This document shows, in pieces, positions 1 to 63,643 of a stretch of DNA of 63,643 nt. The notes beneath the pieces were generated by a model that did no database searches, was not told the DNA's origin, and saw only the letters and a list, made by a program, of their open reading frames with translations. Position numbers and translations under genes: made by a program. The DNA lies in contig JAQXIX010000005.1 of assembly GCA_029008005.1 (NCBI GenBank), forward strand, positions 1 through 63,643. The letters are read 5' to 3'. Source of the stretch: Bacillota bacterium (GTDB taxonomy: Bacteria; Bacillota; Clostridia; Peptostreptococcales; Anaerovoracaceae). Position 1 is the stretch's first letter. The number at the start of each line of letters is the position of its first letter.

Positions 1-986
1 ATATTCTTGTAGAAGTCGTAGGTTTCCTTTCTGTATACGGCTGCGGCAATATCTCTTGTAATATAGAGAGTTGAGCCGTCTGACTTGGTAATAAGAGCCG
101 GCGGCAGGTTGTAATCGTCGAGTCTTACGATATTCGCTCCCTCATCCTCTACCATGAGACCCTTATCTGCCAGTTCCTTTACGAAACGCGGCATCTTGTC
201 AGAGTAGAAACTTTCTCCTGCATAGGAGTCAAATTTAATATCCAGCATATCGTATACTCTGCTGAATTCCTTAAGCGACTCATCTCTGAACCACTGCCAC
301 AGTTCAGTTTCTTCTTTTTCTCCGTTTTCCAGCTTGGTGAATGTAGCTCTGGCTTCATCTTCAAGCTCAGGGTGATTCTCTGCCTCAACATGGAATTTCG
401 TGTAATATGAAAGCAAAGTCTTAATAGGCTCATCAATTACATCCTGTTTGTTTCCCCAGTGTCTGTATGCCACGATCATCTTGCCGAACTGAGTTCCGTA
501 GTCTCCCATGTGGTTGATTCTGACAACATCGTATCCGAGCTTGTCATATATTTTAGCTATTGAAGCTCCGATTACCGTACTTCTGATATGTCCGATGTGG
601 AAAGGCTTGGCAATGTTAGGTGATGAATACTCAACTATTACCGTCTTGCCTTCTCCGATATTGTTCCTGCCGTAGTCTTCGTCTGCCTCAAGCACTTCCG
701 AAACCACAGCCTTCGCAAACTTCTCCTTCGAAAGGAACATGTTGACATATGCATTAACCTGCTCTACCTTATCGAAAATTTCGTTGCCCGAAATCGCTTC
801 GGCAATGCCCTTCGCAATAAGCGGCGGAGCTTTTCTGAGAATCTTGGCCAGCTTAAAGCATGGGAATGCGAAATCTCCCATTTTGCTGTCAGCCGGTGTT
901 TCTATCATCGAAAGAATTTCGTCTTTTTCTATACCCTCTACGCAAGGTGCTATCAGCTCTGCTATTTTCTCTCTGTAATCAATCAT
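1..986 (-). CDS. argS: Arginyl-tRNA synthetase, N-terminal part (runs off window)
   Basis: Class I aminoacyl-tRNA synthetase that charges tRNA-Arg with arginine in the cytoplasm. The reading frame is open from the ATG at 986 to the window edge, giving about 328 residues. An N-terminal additional domain of about 100 residues is followed by the class I signature in the segment SSPNIAKPFHIGHIRSTVIG, which contains the HIGH motif, and then by the catalytic-core stretch with GDYGTQFG. The start is supported by AAGGAG upstream. The gene lies 33 bases downstream of mutS2 on the same strand, so it is probably the tail of the same transcript. The C-terminal catalytic part and anticodon-binding domain lie outside the window. 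The family call is secure. Confidence 0.95.
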   Translation of the reverse strand, partial: MIDYREKIAELIAPCVEGIEKDEILSMIETPADSKMGDFAFPCFKLAKILRKAPPLIAKGIAEAISGNEIFDKVEQVNAYVNMFLSKEKFAKAVVSEVLEADEDYGRNNIGEGKTVIVEYSSPNIAKPFHIGHIRSTVIGASIAKIYDKLGYDVVRINHMGDYGTQFGKMIVAYRHWGNKQDVIDEPIKTLLSYYTKFHVEAENHPELEDEARATFTKLENGEKEETELWQWFRDESLKEFSRVYDMLDIKFDSYAGESFYSDKMPRFVKELADKGLMVEDEGANIVRLDDYNLPPALITKSDGSTLYITRDIAAAVYRKETYDFYKN

Positions 987-1019
987 TTTCTGCTCTTCTC
1001 CTTATATATTTCAATTGTA

Positions 1020-3398
1020 TTACTGCTTGAACTTCACTATCGTAACGCCGTCTCCGCCTTCGCTGAAACCGCCTTTTCTGTACTCTTTAACATTTTTCAG
1101 ACTTCGCAGACGCGTCCTGATGCCTTTGCTCAGAATTCCTTCGCCGCGACCGTGAATGACAGTCACCTCCGGAAGTCCCGAAATATATGCATCATCAATA
1201 TATTTTTCCACATCCATCAATGCATCGTCAAGGTTTTTTCCTCTTACATCAATAGAAGTTGATACTGTCGCCGCTTTTTTCCTGTATATACCTGCGTAAC
1301 CCGAAGCCTTTTTCTTCTTCGTTTTCGACATTGGCGCTCCACTGTCGACGAGCATAACTTCTTCAACGTTTACGTTAAATTTCATCGCTCCCACCTGAAC
1401 CTGCATTTCGCCTCTCTCATCAGGCAGTCCTATTACCTCGCCATTCTGCCCAAGTGTAAGGATTTTAACTCTGTCGCCTCGTTTAATCCTTGAAGGGTCA
1501 ACGGGATTCCTGTTTTTCTCTGTCTTTATTACGCTTCTGTTCTTCTTCTCAATTTCATTAAGCCTTCGTCTGCCCTTGTCAAAGCGGCTGTTTCGCTCAC
1601 CCATACTTTCAAGTCGCGCGATTTCTTTAAGCTCCTGTCGGAAATCCTCTGCCGTTTCCTTGGCTTCTTTAATTATTGCACGAGCTTCTTCTTTGGCGGC
1701 GGTGATTTTCTTTTCCCGCTGTTCTTCGAGCCTTTGAAGCTTTCTGTCCAGTTCTTCTTTTTCTTCTTTTATTTCCCTTGTTATTCTAATTGCCTCAGCA
1801 CGTTCTTCCTCTATGCGTTTTCTGTCTTTCTCAAGAGACGAAATTACATCCTCAAAGGCAATGTCACCACCTTCAATAAGCTGAGAAGCTTCATCGATTA
1901 TGTCTTTCTTAAGTCCCAGTTTTCTTGATATCTCAAAGGCATTTGACTTGCCCGGAAGTCCGATAACCAGCCTGTACGTAGGACTTAACGTTTCTACGTC
2001 GAACTCCATAGAGGCGTTTTCTACACCTTCGGTGGAAATCGCATATTTCTTAAGCTCCGTATAATGTGTGGTCGCTATAGTGCAGCATCCGCTTTCCGCC
2101 AGTTTACGGAGTATGGAAATGGCAAGAGCCGCGCCTTCCGTAGGATCCGTTCCTGCGCCCAGCTCATCTAAAAGCACAAGACATCCCTCTCCTGCGTTTT
2201 CTATAATGTCCACAATATTCGCCATGTGTGATGAGAAGGTTGAAAGACTTTGCTCTATACTCTGTTCGTCTCCTATATCTGCGAATATGTTTTTATAAAC
2301 CGGCACTTTGCTTCCGGGCGATGCGGGAATGTGCAATCCCGTCTGTGCCATGAGCGAAAGCAGTCCGGCCGTCTTCAGGGATACCGTTTTTCCTCCTGTG
2401 TTCGGTCCGGTCACAACAAGTGTGCTGTAGTTCTCTCCGATTGAAATGTTAATCGGAACGACTTTCTTTCTGTCAATTAACGGATGCGCCGCGCTGATAA
2501 GCTCCAGAATACCGTCTTCGTTTATTTCCGGTTCTTCACCGTCCATCTCTACGGACAGCCTTCCCTTCGCATTTATCATATCCAGTTTAAGCAAAAGCTT
2601 CTGGTTGTTGATCAGGTCGTGGCAGCATTCTGACACGGCTTCCGAAAGTTCCGTAAGTATTCTGTTTATTTCTGCCTTTTCGTCAAGTTCCAGCTGCCTC
2701 AGTTCGTTATTCATATTTACAACGGCCTGAGGTTCCACAAACAATGTCGCCCCCGTACCGCTCTGATCGTGAATAATACCGGGAACACTCGACTTGTATT
2801 CCTGCTTTACGGGAACAACGTATCTGCCGTTTCTGATTGTGACAATTGCGTCCTGAAGAACACTTTTTTCGGAATTAAGAATGTGGTTAATCTTGGCTTT
2901 CACCGCATCATTCTGCCTTATTATTGCTCTTCGTATTCTTCTAAGCTCCGAGCTTGCGTTGTCTGCCATTTCATCTTCGGAAATGATACATCTGTCAATT
3001 TCAGACGCCAGATTCTTGTGAACAACAAGAATTTCCGTTATTGAATCAATAAGCGGCAGCTGCGGAACATCATCGCCCTTCGTGAATGCCACAACTCTCT
3101 CTGCTGTCTTCATGTTGTATAGGATTTTCAGCAGCTGAGCCATCGTCAGCACTCCGCCTTTTCTGGCGAATAACACAAGTCCCTCAATATCATAAAAACC
3201 ACCTACCGGCAACGGACCTTTGGAAGTTATCAGTCTCACTGCCTCCGTGGTTTCTTCCTGCATTTCTCTAATATCACGGACATCGCAAACAGGCAAAAGC
3301 TCTGAAATGGCTTTTGCCGTTATTTCAGAACCTGCCTGTTCCTTTAACATGTCAATTATTTTTTTGTACTCTAAAACTTTAAGTGTTTTTTCTTTCAT
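1020..3398 (-). CDS. mutS2: Endonuclease MutS2 / ribosome-collision ATPase
   Basis: MutS2 family protein of 792 residues, the usual length. In Bacillus it was first linked to recombination and later to splitting collided ribosomes (family knowledge). A MutS core with clamp helices covers residues 1-320. The Walker A motif GPNTGGKT is at about 331-338, followed by ABC-type ATPase motifs including LLDELGAGTDP. A long charged coiled coil spans about 515-640, and a C-terminal Smr domain covers about 715-792 with the motifs VDVRG and HGRGEG. The Smr domain separates it from mismatch-repair MutS. Its start lies only 3 bases after the zapA stop, so translation is probably coupled; no strong Shine-Dalgarno sequence is visible. 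Confidence 0.95.
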   Translation of the reverse strand: MKEKTLKVLEYKKIIDMLKEQAGSEITAKAISELLPVCDVRDIREMQEETTEAVRLITSKGPLPVGGFYDIEGLVLFARKGGVLTMAQLLKILYNMKTAERVVAFTKGDDVPQLPLIDSITEILVVHKNLASEIDRCIISEDEMADNASSELRRIRRAIIRQNDAVKAKINHILNSEKSVLQDAIVTIRNGRYVVPVKQEYKSSVPGIIHDQSGTGATLFVEPQAVVNMNNELRQLELDEKAEINRILTELSEAVSECCHDLINNQKLLLKLDMINAKGRLSVEMDGEEPEINEDGILELISAAHPLIDRKKVVPINISIGENYSTLVVTGPNTGGKTVSLKTAGLLSLMAQTGLHIPASPGSKVPVYKNIFADIGDEQSIEQSLSTFSSHMANIVDIIENAGEGCLVLLDELGAGTDPTEGAALAISILRKLAESGCCTIATTHYTELKKYAISTEGVENASMEFDVETLSPTYRLVIGLPGKSNAFEISRKLGLKKDIIDEASQLIEGGDIAFEDVISSLEKDRKRIEEERAEAIRITREIKEEKEELDRKLQRLEEQREKKITAAKEEARAIIKEAKETAEDFRQELKEIARLESMGERNSRFDKGRRRLNEIEKKNRSVIKTEKNRNPVDPSRIKRGDRVKILTLGQNGEVIGLPDERGEMQVQVGAMKFNVNVEEVMLVDSGAPMSKTKKKKASGYAGIYRKKAATVSTSIDVRGKNLDDALMDVEKYIDDAYISGLPEVTVIHGRGEGILSKGIRTRLRSLKNVKEYRKGGFSEGGDGVTIVKFKQ

Positions 3399-3401
3399 CT
3401 G

Positions 3402-3971
3402 TTAAAACTGACCTGTGCCGTTTTTGTACTTGTCCAGTTCTTTTTTCAGCTGAAGATTCTCCATCTGTAAATCAAAAAAGCTGTTTTCCAGTTCACGGCA
3501 TTTGCTTTCAATTTCGCCGATCATTTCATCCATTCCGTTCTGAGCTGCCACACCGGATTCTTCAAGTTCCTTCTTCAGGCGTTCAATCTCTTCTTCCTGA
3601 TCTGATATCCGAGCCATGAGCTGTTCTTTCTGAAGGCTTACCGCCTGAGTCTCCTCTCTGTACTCGGAATAGTTTTTCTTGCTTTCGTCCCAGAGCTGAA
3701 CGTAATGCTGCGCGTCCTTTTCAAGCTGTACATTAAGTCGCTTAAGTTCTTCCATCTCGCTGACAGCATTGTAGTATTCTTTAGTAATGTTAACTGCGGC
3801 AAGCACTGCTATGTTCGAAGGATTCGCACCCATTCTGCCTGCTGCCTCCGATATTTCATTCATCTTCGTGTCAACATGGGCGGCAACCCGAATGATTTCC
3901 TCTCTCGGCATATTTCCGGAAATAATGTACTCCTGTCCGAAAATTTTCGTGTTCACCTTGTTGTTTTCCAT
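3402..3971 (-). CDS. zapA: Cell division protein ZapA with long coiled-coil tail
   Basis: FtsZ-ring-associated protein of 189 residues that bundles FtsZ filaments at midcell (family role). Residues about 5-80 match the ZapA domain: an IFGQEYIISG-like beta region, then VAAHVDTKMNEI and an alanine-rich helix (NIAVLAAVNI). The remaining hundred residues are almost entirely charged coiled coil, which is longer than in typical ZapA proteins of roughly 90-130 residues. A GGAGG sits 6 bases before the ATG at 3971. It lies between pheT (10-base gap) and mutS2, the zapA-mutS2 order often seen in Firmicutes. Confidence 0.88.
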   Translation of the reverse strand: MENNKVNTKIFGQEYIISGNMPREEIIRVAAHVDTKMNEISEAAGRMGANPSNIAVLAAVNITKEYYNAVSEMEELKRLNVQLEKDAQHYVQLWDESKKNYSEYREETQAVSLQKEQLMARISDQEEEIERLKKELEESGVAAQNGMDEMIGEIESKCRELENSFFDLQMENLQLKKELDKYKNGTGQF

Positions 3972-3981
3972 GTGAATCCTC

Positions 3982-6474
3982 CTAAACCTCTCTCAAAACT
4001 GCGTTCAGCTTCTCCTTCAGTGCAGAAAGAACTTCCTCGTGTACCTTCGATACTTCTTCATCGGTGAGAGTCTTTTCTTTATCTCTGTAAACGAGATTAA
4101 ATGCAACGCTCTTCTTGCCCTCTCCAACCTGCTTGCCTCTGTACACATCAAAGAGTCTGACACTTTCAAGGATAGTGCTGCCTTTGCTCTTAATAACCTT
4201 TTCTATGTTTCCGACTTCCAGATCCTCATCAACGAGAAGCGCTATATCTCTTGACGTTGAAGGATACTTCGGAAGTGATTCATAAACAATTTCAGTATCT
4301 GCTTTTCTGAGGATAGCTCCGAACATTATTTCACAGCAGTAGATTCGTTCTCCGTCCATTCCGTAATTATCCGCAACGTCAGGATGGATTTCTCCCATGA
4401 TACCCAGTTCCTCATGTTCGATGCCGACTGCCTTCATTTCCTTTGATGCATCTACAAGAATCCTCGCACATCTTCCCGGATGGTAAACACCGTATTCCGA
4501 TTCTGCCATAAATACAGGGTTCTTTATTCCCAGCACCTTGAGAGTTTCTTCCACTACTCCCTTTAATGTGAAGAAGTCACACTTGTCACCGTACATTCCT
4601 ATGCAAAGTGAATACTCTTCATCAGGAAGCTTATCGCTGTTCATAGGATTATCCATAAATGTGTTTCCTATTTCAAAAGCTTTCACAGCAGCGATGTTTC
4701 TGGAATAGTTTCTGGCCAGAACATCCATCATGTTAGGAGTGAGCACAGTTCTCATAACCGAGTTTTCCTCTCCGAGAGGATTTATCAGTCTAACAAATGC
4801 CCTTTCCCATGAATCTTCGTCTATTCTTATTTTGTCAACACCGCTCGGACTTACAAAGGAATATGTCTGAATTTCGTTGAATCCCATTCCGCACAGTGCA
4901 TCTCTTGTAACGTCTCTCAGTTCTCTCTCATAGGACTTGCCTGCCTCACTGTTTCCTCTCGGGAGAGTAACAGGAAGTCTGTCATATCCGTACATACGGG
5001 CTATTTCTTCTACATAGTCTTCCTCTGCCACCAGATCCATACGAACTGTAGGAGGAGTAACTTTCATAATGTCTCCGCTTCCTTCAACTTTAATTTCAAG
5101 TCCTTCAAGCATTGACACCATTTCCTCACGGCTTATTTCTATGCCGAGAACCTTATTGATTCTGCTTACTCTCACATCAAGAGTCTGCGCCTCAACAGGA
5201 TTAGGATATACATCAACCGAACCTTCACATACTTTTCCTGCGCCGATCATTTCAATAAGTCTGCATACTCTGTCTGCTGCAGCTTCTGTAAGATTAGGAT
5301 CTATACCTTTCTCGAATCTTGCCGATGCTTCTGTTCTCAGACCAAGCTTCTTGGCTGTTGTTCTTACGCTGTCTCCGTTGAAGTTCGCCGACTCGATGAT
5401 AATCGTTGTCGTGTCCTCGGTAATTTCGGAATTGAGACCGCCCATTACACCGGCAACAGCAATACTTCTTTCAGCATCTTTTATCATGAGCATATCTGAC
5501 GAAAGAGTTCTCTCTTCTTCATCGAGAGTTGTGAACACTTCACCGTTTCCGGCATTCTCAACGATAATCTTCCCGCCGTGTACCTGATTGATATCAAACG
5601 CATGCAAAGGCTGACCGTACTCGAGCATAACAAAGTTTGTTATGTCGACGATGTTGTTTATAGGTCTCATTCCTGCATACATAAGTCTCTTCTGAAGCCA
5701 CCATGGAGACTGCGCCACCTTAACATCGGTAACGATGCGGGCAACGTATCTTCTGCAGTTTTCTGCGTTCTTTATTTCAACATCAACATAGTCGCTGCTC
5801 TTGCCGCTGCCGTCGGCATTTCTTACTTCCGTATCGGGATATTCGAAGCTTCTTCCGAAAGTGGCTGCCGCTTCTCTGGCCATACCTATCATAGCCAGAC
5901 AGTCAGGTCTGTTAGGAGTTATCTCGAAATCAACAACGGCCTGCTTCAGCTCCAGAACTTCCGCGAAATCACAACCGATTTTCTCTTCGATTCCTTCATA
6001 AACAGCAGGGTCGAGAATCCATATTCCGTCTCTGTGAGCAACGGGAACAACCTTATCTTCAAATCCCAGCTCGCCTGCCGAACAAAGCATACCGAAGGAT
6101 TCCACTCCTCTGAGCTTACCCTTCGTAATTTTCACTCCGCCTTCCTTCTTAGGCTGTCCGTGAAGAGGTCCCGGAATAAGGCTCTTATGAAGAGCTACCG
6201 GAACGTATGCTCCCTCAAAAACATTCGGCGCGCCTGTAACTATCTGTACCGGATCTCCTTCTCCCGTATTGATTCTGCATACAACAAGCTTGTCTGCATC
6301 AGGATGCTGCTCGATTTTGTCTATTCTTCCTACAACAACATTGCTCATGTTCTCGCAGAAATGCTCACATGTTTCCAGATTTGATCCGGACATTATCATT
6401 CTGTTGCAGAACTCATCAGTTGTAATATCTTTAAGGTCTATATAATCATTTATCCATTCAACAGGAACTAACAT
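3982..6474 (-). CDS. pheT: Phenylalanyl-tRNA synthetase beta subunit
   Basis: Beta subunit (830 residues) of the alpha2-beta2 PheRS that attaches phenylalanine to tRNA-Phe. Domains in order are an N-terminal EMAP/tRNA-binding OB domain (about 40-155, with VVGRIDKIEQHPDADKL), the B3/B4 editing module (about 210-395), B5 (about 410-480), a core pseudo-synthetase fold (about 490-700), and a C-terminal ferredoxin-fold anticodon-binding domain (about 735-830, with YPSTSRDIALLVD). An AGGAGG precedes the ATG at 6474. It follows pheS by 23 bases, the normal pheST order. No T-box leader was found; the pair is transcribed with upstream genes. Confidence 0.97.
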   Translation of the reverse strand: MLVPVEWINDYIDLKDITTDEFCNRMIMSGSNLETCEHFCENMSNVVVGRIDKIEQHPDADKLVVCRINTGEGDPVQIVTGAPNVFEGAYVPVALHKSLIPGPLHGQPKKEGGVKITKGKLRGVESFGMLCSAGELGFEDKVVPVAHRDGIWILDPAVYEGIEEKIGCDFAEVLELKQAVVDFEITPNRPDCLAMIGMAREAAATFGRSFEYPDTEVRNADGSGKSSDYVDVEIKNAENCRRYVARIVTDVKVAQSPWWLQKRLMYAGMRPINNIVDITNFVMLEYGQPLHAFDINQVHGGKIIVENAGNGEVFTTLDEEERTLSSDMLMIKDAERSIAVAGVMGGLNSEITEDTTTIIIESANFNGDSVRTTAKKLGLRTEASARFEKGIDPNLTEAAADRVCRLIEMIGAGKVCEGSVDVYPNPVEAQTLDVRVSRINKVLGIEISREEMVSMLEGLEIKVEGSGDIMKVTPPTVRMDLVAEEDYVEEIARMYGYDRLPVTLPRGNSEAGKSYERELRDVTRDALCGMGFNEIQTYSFVSPSGVDKIRIDEDSWERAFVRLINPLGEENSVMRTVLTPNMMDVLARNYSRNIAAVKAFEIGNTFMDNPMNSDKLPDEEYSLCIGMYGDKCDFFTLKGVVEETLKVLGIKNPVFMAESEYGVYHPGRCARILVDASKEMKAVGIEHEELGIMGEIHPDVADNYGMDGERIYCCEIMFGAILRKADTEIVYESLPKYPSTSRDIALLVDEDLEVGNIEKVIKSKGSTILESVRLFDVYRGKQVGEGKKSVAFNLVYRDKEKTLTDEEVSKVHEEVLSALKEKLNAVLREV

Positions 6475-6497
6475 CTAAAAAATCCTCCTATGCCATT

Positions 6498-7520
6498 CTA
6501 CTTAAACTGATTGATGAAACGCATGTCGTTCTCATAGAACAGTCTAATGTCTTCTACTCCGTATTTCAGCATTGCTACACGCTCTACACCCATTCCAAAG
6601 GCAAATCCCGTATACTTTTCTGTATCAAGATTTCCAACCTTAAGTACGTTCGGGTGAACCATTCCGCAGCCGAGGATTTCAATCCAGCCGCTGCCTTTGC
6701 ATACCTTGCAGCCTTTACCTCCGCACTTGAAACAAGAAACATCCACTTCTGCACTCGGTTCCGTAAACGGGAAGTGGTGAGGTCTGAATTTAGTCTTTGT
6801 TGAAGTTCCGAACATCTGCTTGGCGAAGCTGTCCAGAGTTCCTTTAAGATCCGCCATTGTGATTCCTTCATCAACCACAAGACCTTCCACCTGGTGGAAC
6901 ATCGGAGAATGAGTTGCGTCAGGAGTGTCGCATCTGAAGCATCTTCCCGGTGATATCACTTTAATAGGCGGTTTCTGAGACATAAGTGTACGAACCTGAA
7001 CAGGTGATGTCTGAGTTCTCAAAAGCACATCATCTGTAATATAGAATGTATCCGTCATATCTCTTGCAGGATGGTGAGGGTCTGCGTTAAGAGCATCGAA
7101 ATTGTTAAATACTGTCTCAACTTCCGGTCCCTCAACAATTGAGAATCCCATATTCATAAACACCTTGGAGATTTCCTCCATCGTAATCGTAAGCGGATGC
7201 TTAACGCCGAGATTAACAGGTTTTCCCGGTTCCGTAACATCCAGTTTCTCCAGCTTGAACTGTGCTTCCTTGGCAGCCGCCTTCAGCTGTTCGAATTTCT
7301 CGTTAAGAAGTCCTTCTATTTCGCTTCTTACCTTGTTGGCAATCTGTCCTGTCTCTTTTCTTTCTTCAGGAGACAGCTTGCCCATTCCTCTGAGAATCTG
7401 TGTCAGTTCTCCCTTCTTACCGAGCACTTCGATTCTGATTTTTTCGGCTTCTTCACGGGAAGTCACCTTCTCAAGTCCGGCTTTTGCTTTTTCTAAAATT
7501 GTGTTTAACTGAGCCTGCAT
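6498..7520 (-). CDS. pheS: Phenylalanyl-tRNA synthetase alpha subunit
   Basis: Catalytic alpha subunit, 340 residues, a class II synthetase. An N-terminal coiled coil (about 1-85) is followed by the catalytic core with motif 2 ([20 protein letters not shown]) and motif 3 ([17 protein letters not shown]). A Cys-containing insert ([14 protein letters not shown], about residues 266-279) resembles a zinc knuckle and is common in Firmicutes PheS. A GAGAGG precedes the ATG at 7520. It lies 26 bases after a TrmH-family methyltransferase gene, the arrangement seen in many Firmicutes. Confidence 0.97.
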
Positions 7521-7546
7521 TAATATTACCTCTCGTTTCCTGTATG

Positions 7547-8329
7547 TTATTTTTTTCTGTACATTAGAATTCCGGCTGCTACTGCCGCGTTTAATGATTC
7601 TATCTTCCCTTCCATGGGAATTTTAACTCTGATATCAGCTTTTTCAATAAATTCTTCAGATGCGCCGCGTCCTTCATTGCCTATTACAAGTGCAATGTCT
7701 GACGACAAGTCTGTCTCGAAGCAGTCCGTCGCTCCTTCCGGACACGAAACCACCAGTTTCTTGCCAAGCCTTCCGGCAATATCCACCACATCTTTCTCGT
7801 CTTCAGCCTGCATCAGAGGCATTCTGAAAAGCGTCCCTGCAGCGGCTCTGGCAACCTTAGGCGAATAAGGATCTGCCGTTCCCTTCATGAGTATTATTCC
7901 TCTGTATCCCGCGGCCTCTGCAGTTCTTATTATGGTCCCCACATTACCCGGATCCTGAAGTCTGTCGAGTACTGCGATATTGCCGCCTTTGTTTCGCTCT
8001 TCTCGAAGAAACGCTGCAAACTGTTCTTTTCCCAGAATATTTGAGGAAGCAACAGCAACAACGCCTTGTGAGTTTTCTGTATCGCTTACATTGTCAAAGA
8101 GACTGCTCTCCAGTTCAAACATCCGGAAGCTTCTCTCCTCCGGTATCAATCCGATTCCATTGCCTTCTCTGACAAAGATTTCGTGGACGGGACAGCCTGC
8201 GTTCAAAGCATCTGCAAGGGGTTTTATTCCTTCTATTATGTAAGTTCCTGTCTCATCTCTGTGTTTTTTCTTTTTCAGCTTAATCAGAGATTTATATGTG
8301 CTGTTTTCTTTTGAGCTTATATATTTCAT
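7547..8329 (-). CDS. TrmH/SpoU-family RNA 2'-O-ribose methyltransferase
   Basis: SAM-dependent methyltransferase of the SPOUT (trefoil-knot) class, 260 residues. The N-terminal SpoU substrate-binding region covers about 1-100. Knot motif 1 is [20 protein letters not shown], motif 2 is [12 protein letters not shown], and motif 3 is [19 protein letters not shown]. These fit 2'-O-methylation of rRNA or tRNA, but the exact target nucleotide cannot be read from sequence, so no symbol is given. It lies between ftsZ and pheS. A hairpin at 8342-8366 separates it from ftsZ. Confidence 0.9.
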
Positions 8330-8341
8330 CTGTTAAAACAT

Positions 8342-8366
8342 AATAGCCGGCAATATACCGGCTATT
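8342..8366 (-). terminator. Intergenic hairpin between ftsZ and the methyltransferase gene
   Basis: Perfect inverted repeat of 9 bases (AATAGCCGG and its complement) around a 7-base loop, 17 bases after the ftsZ stop. On the minus strand it is followed only by a short broken T stretch, so it is more likely a weak terminator or an mRNA 3'-end stabiliser that lowers read-through than a full stop. Confidence 0.5.
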
Positions 8367-8383
8367 GTAACATCTTAATCACA

Positions 8384-9481
8384 TTATTTTAAGAAATCCG
8401 GAATTTCCATTCCAACAAGTCCTTTGTATTCAGATGTGCCGTCAACCTTCTTCTCAGGTTCTGCGAATTCTTTCTCTTCCGGCAAAGCATTCTGTCTATC
8501 CGGAATTACAGATCCGCCAAAGTCCTTAGGTCTCTCGAATCCGGCAGCTATAACTGTAATCTTTATTTCATCCTGAAGCTCTTCCTTAATTGAAGTACCG
8601 AGTATGATAATCGCATTAGGATCCGCCTCTTCATCAATCTGTGTTGCTACCTTGTCAACATCGAACATTGTCAGGTCATTTCCGCCTGTAATGTTAATGA
8701 GCACTGCTCTCGCGCCTGAAATCTTAGTTTCGAGAAGCGGACTGTCAACTGCACTGCATACAGCATCGTTGATTTTGTTTTCGCCCTTGCCGTAGCCTAC
8801 TCCCATGTGAACAATTCCCTTGTCCTTCATGATTGTTGTAACATCTGCAAAGTCCAGGTTAATGAGAGCATCGTCGATAATGATGTCTGAAATTGCCTGT
8901 ACTCCCTGCTTGAGTACATCGTCAGCCATTGAGAACGCTTCCAGAAGTGATGTATGTTCTGTTGTCGTTTCAAGAAGTTTGTCGTTTGGAACTACTACCA
9001 GCGAATCCACATACTTCTTCAGGAACTTGATTCCCAGTTCAGCATGTTCGCATCTCTTCTTACCTTCGAATCTGAATGGTCTTGTAACAACTCCGACTGT
9101 GAGAATTCCCTGATCCTTGGCAATCTTAGCGATAATAGGAGCTGCTCCGGTACCTGTACCGCCTCCCATTCCGCATGTTACGAAAATCATATCCGATCCG
9201 GTAATATACTTCTCCAGGTCTTCCAGATTCTCTTCTGCCGATCTCTGCCCGATTTCAGGATTACCACCTGCTCCCAGACCCTTTGTCAGCTTCTCACCTA
9301 TCTGAACCTTGGCCTCTGCCTTGTTCTTCAAAAGCGCTTGTTTATCAGTATTTACGGCGATGAAGGAAACACCTTTCATACCGTCTTCTATCATTCGATT
9401 AATAGCGTTGCAGCCGCCGCCACCGACACCTATTACTTTTATCTCCTGCAGCCTGTCTTCGTTCATTTCAAATTGCAGCAT
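8384..9481 (-). CDS. ftsZ: Cell division protein FtsZ
   Basis: Tubulin-like GTPase that forms the Z-ring, 365 residues. The GTP-binding signature [13 protein letters not shown] and the T7-loop region ([11 protein letters not shown]) are both present. The C-terminal linker is short and ends in the conserved peptide EIPDFLK, used for partner binding such as SepF or FtsA. A GGAGG lies 7 bases before the ATG. The 47-base gap to ftsQ holds an extended -10 promoter (9518-9546), so ftsZ can be made at higher levels than the rest of the cluster. There is no ftsA upstream, as is common in Clostridia. Confidence 0.98.
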
Positions 9482-9517
9482 TGTAGTACCTCCACATAAA
9501 CTTCATACTTATAGAGT

Positions 9518-9546
9518 AGTATACCACATTATTTTTGAGGCGTAAA
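9518..9546 (-). promoter_or_regulatory. Internal promoter of ftsZ
   Basis: On the minus strand TTTACG (9541-9546) and TATACT (9518-9523) are separated by 17 bases, and the -10 is extended by TGG. The -35 overlaps the 3' end of ftsQ. The elements fit a sigma-A promoter for ftsZ. Confidence 0.65.
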
Positions 9547-10287
9547 GAAACAATAACCATTTGATTCCACTGTAATTATGCCCTTTTCTCTCCCCTTCTG
9601 ATACAGGTCATACACAACCGATTTCAGGGTTCCGCTTTCAATGGATTTTACTACTTCATCATATTCCCCGCGACACGACAAATCGCCGAAAAAAACACCT
9701 TGAAACTTATTTCCGTCAATGTTTATTCTACTGAAATATAAATCGTTTTTTTCTGTTTTTCTGATTAAGCTCAGTGCTTTATCAAGAAGATTTTCTTTTT
9801 CTGTTTTAATGTCTTTGCCTTTTTCCGCCCCATTTATCTTGATATTTTCAACAAGTGTTACCGACTTCATTTCTTTCGAAACTTCAATAACTTCTCCTTC
9901 GTTATCCGTTACGACATACTTTTTCCCGAAGGCGAACTGCGCCAGTCCCGTTTTCTCAGTTACATTTATCACTATTCTGTCAGGCAGCTCACGTTTCATT
10001 GACACCTTCTCAATATACAGGTTGCCCTTTATCCGCCTCTTCACAAAGAATGAATTGGCATCGAATATACTTCTGCCTGTCTGCACCTTGGAAAGGCTGA
10101 TGATCTCTTCGTCACTTATATCTTTGTTGCCTTTGACATCTATTTCGGTCACGTCGAAATAATTAATATGGGCAACGGCAGCAGCAATACCGCAAAGTGC
10201 AAGAAAAACAGCAAATTTAAGCAGATATCTCTTCTTGCGTCTTTTCTTTTTCTTTATTCCGTTTTCTGTACGGTTATCCCTGCGCAT
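9529..10287 (-). CDS. ftsQ: Cell division protein FtsQ/DivIB
   Basis: Bitopic divisome protein, 252 residues. A short, very basic cytoplasmic head (residues 1-23) precedes one transmembrane helix (about 24-43) and a POTRA domain (about 44-115, with INYFDVTEIDVKGNKDIS), then a DivIB/FtsQ-type extracellular domain. It works with FtsL and FtsB to activate septal peptidoglycan synthesis (family role). It overlaps the murG stop by 14 bases, so translation is probably coupled. Sequence conservation is low as usual for FtsQ; the call rests on topology, POTRA and position before ftsZ. Confidence 0.85.
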   Translation of the reverse strand: MRRDNRTENGIKKKKRRKKRYLLKFAVFLALCGIAAAVAHINYFDVTEIDVKGNKDISDEEIISLSKVQTGRSIFDANSFFVKRRIKGNLYIEKVSMKRELPDRIVINVTEKTGLAQFAFGKKYVVTDNEGEVIEVSKEMKSVTLVENIKINGAEKGKDIKTEKENLLDKALSLIRKTEKNDLYFSRINIDGNKFQGVFFGDLSCRGEYDEVVKSIESGTLKSVVYDLYQKGREKGIITVESNGYCFFTPQK

Positions 10288-11389
10288 TCACATAGTCCTC
10301 TAATACCGTATCACAAATTATTTCAGTGGCGTTTCTTCTGCTGCATTCTCTGCTTTTCTCTGACACTTCCTGCAGAACAGCCTTATCCTTCATGAAGCTT
10401 CTTATCTTTTCCGACAGCTTAACGTTATCCAGTTCTTTTTCTTCGATTACAAAGGCACCTCCCCTGTCGGCAATCGCCTTTGCATTATGGTACTGATGGT
10501 TTCCGGATACTATCGGTGAAGGAATAAACACTGTCGGTGCTCCACATACCGTCACCTCAGCCACCGTTAGGGCTCCGGCTCTGCTGATTACAAGATCCGA
10601 TGCCGCCAGCCTGTCCGCCATGTCATGCATAAACTCATTTATCTCAATGTTTTCAGCCGGTTCGAAATTGTCTTCTTTCATAGCATGAAGAATAGCGTCA
10701 TAGTAATATGTTCCTGTTCCCAGACATATTCTTATACCCTTTTCTCCGTTAAACTCCTTAATAACAGACATCATCGCCTTGTTGATTCTTCCGGCGCCCT
10801 GGCTTCCTCCGAAGGCCAGAACCACAAATTCATCATCGGAATATCCCAGTCTTTTTCTGGCCGCTTCTCTGTCCGCATTGAGAAATTCCTCCCTGACCGG
10901 ATTGCCGGTTATTACATGTTTATCCGGATCCCTGAAGTATTCACATGCATTCGCAAAACCCAGGAACACTTTTCTGACGTGCTTTTCCAGCATCTTATTC
11001 GTCACTCCCGGATAAGCGTTCTGTTCATGAATATATGTCGGAATACCCATTTTCTGTGCTGTCTTTACTACAGGCGCGCTGGCATATCCTCCGGTTCCGA
11101 TTACGAAATCCGGCTTGAACTCCTTAAGTATCCTTCCGGCCTGTTTCGATCCCTTAAGTAATTTTCTCAGGACATCAACATTCTTCAGAGGGTTCCTCCT
11201 GTTTATTCCTGCGATTGTAATAAGCTCAATGTCGTACCCTCTCTGTGGTACCAGAACTTTTTCCAGACCTCTTTCCGCGCCTACGAACAGTATCTCCGAC
11301 TCCGGGTACCTTTTCTTTATCTCGTCTGCTATTGCTATTGCGGGATATATGTGTCCGCCTGTGCCTCCGCCTGTCATTATTACTTTCAT
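10274..11389 (-). CDS. murG: UDP-GlcNAc:lipid I GlcNAc-transferase MurG
   Basis: Membrane-associated GT28 glycosyltransferase, 371 residues, that converts lipid I to lipid II on the inner face of the membrane. The N-terminal loop GGGTGGHIYPAIAIA, the second loop GTGGYASAP and the C-terminal donor-binding stretch ASDLVISRAGALTVAEV are all present. The ATG at 11389 has GGGAG 6 bases upstream. The unusual point is that the reading frame of the upstream ftsW continues 164 bases into murG in another frame (11226-11389), so the start of murG and the tail of FtsW share DNA. Confidence 0.97.
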   Translation of the reverse strand: MKVIMTGGGTGGHIYPAIAIADEIKKRYPESEILFVGAERGLEKVLVPQRGYDIELITIAGINRRNPLKNVDVLRKLLKGSKQAGRILKEFKPDFVIGTGGYASAPVVKTAQKMGIPTYIHEQNAYPGVTNKMLEKHVRKVFLGFANACEYFRDPDKHVITGNPVREEFLNADREAARKRLGYSDDEFVVLAFGGSQGAGRINKAMMSVIKEFNGEKGIRICLGTGTYYYDAILHAMKEDNFEPAENIEINEFMHDMADRLAASDLVISRAGALTVAEVTVCGAPTVFIPSPIVSGNHQYHNAKAIADRGGAFVIEEKELDNVKLSEKIRSFMKDKAVLQEVSEKSRECSRRNATEIICDTVLEDYVNAQG

Positions 11390-12572
11390 TTTCTTCTCCC
11401 GCAGGAATCACCCTGCCTTCTCCTTTAGATATATTAAGCACAACACCGGCAAGGAACATGAAAATCATAAGAGCATTTCCGCCATAACTGATAAACGGCA
11501 GGTTAATTCCCGTCGCCGGCATCGATGAAGTAACTACTGCTATGTTCAGCACTACCTGTATGGCAACCATCAGTGTGACTCCGGATGCCAGCAGCATCCC
11601 GAACTGATCGCTGCATTTAAGTGCGGCACGTGCACACCTCCACAGGAAAATACAGTATATCATCATGAGAACAAGGATTCCTATAAATCCTGTTTCTTCT
11701 CCGATAATCGCAAGAATAAAGTCATTCTGAGGTTCGGGAAGGTAAAGGCTCTTCTGCACACTCTTCCCGAGACCAACACCCGTTAGTCCGCCCGATCCCA
11801 GAGCCAGCAGTGACTGTACTACCTGGTAGCTTTCACCGGCCGCGTCCTGAAAAGGATCGAGGAAACTTGTAAATCTCTGGGACCAGTGTCCCGGTACGAA
11901 AAGTATTATTCCCATAACACCGATAAATCCTGCCAGCATCAGCCCTATTGTCCATTTCTTGTCGGCGCCGGCCACTATCAGCATAGCTATCACTATACCG
12001 CAGAGAGTTATTGCCGTCGAGAGATTGGGCTGCTTCATTATCAGTGCCGCAGCGATAAACATCAGGATTACAACAGGCAGAACACCTCTCAGGTTATCAT
12101 GTATCCTGTTCTTTTTCGTGCCGAAGAACCAGGCGATAAAGAGAATCATTCCGACCTTAATAAGCTCTCCGGGCATAATCGATATCGGTCCAAATTCTAT
12201 CCACCTGCTGGCATTGTTGTATGTTGACCCTATCGGTGTCAAAACGACTATCAGAAGCAGATAACATACTCCCGTAGCGAGCACCACAACTTTGCCGTTA
12301 CAGTATTTCCTGTAATCAACCATCATTCCAAAAGCCATTAAAGCGAGTCCCAGAGCAACCCATATACCATCTCTGATCAGATAATAGTAAGGTGTCTGGC
12401 CTTTGCTTATGGATGAATAGTAGCTGGCACTGAATACTGCAGTAAGACCAAGGGCAACGAGAACAAGTGTCACGACAAGCAGTACAAAATCAACCGATTC
12501 TCCCTTCGATGCTATCGGCCTGATTTTTTTCGTCTTTTTTTCAGATGTTTTCAGTGCAGCTTCTGAACGCAT
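11226..12572 (-). CDS. ftsW: Lipid II polymerase FtsW with basic C-terminal tail
   Basis: SEDS-family septal peptidoglycan glycosyltransferase, 448 residues from the start chosen here. About ten membrane helices follow a basic cytoplasmic head; SEDS hallmarks include QPNLSTA, the loop VVQSLLALGSGGLTGVGLG and the final segment PFISYGGNALM. The ATG at 12572 is preferred over the far-upstream 12629 codon because AGGAG lies 13 bases before it and the overlap with murD falls to 22 bases. After the last helix about 70 hydrophilic residues follow, rich in Arg, Ser and Lys, of which the last 54 are read out of frame over murG. Most FtsW proteins end soon after the last helix. FtsW rather than RodA is chosen from its position in the cluster. 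Confidence 0.92.
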   Translation of the reverse strand: MRSEAALKTSEKKTKKIRPIASKGESVDFVLLVVTLVLVALGLTAVFSASYYSSISKGQTPYYYLIRDGIWVALGLALMAFGMMVDYRKYCNGKVVVLATGVCYLLLIVVLTPIGSTYNNASRWIEFGPISIMPGELIKVGMILFIAWFFGTKKNRIHDNLRGVLPVVILMFIAAALIMKQPNLSTAITLCGIVIAMLIVAGADKKWTIGLMLAGFIGVMGIILFVPGHWSQRFTSFLDPFQDAAGESYQVVQSLLALGSGGLTGVGLGKSVQKSLYLPEPQNDFILAIIGEETGFIGILVLMMIYCIFLWRCARAALKCSDQFGMLLASGVTLMVAIQVVLNIAVVTSSMPATGINLPFISYGGNALMIFMFLAGVVLNISKGEGRVIPAGEENESNNDRRRHRRTHISRNSNSRRDKEKVPGVGDTVRRRGKRSGKSSGTTERVRH

Positions 12573-13915
12573 TTTCTGAAGTGATCTCCTCTCTCTTCGA
12601 AACTGTTGTACATATCCCAGCTGGCACATGCAGGCGACAGGAGAACAACGTCTCCCTTTTCCGCCTGTTCGTATGCCTTAAGAACACATTCTTCCATGTT
12701 ACTGCACATGGTAATATTGGTAAATCCCGCTTTTTCTGCGGCATCTTTTATTTTCTCAGCAGTCTTTCCCATGAGAACAAGTCCCTTGACAGGTCCTATA
12801 AACTCTTTTGCAAATTGTTCAAACTCTGATCCCTTGTCATATCCTCCCGCAATAAGGATGATATTCTCTTTCATTGCTTCTATTGCTTTGGAGGCTGCAT
12901 CTGTATTCGTTCCCTTAGAGTCATTGACAAATCTCACACCGTTTACTTCTCCGCACATTTCTATTCTGTGTTCAACTCCCGCAAACTGTCTGAGAACCTC
13001 TCCGATTACATTTGGCTCAACTCCTCCAAAGAATGATATGGCCGCAGCCGCCAGTGCATTTTCAAGATTATGGCTTCCCGGAATCTTAAGCTCCTCTGTT
13101 CCGCATATTAATATTTCTTCGCCATCCTGCCTTTTGATGATTATCGTTCCATCCTTAACAAAGGCTCCGAAATCAAGCTTCTCAACTCTGCTGAAAGGAA
13201 CGACACAGGCTCTGCATCCTTCTCTTTCAATCAGCTCCCAGCTTGCCTTGTCATCGTAATTCATAATGCAGAAATCTTCTTCAGTCTGATTCCTGAATAT
13301 GGCTGCCTTTGCTTTACCGTAGTTAATCATATCGCCGTGCCTGTTCAGATGATCGGGCGTTAAATTGAGTATGGCTGAAACTGCAGGTCTGAACCGGCTG
13401 ATTGTTTCCAGCTGGAAACTGCTGGTTTCCGTTACGAGCACATCCTCTTCACATGCTTCTGCTGCTTCGGAAGCAATTGCGACTCCGATGTTTCCGCCTA
13501 CATGAGTCGTAAAGCCGGCCGCCTTGTATATTTCACCTACAAGAGTTGTTGTAGTCGTTTTGCCGTTTGTCCCTGTTATAGCAACGAATCTGCCCTTGCT
13601 CAATCTGTAGGCAAGTTCCAGTTCACCTATTATTTCTGCACCTGCAGACTTTGCTTTCTGTATGAAATCAAGAGTCGGCGGAACGCCCGGACTCAAAATA
13701 AGCATATCGAATTTCTCATCTTCATCAGGTGTTTTCCCGAAGATACATCCTGAACAGTTTTCCTCCAGAAATCCGCGAAGCTGCTCGTCTATTTCATCGG
13801 CGCTTTTGCTGTCCTGGACGAAAACCTCGGCTCCTTTCTTCAGAGTCTCAATTACTGCCGCTTTACCTGAACGGCCCATTCCCACAACCAGTACTTTTTT
13901 GTCTTTTAATTCCAT
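12551..13915 (-). CDS. murD: UDP-N-acetylmuramoyl-L-alanine:D-glutamate ligase
   Basis: Cytoplasmic ATP-dependent Mur ligase, 454 residues, that adds D-glutamate to UDP-MurNAc-L-Ala. An N-terminal Rossmann-like UDP-binding domain (KVLVVGMGRSGKAA, about 5-18) precedes the central ATPase loop GTNGKTTTTTL (about 114-124) and the C-terminal ligase domain (EHRIE and VNDSKGTN, about 310-330). It lies 18 bases after mraY and overlaps ftsW by 22 bases. Confidence 0.97.
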   Translation of the reverse strand: MELKDKKVLVVGMGRSGKAAVIETLKKGAEVFVQDSKSADEIDEQLRGFLEENCSGCIFGKTPDEDEKFDMLILSPGVPPTLDFIQKAKSAGAEIIGELELAYRLSKGRFVAITGTNGKTTTTTLVGEIYKAAGFTTHVGGNIGVAIASEAAEACEEDVLVTETSSFQLETISRFRPAVSAILNLTPDHLNRHGDMINYGKAKAAIFRNQTEEDFCIMNYDDKASWELIEREGCRACVVPFSRVEKLDFGAFVKDGTIIIKRQDGEEILICGTEELKIPGSHNLENALAAAAISFFGGVEPNVIGEVLRQFAGVEHRIEMCGEVNGVRFVNDSKGTNTDAASKAIEAMKENIILIAGGYDKGSEFEQFAKEFIGPVKGLVLMGKTAEKIKDAAEKAGFTNITMCSNMEECVLKAYEQAEKGDVVLLSPACASWDMYNSFEERGDHFRKCVQKLH

Positions 13916-13933
13916 ATCTCGCCTCTAACTATA

Positions 13934-14935
13934 TCAAACTATAATAATAATCATCGCAATAATGCAGCATATGAACGTAAACGCCCAAAAGCTTACAACA
14001 ACAGTTCTCTCACCGAATCCGCACTTCTCGAAGTGATGATGTATCGGAGCCATCTTAAAGAGTCTCTTGCCTCCTGTCGCCTTAAAGTAGCCTACCTGGA
14101 GAACAACGGACAGAGCTTCGATTACATAGAGAAGCCCTGCCACAAGAAGCAGCAGTTCGAGATGCATCATAATCGCTGCAGCTGCAACTCCACCGCCGAG
14201 TGCCAAAGATCCCGTATCTCCCATGAACACCTTTGCGGGATTTCTGTTATACAAAAGGAATCCGAGACATGCACCGCAAAGGGCACCGAAAAATATTTCT
14301 TCCGAACATGTGGCATTGCCTGCACTCATCATATGAGCGCCTCCCATTAGAGCTGCCAGGGCGAAAAACAGTGATACCAGTGCTGTCACTCCCGATGCCA
14401 GTCCATCAAGTCCGTCCGTAAGGTTTACGGCATTTGTCATAGCCAGCACTGCGAAAACTTCGAAAACGTAATACCAGATTCCGAAATCCACGTAGGTGTC
14501 TGCCACCGGAATGTAAACAAGTGTGCCGTATGAGGAAAACTTCGCAACTATAACAGCGAAGATAATTGACAGTATCAGCTGCAATCCGAACTTCTGCCCG
14601 GCCTTCAGTCCTTCGTTCTGTTTCTTTATTACCTTAAGATAATCATCGAAAAATCCAATAAAGCCAAAGCCTAAGAATATGAGAAGAATCACGAGTATGT
14701 ACTGCCAGCTGCACCCTAGTATTACCGATGCTGCCAGAGCAGTTACACATGTGGCTATTATCATACTTATACCACCCATACTCGGCGTTCCTGCTTTCGA
14801 ATAATGGGATTCCAGACCTTCTTCTCTTATGTTCTGACCTGCCTTTTCTCTCAGTACAGGAATTTCGAATTTCGTTATGACTGCAGTAATTACAAAAGAA
14901 ACTGCCATTATTATAATCAAGTAAACTATATCCAT
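13934..14935 (-). CDS. mraY: Phospho-N-acetylmuramoyl-pentapeptide transferase
   Basis: Integral membrane enzyme, 333 residues with ten predicted helices, that joins phospho-MurNAc-pentapeptide to undecaprenyl phosphate to make lipid I. Conserved loops are present: FFDDYLKV with the Asp pair, NAVNLTDGLDGLASG, and the HHHFEKCG histidine motif. It overlaps the murF stop by 10 bases, so the two are probably translationally coupled. Confidence 0.97.
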   Translation of the reverse strand: MDIVYLIIIMAVSFVITAVITKFEIPVLREKAGQNIREEGLESHYSKAGTPSMGGISMIIATCVTALAASVILGCSWQYILVILLIFLGFGFIGFFDDYLKVIKKQNEGLKAGQKFGLQLILSIIFAVIVAKFSSYGTLVYIPVADTYVDFGIWYYVFEVFAVLAMTNAVNLTDGLDGLASGVTALVSLFFALAALMGGAHMMSAGNATCSEEIFFGALCGACLGFLLYNRNPAKVFMGDTGSLALGGGVAAAAIMMHLELLLLVAGLLYVIEALSVVLQVGYFKATGGKRLFKMAPIHHHFEKCGFGERTVVVSFWAFTFICCIIAMIIIIV

Positions 14936-16338
14936 TTTAACTCCTCAACAATATCTTCAAGTTTCATACCCCTGGATGCCTTGACAAGAACCATATCCCC
15001 TTCTTTTATGTAATTCCTTATATTATTCATTATCTCTTCTTTTGTTTCGAAATGCTCTGCTCTGAATGCCGCGGATTCTGATACCCCGGATGCTTCATCT
15101 GCCATGAAGTCCGACGCCTTGCCGACACAGTAAAGTCTGTCGATACCTGACGCTGCCGCATGAGCGCCTACTTCTCTGTGGCCTTTTTCTTCAGTGTCCC
15201 CCAGTTCGAACATATCGCCCAGTATAGCGATTTTTCGACCTGTCCACCTTGTTGCCGCGAGAACATCAATGGCACTTTTCATTGAATCCGGGCTGGCGTT
15301 ATAAGTGTCATCAATTACAGTTACTGTTTTACCTGTTACTTTTTTAAGACGACTGCCTGTAAGAACAGCTTTTGAAAGTCCTCTGCAGCCTTCTTCGAAA
15401 GTAACGCCAAGCAGCCGGCCGACAGCAAGCGCCATTGCTGCGTTAAGGGCATTGTGGCTTCCCGGCAGAGGCAAATGAACTTCTCTCTCGCCGTCCTCGA
15501 AAGTTAAACTAAATTTTATACCCTCCATGCCGTAATCGTCAACACGGGAAATCCTGTAATCACAGTCATCCCATGTGCCCGCCGAAATCTGTCTGAAGCT
15601 GCCTTTTATCTTGCTTTCATTGAGATATTCGCTGTCTTCTGCATATACGAGCACACCGCCTTCTTCTGCCGTAGGCAGGTTCTCCGTTATCTCCATCTTC
15701 GCTTTGAAGATTCCGTCTCTGCTTCCCAATTTCTCTATATGTGCTACGCCTATATTAGTCACTACACCGACTTCCGGTTTCACTATTTCGCAAAGTCTTC
15801 TTATCTCTCCGAATCTGTCCATTCCCATTTCAAGCACTGCCGCTTCCGTGCTGCTGTCCATCTGAAAAACAGAAAGAGGAAGCCCTATAAGATTATTATA
15901 GTTCTTGTAATTCTTAACGCAGCTGTATTTCTCCGAAAGCACATGATAAATGAGATCTCTTGTTGAAGTCTTGCCCACACTTCCCGTTACCGCTACCTTC
16001 CGTACATTCAGGCTCTGAAGATAAAAGGCTGCAACTTCTCCGAGAGCATACTCTGTATCTTCTACGAGAATTATATTGAGTTTTTCTCTGAGTTCCTTTC
16101 CGACTTTTTCCGGCCAGTCTTCCATATGTGATACGAGAACTGTTCTACACCCGCTTTCGGCAACCTGAGGGATAAACATGTGACCGTCTGCATTTTCTCC
16201 GCATATTGCCACAAACATATCGCCTTCGCCGCACTCTCGTGAATCATGTCTGACGCCTGTAATAACATCTTCGGGATTCCCTGCTTCCAGTCTACCTCCC
16301 GACGCCTTAACAATTTCTTTAATACTTAGTTTATTCAT
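14926..16338 (-). CDS. murF: UDP-MurNAc-tripeptide:D-Ala-D-Ala ligase
   Basis: Mur ligase, 470 residues, that adds D-Ala-D-Ala to complete the pentapeptide precursor. The N-terminal MurF-type uridine domain covers about 25-95, the ATP loop VTGSVGKTSTRDL is at about 116-128, and the C-terminal motif DDTYNASPDSM is at about 336-346. It overlaps the upstream penicillin-binding protein gene by 8 bases. In many Firmicutes murE sits between these two genes; here it is missing, so the third-residue ligase must be elsewhere. Confidence 0.96.
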   Translation of the reverse strand: MNKLSIKEIVKASGGRLEAGNPEDVITGVRHDSRECGEGDMFVAICGENADGHMFIPQVAESGCRTVLVSHMEDWPEKVGKELREKLNIILVEDTEYALGEVAAFYLQSLNVRKVAVTGSVGKTSTRDLIYHVLSEKYSCVKNYKNYNNLIGLPLSVFQMDSSTEAAVLEMGMDRFGEIRRLCEIVKPEVGVVTNIGVAHIEKLGSRDGIFKAKMEITENLPTAEEGGVLVYAEDSEYLNESKIKGSFRQISAGTWDDCDYRISRVDDYGMEGIKFSLTFEDGEREVHLPLPGSHNALNAAMALAVGRLLGVTFEEGCRGLSKAVLTGSRLKKVTGKTVTVIDDTYNASPDSMKSAIDVLAATRWTGRKIAILGDMFELGDTEEKGHREVGAHAAASGIDRLYCVGKASDFMADEASGVSESAAFRAEHFETKEEIMNNIRNYIKEGDMVLVKASRGMKLEDIVEELKWI

Positions 16339-18292
16339 GGTACAGATACACCTTCGTTCCTTTTTTTACTTTCTTGCCTGCTGACGGATACTGCTTGGTT
16401 ACTGTGGCATCATTTGACTTTGATTCTTCCTTCATGTCATAGCCGAGATCCTTACCGGCCAGTATTCCTATTGCATCTCCAAGATTCTTACCTGTAACAT
16501 CAGGTACAGACACTTTCTCGTTTTTATCTTCTTCTGAAGAAGATGACGGCTGTATATTCAAGTGCCTGAGGGATTTAGACAGTATGCTGCTGACTACGGG
16601 ACCTGCTGTTGCACTTCCGTATTTGATCCCTTTAGGGCTGTCTATTATTACGAGAACAGTCAGACCGGGATCATCCATAGGAGCCATTCCCAGACACGAA
16701 GAATATGTATCGTTTACATACTTGCCGTTTTTAACTTTATTGGCTGTTCCTGTTTTACCGCCTACTTTATAACCGCTTACAGCTGCAGTACCGCCGCCTC
16801 CGTCTTTAACAACGTATTCCATTATGTCTCTGACTTCCGCCGCAGTCTCTTCGGAGATTGTCTGTCTGACAACTTCAGGTTCGATTTCTTTCACAGTCTT
16901 GCCGTTCTTGTCAACAATCTCCTTGACAAGTCTAGGCTGCATAAGTTTACCGTCGTTGCCGTATGAGTTTATGGCAGTTACAAGCTGTATCGGCGTAACG
17001 GCTATTCCCTGACCGAATCCGATTTCTGCGAGACCTACCGGACCTGCAGTTTCTTCAGACTGCATTATGGCTCTTCCCTCTGAAGGGAAGTCAACTCCCG
17101 TAATATCGGTAATTCCGAAATTCTCAAGATAATCGTAGAATTTAGTTATTCCTACTTTCGTTGAAAGTGTCATAAACACAGGGTTGCACGAATTGCCTAC
17201 AGCCTGCTTCAACGACTCGGAACCGTGTCCCGATCTTTCCCAGCAGTGTATCACCTGACCGGCGACAGTCTTGGCTCCGGTGCAGTGGTACATACTGTCC
17301 ATAGTTGTTACGCCCTCTTCCAGAGCTATTCCTGTAGTCAAAAGCTTAAATACGGAACCCGGCTCATAAACGTCACTTATTATGAAGTTACGCCACATTT
17401 TACTGAGGTATTCCGACTGTTCCTTCTGTGACATAGTTTTGAACTGAGCTTTTTCTTTATCGGAAACCGGCTCATAAGGATTATTCGGATCGAAGGTAGG
17501 AGTCTGTGCAAGTGCCAGAATATCTCCTGTCTTAGGATCCATCACTATCGCCATGGCTCTGTCGGCGCTTGTCTTATTCATCGCTTTCGCCAGAGCGTCC
17601 TCAACATAGCTCTGAATTACCATGTCGATTGTGGTAACAAGACTGTACCCGTCTTCTGCCTGATAATACCTTTCTCCGCTGAAGGAATATGACAACTGAT
17701 TTCCTTTAGTGTCTGTGTAGTCAACCCAACGTCCGGAAATACCGGCCAGATAACTGTTGTACTGCAGTTCTATTCCCGACTGCCCGTCGTTATTATCATT
17801 AACCATTCCCAGTACATTGGCAGCCATAGTACCGTTCGGGTAACTTCTCTTCGTATCATTTGTGAGAGCTATCCCCGCATATTTTTTCTCACGTATTTTA
17901 TCTGCAGTATCCTTGTCTATTTCCTCCGCAAGCTTAACCTGAGATTTATTGCTTTTTATCTGCTCCAGTATTTCTTCCTTATCTGCATCAAGAATCTGCG
18001 CCAGTTCTTCGGCCGTTTCTTCCCGTTTTTCCTTATCAATCGCAGATGGAGTCGCATACACCGTATAACATCTTACACTTGTCGCCAGCACCTCTCCGTT
18101 TCTGTCGTAAATAACACCTCTTTCGGCTTCGATAGGAGTGTCCTTGGTCTGTCTTTCCAGCGCCATTTCTTTATACTCATCGCCTTTGACAACCTGTATC
18201 CATCCTACTCTTCCGGCAAGCAAAAGCAGAAAGCCAAAAACAATTATTATTAAAATTATTAAGTTTTTCCTGCTGACGTTTGATGTCTGCAT
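16331..18292 (-). CDS. Class B penicillin-binding protein with PASTA domain (FtsI/SpoVD type)
   Basis: Septal transpeptidase, about 653 residues. One N-terminal membrane helix is followed by the dimerisation domain (about 30-220). The transpeptidase has the catalytic tetrad SVFK in PGSVFKLLT, the SCN motif and KTGTAN. A single C-terminal PASTA domain begins at VPDVTGKNLG. The ATG at 18292 is chosen because AAAGGA lies 6 bases upstream; the longer frame begins with an unsupported TTG right after the previous stop. Position between ftsL and murF fits a pbpB/spoVD/ftsI role; since sporulation genes are not seen, vegetative division is the simpler reading. Confidence 0.9.
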   Translation of the reverse strand: MQTSNVSRKNLIILIIIVFGFLLLLAGRVGWIQVVKGDEYKEMALERQTKDTPIEAERGVIYDRNGEVLATSVRCYTVYATPSAIDKEKREETAEELAQILDADKEEILEQIKSNKSQVKLAEEIDKDTADKIREKKYAGIALTNDTKRSYPNGTMAANVLGMVNDNNDGQSGIELQYNSYLAGISGRWVDYTDTKGNQLSYSFSGERYYQAEDGYSLVTTIDMVIQSYVEDALAKAMNKTSADRAMAIVMDPKTGDILALAQTPTFDPNNPYEPVSDKEKAQFKTMSQKEQSEYLSKMWRNFIISDVYEPGSVFKLLTTGIALEEGVTTMDSMYHCTGAKTVAGQVIHCWERSGHGSESLKQAVGNSCNPVFMTLSTKVGITKFYDYLENFGITDITGVDFPSEGRAIMQSEETAGPVGLAEIGFGQGIAVTPIQLVTAINSYGNDGKLMQPRLVKEIVDKNGKTVKEIEPEVVRQTISEETAAEVRDIMEYVVKDGGGGTAAVSGYKVGGKTGTANKVKNGKYVNDTYSSCLGMAPMDDPGLTVLVIIDSPKGIKYGSATAGPVVSSILSKSLRHLNIQPSSSSEEDKNEKVSVPDVTGKNLGDAIGILAGKDLGYDMKEESKSNDATVTKQYPSAGKKVKKGTKVYLYHE

Positions 18293-18317
18293 CTGCATTC
18301 CTTTCAGTACATAGTTA

Positions 18318-18356
18318 ATCCCGGGCATTATCATATAACACAATAATGACCGGGAT
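18318..18356 (-). repeat. Hairpin between ftsL and the penicillin-binding protein gene
   Basis: Inverted repeat with 14-base arms and one mismatch (left arm ATCCCGGGCATTAT at 18318-18331, right arm 18343-18356) and an 11-base loop. It lies in an otherwise tightly packed operon, within a 78-base gap, and is not followed by a T run on the minus strand. A role in mRNA processing or stability is possible (inference). Confidence 0.6.
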
Positions 18357-18370
18357 GTGTAGTTTCGCAA

Positions 18371-18835
18371 TTAATTATATGCTTTTTCTTTAATTATATC
18401 CGCAAATCCCTTTTCAGGTACATCTCCTGCTGAAATGTACACAATATTTTTCGGTTTGGCAGTCTTCATCCCAAGTTCACTTTTAGCTGCGCCCTCTATA
18501 TAGCTGATTTTAGTCGAACTCATTATCTTAACATCCAGATCTCCGATTTCGCCTGCTATCGCATCGTTCTGAGCCTTTGCTTTATTGATGTCATAAGTCA
18601 GCTTCGCCGCCGTAGATGCGAGAACCACACCAAGAATAAGCGCAATTGCTACTGCGAGTACCATAAGAAGAACAGGTTTCCTGCCGCTGCTTGGCATAGT
18701 CAGAGTCCCTGCTTTAGCCTCTGCCTTGCGGCGGCGTTCAACTCTCTGCGCTTCACGATCCACCTGAGGCTTCATGTCTATTCCGTATTTATGATACTGT
18801 TTCTGATATTCATACCATTGTTCAGGTGCAATCAT
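18371..18835 (-). CDS. ftsL: FtsL-like cell division protein
   Basis: Small bitopic protein of 154 residues. A cytoplasmic, basic region (1-50) precedes one membrane helix (about 52-75, VLLMVLAVAIALILGVV) and a short extracellular coiled-coil-like part of about 75 residues. FtsL sequences diverge strongly, so the call rests on size, topology and the canonical position rsmH-ftsL-PBP. In the divisome FtsL joins FtsQ and FtsB to activate FtsW and its partner PBP (family knowledge). Confidence 0.75.
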   Translation of the reverse strand: MIAPEQWYEYQKQYHKYGIDMKPQVDREAQRVERRRKAEAKAGTLTMPSSGRKPVLLMVLAVAIALILGVVLASTAAKLTYDINKAKAQNDAIAGEIGDLDVKIMSSTKISYIEGAAKSELGMKTAKPKNIVYISAGDVPEKGFADIIKEKAYN

Positions 18836-18840
18836 TAATT

Positions 18841-19776
18841 CTACCTCTTCTCAATTACTCTTAACTTGGCACTTCTTGCTCTGGGGTTATCCGTCAGCTC
18901 ACTTTCCGACGGGATAATAGGCTTGCCGGTAACCTTCTTAACATCACTGACCTTACCGCACACGCACACCGGGAATTCCGGAGGACATGTGCACGGGTTT
19001 ATTCTCCTGTTATATGCTTCCTTTACTATTCTGTCCTCAAGGGAATGGAATGTTATTATGCAAAGTCTTCCATCCGGATTAAGCACATCACAGAATCTGT
19101 CTATTGCATCCTTCAGCTGTTCAAGTTCGCTGTTGACTTCTATTCTGATTGCCTGGAATGTTCTCTTGGCAGGATGAGGCCCTTCTCTTCTCGCCCCTGC
19201 CGGTATTGCATTCTTTATTATTTCAACAAGTTCGCCGGTCGTATTTATCTTTTCTTTTTTTCTTGCCTTTGTGATAAACTCGGCAATTCTGGAAGCCCAC
19301 TTCTCTTCACCGTATTTTCTTATTATTTCTGTCAGCTGATTTTTATCATAGCCGTTTACGACATCATATGCCGTGAAGCTGTCATCTCTGTTCATTCTCA
19401 TATCAAGAGGTGCGTCGTGCATATACGAAAAACCTCTTTCCGGATTATCCAGCTGAAATGATGACACTCCTATATCAAGAAGTGCTCCGTCTATACCTGA
19501 AATATCATTGTCATCAAGAACATCTTTAATGTCGGCATAGGTGCTCTTCACTAGAAGTTTCCTGCACTTAAGGTCTTCAAGTCTCTTTCCGGCAGCACTG
19601 AGAGCATCATCATCTCTGTCAATCCCCACCAGAAGACCTTTTTCTGAAAGCTGCTCTCCTATTCCGTGAGCATGCCCTCCTCCTCCGAGTGTTCCGTCTA
19701 CATATATGCCGTCCGGCTTTATCTTAAGATTGTCTATACATTCCCGATATAACACCGGCACATGATTAAAATCCAT
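18841..19776 (-). CDS. rsmH: 16S rRNA N4-methyltransferase (C1402)
   Basis: SAM-dependent methyltransferase RsmH (MraW), 311 residues from the start used here. The family motifs include the N-terminal NHVPVLYRECIDNL, the SAM loop DGTLGGGGHA, GALLDIGVSSFQLD, and the C-terminal ITFHSLEDRIVK and NPRARSAKLRVIEK. The ATG at 19776 is preferred because it has GGAG 4 bases upstream and begins exactly at the conserved family N-terminus; it overlaps mraZ by 11 bases. A longer in-frame extension to 19836 lies wholly within mraZ. Confidence 0.96.
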   Translation of the reverse strand: MDFNHVPVLYRECIDNLKIKPDGIYVDGTLGGGGHAHGIGEQLSEKGLLVGIDRDDDALSAAGKRLEDLKCRKLLVKSTYADIKDVLDDNDISGIDGALLDIGVSSFQLDNPERGFSYMHDAPLDMRMNRDDSFTAYDVVNGYDKNQLTEIIRKYGEEKWASRIAEFITKARKKEKINTTGELVEIIKNAIPAGARREGPHPAKRTFQAIRIEVNSELEQLKDAIDRFCDVLNPDGRLCIITFHSLEDRIVKEAYNRRINPCTCPPEFPVCVCGKVSDVKKVTGKPIIPSESELTDNPRARSAKLRVIEKR

Positions 19777-20206
19777 ATTTCTCCATACTTCTTCCCAGTT
19801 CACTTGCATCAAGTATTTCACCGGTATCGGAATCAATCTCCTCTTCCCAGAATTCCTTGCTCCATACTTCTATGTTGGTACTGTTTCCTATTGTCACAAG
19901 ATCTTTCGTTATTCCGGCATATGCCCTCAGCTTCTGAGGAATTGTTATTCTTCCCTGCTTGTCTATATCACAGACATCGGCACCTGCAGTAAAGTGTCTC
20001 TTAAACTTTCTGGCCTCCGGATTACTCTGAGGCAGCTCGTCAAGCTTGCTGAGAAATTCCTGCCATGCGTCCATTGTATTTATCGTCAGGCATCTGTCTA
20101 TTCCCTTGGCGACAACACACTGTCCGCCAAGTTCATTCCTGAACCTTGCCGGCACAATCAGCCTGGACTTACTGTCTATTGAATTTTCATATTGTCCTAC
20201 AAACAT
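19766..20206 (-). CDS. mraZ: Transcriptional regulator MraZ
   Basis: Duplicated SpoVT/AbrB-fold DNA-binding protein, 146 residues, that binds repeats upstream of its own gene and controls the dcw cluster (family knowledge). The first half has MFVGQYENSIDSKSRLIVPA and the second DICDKQGRITIP-like DVCDIDKQGRITIPQ. The ATG at 20206 is chosen over 20245 because GGAG lies at the right distance and the protein then starts at the family N-terminus. Upstream lie six 10-base GTGGRGTGAA-like repeats that overlap a strong promoter, consistent with self-repression. Confidence 0.96.
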   Translation of the reverse strand: MFVGQYENSIDSKSRLIVPARFRNELGGQCVVAKGIDRCLTINTMDAWQEFLSKLDELPQSNPEARKFKRHFTAGADVCDIDKQGRITIPQKLRAYAGITKDLVTIGNSTNIEVWSKEFWEEEIDSDTGEILDASELGRSMEKYGF

Positions 20207-20233
20207 ATCTGATTTCTCCGGCAAAAAGGTGAC

Positions 20234-20296
20234 ACTACCCCACAATTTACTCCATTTTAATCTACTTCACCCCACCTGTCAACCACTTCACTCCAC
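20234..20296 (-). promoter_or_regulatory. MraZ operator: six 10-base repeats
   Basis: On the minus strand, reading downstream, the units are GTGGAGTGAA (20287-20296), GTGGTTGACA (20277-20286), GTGGGGTGAA (20266-20275), GTAGATTAAA (20256-20265), ATGGAGTAAA (20246-20255) and GTGGGGTAGT (20234-20243). The spacing is 10, 11, 10, 10 and 12 bases, about one helical turn. GTGGG-type direct repeats with roughly 10-base periodicity are the known MraZ binding signature. Confidence 0.85.
20254..20282 (-). promoter_or_regulatory. Promoter of the dcw operon (mraZ)
   Basis: TTGACA (20277-20282) and TAAAAT (20254-20259) on the minus strand are 17 bases apart, a near-consensus sigma-A promoter. Both hexamers lie inside the MraZ repeat array, so MraZ binding should block polymerase directly. 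Confidence 0.85.
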
Positions 20297-20393
20297 CAAG
20301 TCTTAATAATCAGCTGAAACACTTGTAATTATAGGCTTTAAGGAGTATCATGAATTTAATTTGACATTCTTATATATGCTTGGGAGCGAGACT

Positions 20394-20873
20394 ATGAAAA
20401 AAACAAATCACATACTGATTGTGTGCAGCGTATTCTGCATTACAGCAATGATGTTACTGTCCGGATGCGGTAACAAATCGGGCGGTACGTATGATGAACC
20501 TGAGATTACGGCATCTTATCTTACAGGTGAATATGCCGAACAGCTGTTAACCGATGGTGCAAAGACTATTACCGGTTCAGTTGTTCTCAGTGAAGACGGC
20601 GATAGTTATACGGCAAGTGTAGAGCAAAAAAAAATAGTCGCTAACAGCGACTATGATGAAGGTTATTATGTTGCCGATACAAATCTCAATACCAAATTGC
20701 CTTTTGATGAAGATGTTCGCCTTGTTGTATCCGATAACGGAGAGTTAAAAGTATCCAATCCTGAGGAATTCATCGAAAAGTACAATGATTTGCCTGATCA
20801 GCTTTATACGGTGTACCGCATGGGTGACTATCTGGAACTTATCATTCCGATTGACCCTGCCGATTTTATATAA
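20394..20873 (+). CDS. Small predicted lipoprotein of unknown function
   Basis: Protein of 159 residues with a signal peptide ending in a lipobox, LLSGC (Cys at about residue 26), so it should be lipidated by Lgt and anchored on the outer face of the membrane. The mature part is acidic, with no recognisable catalytic motif or further membrane segment. The ATG at 20394 has GGGAG 8 bases upstream; the longer frame from 20361 would spoil the signal peptide. It is transcribed away from mraZ and converges on niaR. Its terminator lies inside the 3' end of niaR. Confidence 0.75.
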   Translation: MKKTNHILIVCSVFCITAMMLLSGCGNKSGGTYDEPEITASYLTGEYAEQLLTDGAKTITGSVVLSEDGDSYTASVEQKKIVANSDYDEGYYVADTNLNTKLPFDEDVRLVVSDNGELKVSNPEEFIEKYNDLPDQLYTVYRMGDYLELIIPIDPADFI

Positions 20874-20890
20874 TCAGGTCAGATTTTTCT

Positions 20891-21412
20891 TTATTGTTCA
20901 AACACTATGCCCTTTTTCTTAAGGGCATTTTTTATTTCATCGAATATGCTTTTGCTGGGGCAGCCTATCTGGTGAGTGTGAATACCTCCCGTGAGAATGC
21001 TTATTGGCTGAGAGTTTTTCTGTTCACTTACTCTTTTAATGAAACCGTCCACTTCATATCTGGATGACAGATCCAGTTTTCCCGATAGCGACCCATAAAT
21101 AGCATGCTCAATCGTGACATCTATGACAGTCCCGCCGAAGTCTACTATAGTATACAGCTCCTCGGCGAGTTTTTCGCTGCCGTGAATGCAAGGAATAATT
21201 CCTATGTATCCGAATCTGTTTTCGCCGGTTCCCGTCTCAATCTTATAGCCTCTCGCCGTGGCGATAATCCCGAACCCTGCAGCCCTTAATATTGCAACAT
21301 CTCCAACGATTATCTGCCTGCTTACGCCGAATTCCTCCGCCAGCTGCGAAGCTGTGACAGGCTTTTCTGTACTGTTAAGTATCGAAAGTATTTTCTCACA
21401 TCTTTTATTCAT
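20891..21412 (-). CDS. niaR: Niacin-responsive repressor NiaR (HTH_11 plus 3H domain)
   Basis: Transcription factor of 173 residues. An N-terminal winged helix-turn-helix (about 5-60, VTASQLAEEFGVSRQIIVGDV) is joined to a 3H domain (about 70-170). The 3H histidines are visible in TIEHAIYG and GGIHTHQIGC; in characterised NiaR proteins they bind a metal and nicotinic acid serves as corepressor (family knowledge). It is divergent from an orphan permease gene, and an inverted repeat covering that gene's promoter is a good operator candidate. Its own ribosome binding site is weak (AGGA about 15 bases upstream). Confidence 0.9.
   Translation of the reverse strand: MNKRCEKILSILNSTEKPVTASQLAEEFGVSRQIIVGDVAILRAAGFGIIATARGYKIETGTGENRFGYIGIIPCIHGSEKLAEELYTIVDFGGTVIDVTIEHAIYGSLSGKLDLSSRYEVDGFIKRVSEQKNSQPISILTGGIHTHQIGCPSKSIFDEIKNALKKKGIVFEQ
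20907..20933 (+). terminator. Terminator of the lipoprotein gene, inside niaR
   Basis: Arms ATGCCCTT (20907-20914) and AAGGGCAT (20921-20928) around a 6-base loop, followed by six T. It lies 34 bases after the lipoprotein stop, within the last codons of the convergent niaR. Confidence 0.8.
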
Positions 21413-21518
21413 ATGTTTTTAATTATTTCCTATAAGACATCCCATGTGCTTAAGTGTTCTGATTAACTGACAAACGTAACTCATTGATATTATCATTTTA
21501 CCCTTTTGATTTTCTCAA

Positions 21519-21551
21519 TGTCAAGATGTATATTTGACGTGTGTCTTGACA
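21519..21551. promoter_or_regulatory. Candidate NiaR operator
   Basis: Perfect inverted repeat TGTCAAGA (21519-21526) and TCTTGACA (21544-21551), centres 25 bases apart, in the niaR-permease divergent region. The right arm contains the -35 hexamer of the permease promoter. TGTC...GACA-type arms are compatible with published NiaR sites as I remember them, but I could not compare against a motif matrix. Confidence 0.55.
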
Positions 21552-21574
21552 CCTATCAAGTCTTTTGCTACAAT
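21546..21574 (+). promoter_or_regulatory. Promoter of the IIC-like permease gene
   Basis: TTGACA (21546-21551) and TACAAT (21569-21574) separated by 17 bases, a strong sigma-A match. The gene starts 42 bases further on. Confidence 0.8.
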
Positions 21575-21616
21575 CGTTGAGGATTAAAATCAGTAGCATT
21601 ACGAAAGGCGCATATA

Positions 21617-22672
21617 ATGAAAGAATTTTTTAAGAGAAAAGATATAGAAATAAGTGTAAACAGATATCTGAAGGACGCAATGTCTGCAATGGCTCTCGGA
21701 CTGTTCGCCACGCTTCTTATGGGAACTATTCTCGATGTTCTCGGCACACAGACGGCGAATCTCTTCGGTGAAAATCCTATTTCATCATTTCTTGTTGAAA
21801 TAGGAGGTACGGCTAAAGGCTTAATGGGTGCCGGAATCGGCGTCGCTGTAGCATGGGGACTCAAAGCACCTCCTCTCGTACTTTTTTCAAGTGCCGTAAC
21901 CGGCATGATGGGAGCTACTTTTATAGGTTTCGGAATAGATTTTGCCGGAGGTCCGGCAGGTGCTTTCATTGCAGCTGCCATCGGTGCCGAATTCGGTAAA
22001 ATGATTTCAAAGGAAACACCTGTTGATATTCTTGTTACTCCTGCCACCACAATCATCATGGGCGGTATCGGCGCGAAAATCTTCGGCCCTGTCATAGGAT
22101 GGTGTATGATCAAGGTCGGTGAGTTTATTATGATGGCGACAGAGCTTCAGCCTTTCCTTTTCGGAATCATTGTATCTGTAGTTGTCGGGCTTGTTCTCAC
22201 TGCCCCCGTATCAAGTGCCGCATTATGTGTAATGTTTGATCTGACTGGACTTGCTGCCGGCGCTGCCACAATCGGCTGCTGTGCTCAGATGGTAGGCTTC
22301 GCTGTAGCAAGTTACAGAGAAAACGGAATCGGCGGTCTCGTCGCTCAGGGAATCGGAACTTCAATGCTTCAGGTTTCCAACATAATTAAGAATCCTTGGA
22401 TTCTAGTTCCCGCAACTCTTGCCGGTGCAATTGTCGGTCCGATTTCGACCTGCCTTTTTAAGATGACAAACATTGCCGTCGGCGCAGGCATGGGAACTTG
22501 CGGATTCGTAGGTCAGATCGGAACATTTACTGCCATGGGATTCTCCTTCGATGTTCTGTGGAAGGTTATTCTGCTCCACATAGTTCTCCCGGGTGTACTG
22601 GCATTTCTGATTGATAAGGGAATGAGAAAACTCGGTCTCATCAAGGATGGCGATTATAAGCTGGATCTGTAA
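21617..22672 (+). CDS. Orphan PTS EIIC-2-like membrane permease, candidate niacin-regulated transporter
   Basis: Hydrophobic protein of 351 residues with about nine to ten membrane segments and many Gly-Ala-rich helices. It resembles the PTS_EIIC_2 family (annotated as sugar PTS IIC), with the N-terminal pattern SVNRYLKDAMSAMALGLFATLLMG. No IIA, IIB, HPr or sugar enzyme gene is nearby, so it is unlikely to work as a normal PTS. Its gene is divergent from niaR, and a TGTCAAGA inverted repeat overlaps the -35 of its promoter. Together this suggests a NiaR-repressed uptake protein for nicotinate, nicotinamide or a related compound (inference). GAAAGG lies upstream of the ATG. Confidence 0.7.
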   Translation: MKEFFKRKDIEISVNRYLKDAMSAMALGLFATLLMGTILDVLGTQTANLFGENPISSFLVEIGGTAKGLMGAGIGVAVAWGLKAPPLVLFSSAVTGMMGATFIGFGIDFAGGPAGAFIAAAIGAEFGKMISKETPVDILVTPATTIIMGGIGAKIFGPVIGWCMIKVGEFIMMATELQPFLFGIIVSVVVGLVLTAPVSSAALCVMFDLTGLAAGAATIGCCAQMVGFAVASYRENGIGGLVAQGIGTSMLQVSNIIKNPWILVPATLAGAIVGPISTCLFKMTNIAVGAGMGTCGFVGQIGTFTAMGFSFDVLWKVILLHIVLPGVLAFLIDKGMRKLGLIKDGDYKLDL

Positions 22673-22704
22673 TTTAAGTAATTGGTGCTGCAGCTATTAT
22701 TTAA

Positions 22705-22733
22705 TTGACAATCATAATATGAACAAGTAAATT
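22705..22733 (+). promoter_or_regulatory. Possible promoter of cysK
   Basis: TTGACA (22705-22710) followed after 17 bases by TAAATT (22728-22733). The -35 is perfect and the -10 is weak. It lies in the 103-base gap between the permease gene and cysK, where no clear terminator is visible. Confidence 0.5.
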
Positions 22734-22775
22734 AGTATATGGCATTTTGATTACAGAGAGGATTAAATAACAGAT

Positions 22776-23678
22776 ATGATAATAAACAACGTACTGGACT
22801 TAATCGGAAACACACCGATTATAAATCTGGAGCCGTCTACAGGGCTCAAAATTTTCGCGAAGGCGGAATTCCTGAATCTCGGAGGCAGCATTAAGGACAG
22901 AGTAGCCAAAAATATGATTGAATGCGCCGAAGCCGAAGGTAAACTTAAAAAAGGAATGCACATTGTTGAACCTACTTCGGGTAATACCGGAATCGGCCTT
23001 GCCCTTTGCGGTGTGCGCATGGGATATGATGTTACAATCGTAATGCCTGAGAACATGAGCGAAGAAAGAAAATCTGTCATTAAAGCACTGGGTGCCGATC
23101 TGGTTCTCACTCCGGCGGAGAAAAGCCTTGACGGAGCAGTTGCCGAAGCTGAGCGCATTGCCTCTCAGTCAGACAATTGTTTTATTCCGCAGCAATTTGA
23201 AAATCCAAACAACCCTGCAATTCACTATCAGACTACAGGACCTGAAATATGGAACCAGCTGAGCGGTAAGGTGGATATTTTCGTTTCGGGGCTTGGCAGC
23301 GGCGGAACCCTTCAGGGAACTACTGAATTTCTTAAGGAAAAAAATCCGAATCTGATCTCGGTTGCCGTAGAACCAAAGAACGTTTCCGCTCTTCTGGGAG
23401 ATGAGCCGGGGCTTCATCAGATTCAGGGAATCGGTGATGGTTTTATCCCATCTGTTCTTGATGTCAGCATTATCGATGATGTCATTACAGTTACAGATGA
23501 AGATGCAATTGAAACTACAAGAATGCTGGCAAGAGAACAGGGAATTATGTGCGGCACATCATCCGGCGCCAACATATGGGCTTGTATGAAAGCGGCTCGC
23601 AAATTCGGTCCCGATAAAATCATCGCGACCGTTCTTCCTGACAGAATGGAAAGGTATTTCAGCACAGGACTTCTTTAA
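22776..23678 (+). CDS. cysK: Cysteine synthase (O-acetylserine sulfhydrylase)
   Basis: PLP-dependent beta-replacement enzyme, 300 residues, that makes cysteine from O-acetylserine and sulfide. The PLP lysine lies in GGSIKDRVAKNM (about residue 40), the substrate loop in EPTSGNTGIGLA, the phosphate-binding loop in GLGSGGTLQGT, and the C-terminal SSGAN motif is present. No riboswitch or T-box leader was seen upstream. The closest alternative is cystathionine beta-synthase-like, but the length and motifs fit CysK. It ends at a bidirectional hairpin shared with ychF. Confidence 0.95.
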   Translation: MIINNVLDLIGNTPIINLEPSTGLKIFAKAEFLNLGGSIKDRVAKNMIECAEAEGKLKKGMHIVEPTSGNTGIGLALCGVRMGYDVTIVMPENMSEERKSVIKALGADLVLTPAEKSLDGAVAEAERIASQSDNCFIPQQFENPNNPAIHYQTTGPEIWNQLSGKVDIFVSGLGSGGTLQGTTEFLKEKNPNLISVAVEPKNVSALLGDEPGLHQIQGIGDGFIPSVLDVSIIDDVITVTDEDAIETTRMLAREQGIMCGTSSGANIWACMKAARKFGPDKIIATVLPDRMERYFSTGLL

Positions 23679-23687
23679 CAGTTAAAA

Positions 23688-23720
23688 AGACTGCTGTACT
23701 ATTACTCAGTACAGCAGTCT
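23688..23720. terminator. Bidirectional terminator between cysK and ychF
   Basis: Perfect 13-base stem (AGACTGCTGTACT and its complement) with a 7-base loop. On the minus strand it is followed by TTTTT, a strong terminator for ychF; on the plus strand the T stretch is weaker. Confidence 0.9.
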
Positions 23721-23726
23721 CACATT

Positions 23727-24818
23727 TTAAACGTTAAACAGGAAGTGACAGATATCACCGTCTTTAACGATATAATCTTTTCCCTCAGAACGGAGCCAGC
23801 CCTTTTCTTTAGCTACAGACAACTTCCCATCGCACTCCATAAGTTTATCATAGGATATCGTTTCAGCTCTGATAAATCCCTTCTCGAAGTCAGTATGTAT
23901 TTTTCCTGCCGCCTGAGGAGCCGCAGTTCCTCTCTTAATCGTCCAGGCTCTTGTTTCATCTTCCCCTGTTGTAATGAAGGAAATCAGGTCCAGCAGTGAA
24001 TAAGATGATTTAATCAGCTTTTCAAGTCCGGACTCCGTGATGCCGAGTTCTTCAAGGAACATTTCTCTTTCTTCGTCCTCCAGTTCTGACAGCTCAGCCT
24101 CAACCTTAGCGCTTATCACCACTACTTCCGAGCCTTCTTCCGCCGCAAGCTTTCTTACTGCGTCAACATGCTCGTTACCATCTCCGGCAGCTTCATCTTC
24201 GGAAACATTTGCCGCATATATTACCGGCTTATACGTAAGCAGATCAAGGCTTTTGACAAATGCCGCCTCCTCATTGTCCAGTTCCAGTGTTCTGGCAACA
24301 TTCCCCTCTCCCAGGTGCTCATTTATTTTCTTGAGCAGATCTATCTCCTTCTGCAGGGACTTGTCACCTTTAAGCATCTTTGTGGTTTTCGCAATACGTC
24401 TCTCGAGAAGTTCCATGTCTGAGAGAATGAGTTCCATATTAATAGTCTCAATATCCGAAACAGGGTTGATCTTCCCATCAACATGAACTACATTCTCGTC
24501 TTCAAAACAGCGGACAACATGAACGATTGCTTCCACCTCGCGAATATGTCCGAGGAACTTGTTTCCAAGCCCTTCCCCTTTGCTGGCGCCTTTAACGAGT
24601 CCGGCTATATCGCAAAATTCTATTGTCGTATAAATCGTCTTTTTCGAATTGTAAACCTCAGTTAATTTCGTCACTCTCTCATCGGGCACCGTAACAACAC
24701 CTACATTCGGCTCTATTGTACAGAACGGGTAGTTTGCCGCTTCTGCTCCCGCTTTGGTTATTGCATTAAAAAGTGTACTTTTACCTACATTTGGAAGTCC
24801 TACGATTCCCAGCTTCAT
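23727..24818 (-). CDS. ychF: Redox-regulated ATPase YchF (Obg-like)
   Basis: P-loop NTPase of the TRAFAC/Obg class, 363 residues. The G1 loop GLPNVGKSTLFNAIT is at the N-terminus, DIAGLVKGASKGEGLGN forms the switch region, a coiled-coil insert spans about 135-200, and a C-terminal TGS domain starts at about 280. YchF family members hydrolyse ATP rather than GTP and bind ribosomes (family knowledge). It is the last gene behind three hybrid kinases, 18 bases after the nearest one, and ends at a strong terminator. Confidence 0.96.
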   Translation of the reverse strand: MKLGIVGLPNVGKSTLFNAITKAGAEAANYPFCTIEPNVGVVTVPDERVTKLTEVYNSKKTIYTTIEFCDIAGLVKGASKGEGLGNKFLGHIREVEAIVHVVRCFEDENVVHVDGKINPVSDIETINMELILSDMELLERRIAKTTKMLKGDKSLQKEIDLLKKINEHLGEGNVARTLELDNEEAAFVKSLDLLTYKPVIYAANVSEDEAAGDGNEHVDAVRKLAAEEGSEVVVISAKVEAELSELEDEEREMFLEELGITESGLEKLIKSSYSLLDLISFITTGEDETRAWTIKRGTAAPQAAGKIHTDFEKGFIRAETISYDKLMECDGKLSVAKEKGWLRSEGKDYIVKDGDICHFLFNV

Positions 24819-24836
24819 AATTCAGTGTCCTCCTCG

Positions 24837-26780
24837 TTATTTATTAACATACTTAACAATTGTACGCAGTACTTCCCTGCTGTCAAGGGGTTTGGAAAGA
24901 TGCGCATTCATTCCTGCATCTTTTGTAGCCTGCCTGTCTTCTTCGAAGGCATTGGCAGTCATGGCGATAATCGGAATTGTGGAAGCATCCTCGCTATCCA
25001 TCATCCTTATGACCTTCGCCGCCTCTATTCCGTTCATGACCGGCATCATTACATCCATCAGAATCACATCAAATGTCCCTGCCGGATTTCCCGCGAAAAT
25101 ATCTGCCGCCTGTCTGCCGTCAAAGGCTTTTGTAACTACTGCACCGGCGTCTTCAAGAAGCAGCTGTGCAATCTCCATGTTCAGCTCGTTATCTTCAACA
25201 AGCAAAATCATCAAATTTTCTATTGATACTTCGCTGTCATCAGCTTCATCGACCCTTATTTCGGATTCCTCCGCAATTTTGAAAGGAATAGTCACCACAA
25301 ATGTTGTTCCCACGCCTTCTTCACTGTCAATTTCAACAGTACCGTTCATCCTGTCTACGAGAGTCTTGACTATTGCCATTCCGAGACCGGTTCCCTGATA
25401 AGTGCTTCTGGCATCACTGTGTTCCTGAGAAAAAGGCTCGAAAATATGTTCCAGGAACTCGCTGTTCATACCGATTCCCGTATCCGAAACGGTACAGGAA
25501 TATTCAACTGTATCATCATCAACTGATTCACAAGTTATGCTGCACGATATGCTTCCTCCCGGTTTATTGTACTTAATTGCATTGGAAAAGATGTTCAGGA
25601 ATATCTTTCTCAGGTGCAGAGGACTGCCGTATACATACGGTGCTTCAATCTTTTCTCTGCAGTCCCCGTGATTAAACTTAATCCCCCGCTCCTCTGCTTC
25701 AATTGCCGTTATTGTAATAATCTCTTCCGCCAGCACATTCATATCGAACACTTCCTGTGCCAGTTCCACATCGCCGTTTTCAAGCTTAGACAGCTGAAGA
25801 ATGTCGTTCAGGAGTGAATTCAGATGACTTGCCGCAACTTTTATCTTGCCTCTGTTTTCTTCAATGAGCTCCTTGTTATCCGGGTGTCTTTCATCCATTT
25901 CAAGAAGTCCCATTATTCCGTTAAGCGGTGTCCTTATATCATGAGACATCTTCGAAAGGAAATCGGTCTTCGCCCTGTTTGCTGTTTCCGCAGCATGGAG
26001 AGCTTTTTCCATATCTCTGCGAGCCTGTTCCAGTTCGAAATTTGTTTTCGCAGCTTTCTCATATGCTTCGTCAAGCTCGTTTCTCTGCTGAATTTCCCGC
26101 TTGTTTACCCATCTCATCCACATGAATGCCATTATTGTGAGAAGAGATGTGATTATTATCGCGACGAGTGCTGCGATTACTGCTTTTTTATTGTTTTTTT
26201 CTATTTCACTGTAGGTTGATTCCATATCCAGTTCCATACAAAGGGCGCCAACAACTTTATTGGGTTTTTCCTTACTGTACACAGGATAACATGCGGCATA
26301 GATATGTCCCCACGAAGTGTCGATTATTTTATCGGTATAGCTTTTTTCACCTTTTAGTGCGTCCTCGATATAAGGAATCATTTCATCCTCTATTACCGTC
26401 CCCGGACACGCGAAATCATCAACACTCATGTCGAGTCCATCTATGAGATACACAAGATTGCCTTCCTCATTTCGTCCTGCAGTATAAAGGTATCTCAAGT
26501 TTTTCATTTCTCTTATACTGTTCAGATTTTCCTGAAAAGCAATATACCTTTCGGATTCCATATCTTCCTCTGCTGTTATTGATGTGAAATCATCATCATC
26601 AAAAGCGCCGGACACAGAGTCATTGACGGAATCCATTCTAAGTGTATTTCTCTCTATTGCGCTTTCAAGTGTGTCCTTGCTGTAATTTGTCTGGAGAATC
26701 CATGTGTAACATACAATCTGCAGAGTCATAAACAGCACTGCGATAACAATCGGACTTTTCCCGGTAATTCTACCTTTCAA
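24837..26780 (-). CDS. Membrane-bound hybrid sensor histidine kinase
   Basis: 647 residues. One membrane helix (about 10-28) and a second (about 206-228) flank an extracytoplasmic sensor of about 175 residues. A coiled coil leads into HisKA with the phospho-accepting His in [12 protein letters not shown], a HATPase_c domain with DTGIGMNSEFL and GTGLGMAIVK, and a C-terminal receiver (about 525-645) with LLVEDNELN and the phospho-Asp in VILMDVMMP. The TTG start at 26780 is kept because AGGTG lies 7 bases before it and the signal helix begins at once. No dedicated output regulator is adjacent. The ligand is unknown. Confidence 0.9.
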   Translation of the reverse strand: MKGRITGKSPIVIAVLFMTLQIVCYTWILQTNYSKDTLESAIERNTLRMDSVNDSVSGAFDDDDFTSITAEEDMESERYIAFQENLNSIREMKNLRYLYTAGRNEEGNLVYLIDGLDMSVDDFACPGTVIEDEMIPYIEDALKGEKSYTDKIIDTSWGHIYAACYPVYSKEKPNKVVGALCMELDMESTYSEIEKNNKKAVIAALVAIIITSLLTIMAFMWMRWVNKREIQQRNELDEAYEKAAKTNFELEQARRDMEKALHAAETANRAKTDFLSKMSHDIRTPLNGIMGLLEMDERHPDNKELIEENRGKIKVAASHLNSLLNDILQLSKLENGDVELAQEVFDMNVLAEEIITITAIEAEERGIKFNHGDCREKIEAPYVYGSPLHLRKIFLNIFSNAIKYNKPGGSISCSITCESVDDDTVEYSCTVSDTGIGMNSEFLEHIFEPFSQEHSDARSTYQGTGLGMAIVKTLVDRMNGTVEIDSEEGVGTTFVVTIPFKIAEESEIRVDEADDSEVSIENLMILLVEDNELNMEIAQLLLEDAGAVVTKAFDGRQAADIFAGNPAGTFDVILMDVMMPVMNGIEAAKVIRMMDSEDASTIPIIAMTANAFEEDRQATKDAGMNAHLSKPLDSREVLRTIVKYVNK

Positions 26781-26790
26781 TTATATACAC

Positions 26791-29700
26791 CTACTTTGTC
26801 AGTATTTCCGTAAGAGCCGCCATCAGCTCATCCATTCTTATTGGTTTGGCAATATGCCGGTTCATTCCGGCTCTGTAAGCATTTTTCTTATCTTCATCAA
26901 AAGCATTTGCGGTCATTGCCACAATGGTAACGTTCGCCTTCTCGGGATCAGAAAATTCCCTGATTGTCTGTGTGGCTTTATATCCGTCCATATTCGGCAT
27001 CTGTATGTCCATAAGAATCATGTCATAATATCCCGCTTCCGCTTTTTCCATCATATCAACGCATATTATGCCATCTTCCGCATGCTCAACGACAAAACCC
27101 GCTTCTTCAAGAATTGTAATTGCTATTTCGGCATTAAGCTCATTATCCTCGGCAAGTAATATTCTCTTTCCCTTAAACAGATTCCTGTCAAAGGCTTCAG
27201 TTCTGCCGGTGACCGTATTCTTATCCTCCTCAAGAGAAATCCTGTGAGGAATCGTCACTGTTATTTTAGTTCCTTTGCCTGCTTTACTTTCCACCTCAAT
27301 CGTTCCCTGCATAAGGTCGACAAGTTTTTTTACGATAGGCATTCCAAGACCGGTACCTTTAATCTTACTGTCTGTACTTGAACGTTCTCTCGTAAACTCT
27401 TCAAACAGATGTGGCAGGAATTCTTCCGACATGCCGATGCCCGTATCTTCAATTACTGTTCTGTATATCGCATATCCCGGTCTGTCTGACGGAATCTCCG
27501 TCAGTCTCATAGTAACTCTTCCTCCTGAAGGTGTATATTTTAGCGCATTGCTTAAAATATTAAGAAATATTTCCCGGAGTTTCGTCTCATCGCATATAAC
27601 ATTCGGATGCTCAACCTCTAAGGTTCTTGTAAACTCTATTCCCTTTTCCTTCATCTGTGCATCAAAGAGAGAGAATAGTGTTTCGATAAACGTATATGCG
27701 TTCCAGTTACTTTCGTCGATCGTAGTCTTGCCGCTTTCTATTCTTGCCATCTCAAGAACATTGTTAATAAGAGAAAGCAGGAAATCATTTGAAGTCTGTA
27801 TCTTCTTAATATATGATTTTGCCAGCTCTCTGTCATCGAGATTTCTCTCGAGCAGCTCTGTAAATCCTATGATTGCATTCATCGGAGTCCGTATGTCATG
27901 AGACATGTTAAACAGGAATGCCGATTTAGCTGCACTTGAAGCATTTGCAATTTCCAGCTGTGCCTTTGTGTCAGCTTTCTCGTGAGCCTCTGTAACATCT
28001 CGTCCGAGAATATTAATAATTTTCTCACCGTTTTCATCATATCCTGCGAACACATTAATCTCATGCCATTCTATCTTTTTATTGTCAAACACAGGGAACT
28101 CCTCTGTTCCCAGATATCCGGACTTAACATTGTGATTCCTGTAGTTCTCAATGGACAAAAGCTTTTTCCCAGCCTGAATATACTTAGTATCTACTGCTCT
28201 TAAAAACCTTCTGTACATATAATTGTATTCATCGGTTGACTTCATAGCTTCAACCGTACTATCCAGGCCTGTACCTGTAATCAATGTATATTTCCCGGTA
28301 TTGATATTTACAGTCATGTTATAACTGTAAAGCATTTTCGTAACACCTGAAAGCAGCTGGTCTCTTGCTGTAGACGCACGAAGTTCCCTTTCTTTAATTT
28401 CCTGACGTTGGTGTGCTTCCGTAATGTCGCGTCCCAGAATATTCGCGATAGGTTCTCCGTTTTCATTTGTTCCGATAAACAGATTTACTTCATGCCACTC
28501 ATTTGTTTCGCCCATAATCATCCGGTATGATACAGTACCGATGTAGCCCGGTTCCTTCATTTTATTTTTCAGTGTCTGAATGCCCATGAGACTTTCAAAA
28601 GCTTCTTTGTCTTCTTCTGCCACAAGGTTTATCAGCATGGCATGAATAAGGACATAGTCATCACTTTGCTGCATAAACTCCAGCACATTATCCATTCCTG
28701 TGCCTGTGATTAAGGTATATTTCCATGTCTCGAGATTTACAGTCAGATTGTAACTGTAGAGCATTTTCGTAACACCTGAAAGCAGCTGGTCACGAGCCAT
28801 GGCTGCTCTCTGCTGTATTTCACGCTGCTCCTGTCGTTTATGAACATCTGTAATATCTCTGCCGAGGATGTTGGCAACAGGATCACCCTTCTCATCTACG
28901 CTGATGAAAACATTTACCTCATGCCATTCCTCTCCCTCATCTGAGAAAGCTCCGTACTCGAGACTGCCAATGAATCCGTTGGCATTTGTCCTCGCTCTGA
29001 GCGAATCCAGACTTGTAAGTGCTGCAAACTGCGATATATAATCAGGATTCAGATATGATAACTTCCTGTTGTATGCCGCTTCATAATCATCTGTCGACTT
29101 GAATATCTCCACGAATTTAGACATACCTGTTCCGATAATCATACCGTACTTGCCTGTTCTCAGGTTAAGTGTCAAGTTATAGCTGTAAAGCATTTTTGTC
29201 AGCTCGGACAGTATCTGGTTTTTAGCGGCTACAGCGCGAAGCTCGTTCTCACTTTTTTTCTGTGCATTATGCGCCTCAGTTATGTCGCGACCGAGAATGT
29301 TGGCTACTCGTCTGCCGTCCTCTTCAGTATCGACAAATACATTTATTTCATGCCATTCGTATTCAGTATCTCCGGGGTAAAGTACGGGATATTCATAAGT
29401 CCCTCTGAAACCGTTTTCCTGTGAGCCGCCGCTTGCACTGCTGAAATCCAAAAGCTCCCTGAAGTGTTTAATATATGCCGGATGAATTATTGTATCGTGG
29501 AATTCGTCCAGTTCTCTCTGATAATTGAATTTCTTGTATTCTTCAACTGTGCGCTCCATACCTGTACCGGTAATAAGAGAATAGCCTTCTGTCTCCAGAT
29601 CTATCGTCAGATTGTAACTGTACATAATCTGAGTCAGCTGGGACAGAACTCTGTCCTTTCTCGATGAACTCTTTCTGAGTTCTTTTCCGGCCTTCCAGAT

Positions 29701-30195
29701 AGAATAGTTCTTATCTATGAAGAAACTCATCATTTCCTTCAGCAGTTCATAAGATCCGAACATTTCTTTTTCGGTTTTCCTGTGAACTCTTGAAAGAACA
29801 TCTTTCACTTTTTCTTCTTCGATTCCCAGTTCAGTTGTTTTCGCTATTATTTCTTCATCTGTCTGATCTTCCGACAAAGCCTGTCCTGCCAAAACCCGTC
29901 CCAGAATCTGTCCGTCCGGCAAAACAATAGGAACCGAAAAATCACAAAAACCGATAGGACATACATATATGCCCTCACGATATGTTTTCCAGACTGAAGT
30001 GCAGTATTCGTTTCCCTTACTGTTATCGTGAATCATCTGGCAGAACTCCGTCATACCGAAGGATTCGGAAGTCCTGTTACCGTCGTTGTCGACAATAACG
30101 GCATACATGCCGCTGCTCCTGGACCAGTTGTCAATCAGTCTGTACAGCTGATCCATATCGCAGAATTCCTGCAAGCTCAAATTAATATTTTCCAA
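26791..30195 (-). CDS. PocR-domain hybrid histidine kinase with four tandem PAS-like modules
   Basis: Cytoplasmic protein of 1134 residues with no membrane segment. A PocR sensory domain (about 5-175) has the Cys-bearing signature YCTSVWKTYREG...VCPIGFCD; PocR domains are thought to bind small organic ligands such as diols. Four copies of a module of about 143 residues follow, starting near residues 186, 331, 475 and 618. Each has the pattern LYSYNLT-NL-T-KY-LITGTGM, then WHE(V/I)NVF and NILGRDIT-AH. HisKA ([13 protein letters not shown]), HATPase_c (DTGIGMSEEFL, GTGLGMPIVK) and one receiver (LLAEDNELN, ILMDIQMP) complete it. The TTG start at 30195 has a strong AAAGGAG 7 bases upstream. It lies 12 bases after the broken kinase and 10 before the next. 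Confidence 0.9.
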   Translation of the reverse strand: MENINLSLQEFCDMDQLYRLIDNWSRSSGMYAVIVDNDGNRTSESFGMTEFCQMIHDNSKGNEYCTSVWKTYREGIYVCPIGFCDFSVPIVLPDGQILGRVLAGQALSEDQTDEEIIAKTTELGIEEEKVKDVLSRVHRKTEKEMFGSYELLKEMMSFFIDKNYSIWKAGKELRKSSSRKDRVLSQLTQIMYSYNLTIDLETEGYSLITGTGMERTVEEYKKFNYQRELDEFHDTIIHPAYIKHFRELLDFSSASGGSQENGFRGTYEYPVLYPGDTEYEWHEINVFVDTEEDGRRVANILGRDITEAHNAQKKSENELRAVAAKNQILSELTKMLYSYNLTLNLRTGKYGMIIGTGMSKFVEIFKSTDDYEAAYNRKLSYLNPDYISQFAALTSLDSLRARTNANGFIGSLEYGAFSDEGEEWHEVNVFISVDEKGDPVANILGRDITDVHKRQEQREIQQRAAMARDQLLSGVTKMLYSYNLTVNLETWKYTLITGTGMDNVLEFMQQSDDYVLIHAMLINLVAEEDKEAFESLMGIQTLKNKMKEPGYIGTVSYRMIMGETNEWHEVNLFIGTNENGEPIANILGRDITEAHQRQEIKERELRASTARDQLLSGVTKMLYSYNMTVNINTGKYTLITGTGLDSTVEAMKSTDEYNYMYRRFLRAVDTKYIQAGKKLLSIENYRNHNVKSGYLGTEEFPVFDNKKIEWHEINVFAGYDENGEKIINILGRDVTEAHEKADTKAQLEIANASSAAKSAFLFNMSHDIRTPMNAIIGFTELLERNLDDRELAKSYIKKIQTSNDFLLSLINNVLEMARIESGKTTIDESNWNAYTFIETLFSLFDAQMKEKGIEFTRTLEVEHPNVICDETKLREIFLNILSNALKYTPSGGRVTMRLTEIPSDRPGYAIYRTVIEDTGIGMSEEFLPHLFEEFTRERSSTDSKIKGTGLGMPIVKKLVDLMQGTIEVESKAGKGTKITVTIPHRISLEEDKNTVTGRTEAFDRNLFKGKRILLAEDNELNAEIAITILEEAGFVVEHAEDGIICVDMMEKAEAGYYDMILMDIQMPNMDGYKATQTIREFSDPEKANVTIVAMTANAFDEDKKNAYRAGMNRHIAKPIRMDELMAALTEILTK

Positions 30196-30207
30196 TATTC
30201 TTCTCCT

Positions 30208-31386
30208 TTAGCTGAGCCAACTGTTCAGTGTCTTTATTAAAACCTTAAGTTCCAGCGGTTTCGCTATGTGTTCATTCATCCCCACTGTTTTGGCTGCCTG
30301 AACATCTTCTGCAAAGGCATTTGCCGTCATGGCAATAATAGGCACTTTCGCGCAATACCCCCGATTCATGGCACGAATAGCCCTTACTGCATCATAGCCG
30401 TTCATTTTAGGCATCTGAATGTCCATAAAGACGAGATCGTAATATCCATCCTCACTCGATGCAATTCTGTCAACGGCTTCCGCTCCGTTCCATACATGAT
30501 CTACCGTTATTCCTGTTATTTTCAGTATTTCCTTTGTTATTTCCGCATTCAGCTCATTATCTTCCGCCAGGAGAACCCGGTAGTCCGAGAAGTCCAGTGT
30601 ATTCAGCGACTCAATCGGAGCCGAATCAACCTCTTCGCTGTCTTTGTTCAAAAGCCTTTCAAAAGTTTTTTCGAGTCTTGACCGGAAAAGAGGCTTGCTG
30701 ATAAATGCATTTGCACCGGCATTTCTGGCTTCCTGCTCAATATCTGACCAGTCATAGGCTGAAATTATGATAATAGGCACATCATTGCCAACCGCTCTTC
30801 GAATAGCTTTTGTTGTCGCAATGCCGTCCATATCAGGCATCTTCCAGTCAATTATGCAGGCGAAATAATCTTCATTGCGTTCATGACGGGAGATCGTTTT
30901 TTTCACGGCATCATATCCGTTTGTTACGCCTTCGGCATTCATCCCGAGATCACACAACATGCATACACATGACTCGAGACTCAAATGGTCATCATCTGCT
31001 ACAAGAACATTAAGATCAACGTATTCCCTGTAATCCTGAGAAGCTTCCTCCTGCAGTTTCAGATAAATCGTGACTGTTATGCGGGAGCCTATCCCCTGTA
31101 CACTCTCTACATTGATGTCTCCTCCCATCATCCTTACGATGTTCTGGCTTATGGTCATTCCCAGACCTGTTCCCTGAATCTTCTTCATGCCTTCATTCTG
31201 TTCTCTGGCAAAAGGCTCGAAGATGTTTTCTATAAACTCCGGACTCATTCCCATTCCGTTATCTTCAAAGACAAATTCGAAACATCCTACTTTTGGCTGA
31301 CTGCATTCTCTTTCGGATATGGTCAGGCGGATTTTTCCTCCGTCAGGTGTGTATTTAACCGCATTGCCCATTAAGTTTGTAAACAC
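30208..31386 (-). CDS. C-terminal part of a hybrid kinase split by an in-frame amber codon
   Basis: 392 residues in the same frame as the upstream 889-residue part, separated only by TAG (31390-31392) and AAG. It starts inside the HATPase N-box (VFTNLMGNAVKYTPDGG), so alone it lacks the beginning of the ATP-binding domain and the phospho-accepting His. The rest of HATPase_c (DNGMGMS, GTGLGM) and two receivers follow: LVADDDHLS with Asp in IIDWKMPDMDG, and LLAEDNELN with Asp in VFMDIQMPKMNG. The apparent GTG start has no proper ribosome binding site. It is either a pseudogene remnant, a product of read-through, or a double-receiver protein made by reinitiation. Confidence 0.8.
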   Translation of the reverse strand: MFTNLMGNAVKYTPDGGKIRLTISERECSQPKVGCFEFVFEDNGMGMSPEFIENIFEPFAREQNEGMKKIQGTGLGMTISQNIVRMMGGDINVESVQGIGSRITVTIYLKLQEEASQDYREYVDLNVLVADDDHLSLESCVCMLCDLGMNAEGVTNGYDAVKKTISRHERNEDYFACIIDWKMPDMDGIATTKAIRRAVGNDVPIIIISAYDWSDIEQEARNAGANAFISKPLFRSRLEKTFERLLNKDSEEVDSAPIESLNTLDFSDYRVLLAEDNELNAEITKEILKITGITVDHVWNGAEAVDRIASSEDGYYDLVFMDIQMPKMNGYDAVRAIRAMNRGYCAKVPIIAMTANAFAEDVQAAKTVGMNEHIAKPLELKVLIKTLNSWLS

Positions 31387-31389
31387 CTT

Positions 31390-34059
31390 CTAGATACGAA
31401 GGCTGTCTCCGATTACGGCCTCATGGGTCACTCCGGAAATATTTACCGAAAGCTCGTGATTATGCTCCGCAATCTGCGAACTCGTCATAGTGAGCAGATT
31501 ATCAATCAATTCTGAAAGATTAAATTCCTCTTCTATAAGCTCAACCTTTCCTGACTCTATTTTACTCATATCAAGCACTTCATTAATAAGGCTCAGCAAG
31601 TGCCTGCTGGCTTGCGTGATTTTTTTCAGACTGTCCTGAACACGCTCCCTGTCGTCAATATGAGCTGCTGCGATAGCCGTCATTCCGATTATTCCGTTCA
31701 TCGGTGTTCGGATATCGTGAGACATGTTTGACAGAAATTCCGTCTTTGCCTTACTGGCGCTTTCCGCTGCATCATACGCAGCCTGGAGGGCCATTTCCTG
31801 CTGACGTTCCTTCCTGATTATATCATCGATATCCCTTGTTCCTATTACGACAACGTTATTTCCGTTCGATTCGTGAACGTAAGCCACTCTCACCTGGATA
31901 TAGTGATACTCTCCGTCTATGAGAACTTCAACATTTACCGAATAATCCTCGTGTCTTGAACGTATATACTCCAGGGACATTTTCTCGCGATACTCTTCGC
32001 GACTGCCTTCCGAAACCTTCTCCCGGGCATATTCCTCCATAACATCCGACCATTTATTCTCATTGCGTGAGAGAAATTCATCCATAGTTGAAGCGTGTCT
32101 GTTTTCCGTCCGGAAGAACTGAACATTGTCATTTTCGGGATTTACAAGAAGAACGGAAAAATACTCGGATCCAAGGCCTTCGATAATCTCGTGCTGAATT
32201 TCCATGTCTCTTGTCTGCTTAAGCTGTCTCCTCGCTTCTTCGTCAACATCACGCATTCCCAGAATGAAGGTTACCTTCCCATCTTTATCGACAGTCTTAA
32301 CTGTGTTCATTTCAAAGTATGAAATAACCTCGTTCATGTTACGTCTGTACCCGAGTTTATACACGCCTATATCCGGTACTTTTTCCATCAGAACCGAGAG
32401 ACCCGTTGACTGTCTGATTCTTTCCCGGTCCTCCGGAACGATAAATTTATCAATGTATATAGAGAGAATCTTTTCGTAATCACCGAGTTCCATTAACTTA
32501 CCAAGCATTTCCGGATTCATTCCAATGCCGTCCGTACGGTAGAGTGTCATGGCTCCCGTCTGTGCATCGATTTTAAAAAGGCTGCAGTATTCCTGACTCA
32601 GTGCATCTGAAACAACAGATTCTTCTTTTAGAGCTCTATATACTTTTTCCAGCTCCGCAAGAGCAGTTTCTACCTTTTTCTGTGCCGCCAGCTCTTTTTT
32701 CTTTTCTTCATCTATGTTTTTGAAACCGATAATAAAAATATCGCTGTCAGGATTTTGCTTTATCAACTGACACTGGTAATACTCAACAATTCCTTCCCTG
32801 TCAACCCGATAGTTAAAGTAGTAGTCTATTCTGTCTTTCAGGAGACTGTTTGCCTTTGCCGCTTCCCTCACGCAGTCAAAAAGCTCGCGGTCTTCCTCCA
32901 GAACATCATTTTCAATGTACGTTTTTATATTATCTTCATAATTTCCCGAAGCAAATTTCTGCCCGTACCTTTCGGTCATAGACGCGCCCATATTGTAGCA
33001 GACAGCTTCATGTGTTTTTATGTTTACGGAGTATACATTGGCATATGTAAGAGACAGAGCCCTGATAAGGCTGTCTTGTGCATCTATTTCTTCTTTCTGA
33101 GCCAGAAGTGTTGTCAGGCTCTCATTAGTTTCGTGAAGTTCTCTGTTGTAATCCAGTTCTCCCGATCTGGCTGCATTTACCGATTGAGTTGTAAACAGAA
33201 CGCATGTCAGCCTTCCGTCTTCTCCTCTTTCGCTTTCAATAAAAGAACACTGTCTCCAGATTACGGAGTTTTCTTCTTCCTTAAATAGAGAACTCTGATA
33301 CTGTTCATATATAATCCGTGTATTCTTATCCATTCGTTCGTCAAGTGTTGACAGCTTAACGAACTCCAGCAAAGCCTCAGTATATTCGGGCAGAACCATT
33401 TCGCGACAGAAATAATCAAGTCTTTCCTGAGCATCACCTGTCACACCTATATGTTCGTTGACTTCATCGACCGATGTTATCTCCGTAAACTGCCCCGTTA
33501 CCAGATCGATGTAATACACTGAAGTATATATAGAACTCAGGGAACTGATTATCCTGATTCTGTCAGGTATCAGACCGCTGCTTTCCTTATCGCCTTCTGA
33601 TGATTGTATTTCTCTGTAACATGCCGAAGCCATTACGGAAAGAACCATCATGTCATCTGTATTCTTCTTAGGATTATCCAACCCCAGAAATCCGGTTATT
33701 TCTCCATCTGTCGTCAGCGGAGCCGCAACAGCGGATCCGGTTCCCGGAACTGAAGGTAAAAACAGTCCCCCCTGCTTTTCAAATAAATCAAGCAAAGGCT
33801 TCAGTTCATTCAGCGATATACTCTGCCGACACCCCATTCCGGAGACGGTGCCTTCGCTGCACCACTCCCATGTATTGTTGAAGCATGCATTTCCCTTGTC
33901 TTTCTCAAAAATGTATGCTCTATCCGCATCATAGTATTGTCCCAAATCCCCCAGAATCTGTTTTACTGCCTGTCCTTTATTTTGTATGAGAAGACAATTA
34001 TTCATCATGTCCTTTATTGCCTTTTCCTGCATGGACATCCTGCATCTTTGTTCATTCAT
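31390..34059 (-). CDS. N-terminal part of a GAF/PAS hybrid kinase, interrupted by amber stop
   Basis: 889 residues. A GAF domain (about 15-150) is followed by four PAS-like stretches, the later three ending in the [16 protein letters not shown] and GTRDIDD patterns. HisKA comes next with the phospho-accepting His in [12 protein letters not shown], and then the first third of HATPase_c. The frame stops at TAG (31390-31392) in the N-box GDSLRI-stop-KVFTNLM, where relatives have Gln; a single C-to-T change of CAG would explain it. The downstream frame continues without a shift. No membrane helices. AGAGG precedes the ATG at 34059. TAG is used as a normal stop by terC, by the PocR kinase and by the ACT gene here, so recoding is not indicated. 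Confidence 0.82.
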
Positions 34060-34105
34060 ACTCCACCTCTGAGTTATTATAATTCACTTTATTATATCAT
34101 TATGA

Positions 34106-34136
34106 GAAAAAAAATTCGAGGTATACACCCCGAATT
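34106..34136 (-). terminator. Terminator of the manganese/lgt operon
   Basis: Arms AATTCGGGG and CCTCGAATT (one G-T wobble) with a 6-base loop, followed on the minus strand by eight T. It lies 11 bases after the lgt stop and separates this operon from the kinase cluster. Confidence 0.88.
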
Positions 34137-34146
34137 AAAAAAATAT

Positions 34147-34881
34147 TTACCTGCGTTTACTTTTAATTATGTAGCAGACAGTACAGACAACAATTATTAC
34201 GATACTTATTACCTGTGCCTGCTTAAAAAGTCCTATCATAAGCGAATCAGTACGCAGAGCTTCAACAAAGAACCGCTCTGCCGAATAGAGAATTCCATAC
34301 AAAAATGCAGTCTGCCCCTCAAATCTACGCCTGTTGTCTATAAATATCAGGAACACAAAAAGGCAAAAGCACCAGATTGATTCATAAAGAAATGTCGGAT
34401 GATAGGATATGCCGTTTACTGTCACTGCCCAAGGCAAATCGGTCGGGCCTCCGTGAGCTTCCGAATTAAAATAGTTTCCCCACCTGCCTATAGCCTGTGC
34501 CAGTGCAACGGCCGGCAAACTAAGATCCATTACATTAAGGGGTCTCAGCTTCCATATCAGACAAAGCAAAGCAGCCGTTCCGAACCCGAGAATCAGACCG
34601 CCGTGAATCGCCAGCCCTCCCCCTCTGATATTTATTATCCTGAAAAAATCACCTGCATAATAATCCCATTTAAAAATAACATAATAAAGACGCGCACCTA
34701 TGATACCTGCCGGAATACTGATCATTACAAGATTCATAACCTGTTCCGCCGTCATATCATGCTGCTTCGCTCTGATACAGGCAACCGATACGGCTGCAAC
34801 CATTCCTGCAGTAACAAAAATGGCATACCACATTATTTCTATTCCGAAAACTTCAAAAGCTACCGGTTCAGGTACAGGCAT
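34147..34881 (-). CDS. lgt: Prolipoprotein diacylglyceryl transferase
   Basis: Polytopic membrane enzyme, 244 residues with about seven helices, that transfers diacylglycerol from phosphatidylglycerol to the lipobox Cys of prolipoproteins. The Lgt signature region is visible in LPAVALAQAIGRWGNYFNSEAHGG-like sequence (about 124-147), with the catalytic RWGNYFN core and the upstream GGLAIHGG motif. GAGGAG precedes the ATG. It is the last gene of the operon led by the manganese riboswitch, 11 bases after the EamA permease gene; this linkage is not an obvious functional one. Confidence 0.95.
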   Translation of the reverse strand: MPVPEPVAFEVFGIEIMWYAIFVTAGMVAAVSVACIRAKQHDMTAEQVMNLVMISIPAGIIGARLYYVIFKWDYYAGDFFRIINIRGGGLAIHGGLILGFGTAALLCLIWKLRPLNVMDLSLPAVALAQAIGRWGNYFNSEAHGGPTDLPWAVTVNGISYHPTFLYESIWCFCLFVFLIFIDNRRRFEGQTAFLYGILYSAERFFVEALRTDSLMIGLFKQAQVISIVIIVVCTVCYIIKSKRR

Positions 34882-34892
34882 CTGTCTCTCCT

Positions 34893-35858
34893 CTAATCAT
34901 TCATTTTATCCATAAGAGTTTTTCCGGCATTTTCAGACTTTGACGGTGCAACGGAAAGACCGATAACACCCATAAGAATTATCGCTCCGCACACGTAATG
35001 ATACCATACGAGGGGTTCTCCCAGAAGCAAAGCTCCGGCTATTATCGAAACCAGCGTCGATGCACTGTTAAATACCGTACACTGGATTATTTCCATGTTG
35101 GCAAGCATAAGTGCCATAAACTGCGCCGAAAGGAGTATGCAGAAAATACCCAGGAAAAGCACCCAGATTACAAACTCTGCATGGAACAAAGGCTCGATAA
35201 GAGGTCTGACAGTTCCGGAAGCGATTGCTCTTATTACAGCTGCTCCCACGAATATAGCAGTTCCTCCCACCGAAATTGTATATGTTATTTCAATAGGCGC
35301 GAATACGCCTCTCACATATCTGGCCGCCACATTCTGGAATGCCATAAACAAGCTGGCGATTGTCATCATAACAATTCCCGTAATATTAAGATCAATATCT
35401 GTGGCATTAAGTATAATCAGCACAATCAGAGCAAATACGGTCATAATTACAAATACTGTCTGAAGAGCTGTTGCCTTTTCTCCCAGAATAATTCTGCCTA
35501 TTATCTGTGCGAAAATCGGAACCATTGCGAATACAATAGCACCTTCTATCGATGTTGCGAAAAACATTGCAAGAACCTGCAAAACCATAAACAGAATATA
35601 GAACATTGCCGTTACATACAGCATCTTCTTGGGGCGTCCCGGTTTACTTTCCGGGTATCTGCCCATGGATTTAGCTACAGCAACCCAGATTAAGACACCG
35701 ATTAATGCAGAAATATATCTGTACGAAAGAATTGTCAGCGTGTCTGCATAAGGCACACACATCTTAATTCCATAGAAAGAAAAACCAATAGAGAGGGTAA
35801 ACAATACCGCAGCAGAATACAGTTTACCCTTTGAAATGCCGGAGTTCTCAGTTGTCAT
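34893..35858 (-). CDS. EamA/DMT-family membrane transporter
   Basis: 321 residues with about ten membrane helices in two repeated EamA halves (about 12-150 and 170-305), the drug/metabolite transporter fold. The substrate cannot be read from the sequence. GAGGTG lies 8 bases before the ATG. It is downstream of two manganese exporter genes in one operon, so control by manganese is likely, but transport of manganese by this protein is only a guess. Confidence 0.85.
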   Translation of the reverse strand: MTTENSGISKGKLYSAAVLFTLSIGFSFYGIKMCVPYADTLTILSYRYISALIGVLIWVAVAKSMGRYPESKPGRPKKMLYVTAMFYILFMVLQVLAMFFATSIEGAIVFAMVPIFAQIIGRIILGEKATALQTVFVIMTVFALIVLIILNATDIDLNITGIVMMTIASLFMAFQNVAARYVRGVFAPIEITYTISVGGTAIFVGAAVIRAIASGTVRPLIEPLFHAEFVIWVLFLGIFCILLSAQFMALMLANMEIIQCTVFNSASTLVSIIAGALLLGEPLVWYHYVCGAIILMGVIGLSVAPSKSENAGKTLMDKMND

Positions 35859-35871
35859 TTGTTTTCACCTC

Positions 35872-36462
35872 TTACATAAAGCTTTTAATAAATATTTCCA
35901 GTCCAATGAAAATGAGAATGCATCCGCCGAAAATCTCTGCTTTTCCCGCCAGTTTAACACCGAAACGACGGCCGAGCAAAATCCCGGCAATGCATATAAC
36001 ATAAGTCACTGCGGCAATAATTATAGCACAAATAAGAGCCATTATCCAACCATATCCGGCAATAGTAAATCCTACGGACAATGCATCTATTGAAGTGGCA
36101 ATGCCCTGAAGAAAAAGCATTTTACCGGAAACACATGATTCGGTACTTTCTCCGTCATCGTCCTTTCCGGTAACGCTTTCGTATATCATCCTGCCTCCCA
36201 GATAAAGAAGCAGTACAAGTGCTATCCACGGTATTGCTTTTTCAAAAGCCTGAAACCACTTAACAATAGTGTGAATACAAAGCCAGCCTATCATCGGCAT
36301 CGCTGCCTGAAAAAAAGCAAAAACTCCTGCCATCAGATTCATTCTGCTTCTGGGCATATCAGGTTCAGACAATCCGTTGGCAAGAGATACACTGAATGCG
36401 TCCATGGCAAGTCCCACTCCAAGAAGTGCACTATTCAGAAAAAACACGACACTCCATTCCAC
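35872..36462 (-). CDS. mntP: Manganese efflux pump MntP
   Basis: Six-helix membrane protein of 196 residues. The two half-repeats carry the conserved acidic motifs AMDAFSVSLANGL (about 20-32) and GIATSIDALSVGF (about 118-130), which form the metal path in MntP. It starts at GTG (36462), overlapping the terC TAG by one base, with GGAGG 10 bases upstream, so translation is coupled to terC. It exports excess Mn2+ (family role), which fits the riboswitch in front of the operon. Confidence 0.93.
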   Translation of the reverse strand: MEWSVVFFLNSALLGVGLAMDAFSVSLANGLSEPDMPRSRMNLMAGVFAFFQAAMPMIGWLCIHTIVKWFQAFEKAIPWIALVLLLYLGGRMIYESVTGKDDDGESTESCVSGKMLFLQGIATSIDALSVGFTIAGYGWIMALICAIIIAAVTYVICIAGILLGRRFGVKLAGKAEIFGGCILIFIGLEIFIKSFM

Positions 36463-37352
36463 TATTCTGCAGCCTCCGTTTTCGTCTTGATTATTGAGAA
36501 CACAATACTTCCTGCAAGAAGAGCAACAATAATGGCAATTGATATGAGATTGTGAACATGTATATCGAAGATTCCGAGAAGCATTTTGATTCCCGTAAAT
36601 ACCAATATTATTCCGACACCGTACTTCACATACTGGAATCTGGAATGCAGATGCTCCAGAACGAAAAACAGCTGTCTGAGACCCATAACGGCAAACAGAT
36701 TCGAAGTATATACAATAAACATATCTGTTGTCATCGAAAGCACTGCAGGAACTGAATCAACGGCAAATATTACATCCGAGAAAATAATCAGTACCATTAC
36801 AACGGATAACGGTGTGAACAAGTATTTTGCCTTCTTCGAAAGCTTGCTTGCGTTTGCGTCATAATTGCTGCCATCGTTTCTGACAATAAATTTTTCTCCG
36901 TAAACACCATCGCTCACAGGCATTACCTTTGAAATTATTCTGTACATCATGCCATCTCTGGGATCCTCATCCTCGTCATTTTTGAACATCTTAAGTCCGC
37001 TGACAATAAGGATTGCTCCGAATACCCAAAGCACCCACTCAAATTTCGTAACAAGAGAAATTCCCAGGAAGATAAACAGAAATCTGAGAATTATCGTACC
37101 TGCGATACCGTAATTCAGAACTTTGTGCTGAGCATGCTCGTTTATACCGAAGCTGATGAATATCATCAGAAATACGAAAAGATTATCCACGCTGAGACTC
37201 AGTTCGATAATATATCCTGCCGCGAAGTCTATTGCCTTCGTGCTGTCCATAAAAAAATATATTCCGGCACAGAAAAGAAATGCCAAAAAAATCCATATAA
37301 ACAGACCTTTGTGCTGTAAAAGAACCTCTTTTGTTGAATGTTGTTTTTTCAT
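36462..37352 (-). CDS. TerC-family membrane protein, probable manganese exporter
   Basis: 296 residues with about seven to eight helices. TerC motifs include AIDFAAGYIIELSLSVDNLFVF, shown here in parts as IELSLSVDNLF, and the second acidic motif FSDVIFAVDSVPAVL. TerC/Alx proteins export Mn2+ and have been linked to metalation of secreted proteins. The ATG at 37352 is chosen because GGGAG lies 8 bases upstream; the GTG at 37361 overlaps that site. It directly follows a yybP-ykoY riboswitch and precedes mntP. Confidence 0.9.
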   Translation of the reverse strand: MKKQHSTKEVLLQHKGLFIWIFLAFLFCAGIYFFMDSTKAIDFAAGYIIELSLSVDNLFVFLMIFISFGINEHAQHKVLNYGIAGTIILRFLFIFLGISLVTKFEWVLWVFGAILIVSGLKMFKNDEDEDPRDGMMYRIISKVMPVSDGVYGEKFIVRNDGSNYDANASKLSKKAKYLFTPLSVVMVLIIFSDVIFAVDSVPAVLSMTTDMFIVYTSNLFAVMGLRQLFFVLEHLHSRFQYVKYGVGIILVFTGIKMLLGIFDIHVHNLISIAIIVALLAGSIVFSIIKTKTEAAE

Positions 37353-37385
37353 TTTTATCACTCCCGAATAATTATGATCTTAATC

Positions 37386-37500
37386 AAAAAAGAGACTTTC
37401 TGCCTCTTCCGCAGATAAGTCTCATCATTTCAGATCATGCCAGGTTATTACGCCGAGATTGTTGACATCATCACGCTGCTGCGCTGACTACTCCCTTATT
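37386..37500 (-). ncRNA. yybP-ykoY manganese riboswitch with terminator platform
   Basis: On the minus strand the leader begins with AAGGGAGTAG (37488-37497), then a GC-rich helix, TCAACAATCTCGGCG, ACCTGGCATGATC, and ends in a terminator with arms GAGACTTATCTGC and GCAGAAAGTCTC (37392-37423) followed by six T. The GGGAGTAG and CCTGGC elements, the spacing and the terC-mntP genes downstream match the Mn2+-sensing yybP-ykoY class. In that class Mn2+ binding favours anti-termination, turning on exporters. The fit was judged by eye, without a covariance model. Confidence 0.88.
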
Positions 37501-37508
37501 TAGAGAAT

Positions 37509-37537
37509 ACTCTACCACAGCATACATGCTTTTGCAA
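37509..37537 (-). promoter_or_regulatory. Promoter of the terC-mntP operon
   Basis: TTGCAA (37532-37537) and TAGAGT (37509-37514) 17 bases apart on the minus strand, placing the transcript start just before the riboswitch. Confidence 0.72.
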
Positions 37538-37689
37538 GAAATATTGTCCCTCATTGCCGGATATCATTAAAATAATCAACCCTGTAACCCATGTTTCACC
37601 GTCACATTCTGCAAAAGCATTGAAAACAGATGTGCTGCGGTGAAATCTTGTGAGTCTCGGAGAATATCCGAGGCCTCTCGAATGCATAT
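37538..37689. other. Intergenic stretch without a supported gene
   Basis: This lies between the promoter of the manganese operon and that of the divergent regulator gene. It holds only a small hairpin (CTCGGA and TCCGAG, 37657-37673). A 63-codon frame crosses it on the minus strand but lacks a ribosome binding site and runs through the terC promoter. Confidence 0.5.
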
Positions 37690-37718
37690 TTGCATTTCAT
37701 GAAGTTTTTTTATATACT
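37690..37718 (+). promoter_or_regulatory. Promoter of the PAS-AAA regulator gene
   Basis: TTGCAT (37690-37695) and TATACT (37713-37718) are 17 bases apart. An inverted repeat ATGCA-TATT-TGCAT (37682-37695) covers the -35, a possible binding site for autoregulation. Confidence 0.72.
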
Positions 37719-37769
37719 GTAACTATACTTTAACTGACATATTGATGAACAAATACGGAGATTCGAACT

Positions 37770-39131
37770 ATGGCAGATAAAAATAAACTTGATAACATCT
37801 ATAAAACGATTGTTGAACATTTGGGAGAAGAGATTTTTGTGTGCGACGGCGAAGGAAATGTTTTGTTTGTCAATCCTGCATCCATCGAGATAAGCGAGTT
37901 TGAAACGCAGGATGTAATCGGACGCAATATGCGTGACCTTATGGCAGAAGGATACTTCTCACAGAGCAGCACCCTCACTGTGCTTCGTGAGAGAAAACCT
38001 GTAAGCATACTTCAGACAACTAAGAGCGGGAATCAGGTAATAGCGACAGGAATACCGATATTCGATGAAAAAGGCAATATCGAACTTGTAATCACATCAT
38101 CCCAGGATATTCATGCTGTAGATAAGCTTCTCGATACTCTCGACAAGCAAAGGCAGGAAATCGAGACTCTCAGACGCGAGCTTTCAAAAAGCAGCGAGAT
38201 AGATGTAACCGATCCTGCCAGCCTGAAAATAAAGGATTCACTTGAAAAAGTTGCATCTCTCGATATTCCGCTTCTGATTTATGGTGAGTCGGGAACAGGT
38301 AAGCAAGTTGCCGCAAGACATGTACATTTTTACAGTAACCGCAGTGAGAAGCCTTTTGTAACCGTAACATGCACCGACTCAGACGAAGAATATCTGGATA
38401 AAGAAATATTCGGTGCCGAGGACAGTTCTCTCAACGGAGAAAGAAGAAATATAAAGCAGGGAAAGCTGGATTACGCCAATGAAGGGACACTTGTCATAAA
38501 CAATATCTCTCATTTGCCGATGCGACTTCAGTCGAAGCTTTTTAATTACATTGACAAAGGCACTTTCACAAGATACGGCGGCTCTCAGGAGGTCAAATCC
38601 TCTGCCAGAATTATTGCAGTTACAGGCAGTGATCTGAAGAGTATGAGCAAGTCGGGAGAATTCATGAAATCTCTCTATTATAAACTTGATACAGTCCCTC
38701 TCAGCATACCGCCGCTGAGAAACAGAATAAGGGACATTCCTTATCTTGCCAACCAGTATATTTCTAAATACAATGCTAAATACAATGCCAAGAAAATCTT
38801 CAACAAGGATGCTCTCGGCGTTCTGACATCACATACATGGCCGGGCAATCTTATTGAACTGGATAAGACTGTGGAGAGCGCTTACATTATGAGTGACGGT
38901 CCTGTAATCAAGGGTTCCACCGTATATGATGTCATCCACGGATCAACAGAACAGGAAGAATCAAAATATAAAGTCTACTGTGAGGACATTATTCCTCTTA
39001 AGGAAGCAAAACACCAGCTGGAAGAACAGCTGGTGAAACGAGCATATGAAATATATAAAACGACTTATAAAACTGCCGAAGCACTCGGCGTAAATCAATC
39101 TACTGTCTCGAGAATCCTTAAGAAGTACTGA
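37770..39131 (+). CDS. PAS-AAA-HTH regulator resembling sigma-54 activators but lacking GAFTGA
   Basis: 453 residues. A PAS domain (about 8-115) is joined by a coiled coil (about 117-142) to a sigma-54-interaction-type AAA+ domain (about 150-385) and a Fis/TyrR-like helix-turn-helix at the end (TAEALGVNQSTVSRIL, about 434-449). Walker A is intact (GESGTGK, 172-178). The GAFTGA loop that contacts sigma-54 is replaced by DSSLNGE near 218-224, and the Walker B acidic pair is changed: LVINNI instead of LFLDEI (241-246). It therefore probably neither hydrolyses ATP normally nor activates sigma-54; a TyrR-like sigma-70 regulator is the likelier role. GGAG precedes the ATG. Its own promoter is a sigma-A type. 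Confidence 0.85.
   Translation: MADKNKLDNIYKTIVEHLGEEIFVCDGEGNVLFVNPASIEISEFETQDVIGRNMRDLMAEGYFSQSSTLTVLRERKPVSILQTTKSGNQVIATGIPIFDEKGNIELVITSSQDIHAVDKLLDTLDKQRQEIETLRRELSKSSEIDVTDPASLKIKDSLEKVASLDIPLLIYGESGTGKQVAARHVHFYSNRSEKPFVTVTCTDSDEEYLDKEIFGAEDSSLNGERRNIKQGKLDYANEGTLVINNISHLPMRLQSKLFNYIDKGTFTRYGGSQEVKSSARIIAVTGSDLKSMSKSGEFMKSLYYKLDTVPLSIPPLRNRIRDIPYLANQYISKYNAKYNAKKIFNKDALGVLTSHTWPGNLIELDKTVESAYIMSDGPVIKGSTVYDVIHGSTEQEESKYKVYCEDIIPLKEAKHQLEEQLVKRAYEIYKTTYKTAEALGVNQSTVSRILKKY
39012..39039 (-). terminator. Hairpin inside the regulator gene, probable terminator of the sir2 operon
   Basis: Perfect 9-base arms CACCAGCTG (39012-39020) and CAGCTGGTG (39027-39035) with a 6-base loop. The hairpin is about 95 bases beyond the sir2 stop. 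On the minus strand it is followed by TTTTGCTT. It could stop minus-strand transcripts, since the convergent stops abut with no spacer. Confidence 0.5.
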
Positions 39132-39872
39132 TTACAGATTATCAAAAGCTTCTCTCAGAACTTTTCCTATTGAATCATTTATTACAAGTGAGGCTCTTTT
39201 ATCAAAAGATGTCTCACTTTTATTTATGAGTACAAGTTTGTCTCCTCCGAAATAATTTACAAAGCCCGCTGCAGGATATACAACAAGTGAGGTTCCTCCG
39301 ATAATAAGCGTATCTGCCTTTCTTATGGCATCGACTGCACCGGAAATCTGTTTATCGTCAAGCATTTCTTCATAAAGGACTACATCCGGCTTGACCGTTC
39401 CTCCGCATTTGCTGCATTTCGGTATCATTTCTTCGCAGTTTCCCTCATCCATTATATAATCCAGGTCGTAATATTCCCCGCAGTCCATACAGTAATTTCT
39501 GAGCACAGAACCATGCAGCTCATAAACCGTACTGCTTCCTGCTTTCTGATGAAGACCGTCAATATTCTGAGTGACAACCGCCTTAAGCTTGCCCATTTTT
39601 TCAAGCTCCGCCAATACCTTGTGTGCATCATTGGGCTGAGCATCCCTGTAAATCAGATTGTTTTTGTAATAATCATAAAACATCTCTGTCTTTGCAATGA
39701 AAAAACTGTGCGAGAGCATTTCCTCAGGTGACATTCCGTAATTCTGCTGCGCATTGTAAAGTCCCTGTGCACTTCTGAAATCAGGTATATTTGATTCCGT
39801 TGAAACGCCGGCGCCTCCGAAAAACACTATATTATTGCTGCTTCTCAATATTTCAGTTAATTCTTCATACAT
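39132..39872 (-). CDS. NAD-dependent protein deacylase, Sir2 family
   Basis: Sirtuin of 246 residues, the bacterial CobB/SrtN size. NAD-binding motifs GAGVSTESNIPDFR (about 20-33) and TQNIDGLHQKAG (about 108-119) are present, as is the catalytic His in ELHGS (about 128). Four Cys of the zinc site lie in CMDCG and CSKCGG. It removes acyl groups from lysines using NAD (family role). It is the last gene of the long minus-strand run and abuts the convergent regulator gene with no gap. Confidence 0.95.
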   Translation of the reverse strand: MYEELTEILRSSNNIVFFGGAGVSTESNIPDFRSAQGLYNAQQNYGMSPEEMLSHSFFIAKTEMFYDYYKNNLIYRDAQPNDAHKVLAELEKMGKLKAVVTQNIDGLHQKAGSSTVYELHGSVLRNYCMDCGEYYDLDYIMDEGNCEEMIPKCSKCGGTVKPDVVLYEEMLDDKQISGAVDAIRKADTLIIGGTSLVVYPAAGFVNYFGGDKLVLINKSETSFDKRASLVINDSIGKVLREAFDNL

Positions 39873-39873
39873 A

Positions 39874-41085
39874 TCAGTTACCTCCCTGATGTTTCTTTAC
39901 TTTATCAACCGCTGCAATTATTATTACCGCTCCCGCTGCCGTTGCTGCAGTAGAGCAGATAAGAAGCGCTCCGGCACCTGCATTGTCGAGAATAATTCCG
40001 CCCAGCAGGCTGGCAAATATCGTCGTGACGGTAACCATCGTCGTAAACAGTGCCTGCCCTTTAACAGCTTCTCCTCTGCTCATAACCTCATCTGTGAAAT
40101 GCACCATTGACGGCAGGAAAAGAGCAAAGGACACCAGCTGAAATATATGGGCGAAATACAGCAGCCACACCGAACCTGCAACACAGCACATTGCGATTTT
40201 TACTGTGAATCCCACCGCTGCAACCTTAAGCAGAAAACTGCAGGAAAATCGTTTTTTTATCTGATTGAACAAAACCATCGTAGGAATTTCCAGAAATGCC
40301 ATTACTGCCAGAATCCGGCCCATGTCTTCTGTCGTTCCACCGACATTGTCAACAATCTGTGCCATATAATTGTTCAGAATCGCATTGCTGAAATACAGCC
40401 CCGCAACTCCTATATTTACTACCATGAACATCTTGTTGCGTCTTGCAAAGTCCAAAAGATTAATGTTTTCTTTTTCTTTCCCGGCTGCTTCTGACACCGA
40501 GTTTTCGGATTTTGCCTTTCTGAAGTGATATCCGGTAAATACAAGGCTTACCAGCAGACACAGACACACGATTTCACCTGTTACGGGCATTACCATTACG
40601 CCGAATTTATCTACCAGAGTTCCAAGGACAGCCACGAGCACAGAGTACGCCAGAGAGCCTACGCTTCTGGCTATTCCGAAGTTTATACTCACTCCGCTTT
40701 CTTCAAGCCTGAAGGACAGAGAGTTAAAGAGCGGCTGCAGCACTGTGTGCCATGATATGAGAAGTACAAATACAACACACAGTCCCGGAGACTTCCCGGA
40801 AAACACAAACATCCCGACAGTAAAAATCATCATCATCACTGTCATCATCTCTGTTATTCCCAGAACTCCTGTCCTTTTGGACCGGTCTGCCAGATCCGCT
40901 ATTATCGGCTGCATTACAACTGCCAGTACATTAGCGACCGCCAGTGTAATTCCTATCTGAGAATTGCTGAAACCTTTATCGAGCATAAACACCGAAGCGA
41001 AGCTGGATATAATTCCGTATATCATCCAGTATGCTCCGAATATACACCCGTATTCGATATTTAAAATTCTCTCCGTGTTCTTCAT
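39874..41085 (-). CDS. Major facilitator superfamily transporter
   Basis: 403 residues with about twelve membrane helices. The pattern resembles the MFS_1-like/nucleoside-permease group: an N-terminal YGCIFGAYWMIYGIISSFASVF-like first helix (shown in part) and the loop DLADRSKRTGVLG after helix 2. The substrate is not recognisable. It lies 1 base before sir2 and 6 bases after the zinc-ribbon gene. GAGGAG lies 15 bases before the ATG, a long distance. Confidence 0.82.
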   Translation of the reverse strand: MKNTERILNIEYGCIFGAYWMIYGIISSFASVFMLDKGFSNSQIGITLAVANVLAVVMQPIIADLADRSKRTGVLGITEMMTVMMMIFTVGMFVFSGKSPGLCVVFVLLISWHTVLQPLFNSLSFRLEESGVSINFGIARSVGSLAYSVLVAVLGTLVDKFGVMVMPVTGEIVCLCLLVSLVFTGYHFRKAKSENSVSEAAGKEKENINLLDFARRNKMFMVVNIGVAGLYFSNAILNNYMAQIVDNVGGTTEDMGRILAVMAFLEIPTMVLFNQIKKRFSCSFLLKVAAVGFTVKIAMCCVAGSVWLLYFAHIFQLVSFALFLPSMVHFTDEVMSRGEAVKGQALFTTMVTVTTIFASLLGGIILDNAGAGALLICSTAATAAGAVIIIAAVDKVKKHQGGN

Positions 41086-41091
41086 TTACTA

Positions 41092-41484
41092 CTATACTGT
41101 CTCCTCAAATTCCGCATTGCAGTGAGGGCATGTTATCTTTATCTTGCCTGCACCTACCGGAACTCTTAATTTGCCTTTGCAGTAAGGACATATCAGCACT
41201 CTTCTTCCGTCATTTCCGGCTTTTCTCGATCTTCCCGAAAATAATTTCGATTTTAATTCGAAATACTTGCTGTTTTCCTGCTGCCTTTTATATATACTTC
41301 TTGAGAATGCTCTGCAATATGCAATAATCAGCAGCACTACCGCAATCAATCTCAAAATATGTATATTAATAAAAATGTTTACTGCCAGCACAATTGCCGC
41401 TGCAATAAGAATCACTCTGTTCAGTTCATCCATGCCGTACCGGCCTATCATCAGTCTGCTCATAAATCCCCTGAATCCGTTCAT
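41092..41484 (-). CDS. Small membrane protein with C-terminal zinc ribbon
   Basis: 130 residues. One or two membrane helices (about 24-60) are followed by a basic linker and a C-terminal zinc ribbon with CPYCKGKLRVP and CPHCNAEFEE, two CxxC pairs (about 99-122). The family function is unknown to me; such proteins are common in Clostridia. It overlaps the metH stop by 4 bases (ATGA), so it is translationally coupled to metH. Confidence 0.75.
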   Translation of the reverse strand: MNGFRGFMSRLMIGRYGMDELNRVILIAAAIVLAVNIFINIHILRLIAVVLLIIAYCRAFSRSIYKRQQENSKYFELKSKLFSGRSRKAGNDGRRVLICPYCKGKLRVPVGAGKIKITCPHCNAEFEETV

Positions 41485-43871
41485 TTCCTGTATATCTCCT
41501 TCCCTGCTTCAACTGACTTCATCGCATCCTCGCAATAGTAGTCGGCATTTATTTCTCTGGCATATTCCTCAGTGAGAACTGCGCCTCCGACCATTACCTT
41601 ACATTCCGGGAATTCCTCCTTGACAGCCTGAATCGTCTTCTCCATTGACGGCAGAGTTGTCGTCATAAGTGCGCTGAGTCCCAAAGCCTTTGCTCCTGTC
41701 TCGCGAATTGCCCCAACTACATTCTGCACAGGAACATCTCTTCCCAGATCGAGAACATCGAATCCGTAGTTCTCCATTATTACTCTGACGATATTCTTGC
41801 CAATATCGTGAATGTCACCCTTTACTGTGGCAAGTACCACCTTGCCTATTGATTCTCTGCTTCCTCCGCTGGCTTCGAGAGCTTCCTTGATTACAGCGAA
41901 TCCTGCCTGAGCAGCTTCTGCTGATTTAAGCATCTCGGGAAGGAACACGTCGCCCTTCTCAAAGGCTTTTCCCACTTTATCAAGGGCTGTTATCAGATCC
42001 TCATTTACGATATCCATCGGATCCTTCGTATTAAGAAGTTCTCTTACAGATTCTGCCGCTTCACCCGACAATCCCTGTCTGATGTTTTTCGAAAGAACGC
42101 TTTCTTCCGATGGGGCAGAAGCTTTTGCTGCAGCTTTAGGGGCAGACTCCGTATCCGAGTATCTTTCTATATATCTGGCGGCACCGATATCTACGTTTTT
42201 AAGAACGTTAAATGCGTATACCGATGCCATCATGTCTTCGTCATTAGGATTGATTATAGGCAGCGTCAATCCGTTTTCCATAGCCATTGTCAGGAAAGTT
42301 CTGTTTATTACAGGCCGGATAGGTAATCCGAAGCTTACATTGGAAACCCCCAGAGCAGTTCCGAGGCCTAGTTCATCTCTGACGCGTCTTACTGTCTTCA
42401 GAGTCTCGTCAACTTCCTTCTGCTGAGCCGATACTGTCAATGTCAGTGCGTCAACAATAACATCTTCCTCAGGGATTCCGTACTCCTTTGCCTTTGCCAG
42501 AATTCTGCAGGCAATTTCAAATCTCTCATCGCATGTCTCCGGTATTCCGCGGGAATCAAGAGTAAGGGCAATTACAGCTGCGCCGTATTTTTTTACTATA
42601 GGCAGAACCTTGTCCATTACATCTTCGTCACCGTTAACGGAATTTACAAGGGCTTTGCCGTTATATACTCTGAGCGCCGCTTCAATAGCATCGGGATTAG
42701 ATGAGTCAATCTGCAGCGGCACATCTGTTACGGCCTGAACCTTCTTCACAACCTTAGGCATAACTTCAGCCTCATTGAGCCCCGGAACCCCCACATTCAC
42801 ATCGAGAATTTCTGCTCCCGCCTCAACCTGGCTGACTGCCTGCTTCTGTATGTAATCAAAGTCACCGTCCTTAAGTGCCTGTTTAAGCTTTTTCTTTCCT
42901 GTAGGATTGATTCTTTCTCCTATTACAGTAACGTGATCGGCAACGACTGTCTTGCTGCCGCTGCATATTCTCATTACTTTTCCTGATTCAGGTTTCTTCG
43001 CTTCCCCGAAACTGTCTCTGCAGGCTGCGATACCTCTTATGTATTCAGGTGTTGTTCCGCAGCATCCTCCCAGGGCACATACGCCTGCTTCGATGTATTT
43101 CTTCATCTCGTCAACGTATTCTTCTGCAGAAATATCATATCCGCCTGTTGCAGGATCAGGCAAGCCGGCATTAGGCTTGGCAAACACAGGCAGATCCGTT
43201 AATTCCATCATTTTCTTTATAAGAGGCAATATCTGCGCAGGTCCCAGTGAACAGTTTATTCCCAGAGCATCTGCACCGAGTCCTCCCAGGGTGAGAACCA
43301 TAGACTGAATATCCGTTCCTGTGAATGTCCTTCCGTTTTCTTCAAAGGACATTGAAACCATAACAGGCAGGTCTGAATTTTCTTTTACTGCGAGGAGAGC
43401 TGCCTTTGTTTCGTACAGATTCGTCATTGTCTCTATTACTGCCAGATCGCAACCTGCCTCTACTCCGCCTTTCACGATATCTTTATATATGTCATAGGCC
43501 TCTTCAAAAGTCATAGCTCCCATAGGCTCAAGCATGCTTCCCGTCGGTCCCATATCCAGAGCGGCATATATTTTCCTTCCTGAGGCTCTCGCTTCATCTC
43601 TGGCTTCAATTGTCGGTGTCGCCAGTTTTCTCACTGTTTCCGAGAGAGTTTCTCCGAGTTCTGATGCTTTCTCTCTGTTCATGTTAAATGTCGGTGCGTA
43701 TATGAAATCGGCTCCGGCATCTATGTATTCTTTGTGTATTTCTCTGACAACATCCGGGTTACGATATGCGAAGTCCGTTGAATTTTCTCCTTCTGCCATT
43801 CCTGCCTTCTGAAGCATTGTTCCCATTGCTCCGTCCAGTATATATCTGTTGTTTCTGAAGTTTATCGTCAT
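41481..43871 (-). CDS. metH: Cobalamin-dependent methionine synthase lacking the reactivation domain
   Basis: 796 residues. A homocysteine S-methyltransferase domain (about 1-290) carries the zinc ligands in GINCS and GGCCGTTPE. A pterin-binding methyltetrahydrofolate domain follows (about 315-570), then a B12 cap and Rossmann domain (about 585-796) with the cobalt-ligand motif DIHDIGKN. Full-length MetH (about 1200 residues) has a C-terminal AdoMet/reductase-activation domain, which is missing here, so reactivation of oxidised cobalamin needs a separate factor. No cobalamin riboswitch precedes it; it is co-transcribed behind polC with a 37-base gap. Confidence 0.92.
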   Translation of the reverse strand: MTINFRNNRYILDGAMGTMLQKAGMAEGENSTDFAYRNPDVVREIHKEYIDAGADFIYAPTFNMNREKASELGETLSETVRKLATPTIEARDEARASGRKIYAALDMGPTGSMLEPMGAMTFEEAYDIYKDIVKGGVEAGCDLAVIETMTNLYETKAALLAVKENSDLPVMVSMSFEENGRTFTGTDIQSMVLTLGGLGADALGINCSLGPAQILPLIKKMMELTDLPVFAKPNAGLPDPATGGYDISAEEYVDEMKKYIEAGVCALGGCCGTTPEYIRGIAACRDSFGEAKKPESGKVMRICSGSKTVVADHVTVIGERINPTGKKKLKQALKDGDFDYIQKQAVSQVEAGAEILDVNVGVPGLNEAEVMPKVVKKVQAVTDVPLQIDSSNPDAIEAALRVYNGKALVNSVNGDEDVMDKVLPIVKKYGAAVIALTLDSRGIPETCDERFEIACRILAKAKEYGIPEEDVIVDALTLTVSAQQKEVDETLKTVRRVRDELGLGTALGVSNVSFGLPIRPVINRTFLTMAMENGLTLPIINPNDEDMMASVYAFNVLKNVDIGAARYIERYSDTESAPKAAAKASAPSEESVLSKNIRQGLSGEAAESVRELLNTKDPMDIVNEDLITALDKVGKAFEKGDVFLPEMLKSAEAAQAGFAVIKEALEASGGSRESIGKVVLATVKGDIHDIGKNIVRVIMENYGFDVLDLGRDVPVQNVVGAIRETGAKALGLSALMTTTLPSMEKTIQAVKEEFPECKVMVGGAVLTEEYAREINADYYCEDAMKSVEAGKEIYRK

Positions 43872-43908
43872 CTTACATCATTCCTTTCGTCTGACCGGTT
43901 TACTGTTT

Positions 43909-46900
43909 CTACATAAACTGGAATATGCTCATCTGTGCTGTTTCCGGCATTCCTTCAAGAACGCCGTGCTTTCTCAGTTCCTCTATTGCCGACTTGTTGA
44001 CTTTTCCCCTTTCGCTTATTTCCTCTACAGTATCGAAAGGTCTTTCGTCATATGCCTTTGCAAAAGACTTTGCCGCTCCTTCTCCCATACCCGGAATTGC
44101 TACAAAGGGCAGTACCACCTTGCCCTCATGTGTTCTGAATTTCGTCGCATCTGATACACCGAGTCTGGCCGGTTCAAATGAATAGCCTCTCGCATACATT
44201 TCGTATGCCACTTCCAGAACGAGAACATCTCCCTGCTCCTTGGCAGTGGCATTGTTACCCATGTTTCTGATTTCTTCTATTCTGTTGAGACACGCTTCTC
44301 CGCCCCTCAATATCACTTCCGCATCAAAGTTCGCAACGGTACTCGTGAAGTAGGTAGCGTAGAACTCTGCAGGATAATATACTTTATACCATGCCATTCT
44401 GAAGGACATCATCACGTATGCCACTGCATGGGCACGAGGGAACATGTACTGAATCTTAATACACGAGTCTATGTACCAGTCAGGTACATCATGTTCCTTC
44501 ATGACTTTAAGCTGTTCTTCTTTAAGCGGCCGGTTCTTTCGCACGTCTTCCATTATCTTAAAAGACATTTCGTTATCTATTCCCTTGAGTATAAGGTAGT
44601 TCATTATGTCGTCTCGCGTTGATATTACCTCTCTCATTGTTGCAACGCCGTCTCTTATGTAGTCCTGTGCGTTGTTCAGCCAGACGTCCGTGCCGTGTGA
44701 GAAGCCTGAAATACGAACGAGATCTGCGAATCTTTCAGGATGAATATCGTCAAGCATACCGCGAACGAAGCTCGTTCCGAATTCGGGAATAGCATAGGAC
44801 CCGTGCACAAATTTATAGTCTGGATCTTTAATATCGAGGGCCTCCGTTCCGTTGAATATGGAGAGAACCTTTCTGTCTGTCAAGTCTGCCTTCATAGGAT
44901 CCACGCCTGTCATTTCCTGAAGCTGTCTTATCATTGAAGGTATATTATGTCCCAGAATATCAAGCTTCAGCAGATTCTGGTCGATATCATGATATTCGTA
45001 ATGTGTTGTGACAACATCTGAATTGACATCATTTGCCGGTCGCTGAACTGGGCAGAATTCATAGATTTCGTGACCCTCCGGCACAATTATTATTCCTCCC
45101 GGATGCTGTCCCGTCGTTCTCTTAACACCAGTACATCCCTGTGTAAGTCTGTCTGCTTCGAATTTATTTACAGGCCTGTTAAACTCATCGGCAAATTTCA
45201 TAACATAACCGTAAGCGGTTTTATCGGCCACTGTACCTATAGTACCGGCCTTGTAGACATTTTCTTCACCGAATATTTCTCCTACATAACGATGGGCGAT
45301 AGCCTGATATTCTCCTGCGAAATTAAGGTCGATATCAGGTTCTTTGTTCCCCGAAAATCCCAGGAATGTTGCGAAAGGAATAGTAAATCCGTCGCGGTTC
45401 ATCATTGTCCCGCACTCGGGGCATTCCTTTTCGGGCATATCTATTCCGCAGTCATAAAGGTTCATATCTCCCCATTCGAGATGTTTGCAGTTTGGACATA
45501 TGTAATGAGGTTCCAGAGGGTTAACTTCTGTTATTCCCGCCATGGTCGCCGCAAAAGACGATCCTACGGATCCTCTTGAACCTACAAGATATCCGGCTTT
45601 CATTGATTCGTTTACAAGCATCTGTGCAGACACGTACATTACTGCATACCCGTTGCTTATTATAGAGTTCAGTTCTGTTTCCAGTCTGTCTCTTATCCGT
45701 TCGGGAAGAGGATCTCCGTATATTTCACATGCTTTGTCCATACATGTCTTTCGCAGAGTTTCTTCTGCATGAGGTATTTTCGGCGGATATTTATCCTTTG
45801 GCACAGGGCGTATTTCACCGTCTATCATATCGGCAATTTTATTTGTATTTTCAACAACAACTCTGTATGCTGTCTCTTCGCCGAGATAACTGAACTCCTC
45901 AAGCATTTCATCTGTTGTTCTCATGAAGAGTCCCTGTCCGTTTTCTGCATCCTTGTAGCCCATTCCGGCCATCAGTATGTTTCTGTATATTGCATCTCCC
46001 GCATCTCCGTAATGGGCATCTGTTGTTGCCACTACCGGTTTACCTTTTTCTATACCCAGTTCCACAATCCGCCGGTTAAAATCCATAAGCTCTTCATTGC
46101 TTTTAACCATGCCTTTTTCTATCATGAATCTGTTGTTTATCAGAGGCTGGATTTCGAAATAATCGTAAAAATCACTGATTCTGCTGATTTCTTCCTCCGA
46201 AGCACCTGAATAAACTGCTCTGTAAAGTTCTCCTGCCTCACATGCCGATCCGATAATGATTCCTTCTCTGTTATCGGCTATTACCGATTTAGGTAATCTC
46301 GGTCTCTTGTAAAAATAATTCAGATGGGAATATGAAACAAGTTTATATATGTTCTTCAAACCCTCCTGTGTTGCAGCCAGGAGAATAATGTGGTTTGTCG
46401 GTTTTCTCTTATAATCAATGGATCCGTCCGGATTATGACAGTCACTGTCATCAAACACGTAACCTTCCATACCGTATATTACTTTTATCTCTTTGCCGCT
46501 GCCTCTGAGCTTGTCGGCCGTGCGGGCTGCTTCAGGGAAACTCTGAACGACGCCGTGGTCTGTAACGGCAACTGCAGGCTGCCCCCAGGATGCGGCTCTT
46601 TTCACAAGATCTGCCACATCATTTAATCCGTCCATTGCGCTCATTTTAGTATGGGCGTGAAGCTCAACACGTTTGTTTTCACATGTATCACGGCGCTGCA
46701 CCAGTTCTCTTTTTTCTATTGTATCAGCCATCACCGTAACACAGTTGTCAAACCTGTCCCACTGGGACATACCTTTTATTACGACACCTGTTCCCGAAGG
46801 GAGGTGTTCCTTTATATCTTCCCATTTCTCGTCAGGTACAAAGGCTTTAACACATATACTTGTCGATTTGTCGGTAACAAATATGCTCACAAGCTTCGTG

Positions 46901-47382
46901 CCCTCTCTCACTGTTCGGCTTTCGCTTTTGAAAACCTCACCTGCTATTACAACTTTACCGCTCTCGGAAGTCACCTCTCCTATCGGTGTTTCACGATCGG
47001 TTATGCTTCCGCTGCCCATAATGATATTGCCTTTTACAGGCGTATACTTGTCTTTTCTGCGTCTGTCCTGACCTCTGTATGGTTTTTCCTGCGGCTTCTC
47101 TGCATTTTTCTCCTCAGCATGTCTGAGGGGTATTTCTCTTTCCGAACCGTCAATATATCCAATGCTAAGCTCCAGATCCCTTATACCCTTTACTTTCTTT
47201 TTAAGCTCACTTCCGAATTTATCAATAGTTGCCGCAGACAAAACAAAATTCAGCACCAGTTCCAGAGTAAATCTGAAACTGTTGCTGTCTATTTTGGCCG
47301 TTTTGATTTCTATCTTAAGATCTTCTTCATTAAAATTGTCATTCTTTGAAAAGTCAATTACACTCTTCAGAAGCTCTTCCAT
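43909..47382 (-). CDS. polC: DNA polymerase III alpha subunit, PolC type without exonuclease domain
   Basis: Replicative DNA polymerase of 1157 residues; usual PolC is about 1430. A reduced N-terminal domain (1-110) precedes an OB domain (about 118-225) and a PHP domain (from 232), followed by the polymerase core with the zinc-binding CPNCKH/CPECG pair and the acidic PDIDLNF motif, then a helix-hairpin-helix tail. In normal PolC a DEDD 3'-5' exonuclease is inserted within PHP. Here GMEG (304-307) is followed after 22 residues by NHIILLA (330-336), so the insert is gone and no DVETTG-type motif exists. The PHP metal ligands (HAH 242-244, D251, TDH 274-276, E306, H331, C in GSACEAGE, DAH) look complete. 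It starts one base into the ispG stop. Confidence 0.95.
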   Translation of the reverse strand: MEELLKSVIDFSKNDNFNEEDLKIEIKTAKIDSNSFRFTLELVLNFVLSAATIDKFGSELKKKVKGIRDLELSIGYIDGSEREIPLRHAEEKNAEKPQEKPYRGQDRRRKDKYTPVKGNIIMGSGSITDRETPIGEVTSESGKVVIAGEVFKSESRTVREGTKLVSIFVTDKSTSICVKAFVPDEKWEDIKEHLPSGTGVVIKGMSQWDRFDNCVTVMADTIEKRELVQRRDTCENKRVELHAHTKMSAMDGLNDVADLVKRAASWGQPAVAVTDHGVVQSFPEAARTADKLRGSGKEIKVIYGMEGYVFDDSDCHNPDGSIDYKRKPTNHIILLAATQEGLKNIYKLVSYSHLNYFYKRPRLPKSVIADNREGIIIGSACEAGELYRAVYSGASEEEISRISDFYDYFEIQPLINNRFMIEKGMVKSNEELMDFNRRIVELGIEKGKPVVATTDAHYGDAGDAIYRNILMAGMGYKDAENGQGLFMRTTDEMLEEFSYLGEETAYRVVVENTNKIADMIDGEIRPVPKDKYPPKIPHAEETLRKTCMDKACEIYGDPLPERIRDRLETELNSIISNGYAVMYVSAQMLVNESMKAGYLVGSRGSVGSSFAATMAGITEVNPLEPHYICPNCKHLEWGDMNLYDCGIDMPEKECPECGTMMNRDGFTIPFATFLGFSGNKEPDIDLNFAGEYQAIAHRYVGEIFGEENVYKAGTIGTVADKTAYGYVMKFADEFNRPVNKFEADRLTQGCTGVKRTTGQHPGGIIIVPEGHEIYEFCPVQRPANDVNSDVVTTHYEYHDIDQNLLKLDILGHNIPSMIRQLQEMTGVDPMKADLTDRKVLSIFNGTEALDIKDPDYKFVHGSYAIPEFGTSFVRGMLDDIHPERFADLVRISGFSHGTDVWLNNAQDYIRDGVATMREVISTRDDIMNYLILKGIDNEMSFKIMEDVRKNRPLKEEQLKVMKEHDVPDWYIDSCIKIQYMFPRAHAVAYVMMSFRMAWYKVYYPAEFYATYFTSTVANFDAEVILRGGEACLNRIEEIRNMGNNATAKEQGDVLVLEVAYEMYARGYSFEPARLGVSDATKFRTHEGKVVLPFVAIPGMGEGAAKSFAKAYDERPFDTVEEISERGKVNKSAIEELRKHGVLEGMPETAQMSIFQFM

Positions 47383-48446
47383 TATTTACTGTACTCCTCC
47401 GCTATTCTGACAAGTTCTCTCACTATATCCGACTCAGGAACTTTCCTGACCGTTTTTCCTTTTGAAAACAGAAGGCCCTCTCCTTTACCGCAGGCAACTC
47501 CCAGGTCTGCTCCCGCAGCTTCTCCCGGTCCGTTGACTGCACAGCCCATTACTGCGATTTTCAAACCTTTTCCGGAAATTTTTCCTTCTGCAAAAGCCTT
47601 TGCAAGCTCCTGTTCCACCATTGACGCTATTTTTTCTAAATCAACTTCCGTTCTCCCGCATGTAGGGCACGAAACAATTTCAAAGGCACTTTCTCTCAGT
47701 CCCGTTGCCTCAAGAAGCTTACGGGCAAAAACAACTTCTTCAACGGGATCTGCCGTCAGCGAAATCCTCATAGTGTTGCCTATTCCCTCAAGAAGCAGTG
47801 CTCCAAGTCCAGCCGCGGACTTTATCTTACCCATTTCAGGTGTTCCTGCCTCGGTAACACCGATATGAAGCGGATAGTCGCACTTGCCGTTCACTATTCT
47901 GTAGGCATCGCAGTTCATCTTGACATTAGATGACTTCAGAGAAATGACAATGTTATCAAAATCATGTTTCTCAAGGAGAGCAACATTCCTTAATGCGCTC
48001 TCCGCAAGTCCTTCCGCCGTAACTCCGCCGTATCCGGCAAGTATGTCCTTTTCCAGAGAACCGGAATTGACTCCGACTCTGATGGGAATTCCCAGACTCT
48101 TCGCCTTCTCGGCAACTTTCCCTATCTTCTCTTCTCCTCCGATATTACCGGGATTTATCCTGATTTTATCAGCACCGGCGTCCATAGCTGCCAGAGCCAG
48201 TCTGTAATCAAAATGAATGTCTGCTACAAGAGGAATCTGCGCCTTCGCCTTAATTTCCTTAAAAGCCTTTGCTGCCTCCATTGAAGGCACCGTAAGTCTG
48301 GCTATCTCACAGCCGGCCTCTTCAAGACGCTTTATCTGCTCTATACTTTTTCTTACGTCTTCGGTTTTCGTGTTGCACATTGACTGTATTGAAACAGGTG
48401 CATCTCCACCTATAATTACATTTCCCGCTCTTACTGTTTTTTTCAT
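47382..48446 (-). CDS. ispG: 4-hydroxy-3-methylbut-2-enyl-diphosphate synthase
   Basis: Iron-sulfur enzyme of the MEP isoprenoid pathway, 354 residues, that converts MEcPP to HMBPP. An N-terminal TIM barrel (IGGDAPVSIQSMCNTKT and VADIHFDYRLA) precedes the C-terminal cluster domain with CPTCGR and GCAVNGPGEA, supplying the three Cys ligands. AGAAGG precedes the ATG. It lies with dxr, cdsA, uppS and rseP, a lipid-precursor block that supports undecaprenyl supply. Confidence 0.97.
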   Translation of the reverse strand: MKKTVRAGNVIIGGDAPVSIQSMCNTKTEDVRKSIEQIKRLEEAGCEIARLTVPSMEAAKAFKEIKAKAQIPLVADIHFDYRLALAAMDAGADKIRINPGNIGGEEKIGKVAEKAKSLGIPIRVGVNSGSLEKDILAGYGGVTAEGLAESALRNVALLEKHDFDNIVISLKSSNVKMNCDAYRIVNGKCDYPLHIGVTEAGTPEMGKIKSAAGLGALLLEGIGNTMRISLTADPVEEVVFARKLLEATGLRESAFEIVSCPTCGRTEVDLEKIASMVEQELAKAFAEGKISGKGLKIAVMGCAVNGPGEAAGADLGVACGKGEGLLFSKGKTVRKVPESDIVRELVRIAEEYSK

Positions 48447-48458
48447 TTTAATTACCTT

Positions 48459-49460
48459 CTAAAGAATAAACCTGAAAACATCGTTAAACGTAACATATAC
48501 CATCAGAAGCATGAGAAGGCATATTCCTATGAAATGCACTTTCCCTTCGATTTCATCAGATACTCTTTTCCCTGTAATTCTGCGTATTCCCAGAAACAGA
48601 AGCCGTCCGCCGTCCAGAGCCGGGAAGGGGAGCATGTTAAATATAGCCAGATTGAGACTCAGGAGAGCCGCCAGATACACTACATTTATTATTCCCGATT
48701 TAGCCGCTTCATTTGTGACATATACAATACCCACCGGGCCGCTGAGTTCTTTAACGGACACATCGCCCGTAAAAATCTGTTTTATTGTTTTAAACATGAG
48801 TCCCGTCAGCGTTCCGGTATTCTTTATTCCCTGCGATACTGCCGTGCCGGGGCTTCTTATTGATTTCGAAGTTATTCCGATCATATTTCTTCCGGATTCT
48901 TTGTCGAATTCCAGTGCAGTCTCACAGTCTGTTCTCTGTCCGTTTCGTTCAACTGTAACCGTTGCTTTATCGCTTTTGCTGTATCCTATTGTTTCAATTA
49001 TCTCTTTCCACTCAGTCACTTCTTTTCCGTCTACGGCTACGATTGTATCACCGGATCTGATTCCTGCCTTTGCTGCAGGCGAACCGGCATCAACCTTGTC
49101 AATTACGGTAGTGGCCGTTCCTGCATAAAAGGCAATAACAATCAGGAGAACGACGCATGTTACAAAGTTCATGAAGGAACCGGCTGCGAGAACACATGCT
49201 TTCTGCCAAGAAGGCTTATTGTTAAAGGCTCTTGGATCATCGGAATCCTCGTCCTCGCCTTCCATCGCACAGTATCCGCCTATGGGAAAAACTCTCAGAG
49301 AGTACAGTGTTTCACCCTTCTGTTTCTTAAATAATGCAGGTCCCATTCCCACTGAAAACTCATTAACCTTGACACCGCAAAACTTCGCCACAGCGAAATG
49401 CCCCAGTTCGTGGACGAATATAAGAAAACAAAATATCAGTATTGCGTAAATAATCGTCAT
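48459..49460 (-). CDS. rseP: Site-2 intramembrane metalloprotease RseP
   Basis: 333 residues with about four helices. The zinc motif HELGH is in the first helix (about 18-22), one PDZ domain (about 112-190, SPAAKAGIRSGDTIVAVDG) faces the outer side, and the second active-site motif is in NMLPFPALDGGRL (about 275-287). Relatives (RasP, RseP) cleave anti-sigma factors and remnant signal peptides. It starts directly after the dxr stop, and the dxr-rseP-ispG order is common in Clostridia. Confidence 0.93.
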   Translation of the reverse strand: MTIIYAILIFCFLIFVHELGHFAVAKFCGVKVNEFSVGMGPALFKKQKGETLYSLRVFPIGGYCAMEGEDEDSDDPRAFNNKPSWQKACVLAAGSFMNFVTCVVLLIVIAFYAGTATTVIDKVDAGSPAAKAGIRSGDTIVAVDGKEVTEWKEIIETIGYSKSDKATVTVERNGQRTDCETALEFDKESGRNMIGITSKSIRSPGTAVSQGIKNTGTLTGLMFKTIKQIFTGDVSVKELSGPVGIVYVTNEAAKSGIINVVYLAALLSLNLAIFNMLPFPALDGGRLLFLGIRRITGKRVSDEIEGKVHFIGICLLMLLMVYVTFNDVFRFIL

Positions 49461-50648
49461 TTAGTTTCTCTGCTCCATTAACTTTCTCGTATAATCTCTA
49501 ACTTTCATATCTTCCTCCAGAACCCCCTCCAGAGTAAGGTCGTATACAGGCTCGTACCTTTCCATCATGATTTCCAGAATATCCTGTATATCGACAAAAC
49601 CTATTCTTTCTCTCAAAAATCCTTCAACCAGCACTTCGTTGGCTCCGTTCAGTGCCGCAGGCATGCTGCCGCCTCTCTTCGCTGCTTCATAAGCAAAAGC
49701 TACTGTCTTAAAAACATTCCGGTCAATCGGCATGAAACTGAGTCCTTCACTGAAGCTGAACAGGTCGAGAGATTCCACCGGGTTTTCTCCTTCTGTAAGC
49801 GGCAGCCTGTCAGGATATGAAAATGCATACCCTATAGGAACTCTCATATCCGGATTTCCCATCTGTCCTATTATCGAGCCGTCTTCATATTCCACTGCAG
49901 AATGCAGAACGCTCTGCGGATGAACTACAGCCTGAATTTTTTCGACAGGCACATCAAAAAGCCACATCGCTTCAATGATTTCCAGGCCTTTGTTCATCAT
50001 TGATGCTGAATCTATTGTGATTTTTTGCCCCATTGTCCAGTTTGGGTGTTTCAGAGCCTGGGCAAGAGTAACTTCCTCCAGCTGTTTTCTTGTATATCCT
50101 CTGAAAGGTCCACCCGACGCAGTAAGGATTATTCTTTTCACTTTATTGTGTTCATTGCCCTGAAGTGCCTGAAATATTGCACTGTGTTCGCTGTCTACCG
50201 GAAGCATTTTAATCTTATTGGCTTTTACTGCATCCATAACCAGGCTGCCCCCCGCTACAAGAGTCTCCTTGTTTGCGAAGGCAATATCCTTACAGGCTTC
50301 CGCCGCAGCCATTGTCGGCTCCAGTCCTCTCATTCCCATAAGCGAATTGAGAACCATATCGGCTGTTTCCATTGATGCAATTTCTTTCAGCCCGTCTCTT
50401 CCCACAAGAATCTCCGGCATATAATCCGAAGATTTCATTATATGTTCAAAAGCCTTTGCACCTTCTTCGGTTTCTATACATACAGCTTCCGGTCTGAACT
50501 GGCGAGTCTGCTCCGCCAACAGTTCAATGCTTCTGCTGCAGCTTAAAGCGGCGACACTGAATCTGTCTCTGTTTTTTGAAATTACATCGAGAGCCTGAGT
50601 CCCTATGGAACCTGTACTCCCCAGAATTGATATTTTTTTCGTTGTCAT
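49461..50648 (-). CDS. dxr: 1-deoxy-D-xylulose 5-phosphate reductoisomerase
   Basis: NADPH-dependent enzyme, 395 residues, that makes MEP, the first committed step of the pathway. The NADPH-binding motif is ILGSTGSIGTQALDV near the N-terminus, metal and substrate binding lies in LPVDSEHSAIFQ and ASGGPFRG, and a C-terminal helical domain follows. It sits between cdsA and rseP. Confidence 0.97.
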   Translation of the reverse strand: MTTKKISILGSTGSIGTQALDVISKNRDRFSVAALSCSRSIELLAEQTRQFRPEAVCIETEEGAKAFEHIMKSSDYMPEILVGRDGLKEIASMETADMVLNSLMGMRGLEPTMAAAEACKDIAFANKETLVAGGSLVMDAVKANKIKMLPVDSEHSAIFQALQGNEHNKVKRIILTASGGPFRGYTRKQLEEVTLAQALKHPNWTMGQKITIDSASMMNKGLEIIEAMWLFDVPVEKIQAVVHPQSVLHSAVEYEDGSIIGQMGNPDMRVPIGYAFSYPDRLPLTEGENPVESLDLFSFSEGLSFMPIDRNVFKTVAFAYEAAKRGGSMPAALNGANEVLVEGFLRERIGFVDIQDILEIMMERYEPVYDLTLEGVLEEDMKVRDYTRKLMEQRN

Positions 50649-50662
50649 TCTTTCATTTGCCC

Positions 50663-51460
50663 TTACATTAAAATCAGTTCAACGTAATAGTAAACTACCG
50701 GCGCTGTAAACAGCACACTGTCAAATCTGTCCAGTATTCCGCCATGTCCCGGAATAAGGTTGCCGTAATCCTTTATGCCCATTTTTCTCTTGAAAATAGA
50801 TGCTGTCAGGTCACCGAACATAGATATAATGCTTCCGAGAAATCCGATAATCATACAGTGGACCATTATTTCCCCTTCAAAGAAGTATCCGAACAGTCCG
50901 CTTAGTATCATTGCTCCGATAACTCCTCCCGCAGCGCCTTCCCATGTTTTTTTCGGGCTGATTACCGGGCAGAGTTTATGTTTACCCATTGTAACGCCTG
51001 CGAAGTATGCACATATATCTGTCCCGAATGCCGTAATTACCGCAAGCCATACGAGGATGCCGAATTTCTCATTCATTCCCAGCATTCCCATGTGGAAACA
51101 GAAGAAACCCACATAAAAAATCCCCGTCAAAGTCACCATGGCATCGTCCAGTTTTCTCTCGTTTATCTTGAACAGATAAAGCAGGCACGCTATAACTGTT
51201 GCAAACATCCAGAGAGTTATCCATGGACTCGCCTCAATAATGCCTGTACAAAGGGGGATTCCCAGACCGTAAAGGCATATTACGGATCCGACTGCTATAG
51301 GGTATGAAGGTTTGATTTCAAGTTCTCTGAAACCTCTGTAAAACTCATACATTCCCATAAGGCTTATGACAAAGCACCCGGCATATAGAACGTATCCCTT
51401 AAATACCAGTATCACCAGCAGCGGCGCCATTATTAAACCTGATATTATTCTAGTTTTCAT
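50663..51460 (-). CDS. cdsA: Phosphatidate cytidylyltransferase
   Basis: Polytopic membrane enzyme, 265 residues, that makes CDP-diacylglycerol from phosphatidate and CTP. The family signature near the C-terminus is seen in KDYGNLIPGHGGILDRFDS (about 236-254), with the upstream SPKKTWEG motif. The ATG overlaps the uppS stop by one base (TAATG), indicating translational coupling. Confidence 0.95.
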   Translation of the reverse strand: MKTRIISGLIMAPLLVILVFKGYVLYAGCFVISLMGMYEFYRGFRELEIKPSYPIAVGSVICLYGLGIPLCTGIIEASPWITLWMFATVIACLLYLFKINERKLDDAMVTLTGIFYVGFFCFHMGMLGMNEKFGILVWLAVITAFGTDICAYFAGVTMGKHKLCPVISPKKTWEGAAGGVIGAMILSGLFGYFFEGEIMVHCMIIGFLGSIISMFGDLTASIFKRKMGIKDYGNLIPGHGGILDRFDSVLFTAPVVYYYVELILM

Positions 51461-52185
51461 TATCTTCCTCCGAAACGTCTATCTCTGGATTGATATTCAG
51501 CTATGCATCTTTCGTATTCTTCCTCATCGAAATCCGGCCACAGCACATCGCTGATTACTATTTCACTGTATGCGCCCTGCCACAACAGGAAATTCGACAG
51601 TCTTACTTCGCCGCTCGTTCTGATTATCAGTTCCGGATCCGGTGCGTCCGCATACTCAGCTCCTGTCCAAAGATACTTCCCGATTGTTTCCTCTGTAACG
51701 TCTTCGGGATTAATACGACCTTCTGCTGCCATTTTAGCAATTCTTTGTGTACTTCTCGTGATTTCATCTCTTCCGCCGTAGTTGAGGGCTATATTAAACT
51801 GAAGTCCCGTATTTCTTTCTGTGTCCTTTAATGTTTTCTCGAGGGCTTTTCTCGAATCATCGGGTATTGCCGAATAATCTCCCAAAACCTTCACCTTCAC
51901 GTTATTGTCAATAAGCTCACGCAGATCTCTGTTCACAAAGGTGACAAGAAGTTTGAAAATACCGGATACTTCCTCTACAGACCGCTTCCAGTTTTCGGTT
52001 GAGAAAGCATATACGGTCAGGTATTTTATTCCCAGCTTGTCTGAATAATCCACTATCCTTTTCATAGCTTCCATGCCGGCTCTGTGTCCCATAAGTCTCG
52101 GAACGCCCTTGGACTTTGCCCATCTGCCGTTGCCATCCATTATTATCGCCACATGTTTCGGCATTCTATCTCTGTCTGCTTTCAT
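51460..52185 (-). CDS. uppS: Undecaprenyl diphosphate synthase (cis-prenyltransferase)
   Basis: 241 residues. It condenses isopentenyl diphosphate units onto farnesyl diphosphate to give C55 diphosphate, the lipid carrier for peptidoglycan. Motifs are HVAIIMDGNGRWAK (about 11-24), NIALNYGGRDEI (about 144-155) and the C-terminal DPELIIRTSGEVRLSNFLLW (about 189-208). A strong terminator lies between frr and this gene, so uppS probably starts a separate transcript from the downstream side of that hairpin. Confidence 0.97.
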   Translation of the reverse strand: MKADRDRMPKHVAIIMDGNGRWAKSKGVPRLMGHRAGMEAMKRIVDYSDKLGIKYLTVYAFSTENWKRSVEEVSGIFKLLVTFVNRDLRELIDNNVKVKVLGDYSAIPDDSRKALEKTLKDTERNTGLQFNIALNYGGRDEITRSTQRIAKMAAEGRINPEDVTEETIGKYLWTGAEYADAPDPELIIRTSGEVRLSNFLLWQGAYSEIVISDVLWPDFDEEEYERCIAEYQSRDRRFGGR

Positions 52186-52234
52186 CTTTTTATCCTATAT
52201 CTGTAATCGTATTTCTGACTGTATATTTCAAAAA

Positions 52235-52261
52235 GAGCCGTGAGAAGTGCTTCTCCGGCTC
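52235..52261 (-). terminator. Terminator after frr
   Basis: Twelve-base-pair stem with one bulge: GAGCCG and GAGAAG pair with CTTCTC and CGGCTC. The minus strand then reads TTTTTG. It lies 15 bases beyond the frr stop. Confidence 0.85.
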
Positions 52262-52275
52262 ATCTTACCTGGTGG

Positions 52276-52833
52276 TTATACCTCCATTATTTCGGCTTCC
52301 TTTGATGCTACAATTTCATCTATTGTCTTTACCGCGTTATCTGTAGCCTTCTGAATCTCATCAAGTGTAAGTTTAACATCATCTTCTGTGTATTCACCGG
52401 CTTTTTCCATCTTTTTAACTTTATCGTTAGCGTCTCTTCTGAGATTTCTTACAGCTACTTTTGTTTCCTCACCCATTTTCTTAACTGTCTTGGTGAGTTC
52501 TTTTCTTCTTTCTTCTGTAACCTGAGGAATCTGAAGTCTTACAACCTTACCGTCGTTTGCCGGATTAATTCCGATGTTTGCAACGTTGATTGCCTTCTCG
52601 ATTTCAGGAATGCTCTTCGGATCGAATGGTGAAATCAGAAGAGTTCTCGGTTCGGGAACGCTGATATTTGCCAGTGACTTAAGAGGAGTAGGCATTCCGT
52701 AATAGTCAACCATTACTTTGTCAACGAGAGCTGCATTCGCTCTGCCCGCTCTTACTGTTGCCAGGTTTTCCTTCAGCATTGATTCGCTTTTCTGAATTTT
52801 TTCTTCCAGTGCTTCCATCGTGAATTCACTCAT
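52276..52833 (-). CDS. frr: Ribosome recycling factor
   Basis: 185 residues, the standard length. It acts with EF-G to split post-termination ribosomes. Conserved sequence includes the N-terminal TVRAGRANAALVDKV, YYGMPTPLKSLANISVPEPR (given in part), and the C-terminal helix QKATDNAVKTIDEIVASKE. GGAGG precedes the ATG. It follows pyrH by 15 bases, the classic pair. Confidence 0.97.
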   Translation of the reverse strand: MSEFTMEALEEKIQKSESMLKENLATVRAGRANAALVDKVMVDYYGMPTPLKSLANISVPEPRTLLISPFDPKSIPEIEKAINVANIGINPANDGKVVRLQIPQVTEERRKELTKTVKKMGEETKVAVRNLRRDANDKVKKMEKAGEYTEDDVKLTLDEIQKATDNAVKTIDEIVASKEAEIMEV

Positions 52834-52848
52834 CTTTTTTCCCTCCGT

Positions 52849-53553
52849 CTATTTAACAATTGTTCCTATCGGCTGTCCGCATACGGCTTTCATCACATTG
52901 CCCTCTTCCGCCAGTCCGAAAACGTGAATAGCAATTTTATTGTCTCTGCAAAGAGCTGCAGCGGTTGAATCCATAACCTTAAGATTCTTCTCGAGCACCT
53001 CTGAGTGAGTCAGTTCTGTATATTTCACAGCATCCGGATTTGTTGCCGGGTCGTCCGAATAAACTGCATCTATATTCTTCGCGAACAGAATCACCTCTGC
53101 ATTTATTTCGGCTGCTCTCAGTGCAGCTGTCGTATCTGTTGAGAAAAACGGGCTTCCCGTACCTGCTCCGAAAATCACAACTCTTCCCTTTTTAAGATGG
53201 CTGAGCGCCTTTCTCCTGATATACGGCTCCGCAACCTCTCTTATTTCCAGAGCAGTCTGAACTCTCGTTTCTATGCCTTCCGATTCAAAAGCATCCTGAA
53301 GTGCGATAGCATTCATTACCGTTGCCATCATACCGATGTAATCTGCTGTAGCTCTGTCCATTGATTCGCTGCTTCTGCCTCTCCAGAAATTTCCGCCGCC
53401 TACAACTACGGCAACTTCCACTCCCGCATCGACAACCTCTTTAACCTGAACGGCTACCTTGCGTGTCATTTCTTCGTTTATTCCGAAATGTCTGTCCCCG
53501 GCAAGAGCTTCTCCGCTTAGTTTCAACAGAACTCGTTTATATTTTGGTTCCAT
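52849..53553 (-). CDS. pyrH: UMP kinase
   Basis: Amino-acid-kinase-fold UMP kinase, 234 residues, that makes UDP from UMP. Motifs include [13 protein letters not shown] at the N-terminus, [13 protein letters not shown], and [23 protein letters not shown] precedes the ATG at 53553. The tsf and rpsB genes that often sit upstream are absent here; instead an extended -10 promoter lies immediately before it. Confidence 0.97.
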
Positions 53554-53591
53554 AAAAGTCTCCTTAATTATTGTTTACAATTTTCTCGACT

Positions 53592-53620
53592 ATTATACCA
53601 TATATGATGATATTACTAAA
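53592..53620 (-). promoter_or_regulatory. Promoter of pyrH-frr
   Basis: Extended -10 TGG-TATAAT (TATAAT at 53592-53597) on the minus strand with a weak TTTAGT at 53615-53620, 17 bases apart. Confidence 0.65.
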
Positions 53621-53686
53621 GTTTTTATTTCATGACTTTGACTTGTGTATTATAATTGTAGGCAGTAGGAATCGGAGGATAAAAAA

Positions 53687-53872
53687 ATGAATTACGGAAA
53701 AAAACTTCTATATACACTATGCTGTGCTTTCGGAATGGTTATCGGCATAACCGGGCTTGGTTACTACACAGGCTACTTCTCCGGACATTCCCAGATTTCC
53801 GGAGCCGCTCTCGGTATTCTGGGTCTGGTTCTCACGGTGTGGTTTCTTATTAAGCTGATTCAAACGAAATAG
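53687..53872 (+). CDS. Small two-helix membrane protein, unknown function
   Basis: 61 residues with two predicted membrane helices (about 8-28 and 37-57) joined by a short loop containing GYYTGYFSGH. GGAGG lies 8 bases before the ATG, and the gene is followed 18 bases after its stop by a good terminator, so it forms its own transcription unit divergent from pyrH. A TATAAT lies about 40 bases upstream but its -35 is weak. I do not recognise the family. Confidence 0.7.
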   Translation: MNYGKKLLYTLCCAFGMVIGITGLGYYTGYFSGHSQISGAALGILGLVLTVWFLIKLIQTK

Positions 53873-53889
53873 ACCAGCAAATAAATATC

Positions 53890-53918
53890 AGAGGTCTCTT
53901 GAAATGACCTCTTTTTTA
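53890..53918 (+). terminator. Terminator of the 61-aa membrane protein gene
   Basis: Arms AGAGGTC (53890-53896) and GACCTCT (53906-53912) with a 9-base loop, followed by six T. Confidence 0.85.
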
Positions 53919-54063
53919 TTTCCCTCGTTATACATTGAAAATACAGTCTCAAGCCGATTTTTTCATTTTTTGCCCGGACTCAATTGTCAGATAATTCAGT
54001 ATACCATCTTGTGGTTTCGGTGTTATTATGCCAATAATACAGCAAACTAATACCGCATTTAAC

Positions 54064-54092
54064 TTGACAAACAACAAGTTAAGCACTATACT
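54064..54092 (+). promoter_or_regulatory. Strong promoter of a tiny transcription unit
   Basis: TTGACA (54064-54069) and TATACT (54087-54092) exactly 17 bases apart. An inverted repeat AACTTG-ACAAACAA-CAAGTT (54061-54080) covers the -35. Confidence 0.8.
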
Positions 54093-54142
54093 AATAACTG
54101 TAAGAAAGCTAAACAGCAGAGAAAAAGAAAAGAGGGATAATA

Positions 54143-54220
54143 ATGAAAGCTGTAAATTCAATCGTTGAAACTATTAAAGATACTGCAAGACTGATCGACA
54201 TAGTTGTATACGGTAGATAA
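54143..54220 (+). CDS. 25-residue peptide, predicted amphipathic helix
   Basis: Short frame ATG (54143) to TAA (54218-54220) encoding 25 residues, beginning MKAVNSIVET and ending DIVVYGR. Hydrophobic residues at 4, 7, 8, 11, 15, 18 and 22 fall on one helical face; Lys, Glu, Asp and Arg are on the other. AGAGGG lies 6 bases before the ATG. It sits alone between a consensus promoter and a strong terminator, in a transcript of about 175 bases. The size and amphipathy recall small membrane-active or toxin-like peptides, but there is no known family match. The alternative is a non-coding RNA with a chance frame. Confidence 0.55.
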   Translation: MKAVNSIVETIKDTARLIDIVVYGR

Positions 54221-54245
54221 AACAGAAAAAAATCCATAAATTTTT

Positions 54246-54275
54246 CGGCAGGTGTCTGATCACCTGCCGTTTTTT
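54246..54275 (+). terminator. Terminator of the tiny transcription unit
   Basis: Perfect 9-base arms CGGCAGGTG (54246-54254) and CACCTGCCG (54261-54269) with a 6-base loop, followed by six T on the plus strand. On the minus strand an A run follows, so it does not serve comEC. Confidence 0.92.
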
Positions 54276-54286
54276 GTTTAGCTGCT

Positions 54287-56617
54287 TCATCTGATTTCAG
54301 TCGATACATTTATTATTTTTCCTCCTTCTACTTTCAGACCTACAGCACCGTCAATATCATTTCTGTAAACCGGTACATTTCGTTCCTCAAGCCGCGACAA
54401 AACCTCCCGTGTCGGATGACCATACACGTTTTCCCCTACCTGAATCACTGCCACAGACGGATTCACGCAATCCAGCAGTTCATCACAGGTACTGTACCTG
54501 CTTCCGTGATGACCCACGCTTAAAACCGTCTCCCCGAAATTCCGCCATAATTTACACAATTCCCTTTCAGCATCTTCGTTAACGTCACCCGTTACCAAAA
54601 CAGATGTTTCACCGGCTCTGCCGGAAAATACTATTCTGAAAATGAGGCTCAAGCTGTTTTCGTCATCCTCTTCTACGCTGTCTGCCGAAACAACTGCCTG
54701 CGGCATAAGCACATGCACACTGCATTCGCCGCTTATATTCATGGCCATTCCCCCATGAACATATGTGATTTTATCCTTTGACAATCCTGTGTCACGCACT
54801 ATTCTTTTTTCGCGGCACCTGTTTCCGTCATAAACAAACAGTCTCTTTATCATACCGGCCTTTGCAAGCTCACATATTCCCTTGTAATGATCTGTGTGAA
54901 GATGAGTTACAAAAGCCCCGTCAACACTGCTCATGCCGTTTTTAAGCAGATATGGTTTCAGAATTTTATTTCCCACATTGTAGTTTTCTTTGCCGCCTCC
55001 GTCAAAGAGATATACTTTTCCTTCGCTTCTGATACAAAGGCAGCTGCCCTGACCCACGTCAACGAATACTGCCTTTGCATCTCCGAATTCGTCATCTGTA
55101 ATAAAACCGAAAATTCCTGAAGTCACAATAATTACAGCAGATGCCGCGGCCAGATATTTTCGCCCCTTTGTCATTAAAGTCAATCGCCCGCCTTCGCTGA
55201 GAAGCAGCAGCATAATCAGATACCAGGCAACAACCGATTCAACGGGAGGGCTTACAGCATTGAAACACGTAATTCCCTCGATACATGTCACTTCATTCAG
55301 CCTTACAAGCACATGGCAGAGGAAATCCGTTACACTCAGCACGAAACCGTAAATCACCTGAAAGTCCCAAAATCCCAGTACCAAGCAGCAAAGTCCAGCC
55401 GGAACCGTTATCCCCGCAAGAAAAATGACAGGAATATTTATTAAAAACGAAATAACGGAAATGCTGTTAAATGTATAGACCATAAACGGTCCCAGCCCGA
55501 GCTGCACTGCAATTCCGGCTGCCAATACACCTTTGAATGTCATTTTTATGTATGGCAGCAGCACCGCCATTGTAAGTACTGCCAGGAAACTCATTTGAAA
55601 GCTTATATTATAAACGATCCAGGGGTTAACCAGCATCGATGCTGCCGCTACGGCGAAAGCGCTGCTGCCCAGGTCGTACCGCCTTCCCGACAGACCGGCA
55701 AACATATGCATTATCACCATTATTACAGCACGTATAACTGACGTAGAAAAGGATGCAAGCGCAGTGTAGCAAATTAAAAAAACAGTTGTCACAATGAAGA
55801 AAACTTTGCTCTTACAGCTGGGAACCGGAGTAAAAGCTTTAGAAATAAACCCCCAGATCAAATAAAGAAATCTGTATATTATACCGATATGAAGGCCGCT
55901 TACCGCCAGAATATGCGCCGTTCCGTTTTTCCTGAAATCCTCTGTCACACTTTCGTCGATTTCTGTTTTATCGCCAAACAAAATGCCTCCCAGCATGGCA
56001 GCAGTCTCCGGATTACCATTATTTTTTATTTTGTCAAGGCATGTTTTTTTCACCATAAACAGCCTGCCGCTGAGAGATGGATGTTTATCGATAATTTCAA
56101 TAGTGTCGGCTTCCATTATCTTCGTAATTCCTTTTGATTTGAGATACAGTTTGTAATCAAAGCATCTCGGATTTCTGCGGCCGTCCGGTTCAGAAATATC
56201 ACCTGTAACCACAATTTTCCACCCGGGCACCGGAGACGATATGCTTCTTTTTTCTTCCGTTTTTCTTTCGCTTTTATATACGTTCACAAGCATTTTCTCG
56301 CCTGCGTCAAGTTCCATCTGCAAATACCCTTTCTCACCTGTTTTTTCGCGGACTTGCTTAACTGTTCCCGTAACGGAAATGTTTTCTTTTTTCTCTATCG
56401 TCTCTTGCCCTCCGGATTTAATATTCACATTTACCAGGCCGACAACAAATGAAATGCATATTATCACAACAGCCTTGTTTCTGCCGAATAAGCAAAGAGC
56501 TGCAGCCGGCAGTATCAACCCCATTAAAACTATCGAAGTTTCCGAATTCACAACGCTGTATATAAATGATGCAAGAGCCAGTCCTCCTGCCACGAATATC
56601 ATAGGTCTTCTCAGCAT
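54287..56617 (-). CDS. comEC: DNA uptake channel ComEC/Rec2
   Basis: 776 residues. An N-terminal pair of helices and a DUF4131/OB-like domain (about 1-200) precede the polytopic Competence domain (about 205-480) and a C-terminal metallo-beta-lactamase domain (about 510-760) with THLHTDHYKG and GHHGSRYST. It forms the membrane channel for single-stranded DNA during natural transformation (family role). The ATG at 56617 is chosen because GGGGG lies 6 bases upstream; an in-frame TTG two codons earlier overlaps that site. No other com genes are in the window. Confidence 0.93.
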   Translation of the reverse strand: MLRRPMIFVAGGLALASFIYSVVNSETSIVLMGLILPAAALCLFGRNKAVVIICISFVVGLVNVNIKSGGQETIEKKENISVTGTVKQVREKTGEKGYLQMELDAGEKMLVNVYKSERKTEEKRSISSPVPGWKIVVTGDISEPDGRRNPRCFDYKLYLKSKGITKIMEADTIEIIDKHPSLSGRLFMVKKTCLDKIKNNGNPETAAMLGGILFGDKTEIDESVTEDFRKNGTAHILAVSGLHIGIIYRFLYLIWGFISKAFTPVPSCKSKVFFIVTTVFLICYTALASFSTSVIRAVIMVIMHMFAGLSGRRYDLGSSAFAVAAASMLVNPWIVYNISFQMSFLAVLTMAVLLPYIKMTFKGVLAAGIAVQLGLGPFMVYTFNSISVISFLINIPVIFLAGITVPAGLCCLVLGFWDFQVIYGFVLSVTDFLCHVLVRLNEVTCIEGITCFNAVSPPVESVVAWYLIMLLLLSEGGRLTLMTKGRKYLAAASAVIIVTSGIFGFITDDEFGDAKAVFVDVGQGSCLCIRSEGKVYLFDGGGKENYNVGNKILKPYLLKNGMSSVDGAFVTHLHTDHYKGICELAKAGMIKRLFVYDGNRCREKRIVRDTGLSKDKITYVHGGMAMNISGECSVHVLMPQAVVSADSVEEDDENSLSLIFRIVFSGRAGETSVLVTGDVNEDAERELCKLWRNFGETVLSVGHHGSRYSTCDELLDCVNPSVAVIQVGENVYGHPTREVLSRLEERNVPVYRNDIDGAVGLKVEGGKIINVSTEIR

Positions 56618-56623
56618 AATCAA

Positions 56624-56755
56624 CCCCCTTTTGTATTTCCATATTTTACCATATTATATCATTATTTCTATTTTTTTTCATTACTATTTATAGAGCCTCT
56701 ATGGTATACTGTTAGGAGGGTTATTGGTATAACAGATATACGGGAGGGTAAAATC
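56624..56755. promoter_or_regulatory. AT-rich divergent promoter region comEC/PBP1
   Basis: Bases 56641-56700 are very AT-rich and hold TATACT (56705-56710) facing the penicillin-binding protein gene, and TATAAT and TGG-TAAAAT elements facing comEC. The -35 elements are weak on both sides. Confidence 0.45.
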
Positions 56756-59725
56756 TTGTCAAACAAAAATAACACTTTCAATGACGATGATTTCTTCGCA
56801 AAATTCGATTCCGCAAACGAGGATTCTTCCGGAAGCGATGACTTCTTCTACGGCTCGGCAAAAAGCTACAGAGAACCGGTGAAAGCCAATCGCGCTTCAA
56901 GGTCCGAGTCTTCAAAAAAGAAATCACCGACAAATAGATCAAAAAGTAAAAAATCCAATGCGGGCAAAAGCCTGAAATCAAAACATCGTGCCGCCGCCGA
57001 AAAATTTGCCGGCAGCGGTCGTGTAACATCGGTTGCCGCCGAATCGACTCCAAAGAAGGTAATAAAATTCATATTCCTTCTCGGGATGATATTTGCGATG
57101 GCTGTAGGCATATTTGTTGGAGTGGTATTCATTAAGGCTCCTGCCATTGACACAGACAACATTTACTCGCATATAAGTCAGCGCTCTGTAATGTATGATA
57201 TCAACGGCAAGGAAATCGAAAGTCTCTACTCAGACGGAGGCAACAGAACAGTCGTTAAATACAAAGACATTCCCGATGATATGGTAAACGCTATCGTTGC
57301 CCTCGAGGATAAGAAATTCTGGTCACATAACGGGTTTAACTTTATTCGTATGGTCGGCGCAGTCAAGGACGGAATTCTCAACGGCGGCCGTGTAAGCGGA
57401 ACAAGTACGGTAACACAGCAGCTGGCAAGAAACGTTTATCTTTCAGAGATAAAATCCGAAAGATCTCTCACAAGAAAGATTACGGAAATGTACTGCACAA
57501 TCGTTCTTGAGAAGAATATGAGTAAAGAACAGATAATGGAGGCTTACCTCAATACAATATATCTGGGATTCAATTCTTACGGTGTTGAGGCTGCCGCTCA
57601 GTCATATTTCGACAAATCCATTACAGACTGTGATCTTCTCGAATGTGCTGCTCTGGCATCACTTCCGCAGCTTCCTGACTCATATGCTCTTGTATATGCA
57701 GATTATACAAATGCCAAAACAGATCTTCCGATAATAAAGAAAGCCGGTGATGTTACATACAGATACAACGGAGATGCTTCCACCGACAGACGCAATCTGG
57801 TTCTCAAAAACATGAAAGAAAAAGACTACATTACGTCAGCTCAGCTCAGTGATGCATTAAATACCGATCTCGAATCATGTATCAAAGTCGGTGATGCATC
57901 GGATGCAAGTGCTTCCTCGTACTTTACGGATTATGCCGTCGAACAGATTGTTGACGATCTTATCTCCGAATACGGTATCAGTGAAGCCGACGCTAAGACC
58001 ATGCTCTATACCAGCGGCCTTAAAATATATACGACCATGGATGCAGATATCCAGGATATTCTCGAAGATGAGTTCAGTAAATCAACAAACTATTCAAGTG
58101 TTGCGTACACCAGGACAAATGCGGACGGCGACATGATAAACGAAAAAGGTACGCTGCTGGCCTACAAATATTCGAACATGATTTCGGACAAAAAATTCAC
58201 CTTCAGGAAGGGCGAATATAAGAATAACAGTGACGGAAGCATGACGATATACAGCGGAAACAGACTTAACCTCTACAGAACAGAAGTAAACGGACAACCT
58301 GACGTAAGCGTTGAGTTTAAGGGAATGTATCTTAAAGAAGACGGAATATTCTACTTCATCGAAGGCGGGGTTCTTTCCATTCCTCAGGGATATAAGACTT
58401 TGGATGACAACGGCAACTGCATTATTTCCGCAGAGTTTTTCCAGGATCCTAATTACAAAGACTTCTTCAAGAAGAGCGGAGGCACATACAGTGTAAGCGA
58501 AAACTTCTACACCCTTAAGCAAAAGGTTCGTCAGCCTCAGGCCGCTGCTGTAATTATGGAAAACGATACAGGAGAAATCAAGGCAATGATGGGCGGACGC
58601 GGAGTGAAAGGAAAACAGCTTTATAACAGAGCCGTTAATCCGAGACAGCCGGGTTCATCTATCAAGCCTCTCGCAATATACGGTCCTGCCCTTCAGATGT
58701 CATATGAATACTCTCAGGAAGACAAGGGTATGAACCTCGATACAAGCGAAGGAAGCGACTGGGGTAAATACATTACTGCCGGAAGTATAATCAATGACGC
58801 TGCCACAAAGGACGGAAACGGCAAGATATGGCCTAAGAACGTATACAACGGTTACAAAGGCGATATGACCCTCCGCCAGGCTGTACAGCAGTCAGTAAAC
58901 GTTTGTGCATACAAGACATATCTTCAGATTGAAAGAAACGAAGGTGCTGAATACTCAGTCAATATGCTCAAGAAGCTGGGAATTACGACAATCGATGAAG
59001 AGTCTGACGCTAACCCTGCAGCTCTTGCTCTCGGCGGTCTTACAAGAGGAATTACTCCTCTTGAAGAAACAGCAGCATTTGCCACATTCCCTAACGGCGG
59101 AGTGTATAAGACACCTATTTTCTACACAAGAGTCGAAGACAGCAGGGGCAATGTGAAGCTGGAAAAGAAAACAGAAGAGACAAAAGTCTATGACCCGGGT
59201 GTTGCCTGGATAATGACTGACGTTCTCAGAACAGTAGTTTCCAACGGCGGTGCCAGAAATGCCGGAATAGGTATTCAGCCTGTCGGCGGTAAGACAGGAA
59301 CTACAAGTGATAAGTACGATATTTGGTTCTCCGGTTTCACGCCTCAATACACAATGGCTCTCTGGATGGGTAATGACATCAATATGGACCTGGGTGACAG
59401 TTCACCTAAGGCATGCTCATTCTGGGCCAATATAATGAGACGCGTATGCGCAGATATTCCAAGGGGAACATTCTTCGATAAACCGGAAAATGTAATAACC
59501 TCAGGTGGTGAATACTATACAGAAGGAACTTATTCCAAGGTTAAAAAGGACAAAGATAAAGATAAGGATAAAGAAGAAAAGACAAAAGGATCTTCATCTT
59601 CAAGTGAAACCTTACCTTCTACTACATTACCGACAGTTCCTCCTACGACTGCACCAACCACCACTTCACCTCCGTCTTCTCAGGAGACACCTTCAGGAGA
59701 TTCAAACACAACGCTATCAGATTAA
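56756..59725 (+). CDS. Class A penicillin-binding protein (glycosyltransferase-transpeptidase)
   Basis: 989 residues. A polar, basic cytoplasmic head (1-100) is followed by one membrane helix (about 103-125). The GT51 glycosyltransferase (about 140-320) has EDKKFWSHNGFN and QQLARN. The transpeptidase (about 590-900) has the catalytic SSIKPLA, an SVN motif in QQSVNVCAYK, and GGKTGTTSD. The C-terminal tail is low-complexity: a KDKDKDK run followed by about 45 Ser, Thr and Pro residues, likely a wall-spanning tail. The TTG start is supported by GGGAGG 8 bases upstream; no ATG exists before the membrane helix. It polymerises and cross-links peptidoglycan, and has its own terminator. Confidence 0.93.
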   Translation: MSNKNNTFNDDDFFAKFDSANEDSSGSDDFFYGSAKSYREPVKANRASRSESSKKKSPTNRSKSKKSNAGKSLKSKHRAAAEKFAGSGRVTSVAAESTPKKVIKFIFLLGMIFAMAVGIFVGVVFIKAPAIDTDNIYSHISQRSVMYDINGKEIESLYSDGGNRTVVKYKDIPDDMVNAIVALEDKKFWSHNGFNFIRMVGAVKDGILNGGRVSGTSTVTQQLARNVYLSEIKSERSLTRKITEMYCTIVLEKNMSKEQIMEAYLNTIYLGFNSYGVEAAAQSYFDKSITDCDLLECAALASLPQLPDSYALVYADYTNAKTDLPIIKKAGDVTYRYNGDASTDRRNLVLKNMKEKDYITSAQLSDALNTDLESCIKVGDASDASASSYFTDYAVEQIVDDLISEYGISEADAKTMLYTSGLKIYTTMDADIQDILEDEFSKSTNYSSVAYTRTNADGDMINEKGTLLAYKYSNMISDKKFTFRKGEYKNNSDGSMTIYSGNRLNLYRTEVNGQPDVSVEFKGMYLKEDGIFYFIEGGVLSIPQGYKTLDDNGNCIISAEFFQDPNYKDFFKKSGGTYSVSENFYTLKQKVRQPQAAAVIMENDTGEIKAMMGGRGVKGKQLYNRAVNPRQPGSSIKPLAIYGPALQMSYEYSQEDKGMNLDTSEGSDWGKYITAGSIINDAATKDGNGKIWPKNVYNGYKGDMTLRQAVQQSVNVCAYKTYLQIERNEGAEYSVNMLKKLGITTIDEESDANPAALALGGLTRGITPLEETAAFATFPNGGVYKTPIFYTRVEDSRGNVKLEKKTEETKVYDPGVAWIMTDVLRTVVSNGGARNAGIGIQPVGGKTGTTSDKYDIWFSGFTPQYTMALWMGNDINMDLGDSSPKACSFWANIMRRVCADIPRGTFFDKPENVITSGGEYYTEGTYSKVKKDKDKDKDKEEKTKGSSSSSETLPSTTLPTVPPTTAPTTTSPPSSQETPSGDSNTTLSD

Positions 59726-59735
59726 ACGAATCGCG

Positions 59736-59774
59736 GAGCCGTTACACTGAACAATCAGTGTAACGGCTCTTTTT
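59736..59774 (+). terminator. Terminator of the class A PBP gene
   Basis: Perfect 14-base arms GAGCCGTTACACTG (59736-59749) and its complement (59756-59769) with a 6-base loop, followed by TTTTTC. Confidence 0.95.
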
Positions 59775-59789
59775 CTATTGACTGTTCTA

Positions 59790-59819
59790 TTGATACAAAT
59801 AACTGTGCTATGTTAGTAT
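59790..59819 (+). promoter_or_regulatory. Possible promoter of the ACT-PFL gene pair
   Basis: TTGATA (59790-59795) and TAGTAT (59814-59819) with an 18-base spacer, 33 bases before the ACT gene and after the PBP terminator. Confidence 0.45.
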
Positions 59820-59852
59820 GTTTAGGAATAAATAAAGTAAGGAGTTTAAAAT

Positions 59853-60116
59853 ATGAAAGCAGTAATTACAGTAGTAGGCAAGGACGATATCGGTATTCTT
59901 GCTAAGGTTAGTACAGCCTGTGCCGAAAGCAATGTAAGTGTAGATGAAGTTACTCAGTCAATACTCAAAGAGTATTTCTGCCTCATTATGCTGGTTGGAA
60001 TCGATAAAATGGAAATCTCCATTGACCAGCTTAGAGAAAATATTTCAGCTAAAGTTCCGGATATGACAGTTCACGTAATGCACGAGGACATTTTCAACTC
60101 CATGCACAGAATTTAG
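59853..60116 (+). CDS. ACT domain-containing protein (UPF0237)
   Basis: 87 residues, a single ACT domain from end to end (KAVITVVGKDDIGILAKVSTACAES shown in part as GKDDIGILAKVS). ACT domains bind small ligands, usually amino acids. AAGGAG lies 8 bases before the ATG. The next gene, 18 bases on, encodes a PFL/DUF711 protein; this two-gene pair is widely conserved, and the ACT protein probably regulates or partners the larger one (inference). Confidence 0.9.
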   Translation: MKAVITVVGKDDIGILAKVSTACAESNVSVDEVTQSILKEYFCLIMLVGIDKMEISIDQLRENISAKVPDMTVHVMHEDIFNSMHRI

Positions 60117-60134
60117 TATCGGAGGTGAAACGAC

Positions 60135-61493
60135 ATGATTAATACACATGATATTCTGGAAACAATTGCTATGATCCAGGAGGAAGACCTGGACATTCGA
60201 ACAATTACAATGGGAATTTCCCTTCTGGATTGCGCTGATACCGATATAGACAAGTCATGCGAGAAGGTTTACAACAAAATATACAATAAAGCAAAAGACC
60301 TTGTTAAGACCGGTGAGGCCATTGAGAAAAAATACGGCATTCCTATCGTTAACAAAAGAGTCTCCGTTACTCCTATATCCATGCTTGCAGCAGTATCCGG
60401 AGGCGATCCTGTCAAGTACGCACGTACTTTAGACAAAGTAGCCAAAGACATAGGGGTGAATTTTATCGGAGGTTTCTCGGCTCTTGTCCAGAAAGGATTC
60501 TCAGCCGGCGACAGAGAGTTGATAGAATCAATTCCAAGAGCTCTCGCTGAAACAGATCTCGTATGCTCCTCGGTTAATATAGGATCAACAAAGGCCGGCA
60601 TCAATATGGATGCTGTCAAGCTCATGGGAGAGAAAGTAAAAGAAGCAGCGGAACTGACCAAGGACAATCAGTGCATGGGACCTGCCAAACTGGTGGTGTT
60701 CTGCAATGCTCCCGAAGACAACCCGTTTATGGCAGGAGCATTCCACGGCGTTGGCGAACCTGACTGTGTAATCAACGTTGGTGTATCAGGCCCCGGCGTT
60801 GTAAGAGCCGCCCTTTCCAAGATGCCTAAAGATGCTCCTTTAAATCAGGTTGCCGATCTGATCAAGAGGACAGCATTTAAAATCACAAGAATGGGTCAGC
60901 TTGTCGGTACAGAAGCTTCAGAAATGCTCGGAGTTCCTTTCGGTATCATTGACCTTTCACTGGCCCCTACCCCGGCAATTGGCGACTCAGTAGCCTACAT
61001 TCTTGAGGAAATCGGCCTGGAGCAGTGCGGTACTCACGGTACTACAGCGGCTTTGGCAATGTTAAACGATGCAGTTAAAAAAGGCGGAGTAATGGCATCC
61101 TCGACAGTAGGCGGTCTCTCCGGCGCATTCATTCCGGTATCAGAAGATGCAGGCATGATAAATGCAGCAGCTGAAGGAACCCTTTCCCTCGAAAAACTTG
61201 AAGCAATGACAGCCGTATGCTCAGTGGGTCTTGATATGATAGTTCTCCCGGGAGAAACACCTGCAGAAACTATAGCTGCCATAATCGCAGATGAAGCTGC
61301 AATCGGCATGGTTAACTCCAAGACAACAGCAGTAAGAGTAATACCGGCCATCGGCCACAAAGAAGGTGAAATGCTGGATTTCGGCGGCCTGCTCGGTAAA
61401 GGTCCGATTATGAAGATAAACGACAAATCTTCAGAAGTTATGATTAACAGAGGCGGCAGAATTCCTGCACCTATGCAAAGTCTGAAGAACTAA
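60135..61493 (+). CDS. PFL family protein (UPF0210/DUF711)
   Basis: 452 residues, full length for UPF0210. The name comes from similarity to pyruvate formate-lyase folds, but the biochemical function is not established. Distinct stretches include [31 protein letters not shown], and [21 protein letters not shown] precedes the ATG at 60135. It lies directly behind the ACT gene and ends at a hairpin shared with the convergent etfA. Confidence 0.9.
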
Positions 61494-61505
61494 CAAATAT
61501 CTCTT

Positions 61506-61540
61506 AAAAAAGAGGGACTTGCCCATTCGGGCAGTCCCTT
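61506..61540. terminator. Bidirectional terminator between the PFL gene and etfA
   Basis: Stem of AGGGACT-TGCCC with GGGCA-GTCCCT and a 4-base ATTC loop (about 61513-61540), one bulged base. Six T follow on the minus strand, which serves etfA well; on the plus strand the T stretch is poor. Confidence 0.85.
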
Positions 61541-61574
61541 AAATTGAACTTTTTACTGATTAAAATCCCAGTAA

Positions 61575-62882
61575 TTATTTAGTTGAAGCGTCATACAGTG
61601 CTTCTGCGTTATCCCACTCTGCGATAATTTCAGGAATTACCTTGTAGAGGTCTCCAACGATACCAAAGTCAGCAACTTCGAAGATAGGAGCGTCTGAATC
61701 CTTGTTGATTGCTACGATGCAATCTGAAGTCTGCATTCCTGCCAGATGCTGAATAGCGCCTGAGATACCACATGCAAAGTAGATTTTAGGCTTTACAGTA
61801 GTTCCTGTCTGACCAACCTGGTGTGAATGATCAATCCAACCAGCGTCTACAGCTGCTCTTGATGAACCAACAACTCCGCCAACCTTGTCAGCGAACTTCT
61901 TGATCAGTTCGAATCCTGATGCATCACCAAGTCCTCTTCCGCCTGAGCAGATGATTTCAGCGTCAGTCAGTGATACCATTTCCTTAGCTGACTTAACGAT
62001 GTCCTTGATTGTGATGTGGATATCGTCAGCTGAAACAGTAGTCTTAACGTCAACGATTTCACCGGTAGCTCCAGCTACAGGCTCTCTCTTCTGCATTACG
62101 CCAGGACGAACTGTTGACATCTGAGGTCTAGTTCTTGGGCAGATGATAGTAGCCATCAGGTTACCACCGAATGCAGGACGAGTCTGCTTGATACCGGTTG
62201 ATGGATCGTTAGGGTCCAGAGTTGAAGTATCAAGAGTAGTGTTCTTTGAAGTGTACTCAATGTAGCTTGAAACTCTTACGTCCAGTCTTGTACAGTCAGC
62301 TGTCAGACCAGTGTTGCATCTTGCGGCGATTCTTGGAGCGAAGTCTCTACCAATGTGAGTTGCACCGTAGAGAACGATTTCAGGCTTATATTCGTCGATA
62401 GCTTCCTTCAGAGCGAATGTGTATCCGTCTGTAGTGTAGTTCTTCAGGTGTGGGCTTGCAATCTTGTAAACCTTCTCAGCACCGTAAGCGAAGCATTCTT
62501 CAGCCAGTGGAGCGATGTCAGCTTCATCACCGATGAGAACTGCGCAAACCTGAGTGTCTTCGCTGATTTCCTTAGCCAGTCTGTAGCCTTCGCCGATGAG
62601 TTCCAAAGCAACGTTCATGAGCTTGCCGTTTCTCTGTTCTGCGAATACCCATACGTGCTTGTAGTCGCCCAGGTCAGCCTGTACTTCTACCTTCTTTTCT
62701 TCGATAGCACCAAACTTACATGAAGTCAGGCACTGGTTACAGAAGTCACAGCTAGGTCCGATGGCAGCAACTTTACCAAGCTTATTGCCATCATATGGTT
62801 CGAAATAAAATGCATCCTTAGGGCAGCTCTTGAAGCACTGTCCGCATCCTATACATTTTTCTTTAATAATGTTAATAGCCAT
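61575..62882 (-). CDS. etfA: Electron transfer flavoprotein alpha subunit with ferredoxin domain
   Basis: 435 residues. An N-terminal 2[4Fe-4S] ferredoxin-like domain has [11 protein letters not shown] (10-20) and [11 protein letters not shown] (45-55). The ETF alpha domain I (about 70-270) and C-terminal FAD-binding domain ([20 protein letters not shown], given in part, and [15 protein letters not shown]) follow. It carries electrons with EtfB between an acyl-CoA-type dehydrogenase and a carrier. The extra ferredoxin domain is seen in anaerobes and fits coupling to ferredoxin, possibly electron bifurcation (inference). It follows etfB by 19 bases; GGAGG lies before the ATG. Confidence 0.95.
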
Positions 62883-62901
62883 TTAAATTTCCTCCTCCTT
62901 C

Positions 62902-63643
62902 TTAGATTACATGCTTGCCCTTAAGCTTAATCAGTAAGTTCTTAGCCTGAGCATTTTCAGTATCGCCTTCGATCTTAACGCCTGGCTGCTTTGGAGCTGG
63001 TGTGAATGATCTGAATACGTTTGTAGGTGATGCTTCCAGACCAACCTTAGTCAGGTCAACTTCGATGTCCTTAGCATTCCAAACCTTCATTTCCTTGTCA
63101 CCGTAGATTCCGGCAACTGTCATGTATCTAGGAGTGTTCAGTTCTTTGATTGTAGTCAGCAGGCAAGGGAGCTGAACTTCGATGAGTTCATATCCGTCTT
63201 CCAGCTGTCTCTTAACTGTTACTGATTTTCTGTCGTCAGCAATTTCAAACTCTTCTACGTATGATACCTGTGGCAGATCCAGCTTTTCAGCAAGCTGTGG
63301 TCCAACCTGTGCAGTATCTCCGTCGATAGCCTGTCTTCCAGTGAAGATAAGGTCGTAGTCGCCGTTTTCCTTGACCCATTTTCTTACTGCAGCTTCCAGA
63401 GTGTTTGAAGTTGCCCATGTATCTGATCCGCCTACTGCTCTGTCGGATACCAGGATACCTTCGTCAGCGCCCTTAGCGATGCACTCGAAGAGCAGATCGT
63501 TAGCCTGTGGAGGTCCCATTGTGATTACTGTGATGTGAACATCATCAAACTTATCTTTAATCTGAAGAGCCTGTTCGAGAGCGTTAGCATCGTCGTTGTT
63601 CAGAATGCTAGGTACGCCGTCTCTGATCAGTGTTCCTGTTTTA
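62902..63643 (-). CDS. etfB: Electron transfer flavoprotein beta subunit (5' end outside window)
   Basis: The frame is open to the window edge, giving 247 residues of the C-terminal part. Visible ETF beta motifs are ALQIKDKFDDVHITVITMG, the nucleotide-binding region LIFTGRQAIDGDTAQVGPQLAE, and the C-terminal segment with RYMTVAGIYG. It pairs with EtfA to bind FAD and, in bifurcating types, NADH through a second FAD. The true start lies beyond 63643; the internal ATG at 63519 is not the start, since conserved sequence continues upstream. Confidence 0.95.
   Translation of the reverse strand, partial: KTGTLIRDGVPSILNNDDANALEQALQIKDKFDDVHITVITMGPPQANDLLFECIAKGADEGILVSDRAVGGSDTWATSNTLEAAVRKWVKENGDYDLIFTGRQAIDGDTAQVGPQLAEKLDLPQVSYVEEFEIADDRKSVTVKRQLEDGYELIEVQLPCLLTTIKELNTPRYMTVAGIYGDKEMKVWNAKDIEVDLTKVGLEASPTNVFRSFTPAPKQPGVKIEGDTENAQAKNLLIKLKGKHVI

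Follow-up and report, generated by a model that had tools for sequence, protein, structure and literature searches.

A lone PTS_EIIC_2 membrane protein divergent from niaR as a candidate niacin importer in Clostridia

Results and Discussion

niaR and a lone EIIC-fold membrane protein at the locus

In the window (i.e., the whole stretch of DNA analyzed here, 63.6 kb in length), niaR and the gene for a membrane protein, hereafter called the permease, are transcribed divergently with 204 bp between them (Table 1). The 3H domain of the niaR product was matched in the Pfam scan with 107.4 bits (E 4.6e-31), and the protein was aligned with the solved NiaR structures 9ebr and 1j5y over residues 3-172 and with 7cv0 over residues 7-170. 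In the alignment to 9ebr and 1j5y, H77, E85, H145, and H147 are placed at the metal/niacin ligand positions and correspond to His83, Glu91, His150, and His152, the ligand residues of NiaR from Bacillus halodurans (BhNiaR) in the available part of PMC7713382. This protein has the two domains of a NiaR repressor, HTH_11 and 3H, as well as its metal/niacin ligand set of three His and one Glu. Also, we noticed a second niaR in the same genome (contig C19, L004:7009-10728), which lies inside a nadB-nadC-niaR2-nadA operon; its product is 37% identical to that of the window gene, and a degenerate box, TGTCTTGTCA, is found upstream of nadB (L004:10744-10735, minus strand).

Table 1. Positions of the two genes and of the predicted elements between them in the window
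Feature	Position	Strand	Description
niaR	20891..21412	-	173-aa repressor with HTH_11 and 3H domains
niaR promoter (predicted)	21495..21524	-	TTGACA (21524-21519), 18 nt, TAAAAT; 11/12 consensus matches
Left repeat arm TGTCAAGA	21519..21526		holds the niaR -35, read on the minus strand
NiaR operator (predicted) GTGTCTTGACAC	21541..21552		type I TGT-N4-ACA; overlaps the permease -35
Right repeat arm TCTTGACA	21544..21551		contained in the predicted operator
Permease promoter (predicted)	21546..21574	+	TTGACA, 17 nt, TACAAT; 11/12 consensus matches
Ribosome-binding-like GAAAGG	21603..21608	+	8 nt before the permease ATG
Permease	21617..22672	+	351-aa EIIC-fold membrane protein, PF13303; candidate niacin importer (NiaY-like)

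PF13303 (PTS_EIIC_2) spans residues 21-349 of the permease with 310.7 bits and is its sole Pfam match, and none of the NCBIfam models matches it; the permease is also the only PF13303 match found in its own genome (1.63 Mb in 53 contigs, 86% complete). The predicted structure (pLDDT 94.4) is a complete EIIC transport fold of the glucose superfamily, which is common to PtsG, MalT, and ChbC. The sugar-binding motif of glucose-superfamily PTS EIIC is GI(T/S)E. While the fold is present, this motif is absent from the permease family: the pattern G[ILVMFT][TS]E was found in none of 63 rows of the family, and as a control in six of the eight EIIC loci that could be read in frame out of 14 fetched. 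A PDB search by the sequence profile of the permease found no chain, and hhalign gave a probability of 2% against the profile of the PTS_EIIC loci, which is a poor profile because only eight of the 14 loci were in frame. PF02378 was matched over the cut-off by one permease homologue and just below it by another.

The earlier note had described niaR as divergent from a lone IIC-like membrane protein with no PTS partner enzymes nearby, and the coordinates and Pfam matches agree with this arrangement; indeed, when 24 of the window's 48 larger open reading frames were compared with Pfam, no PTS IIA, IIB, HPr, or EI was found. Elsewhere in the window, three of the large genes at 24840-34059 carry domains of hybrid histidine kinases and response regulators, and a Sir2-family gene adjoins a gene for an MFS_1_like transporter beside a sigma-54 activator gene at 39135-41085. 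Sir2 enzymes release nicotinamide.

A candidate NiaR operator in the intergenic region

Five promoter-like sites were found in the intergenic stretch, compared with 1.5 in shuffled sequences. According to the earlier note, an inverted repeat overlaps the -35 of a near-consensus promoter for the permease. The 8-bp repeat (TGTCAAGA/TCTTGACA) is real and the promoter is predicted as described, but each arm of the repeat coincides with the -35 hexamer of one of two predicted divergent promoters; the repeat was therefore set aside as the operator, and a 12-bp palindrome, GTGTCTTGACAC, was taken instead. The palindrome is the sole exact GTGTN4ACAC in the window. When two mismatches are allowed, the operator pattern has three matches in the window against 3.7 expected, and its occurrence in one sequence thus proves little.

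The type I NiaR consensus is TGT-N4-ACA, and a 34-bp DNA holding TGTCTTGACA was bound better by B. halodurans NiaR in the presence of niacin in EMSA, as described in the accessible text of PMC7713382. The core of our predicted operator, TGTCTTGACA, is identical, letter for letter, to the stretch in that B. halodurans DNA, and GTGTCTTGACAC also fits the core of the pneumococcal operator consensus in the part of PMC5343564 at hand. Judging from the predicted positions, NiaR on this operator would cover the -35 box of the permease promoter.

Linkage of the permease to niaR and nad genes across the order

We searched 118 genomes of the order with the PF13303 and 3H profiles; the rows below the cut-off (seven for PF13303 and two for 3H) were dropped before counting, and one of 116 regions was omitted because of its overlap with another region. 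PF13303 was found in 95 genomes and the 3H domain in 84, of which 83 passed the cut-off, and 56 of the 117 PF13303 places over the cut-off had a 3H/niaR match at a distance of 6 kb or less. These 56 linked genomes represent nine families and 37 genera, and niaR is located upstream of the permease in every linked locus, being co-directional in 50 and divergent in six. The permease is strongly associated with niaR (odds ratio 14.5, p 4.5e-8); the surveyed genomes are related and the counts are not independent, so that this p-value and the others of the survey are too small.

All of the linked permeases are among the 93 places with at least 281 bits, and linkage was found at none of the 24 lower-scoring places. 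In a tree of 114 rows, from which a low-scoring fragment of unsure clade (G020) was omitted, 21 of the low-scoring rows group apart in a clade of their own with no linkage, and the other 93 rows hold every linked gene. Neither niaR nor a nad gene was found in the fetched flanks of the 23 loci of this low-scoring sister clade (L156-L177).

In the high-scoring clade, nad genes are present at 27 loci, of which 21 have nadA, nadB, and nadC together. The order is niaR-nadA-nadB-nadC-permease in 19 of these, and in the other two niaR follows nadC. The remaining nad loci comprise five with niaR-nadA-permease and one with nadB-nadC-permease at a contig end. No NadC was found in the genomes of the five niaR-nadA-permease loci (L066, L080, L092, L095, and L114), and quinolinate, the product of NadA, would have no known use there; these five loci fit none of the readings considered here. 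In many niaR loci, the permease is followed by a co-directional gene encoding a protein of about 900-940 aa, and the one copy scanned (L083:8116-10890) belongs to UPF0182. On the other side of the count, 37 of the 93 clade permeases are not linked to niaR and 15 are in genomes without NiaR, and some members of the clade may therefore carry another substrate.

NiaR-type boxes upstream of homologues

Of 115 permeases, 16 were preceded by a strict box, compared with 11 of 885 other open reading frames at the same loci (p 1.5e-9). In the second set, taken from named genomes, the corresponding numbers among the matches listed were 16 of 76 and seven of 773 (p 5e-13). This set comprises 80 of 592 relatives, again among the matches listed, with 76 usable; four of the 80 named loci, as well as L159 in the order set, were omitted from the box counts, as they had no permease open reading frame on the expected strand. 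The direction of the enrichment is the same in the two sets, and both p-values are too small for sets of related genomes. The strict box was present upstream of 16 of 78 permeases in genomes with NiaR versus none of 15 in genomes without NiaR in the order set, and hence at just 16 of the 93 clade permeases. When NiaR was searched for at 36 of the 80 named loci, among the matches listed, 27 genomes had NiaR; the strict box was found in eight of these 27 and in one (L229) of the nine genomes without NiaR.

With the shorter pattern TGT-N4-ACA, matches were found upstream of 22 of 56 linked versus nine of 37 unlinked clade permeases. All eight family members in the clade of the window permease have TGT-N4-ACA upstream, and a separate genus clade of six has the box in all six with niaR not adjoining; no box was found at L095, which is linked, or at L070, where nad genes alone are nearby. 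In 13 upstream regions that were inspected closely, the box lies on the -35 in seven (the window, L136, L139, L147, L185, L187, and L194), between the -35 and the -10 in three (L153, L154, and L188), and upstream of the predicted -35 in L182, and it is absent in L184 and L186. Given this enrichment and conservation upstream of homologues, we consider that the operator is more than a chance match. The reading of the permease as a vitamin B3 transporter, as put forward in the earlier note, thus agrees with the context of the PTS_EIIC_2 homologues in niaR linkage (56 of 93), in the loci with nad genes, and in the boxes enriched in both sets.

Probable independence from the phosphotransferase system

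An ordinary sugar PTS IIC might adjoin niaR by chance. In contrast to the PtsG, MalT, and ChbC systems, however, the genome under study has no detected enzyme I (PF05524; genome 86% complete) and no PF02378 sugar IIC at E 1e-10. In 23 of the 56 linked genomes, including this one, the search gave no enzyme I; several of these genomes are 98-100% complete, close relatives among them. Nor was enzyme I found in 36 of the 91 permease-carrying genomes, and no association was observed between the permease and enzyme I (odds ratio 1.4, p 0.51). Since no enzyme I was found in those 23 linked genomes, phosphorylation by the PTS cannot be the general mechanism of the permease family. The suggestion of the earlier note that the protein works without phosphoryl transfer is therefore borne out to the extent that the permease is kept in genomes where no enzyme I was found.

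We also scanned neighboring genes, namely 20 proteins at 10 loci (19 from nine loci without niaR and one from L083 with niaR) and four more of L214; these are a few of the 195 loci. Among the 19 neighbors from the nine loci without adjoining niaR, none was a PTS protein and four had no Pfam match, and the sole sugar enzyme was a class I fructose-bisphosphate aldolase in Staphylococcus (L240). A consistent linkage of the homologues to sugar catabolism and PTS genes, which would have spoken against the transporter reading, was accordingly not seen at these loci. On the absence of enzyme I and these neighbor genes, a sugar PTS function was set aside; with the sugar motif missing from all 63 rows of the family and niaR linkage in more than half of the clade as well, a chance neighborhood of niaR and a sugar IIC appears hardly credible. 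As to PTS EIIC of the glucose superfamily, therefore, the permease has the fold, and neither the GI(T/S)E motif nor the partnership with enzyme I, IIA, and IIB was found.

Niacin salvage in the genomes with the permease

The genome under study has pncB in addition to the de novo operon with niaR2. Across the order, nicotinate phosphoribosyltransferase was found in 100 of 118 genomes: PncB in 80, a second type in 22, and both in two. The second type is a protein of about 350 aa, which was initially inferred from a weak match to NadC; the six second-type proteins examined, out of those of the 22 genomes, all passed the cut-off of NF006415 (NCBIfam nicotinate phosphoribosyltransferase), and one matches the solved Thermoplasma nicotinate phosphoribosyltransferase 1ytd. 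PncB and the NF006415 type are almost mutually exclusive, as if replacing each other, and the second type is confined to genomes with niaR (22 of 22).

Among the linked genomes, 32 have PncB and 20 have the second type, with both in one, so that 51 of 56 are covered together. The presence of the permease is associated with either type of the enzyme (odds ratio 6.1, p 0.001) but not with PncB alone (odds ratio 1.3, p 0.64), and the association with salvage therefore comes from the second type. For linked genomes, the odds ratio is 2.7 (p 0.08) with both types together, and PncB is rarer in them than in the other genomes (odds ratio 0.39, p 0.03), since its place is taken by the second type. That many genomes with niaR-nadABC-permease have no PncB was considered as an objection and is answered for most of them by the second type. 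Neither type was found in five of the 56 linked genomes (G011, G012, G024, G061, and G106), and G011 has a split NadC-like match.

These counts bear on the possibility that the permease carries another precursor of NAD (quinolinate, nicotinamide riboside, or nicotinamide only), for which nicotinate would be the proxy sensed by NiaR. Such a carrier would suit the many permease operons containing nadC, the enzyme of which uses quinolinate, and the five linked genomes with neither type of nicotinate phosphoribosyltransferase. NadC was not found in 26 of the 56 linked genomes, however, and quinolinate would thus be useless there; 22 of the 26 have nicotinate phosphoribosyltransferase (17 PncB and five the second type), and the 26 genomes should need external vitamin B3. 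PnuC is also nearly absent (over the cut-off in two of 118 genomes), which speaks against the riboside, albeit with room for its uptake by another carrier. We regard another precursor as an unlikely substrate in preference to niacin.

Alternatively, the permease might act at the membrane as a sensor or regulator belonging to the NiaR circuit, not as a transporter, in a role like that of PfoR. Some PF13303 proteins are annotated as regulators, and the single copy in the genome under study would be compatible with such a role. Against it stand the complete transport fold in the predicted structure and the position next to niaR in those 26 genomes without NadC, which have to import vitamin B3; a purely sensory role is thus quite improbable.

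A model for the permease

We consider it likely that the permease is a NiaR-repressed, PTS-independent importer of niacin, most probably of nicotinate, the substrate of which would not be phosphorylated. Repression at the predicted site as well as the direction and substrate of transport are inferred from the genomic context and the predicted fold. When niacin is plentiful, niacin-loaded NiaR would sit on GTGTCTTGACAC over the -35 and turn the permease gene off, and when niacin is scarce, NiaR would be released and uptake would rise. Import, not export, is expected from a gene that is repressed by niacin. The EIIC fold of the glucose superfamily would then work without IIA and IIB partners, and nicotinate would be released unmodified and subsequently trapped as NaMN by nicotinate phosphoribosyltransferase (PncB in the genome under study). 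Proton symport, sodium symport, and facilitated entry with trapping are candidates for the energy source. Counter to this model, the genome under study keeps the de novo pathway, and no box was detected upstream of its pncB.

Relation to NiaY and other niacin transporters

Among the niacin transporters, NiaP belongs to the MFS and NiaX to the ECF type; these are protein families different from that of the permease, which matches PF13303 alone in Pfam. In other Firmicutes, NiaP and NiaX have the same role in the regulon, as far as the available part of PMC5343564 describes it. According to the accessible parts of papers citing Rodionov et al. 2008 (PMC5343564, PMC7713382, and PMC6593275), NiaR regulons include the candidate transporters NiaP, NiaX, and NiaY, and NiaY was predicted in five genomes of Bacilli and Clostridia.

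In Halalkalibacterium ligniniphilum and a second genome of the genus, we noticed a PF13303 gene with a thioredoxin gene after it and with genes for DUF84 and an M42 peptidase upstream, one or two small genes lying in between. The sequence TGTCTTGTCA, which nearly matches the box, is located about 80 bp ahead of the permease in the second genome and precedes the small gene in front of the PF13303 gene in H. ligniniphilum. In SEED, NiaY is named "predicted nicotinate-regulated transporter BH3254," and the gene order would place BH3254 at a PF13303 locus of the Halalkalibacterium type. NiaY and the permease have in common the regulation by NiaR, the occurrence in Bacilli and Clostridia, and the nature of a lone membrane protein, when compared by gene order and description alone; linkage to niaR and a NiaR box upstream, as expected of NiaY, are present in the permease. 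On balance, therefore, we favor the view that NiaY is the PF13303 permease family, based on the gene order and on the expected placement of BH3254. The general idea of a NiaR-regulated permease is hence probably not new but was probably already predicted as NiaY in 2008. Among the open-licence papers listed in our literature searches, no EIIC-type niacin transporter was seen, and neither BH3254 nor its neighbors gave a text match. What is new here is the broad evidence from niaR-nad-permease operons, the retention of the permease without enzyme I, and the predicted fold.

Wider spread of the family

PF13303 homologues with 48-54% identity to the window permease were also found in Photobacterium, Stenotrophomonas, Neisseria, Myroides, and a Balneolaceae MAG (L232, L242, L250, L220, and L226, respectively). 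NiaR was not found in the genomes of Photobacterium, Stenotrophomonas, Neisseria, and Myroides that have the homologue. These homologues may reflect horizontal spread or, for the Balneolaceae MAG, contamination.

In a broader sense, a large and widespread branch of PTS_EIIC_2 may well be a stand-alone carrier of vitamin B3, with an EIIC fold used without phosphoryl transfer, and may serve as the main entry of niacin in niacin-auxotrophic Clostridia without the PTS; we hold this with less confidence than the proposal for the permease itself. In a survey of gut genomes, NiaP, NiaX, or NiaY was confidently found in just 25% of vitamin B3 auxotrophs, according to the available part of PMC6593275. 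A niacin-carrying PTS_EIIC_2, if true, would help fill this gap in vitamin B3 transporters, and would be partly counted already if NiaY is the PTS_EIIC_2 family. It would also mean that the automatic annotation as sugar permease is to be corrected in many genomes and that the EIIC fold can work without the phosphotransferase system.
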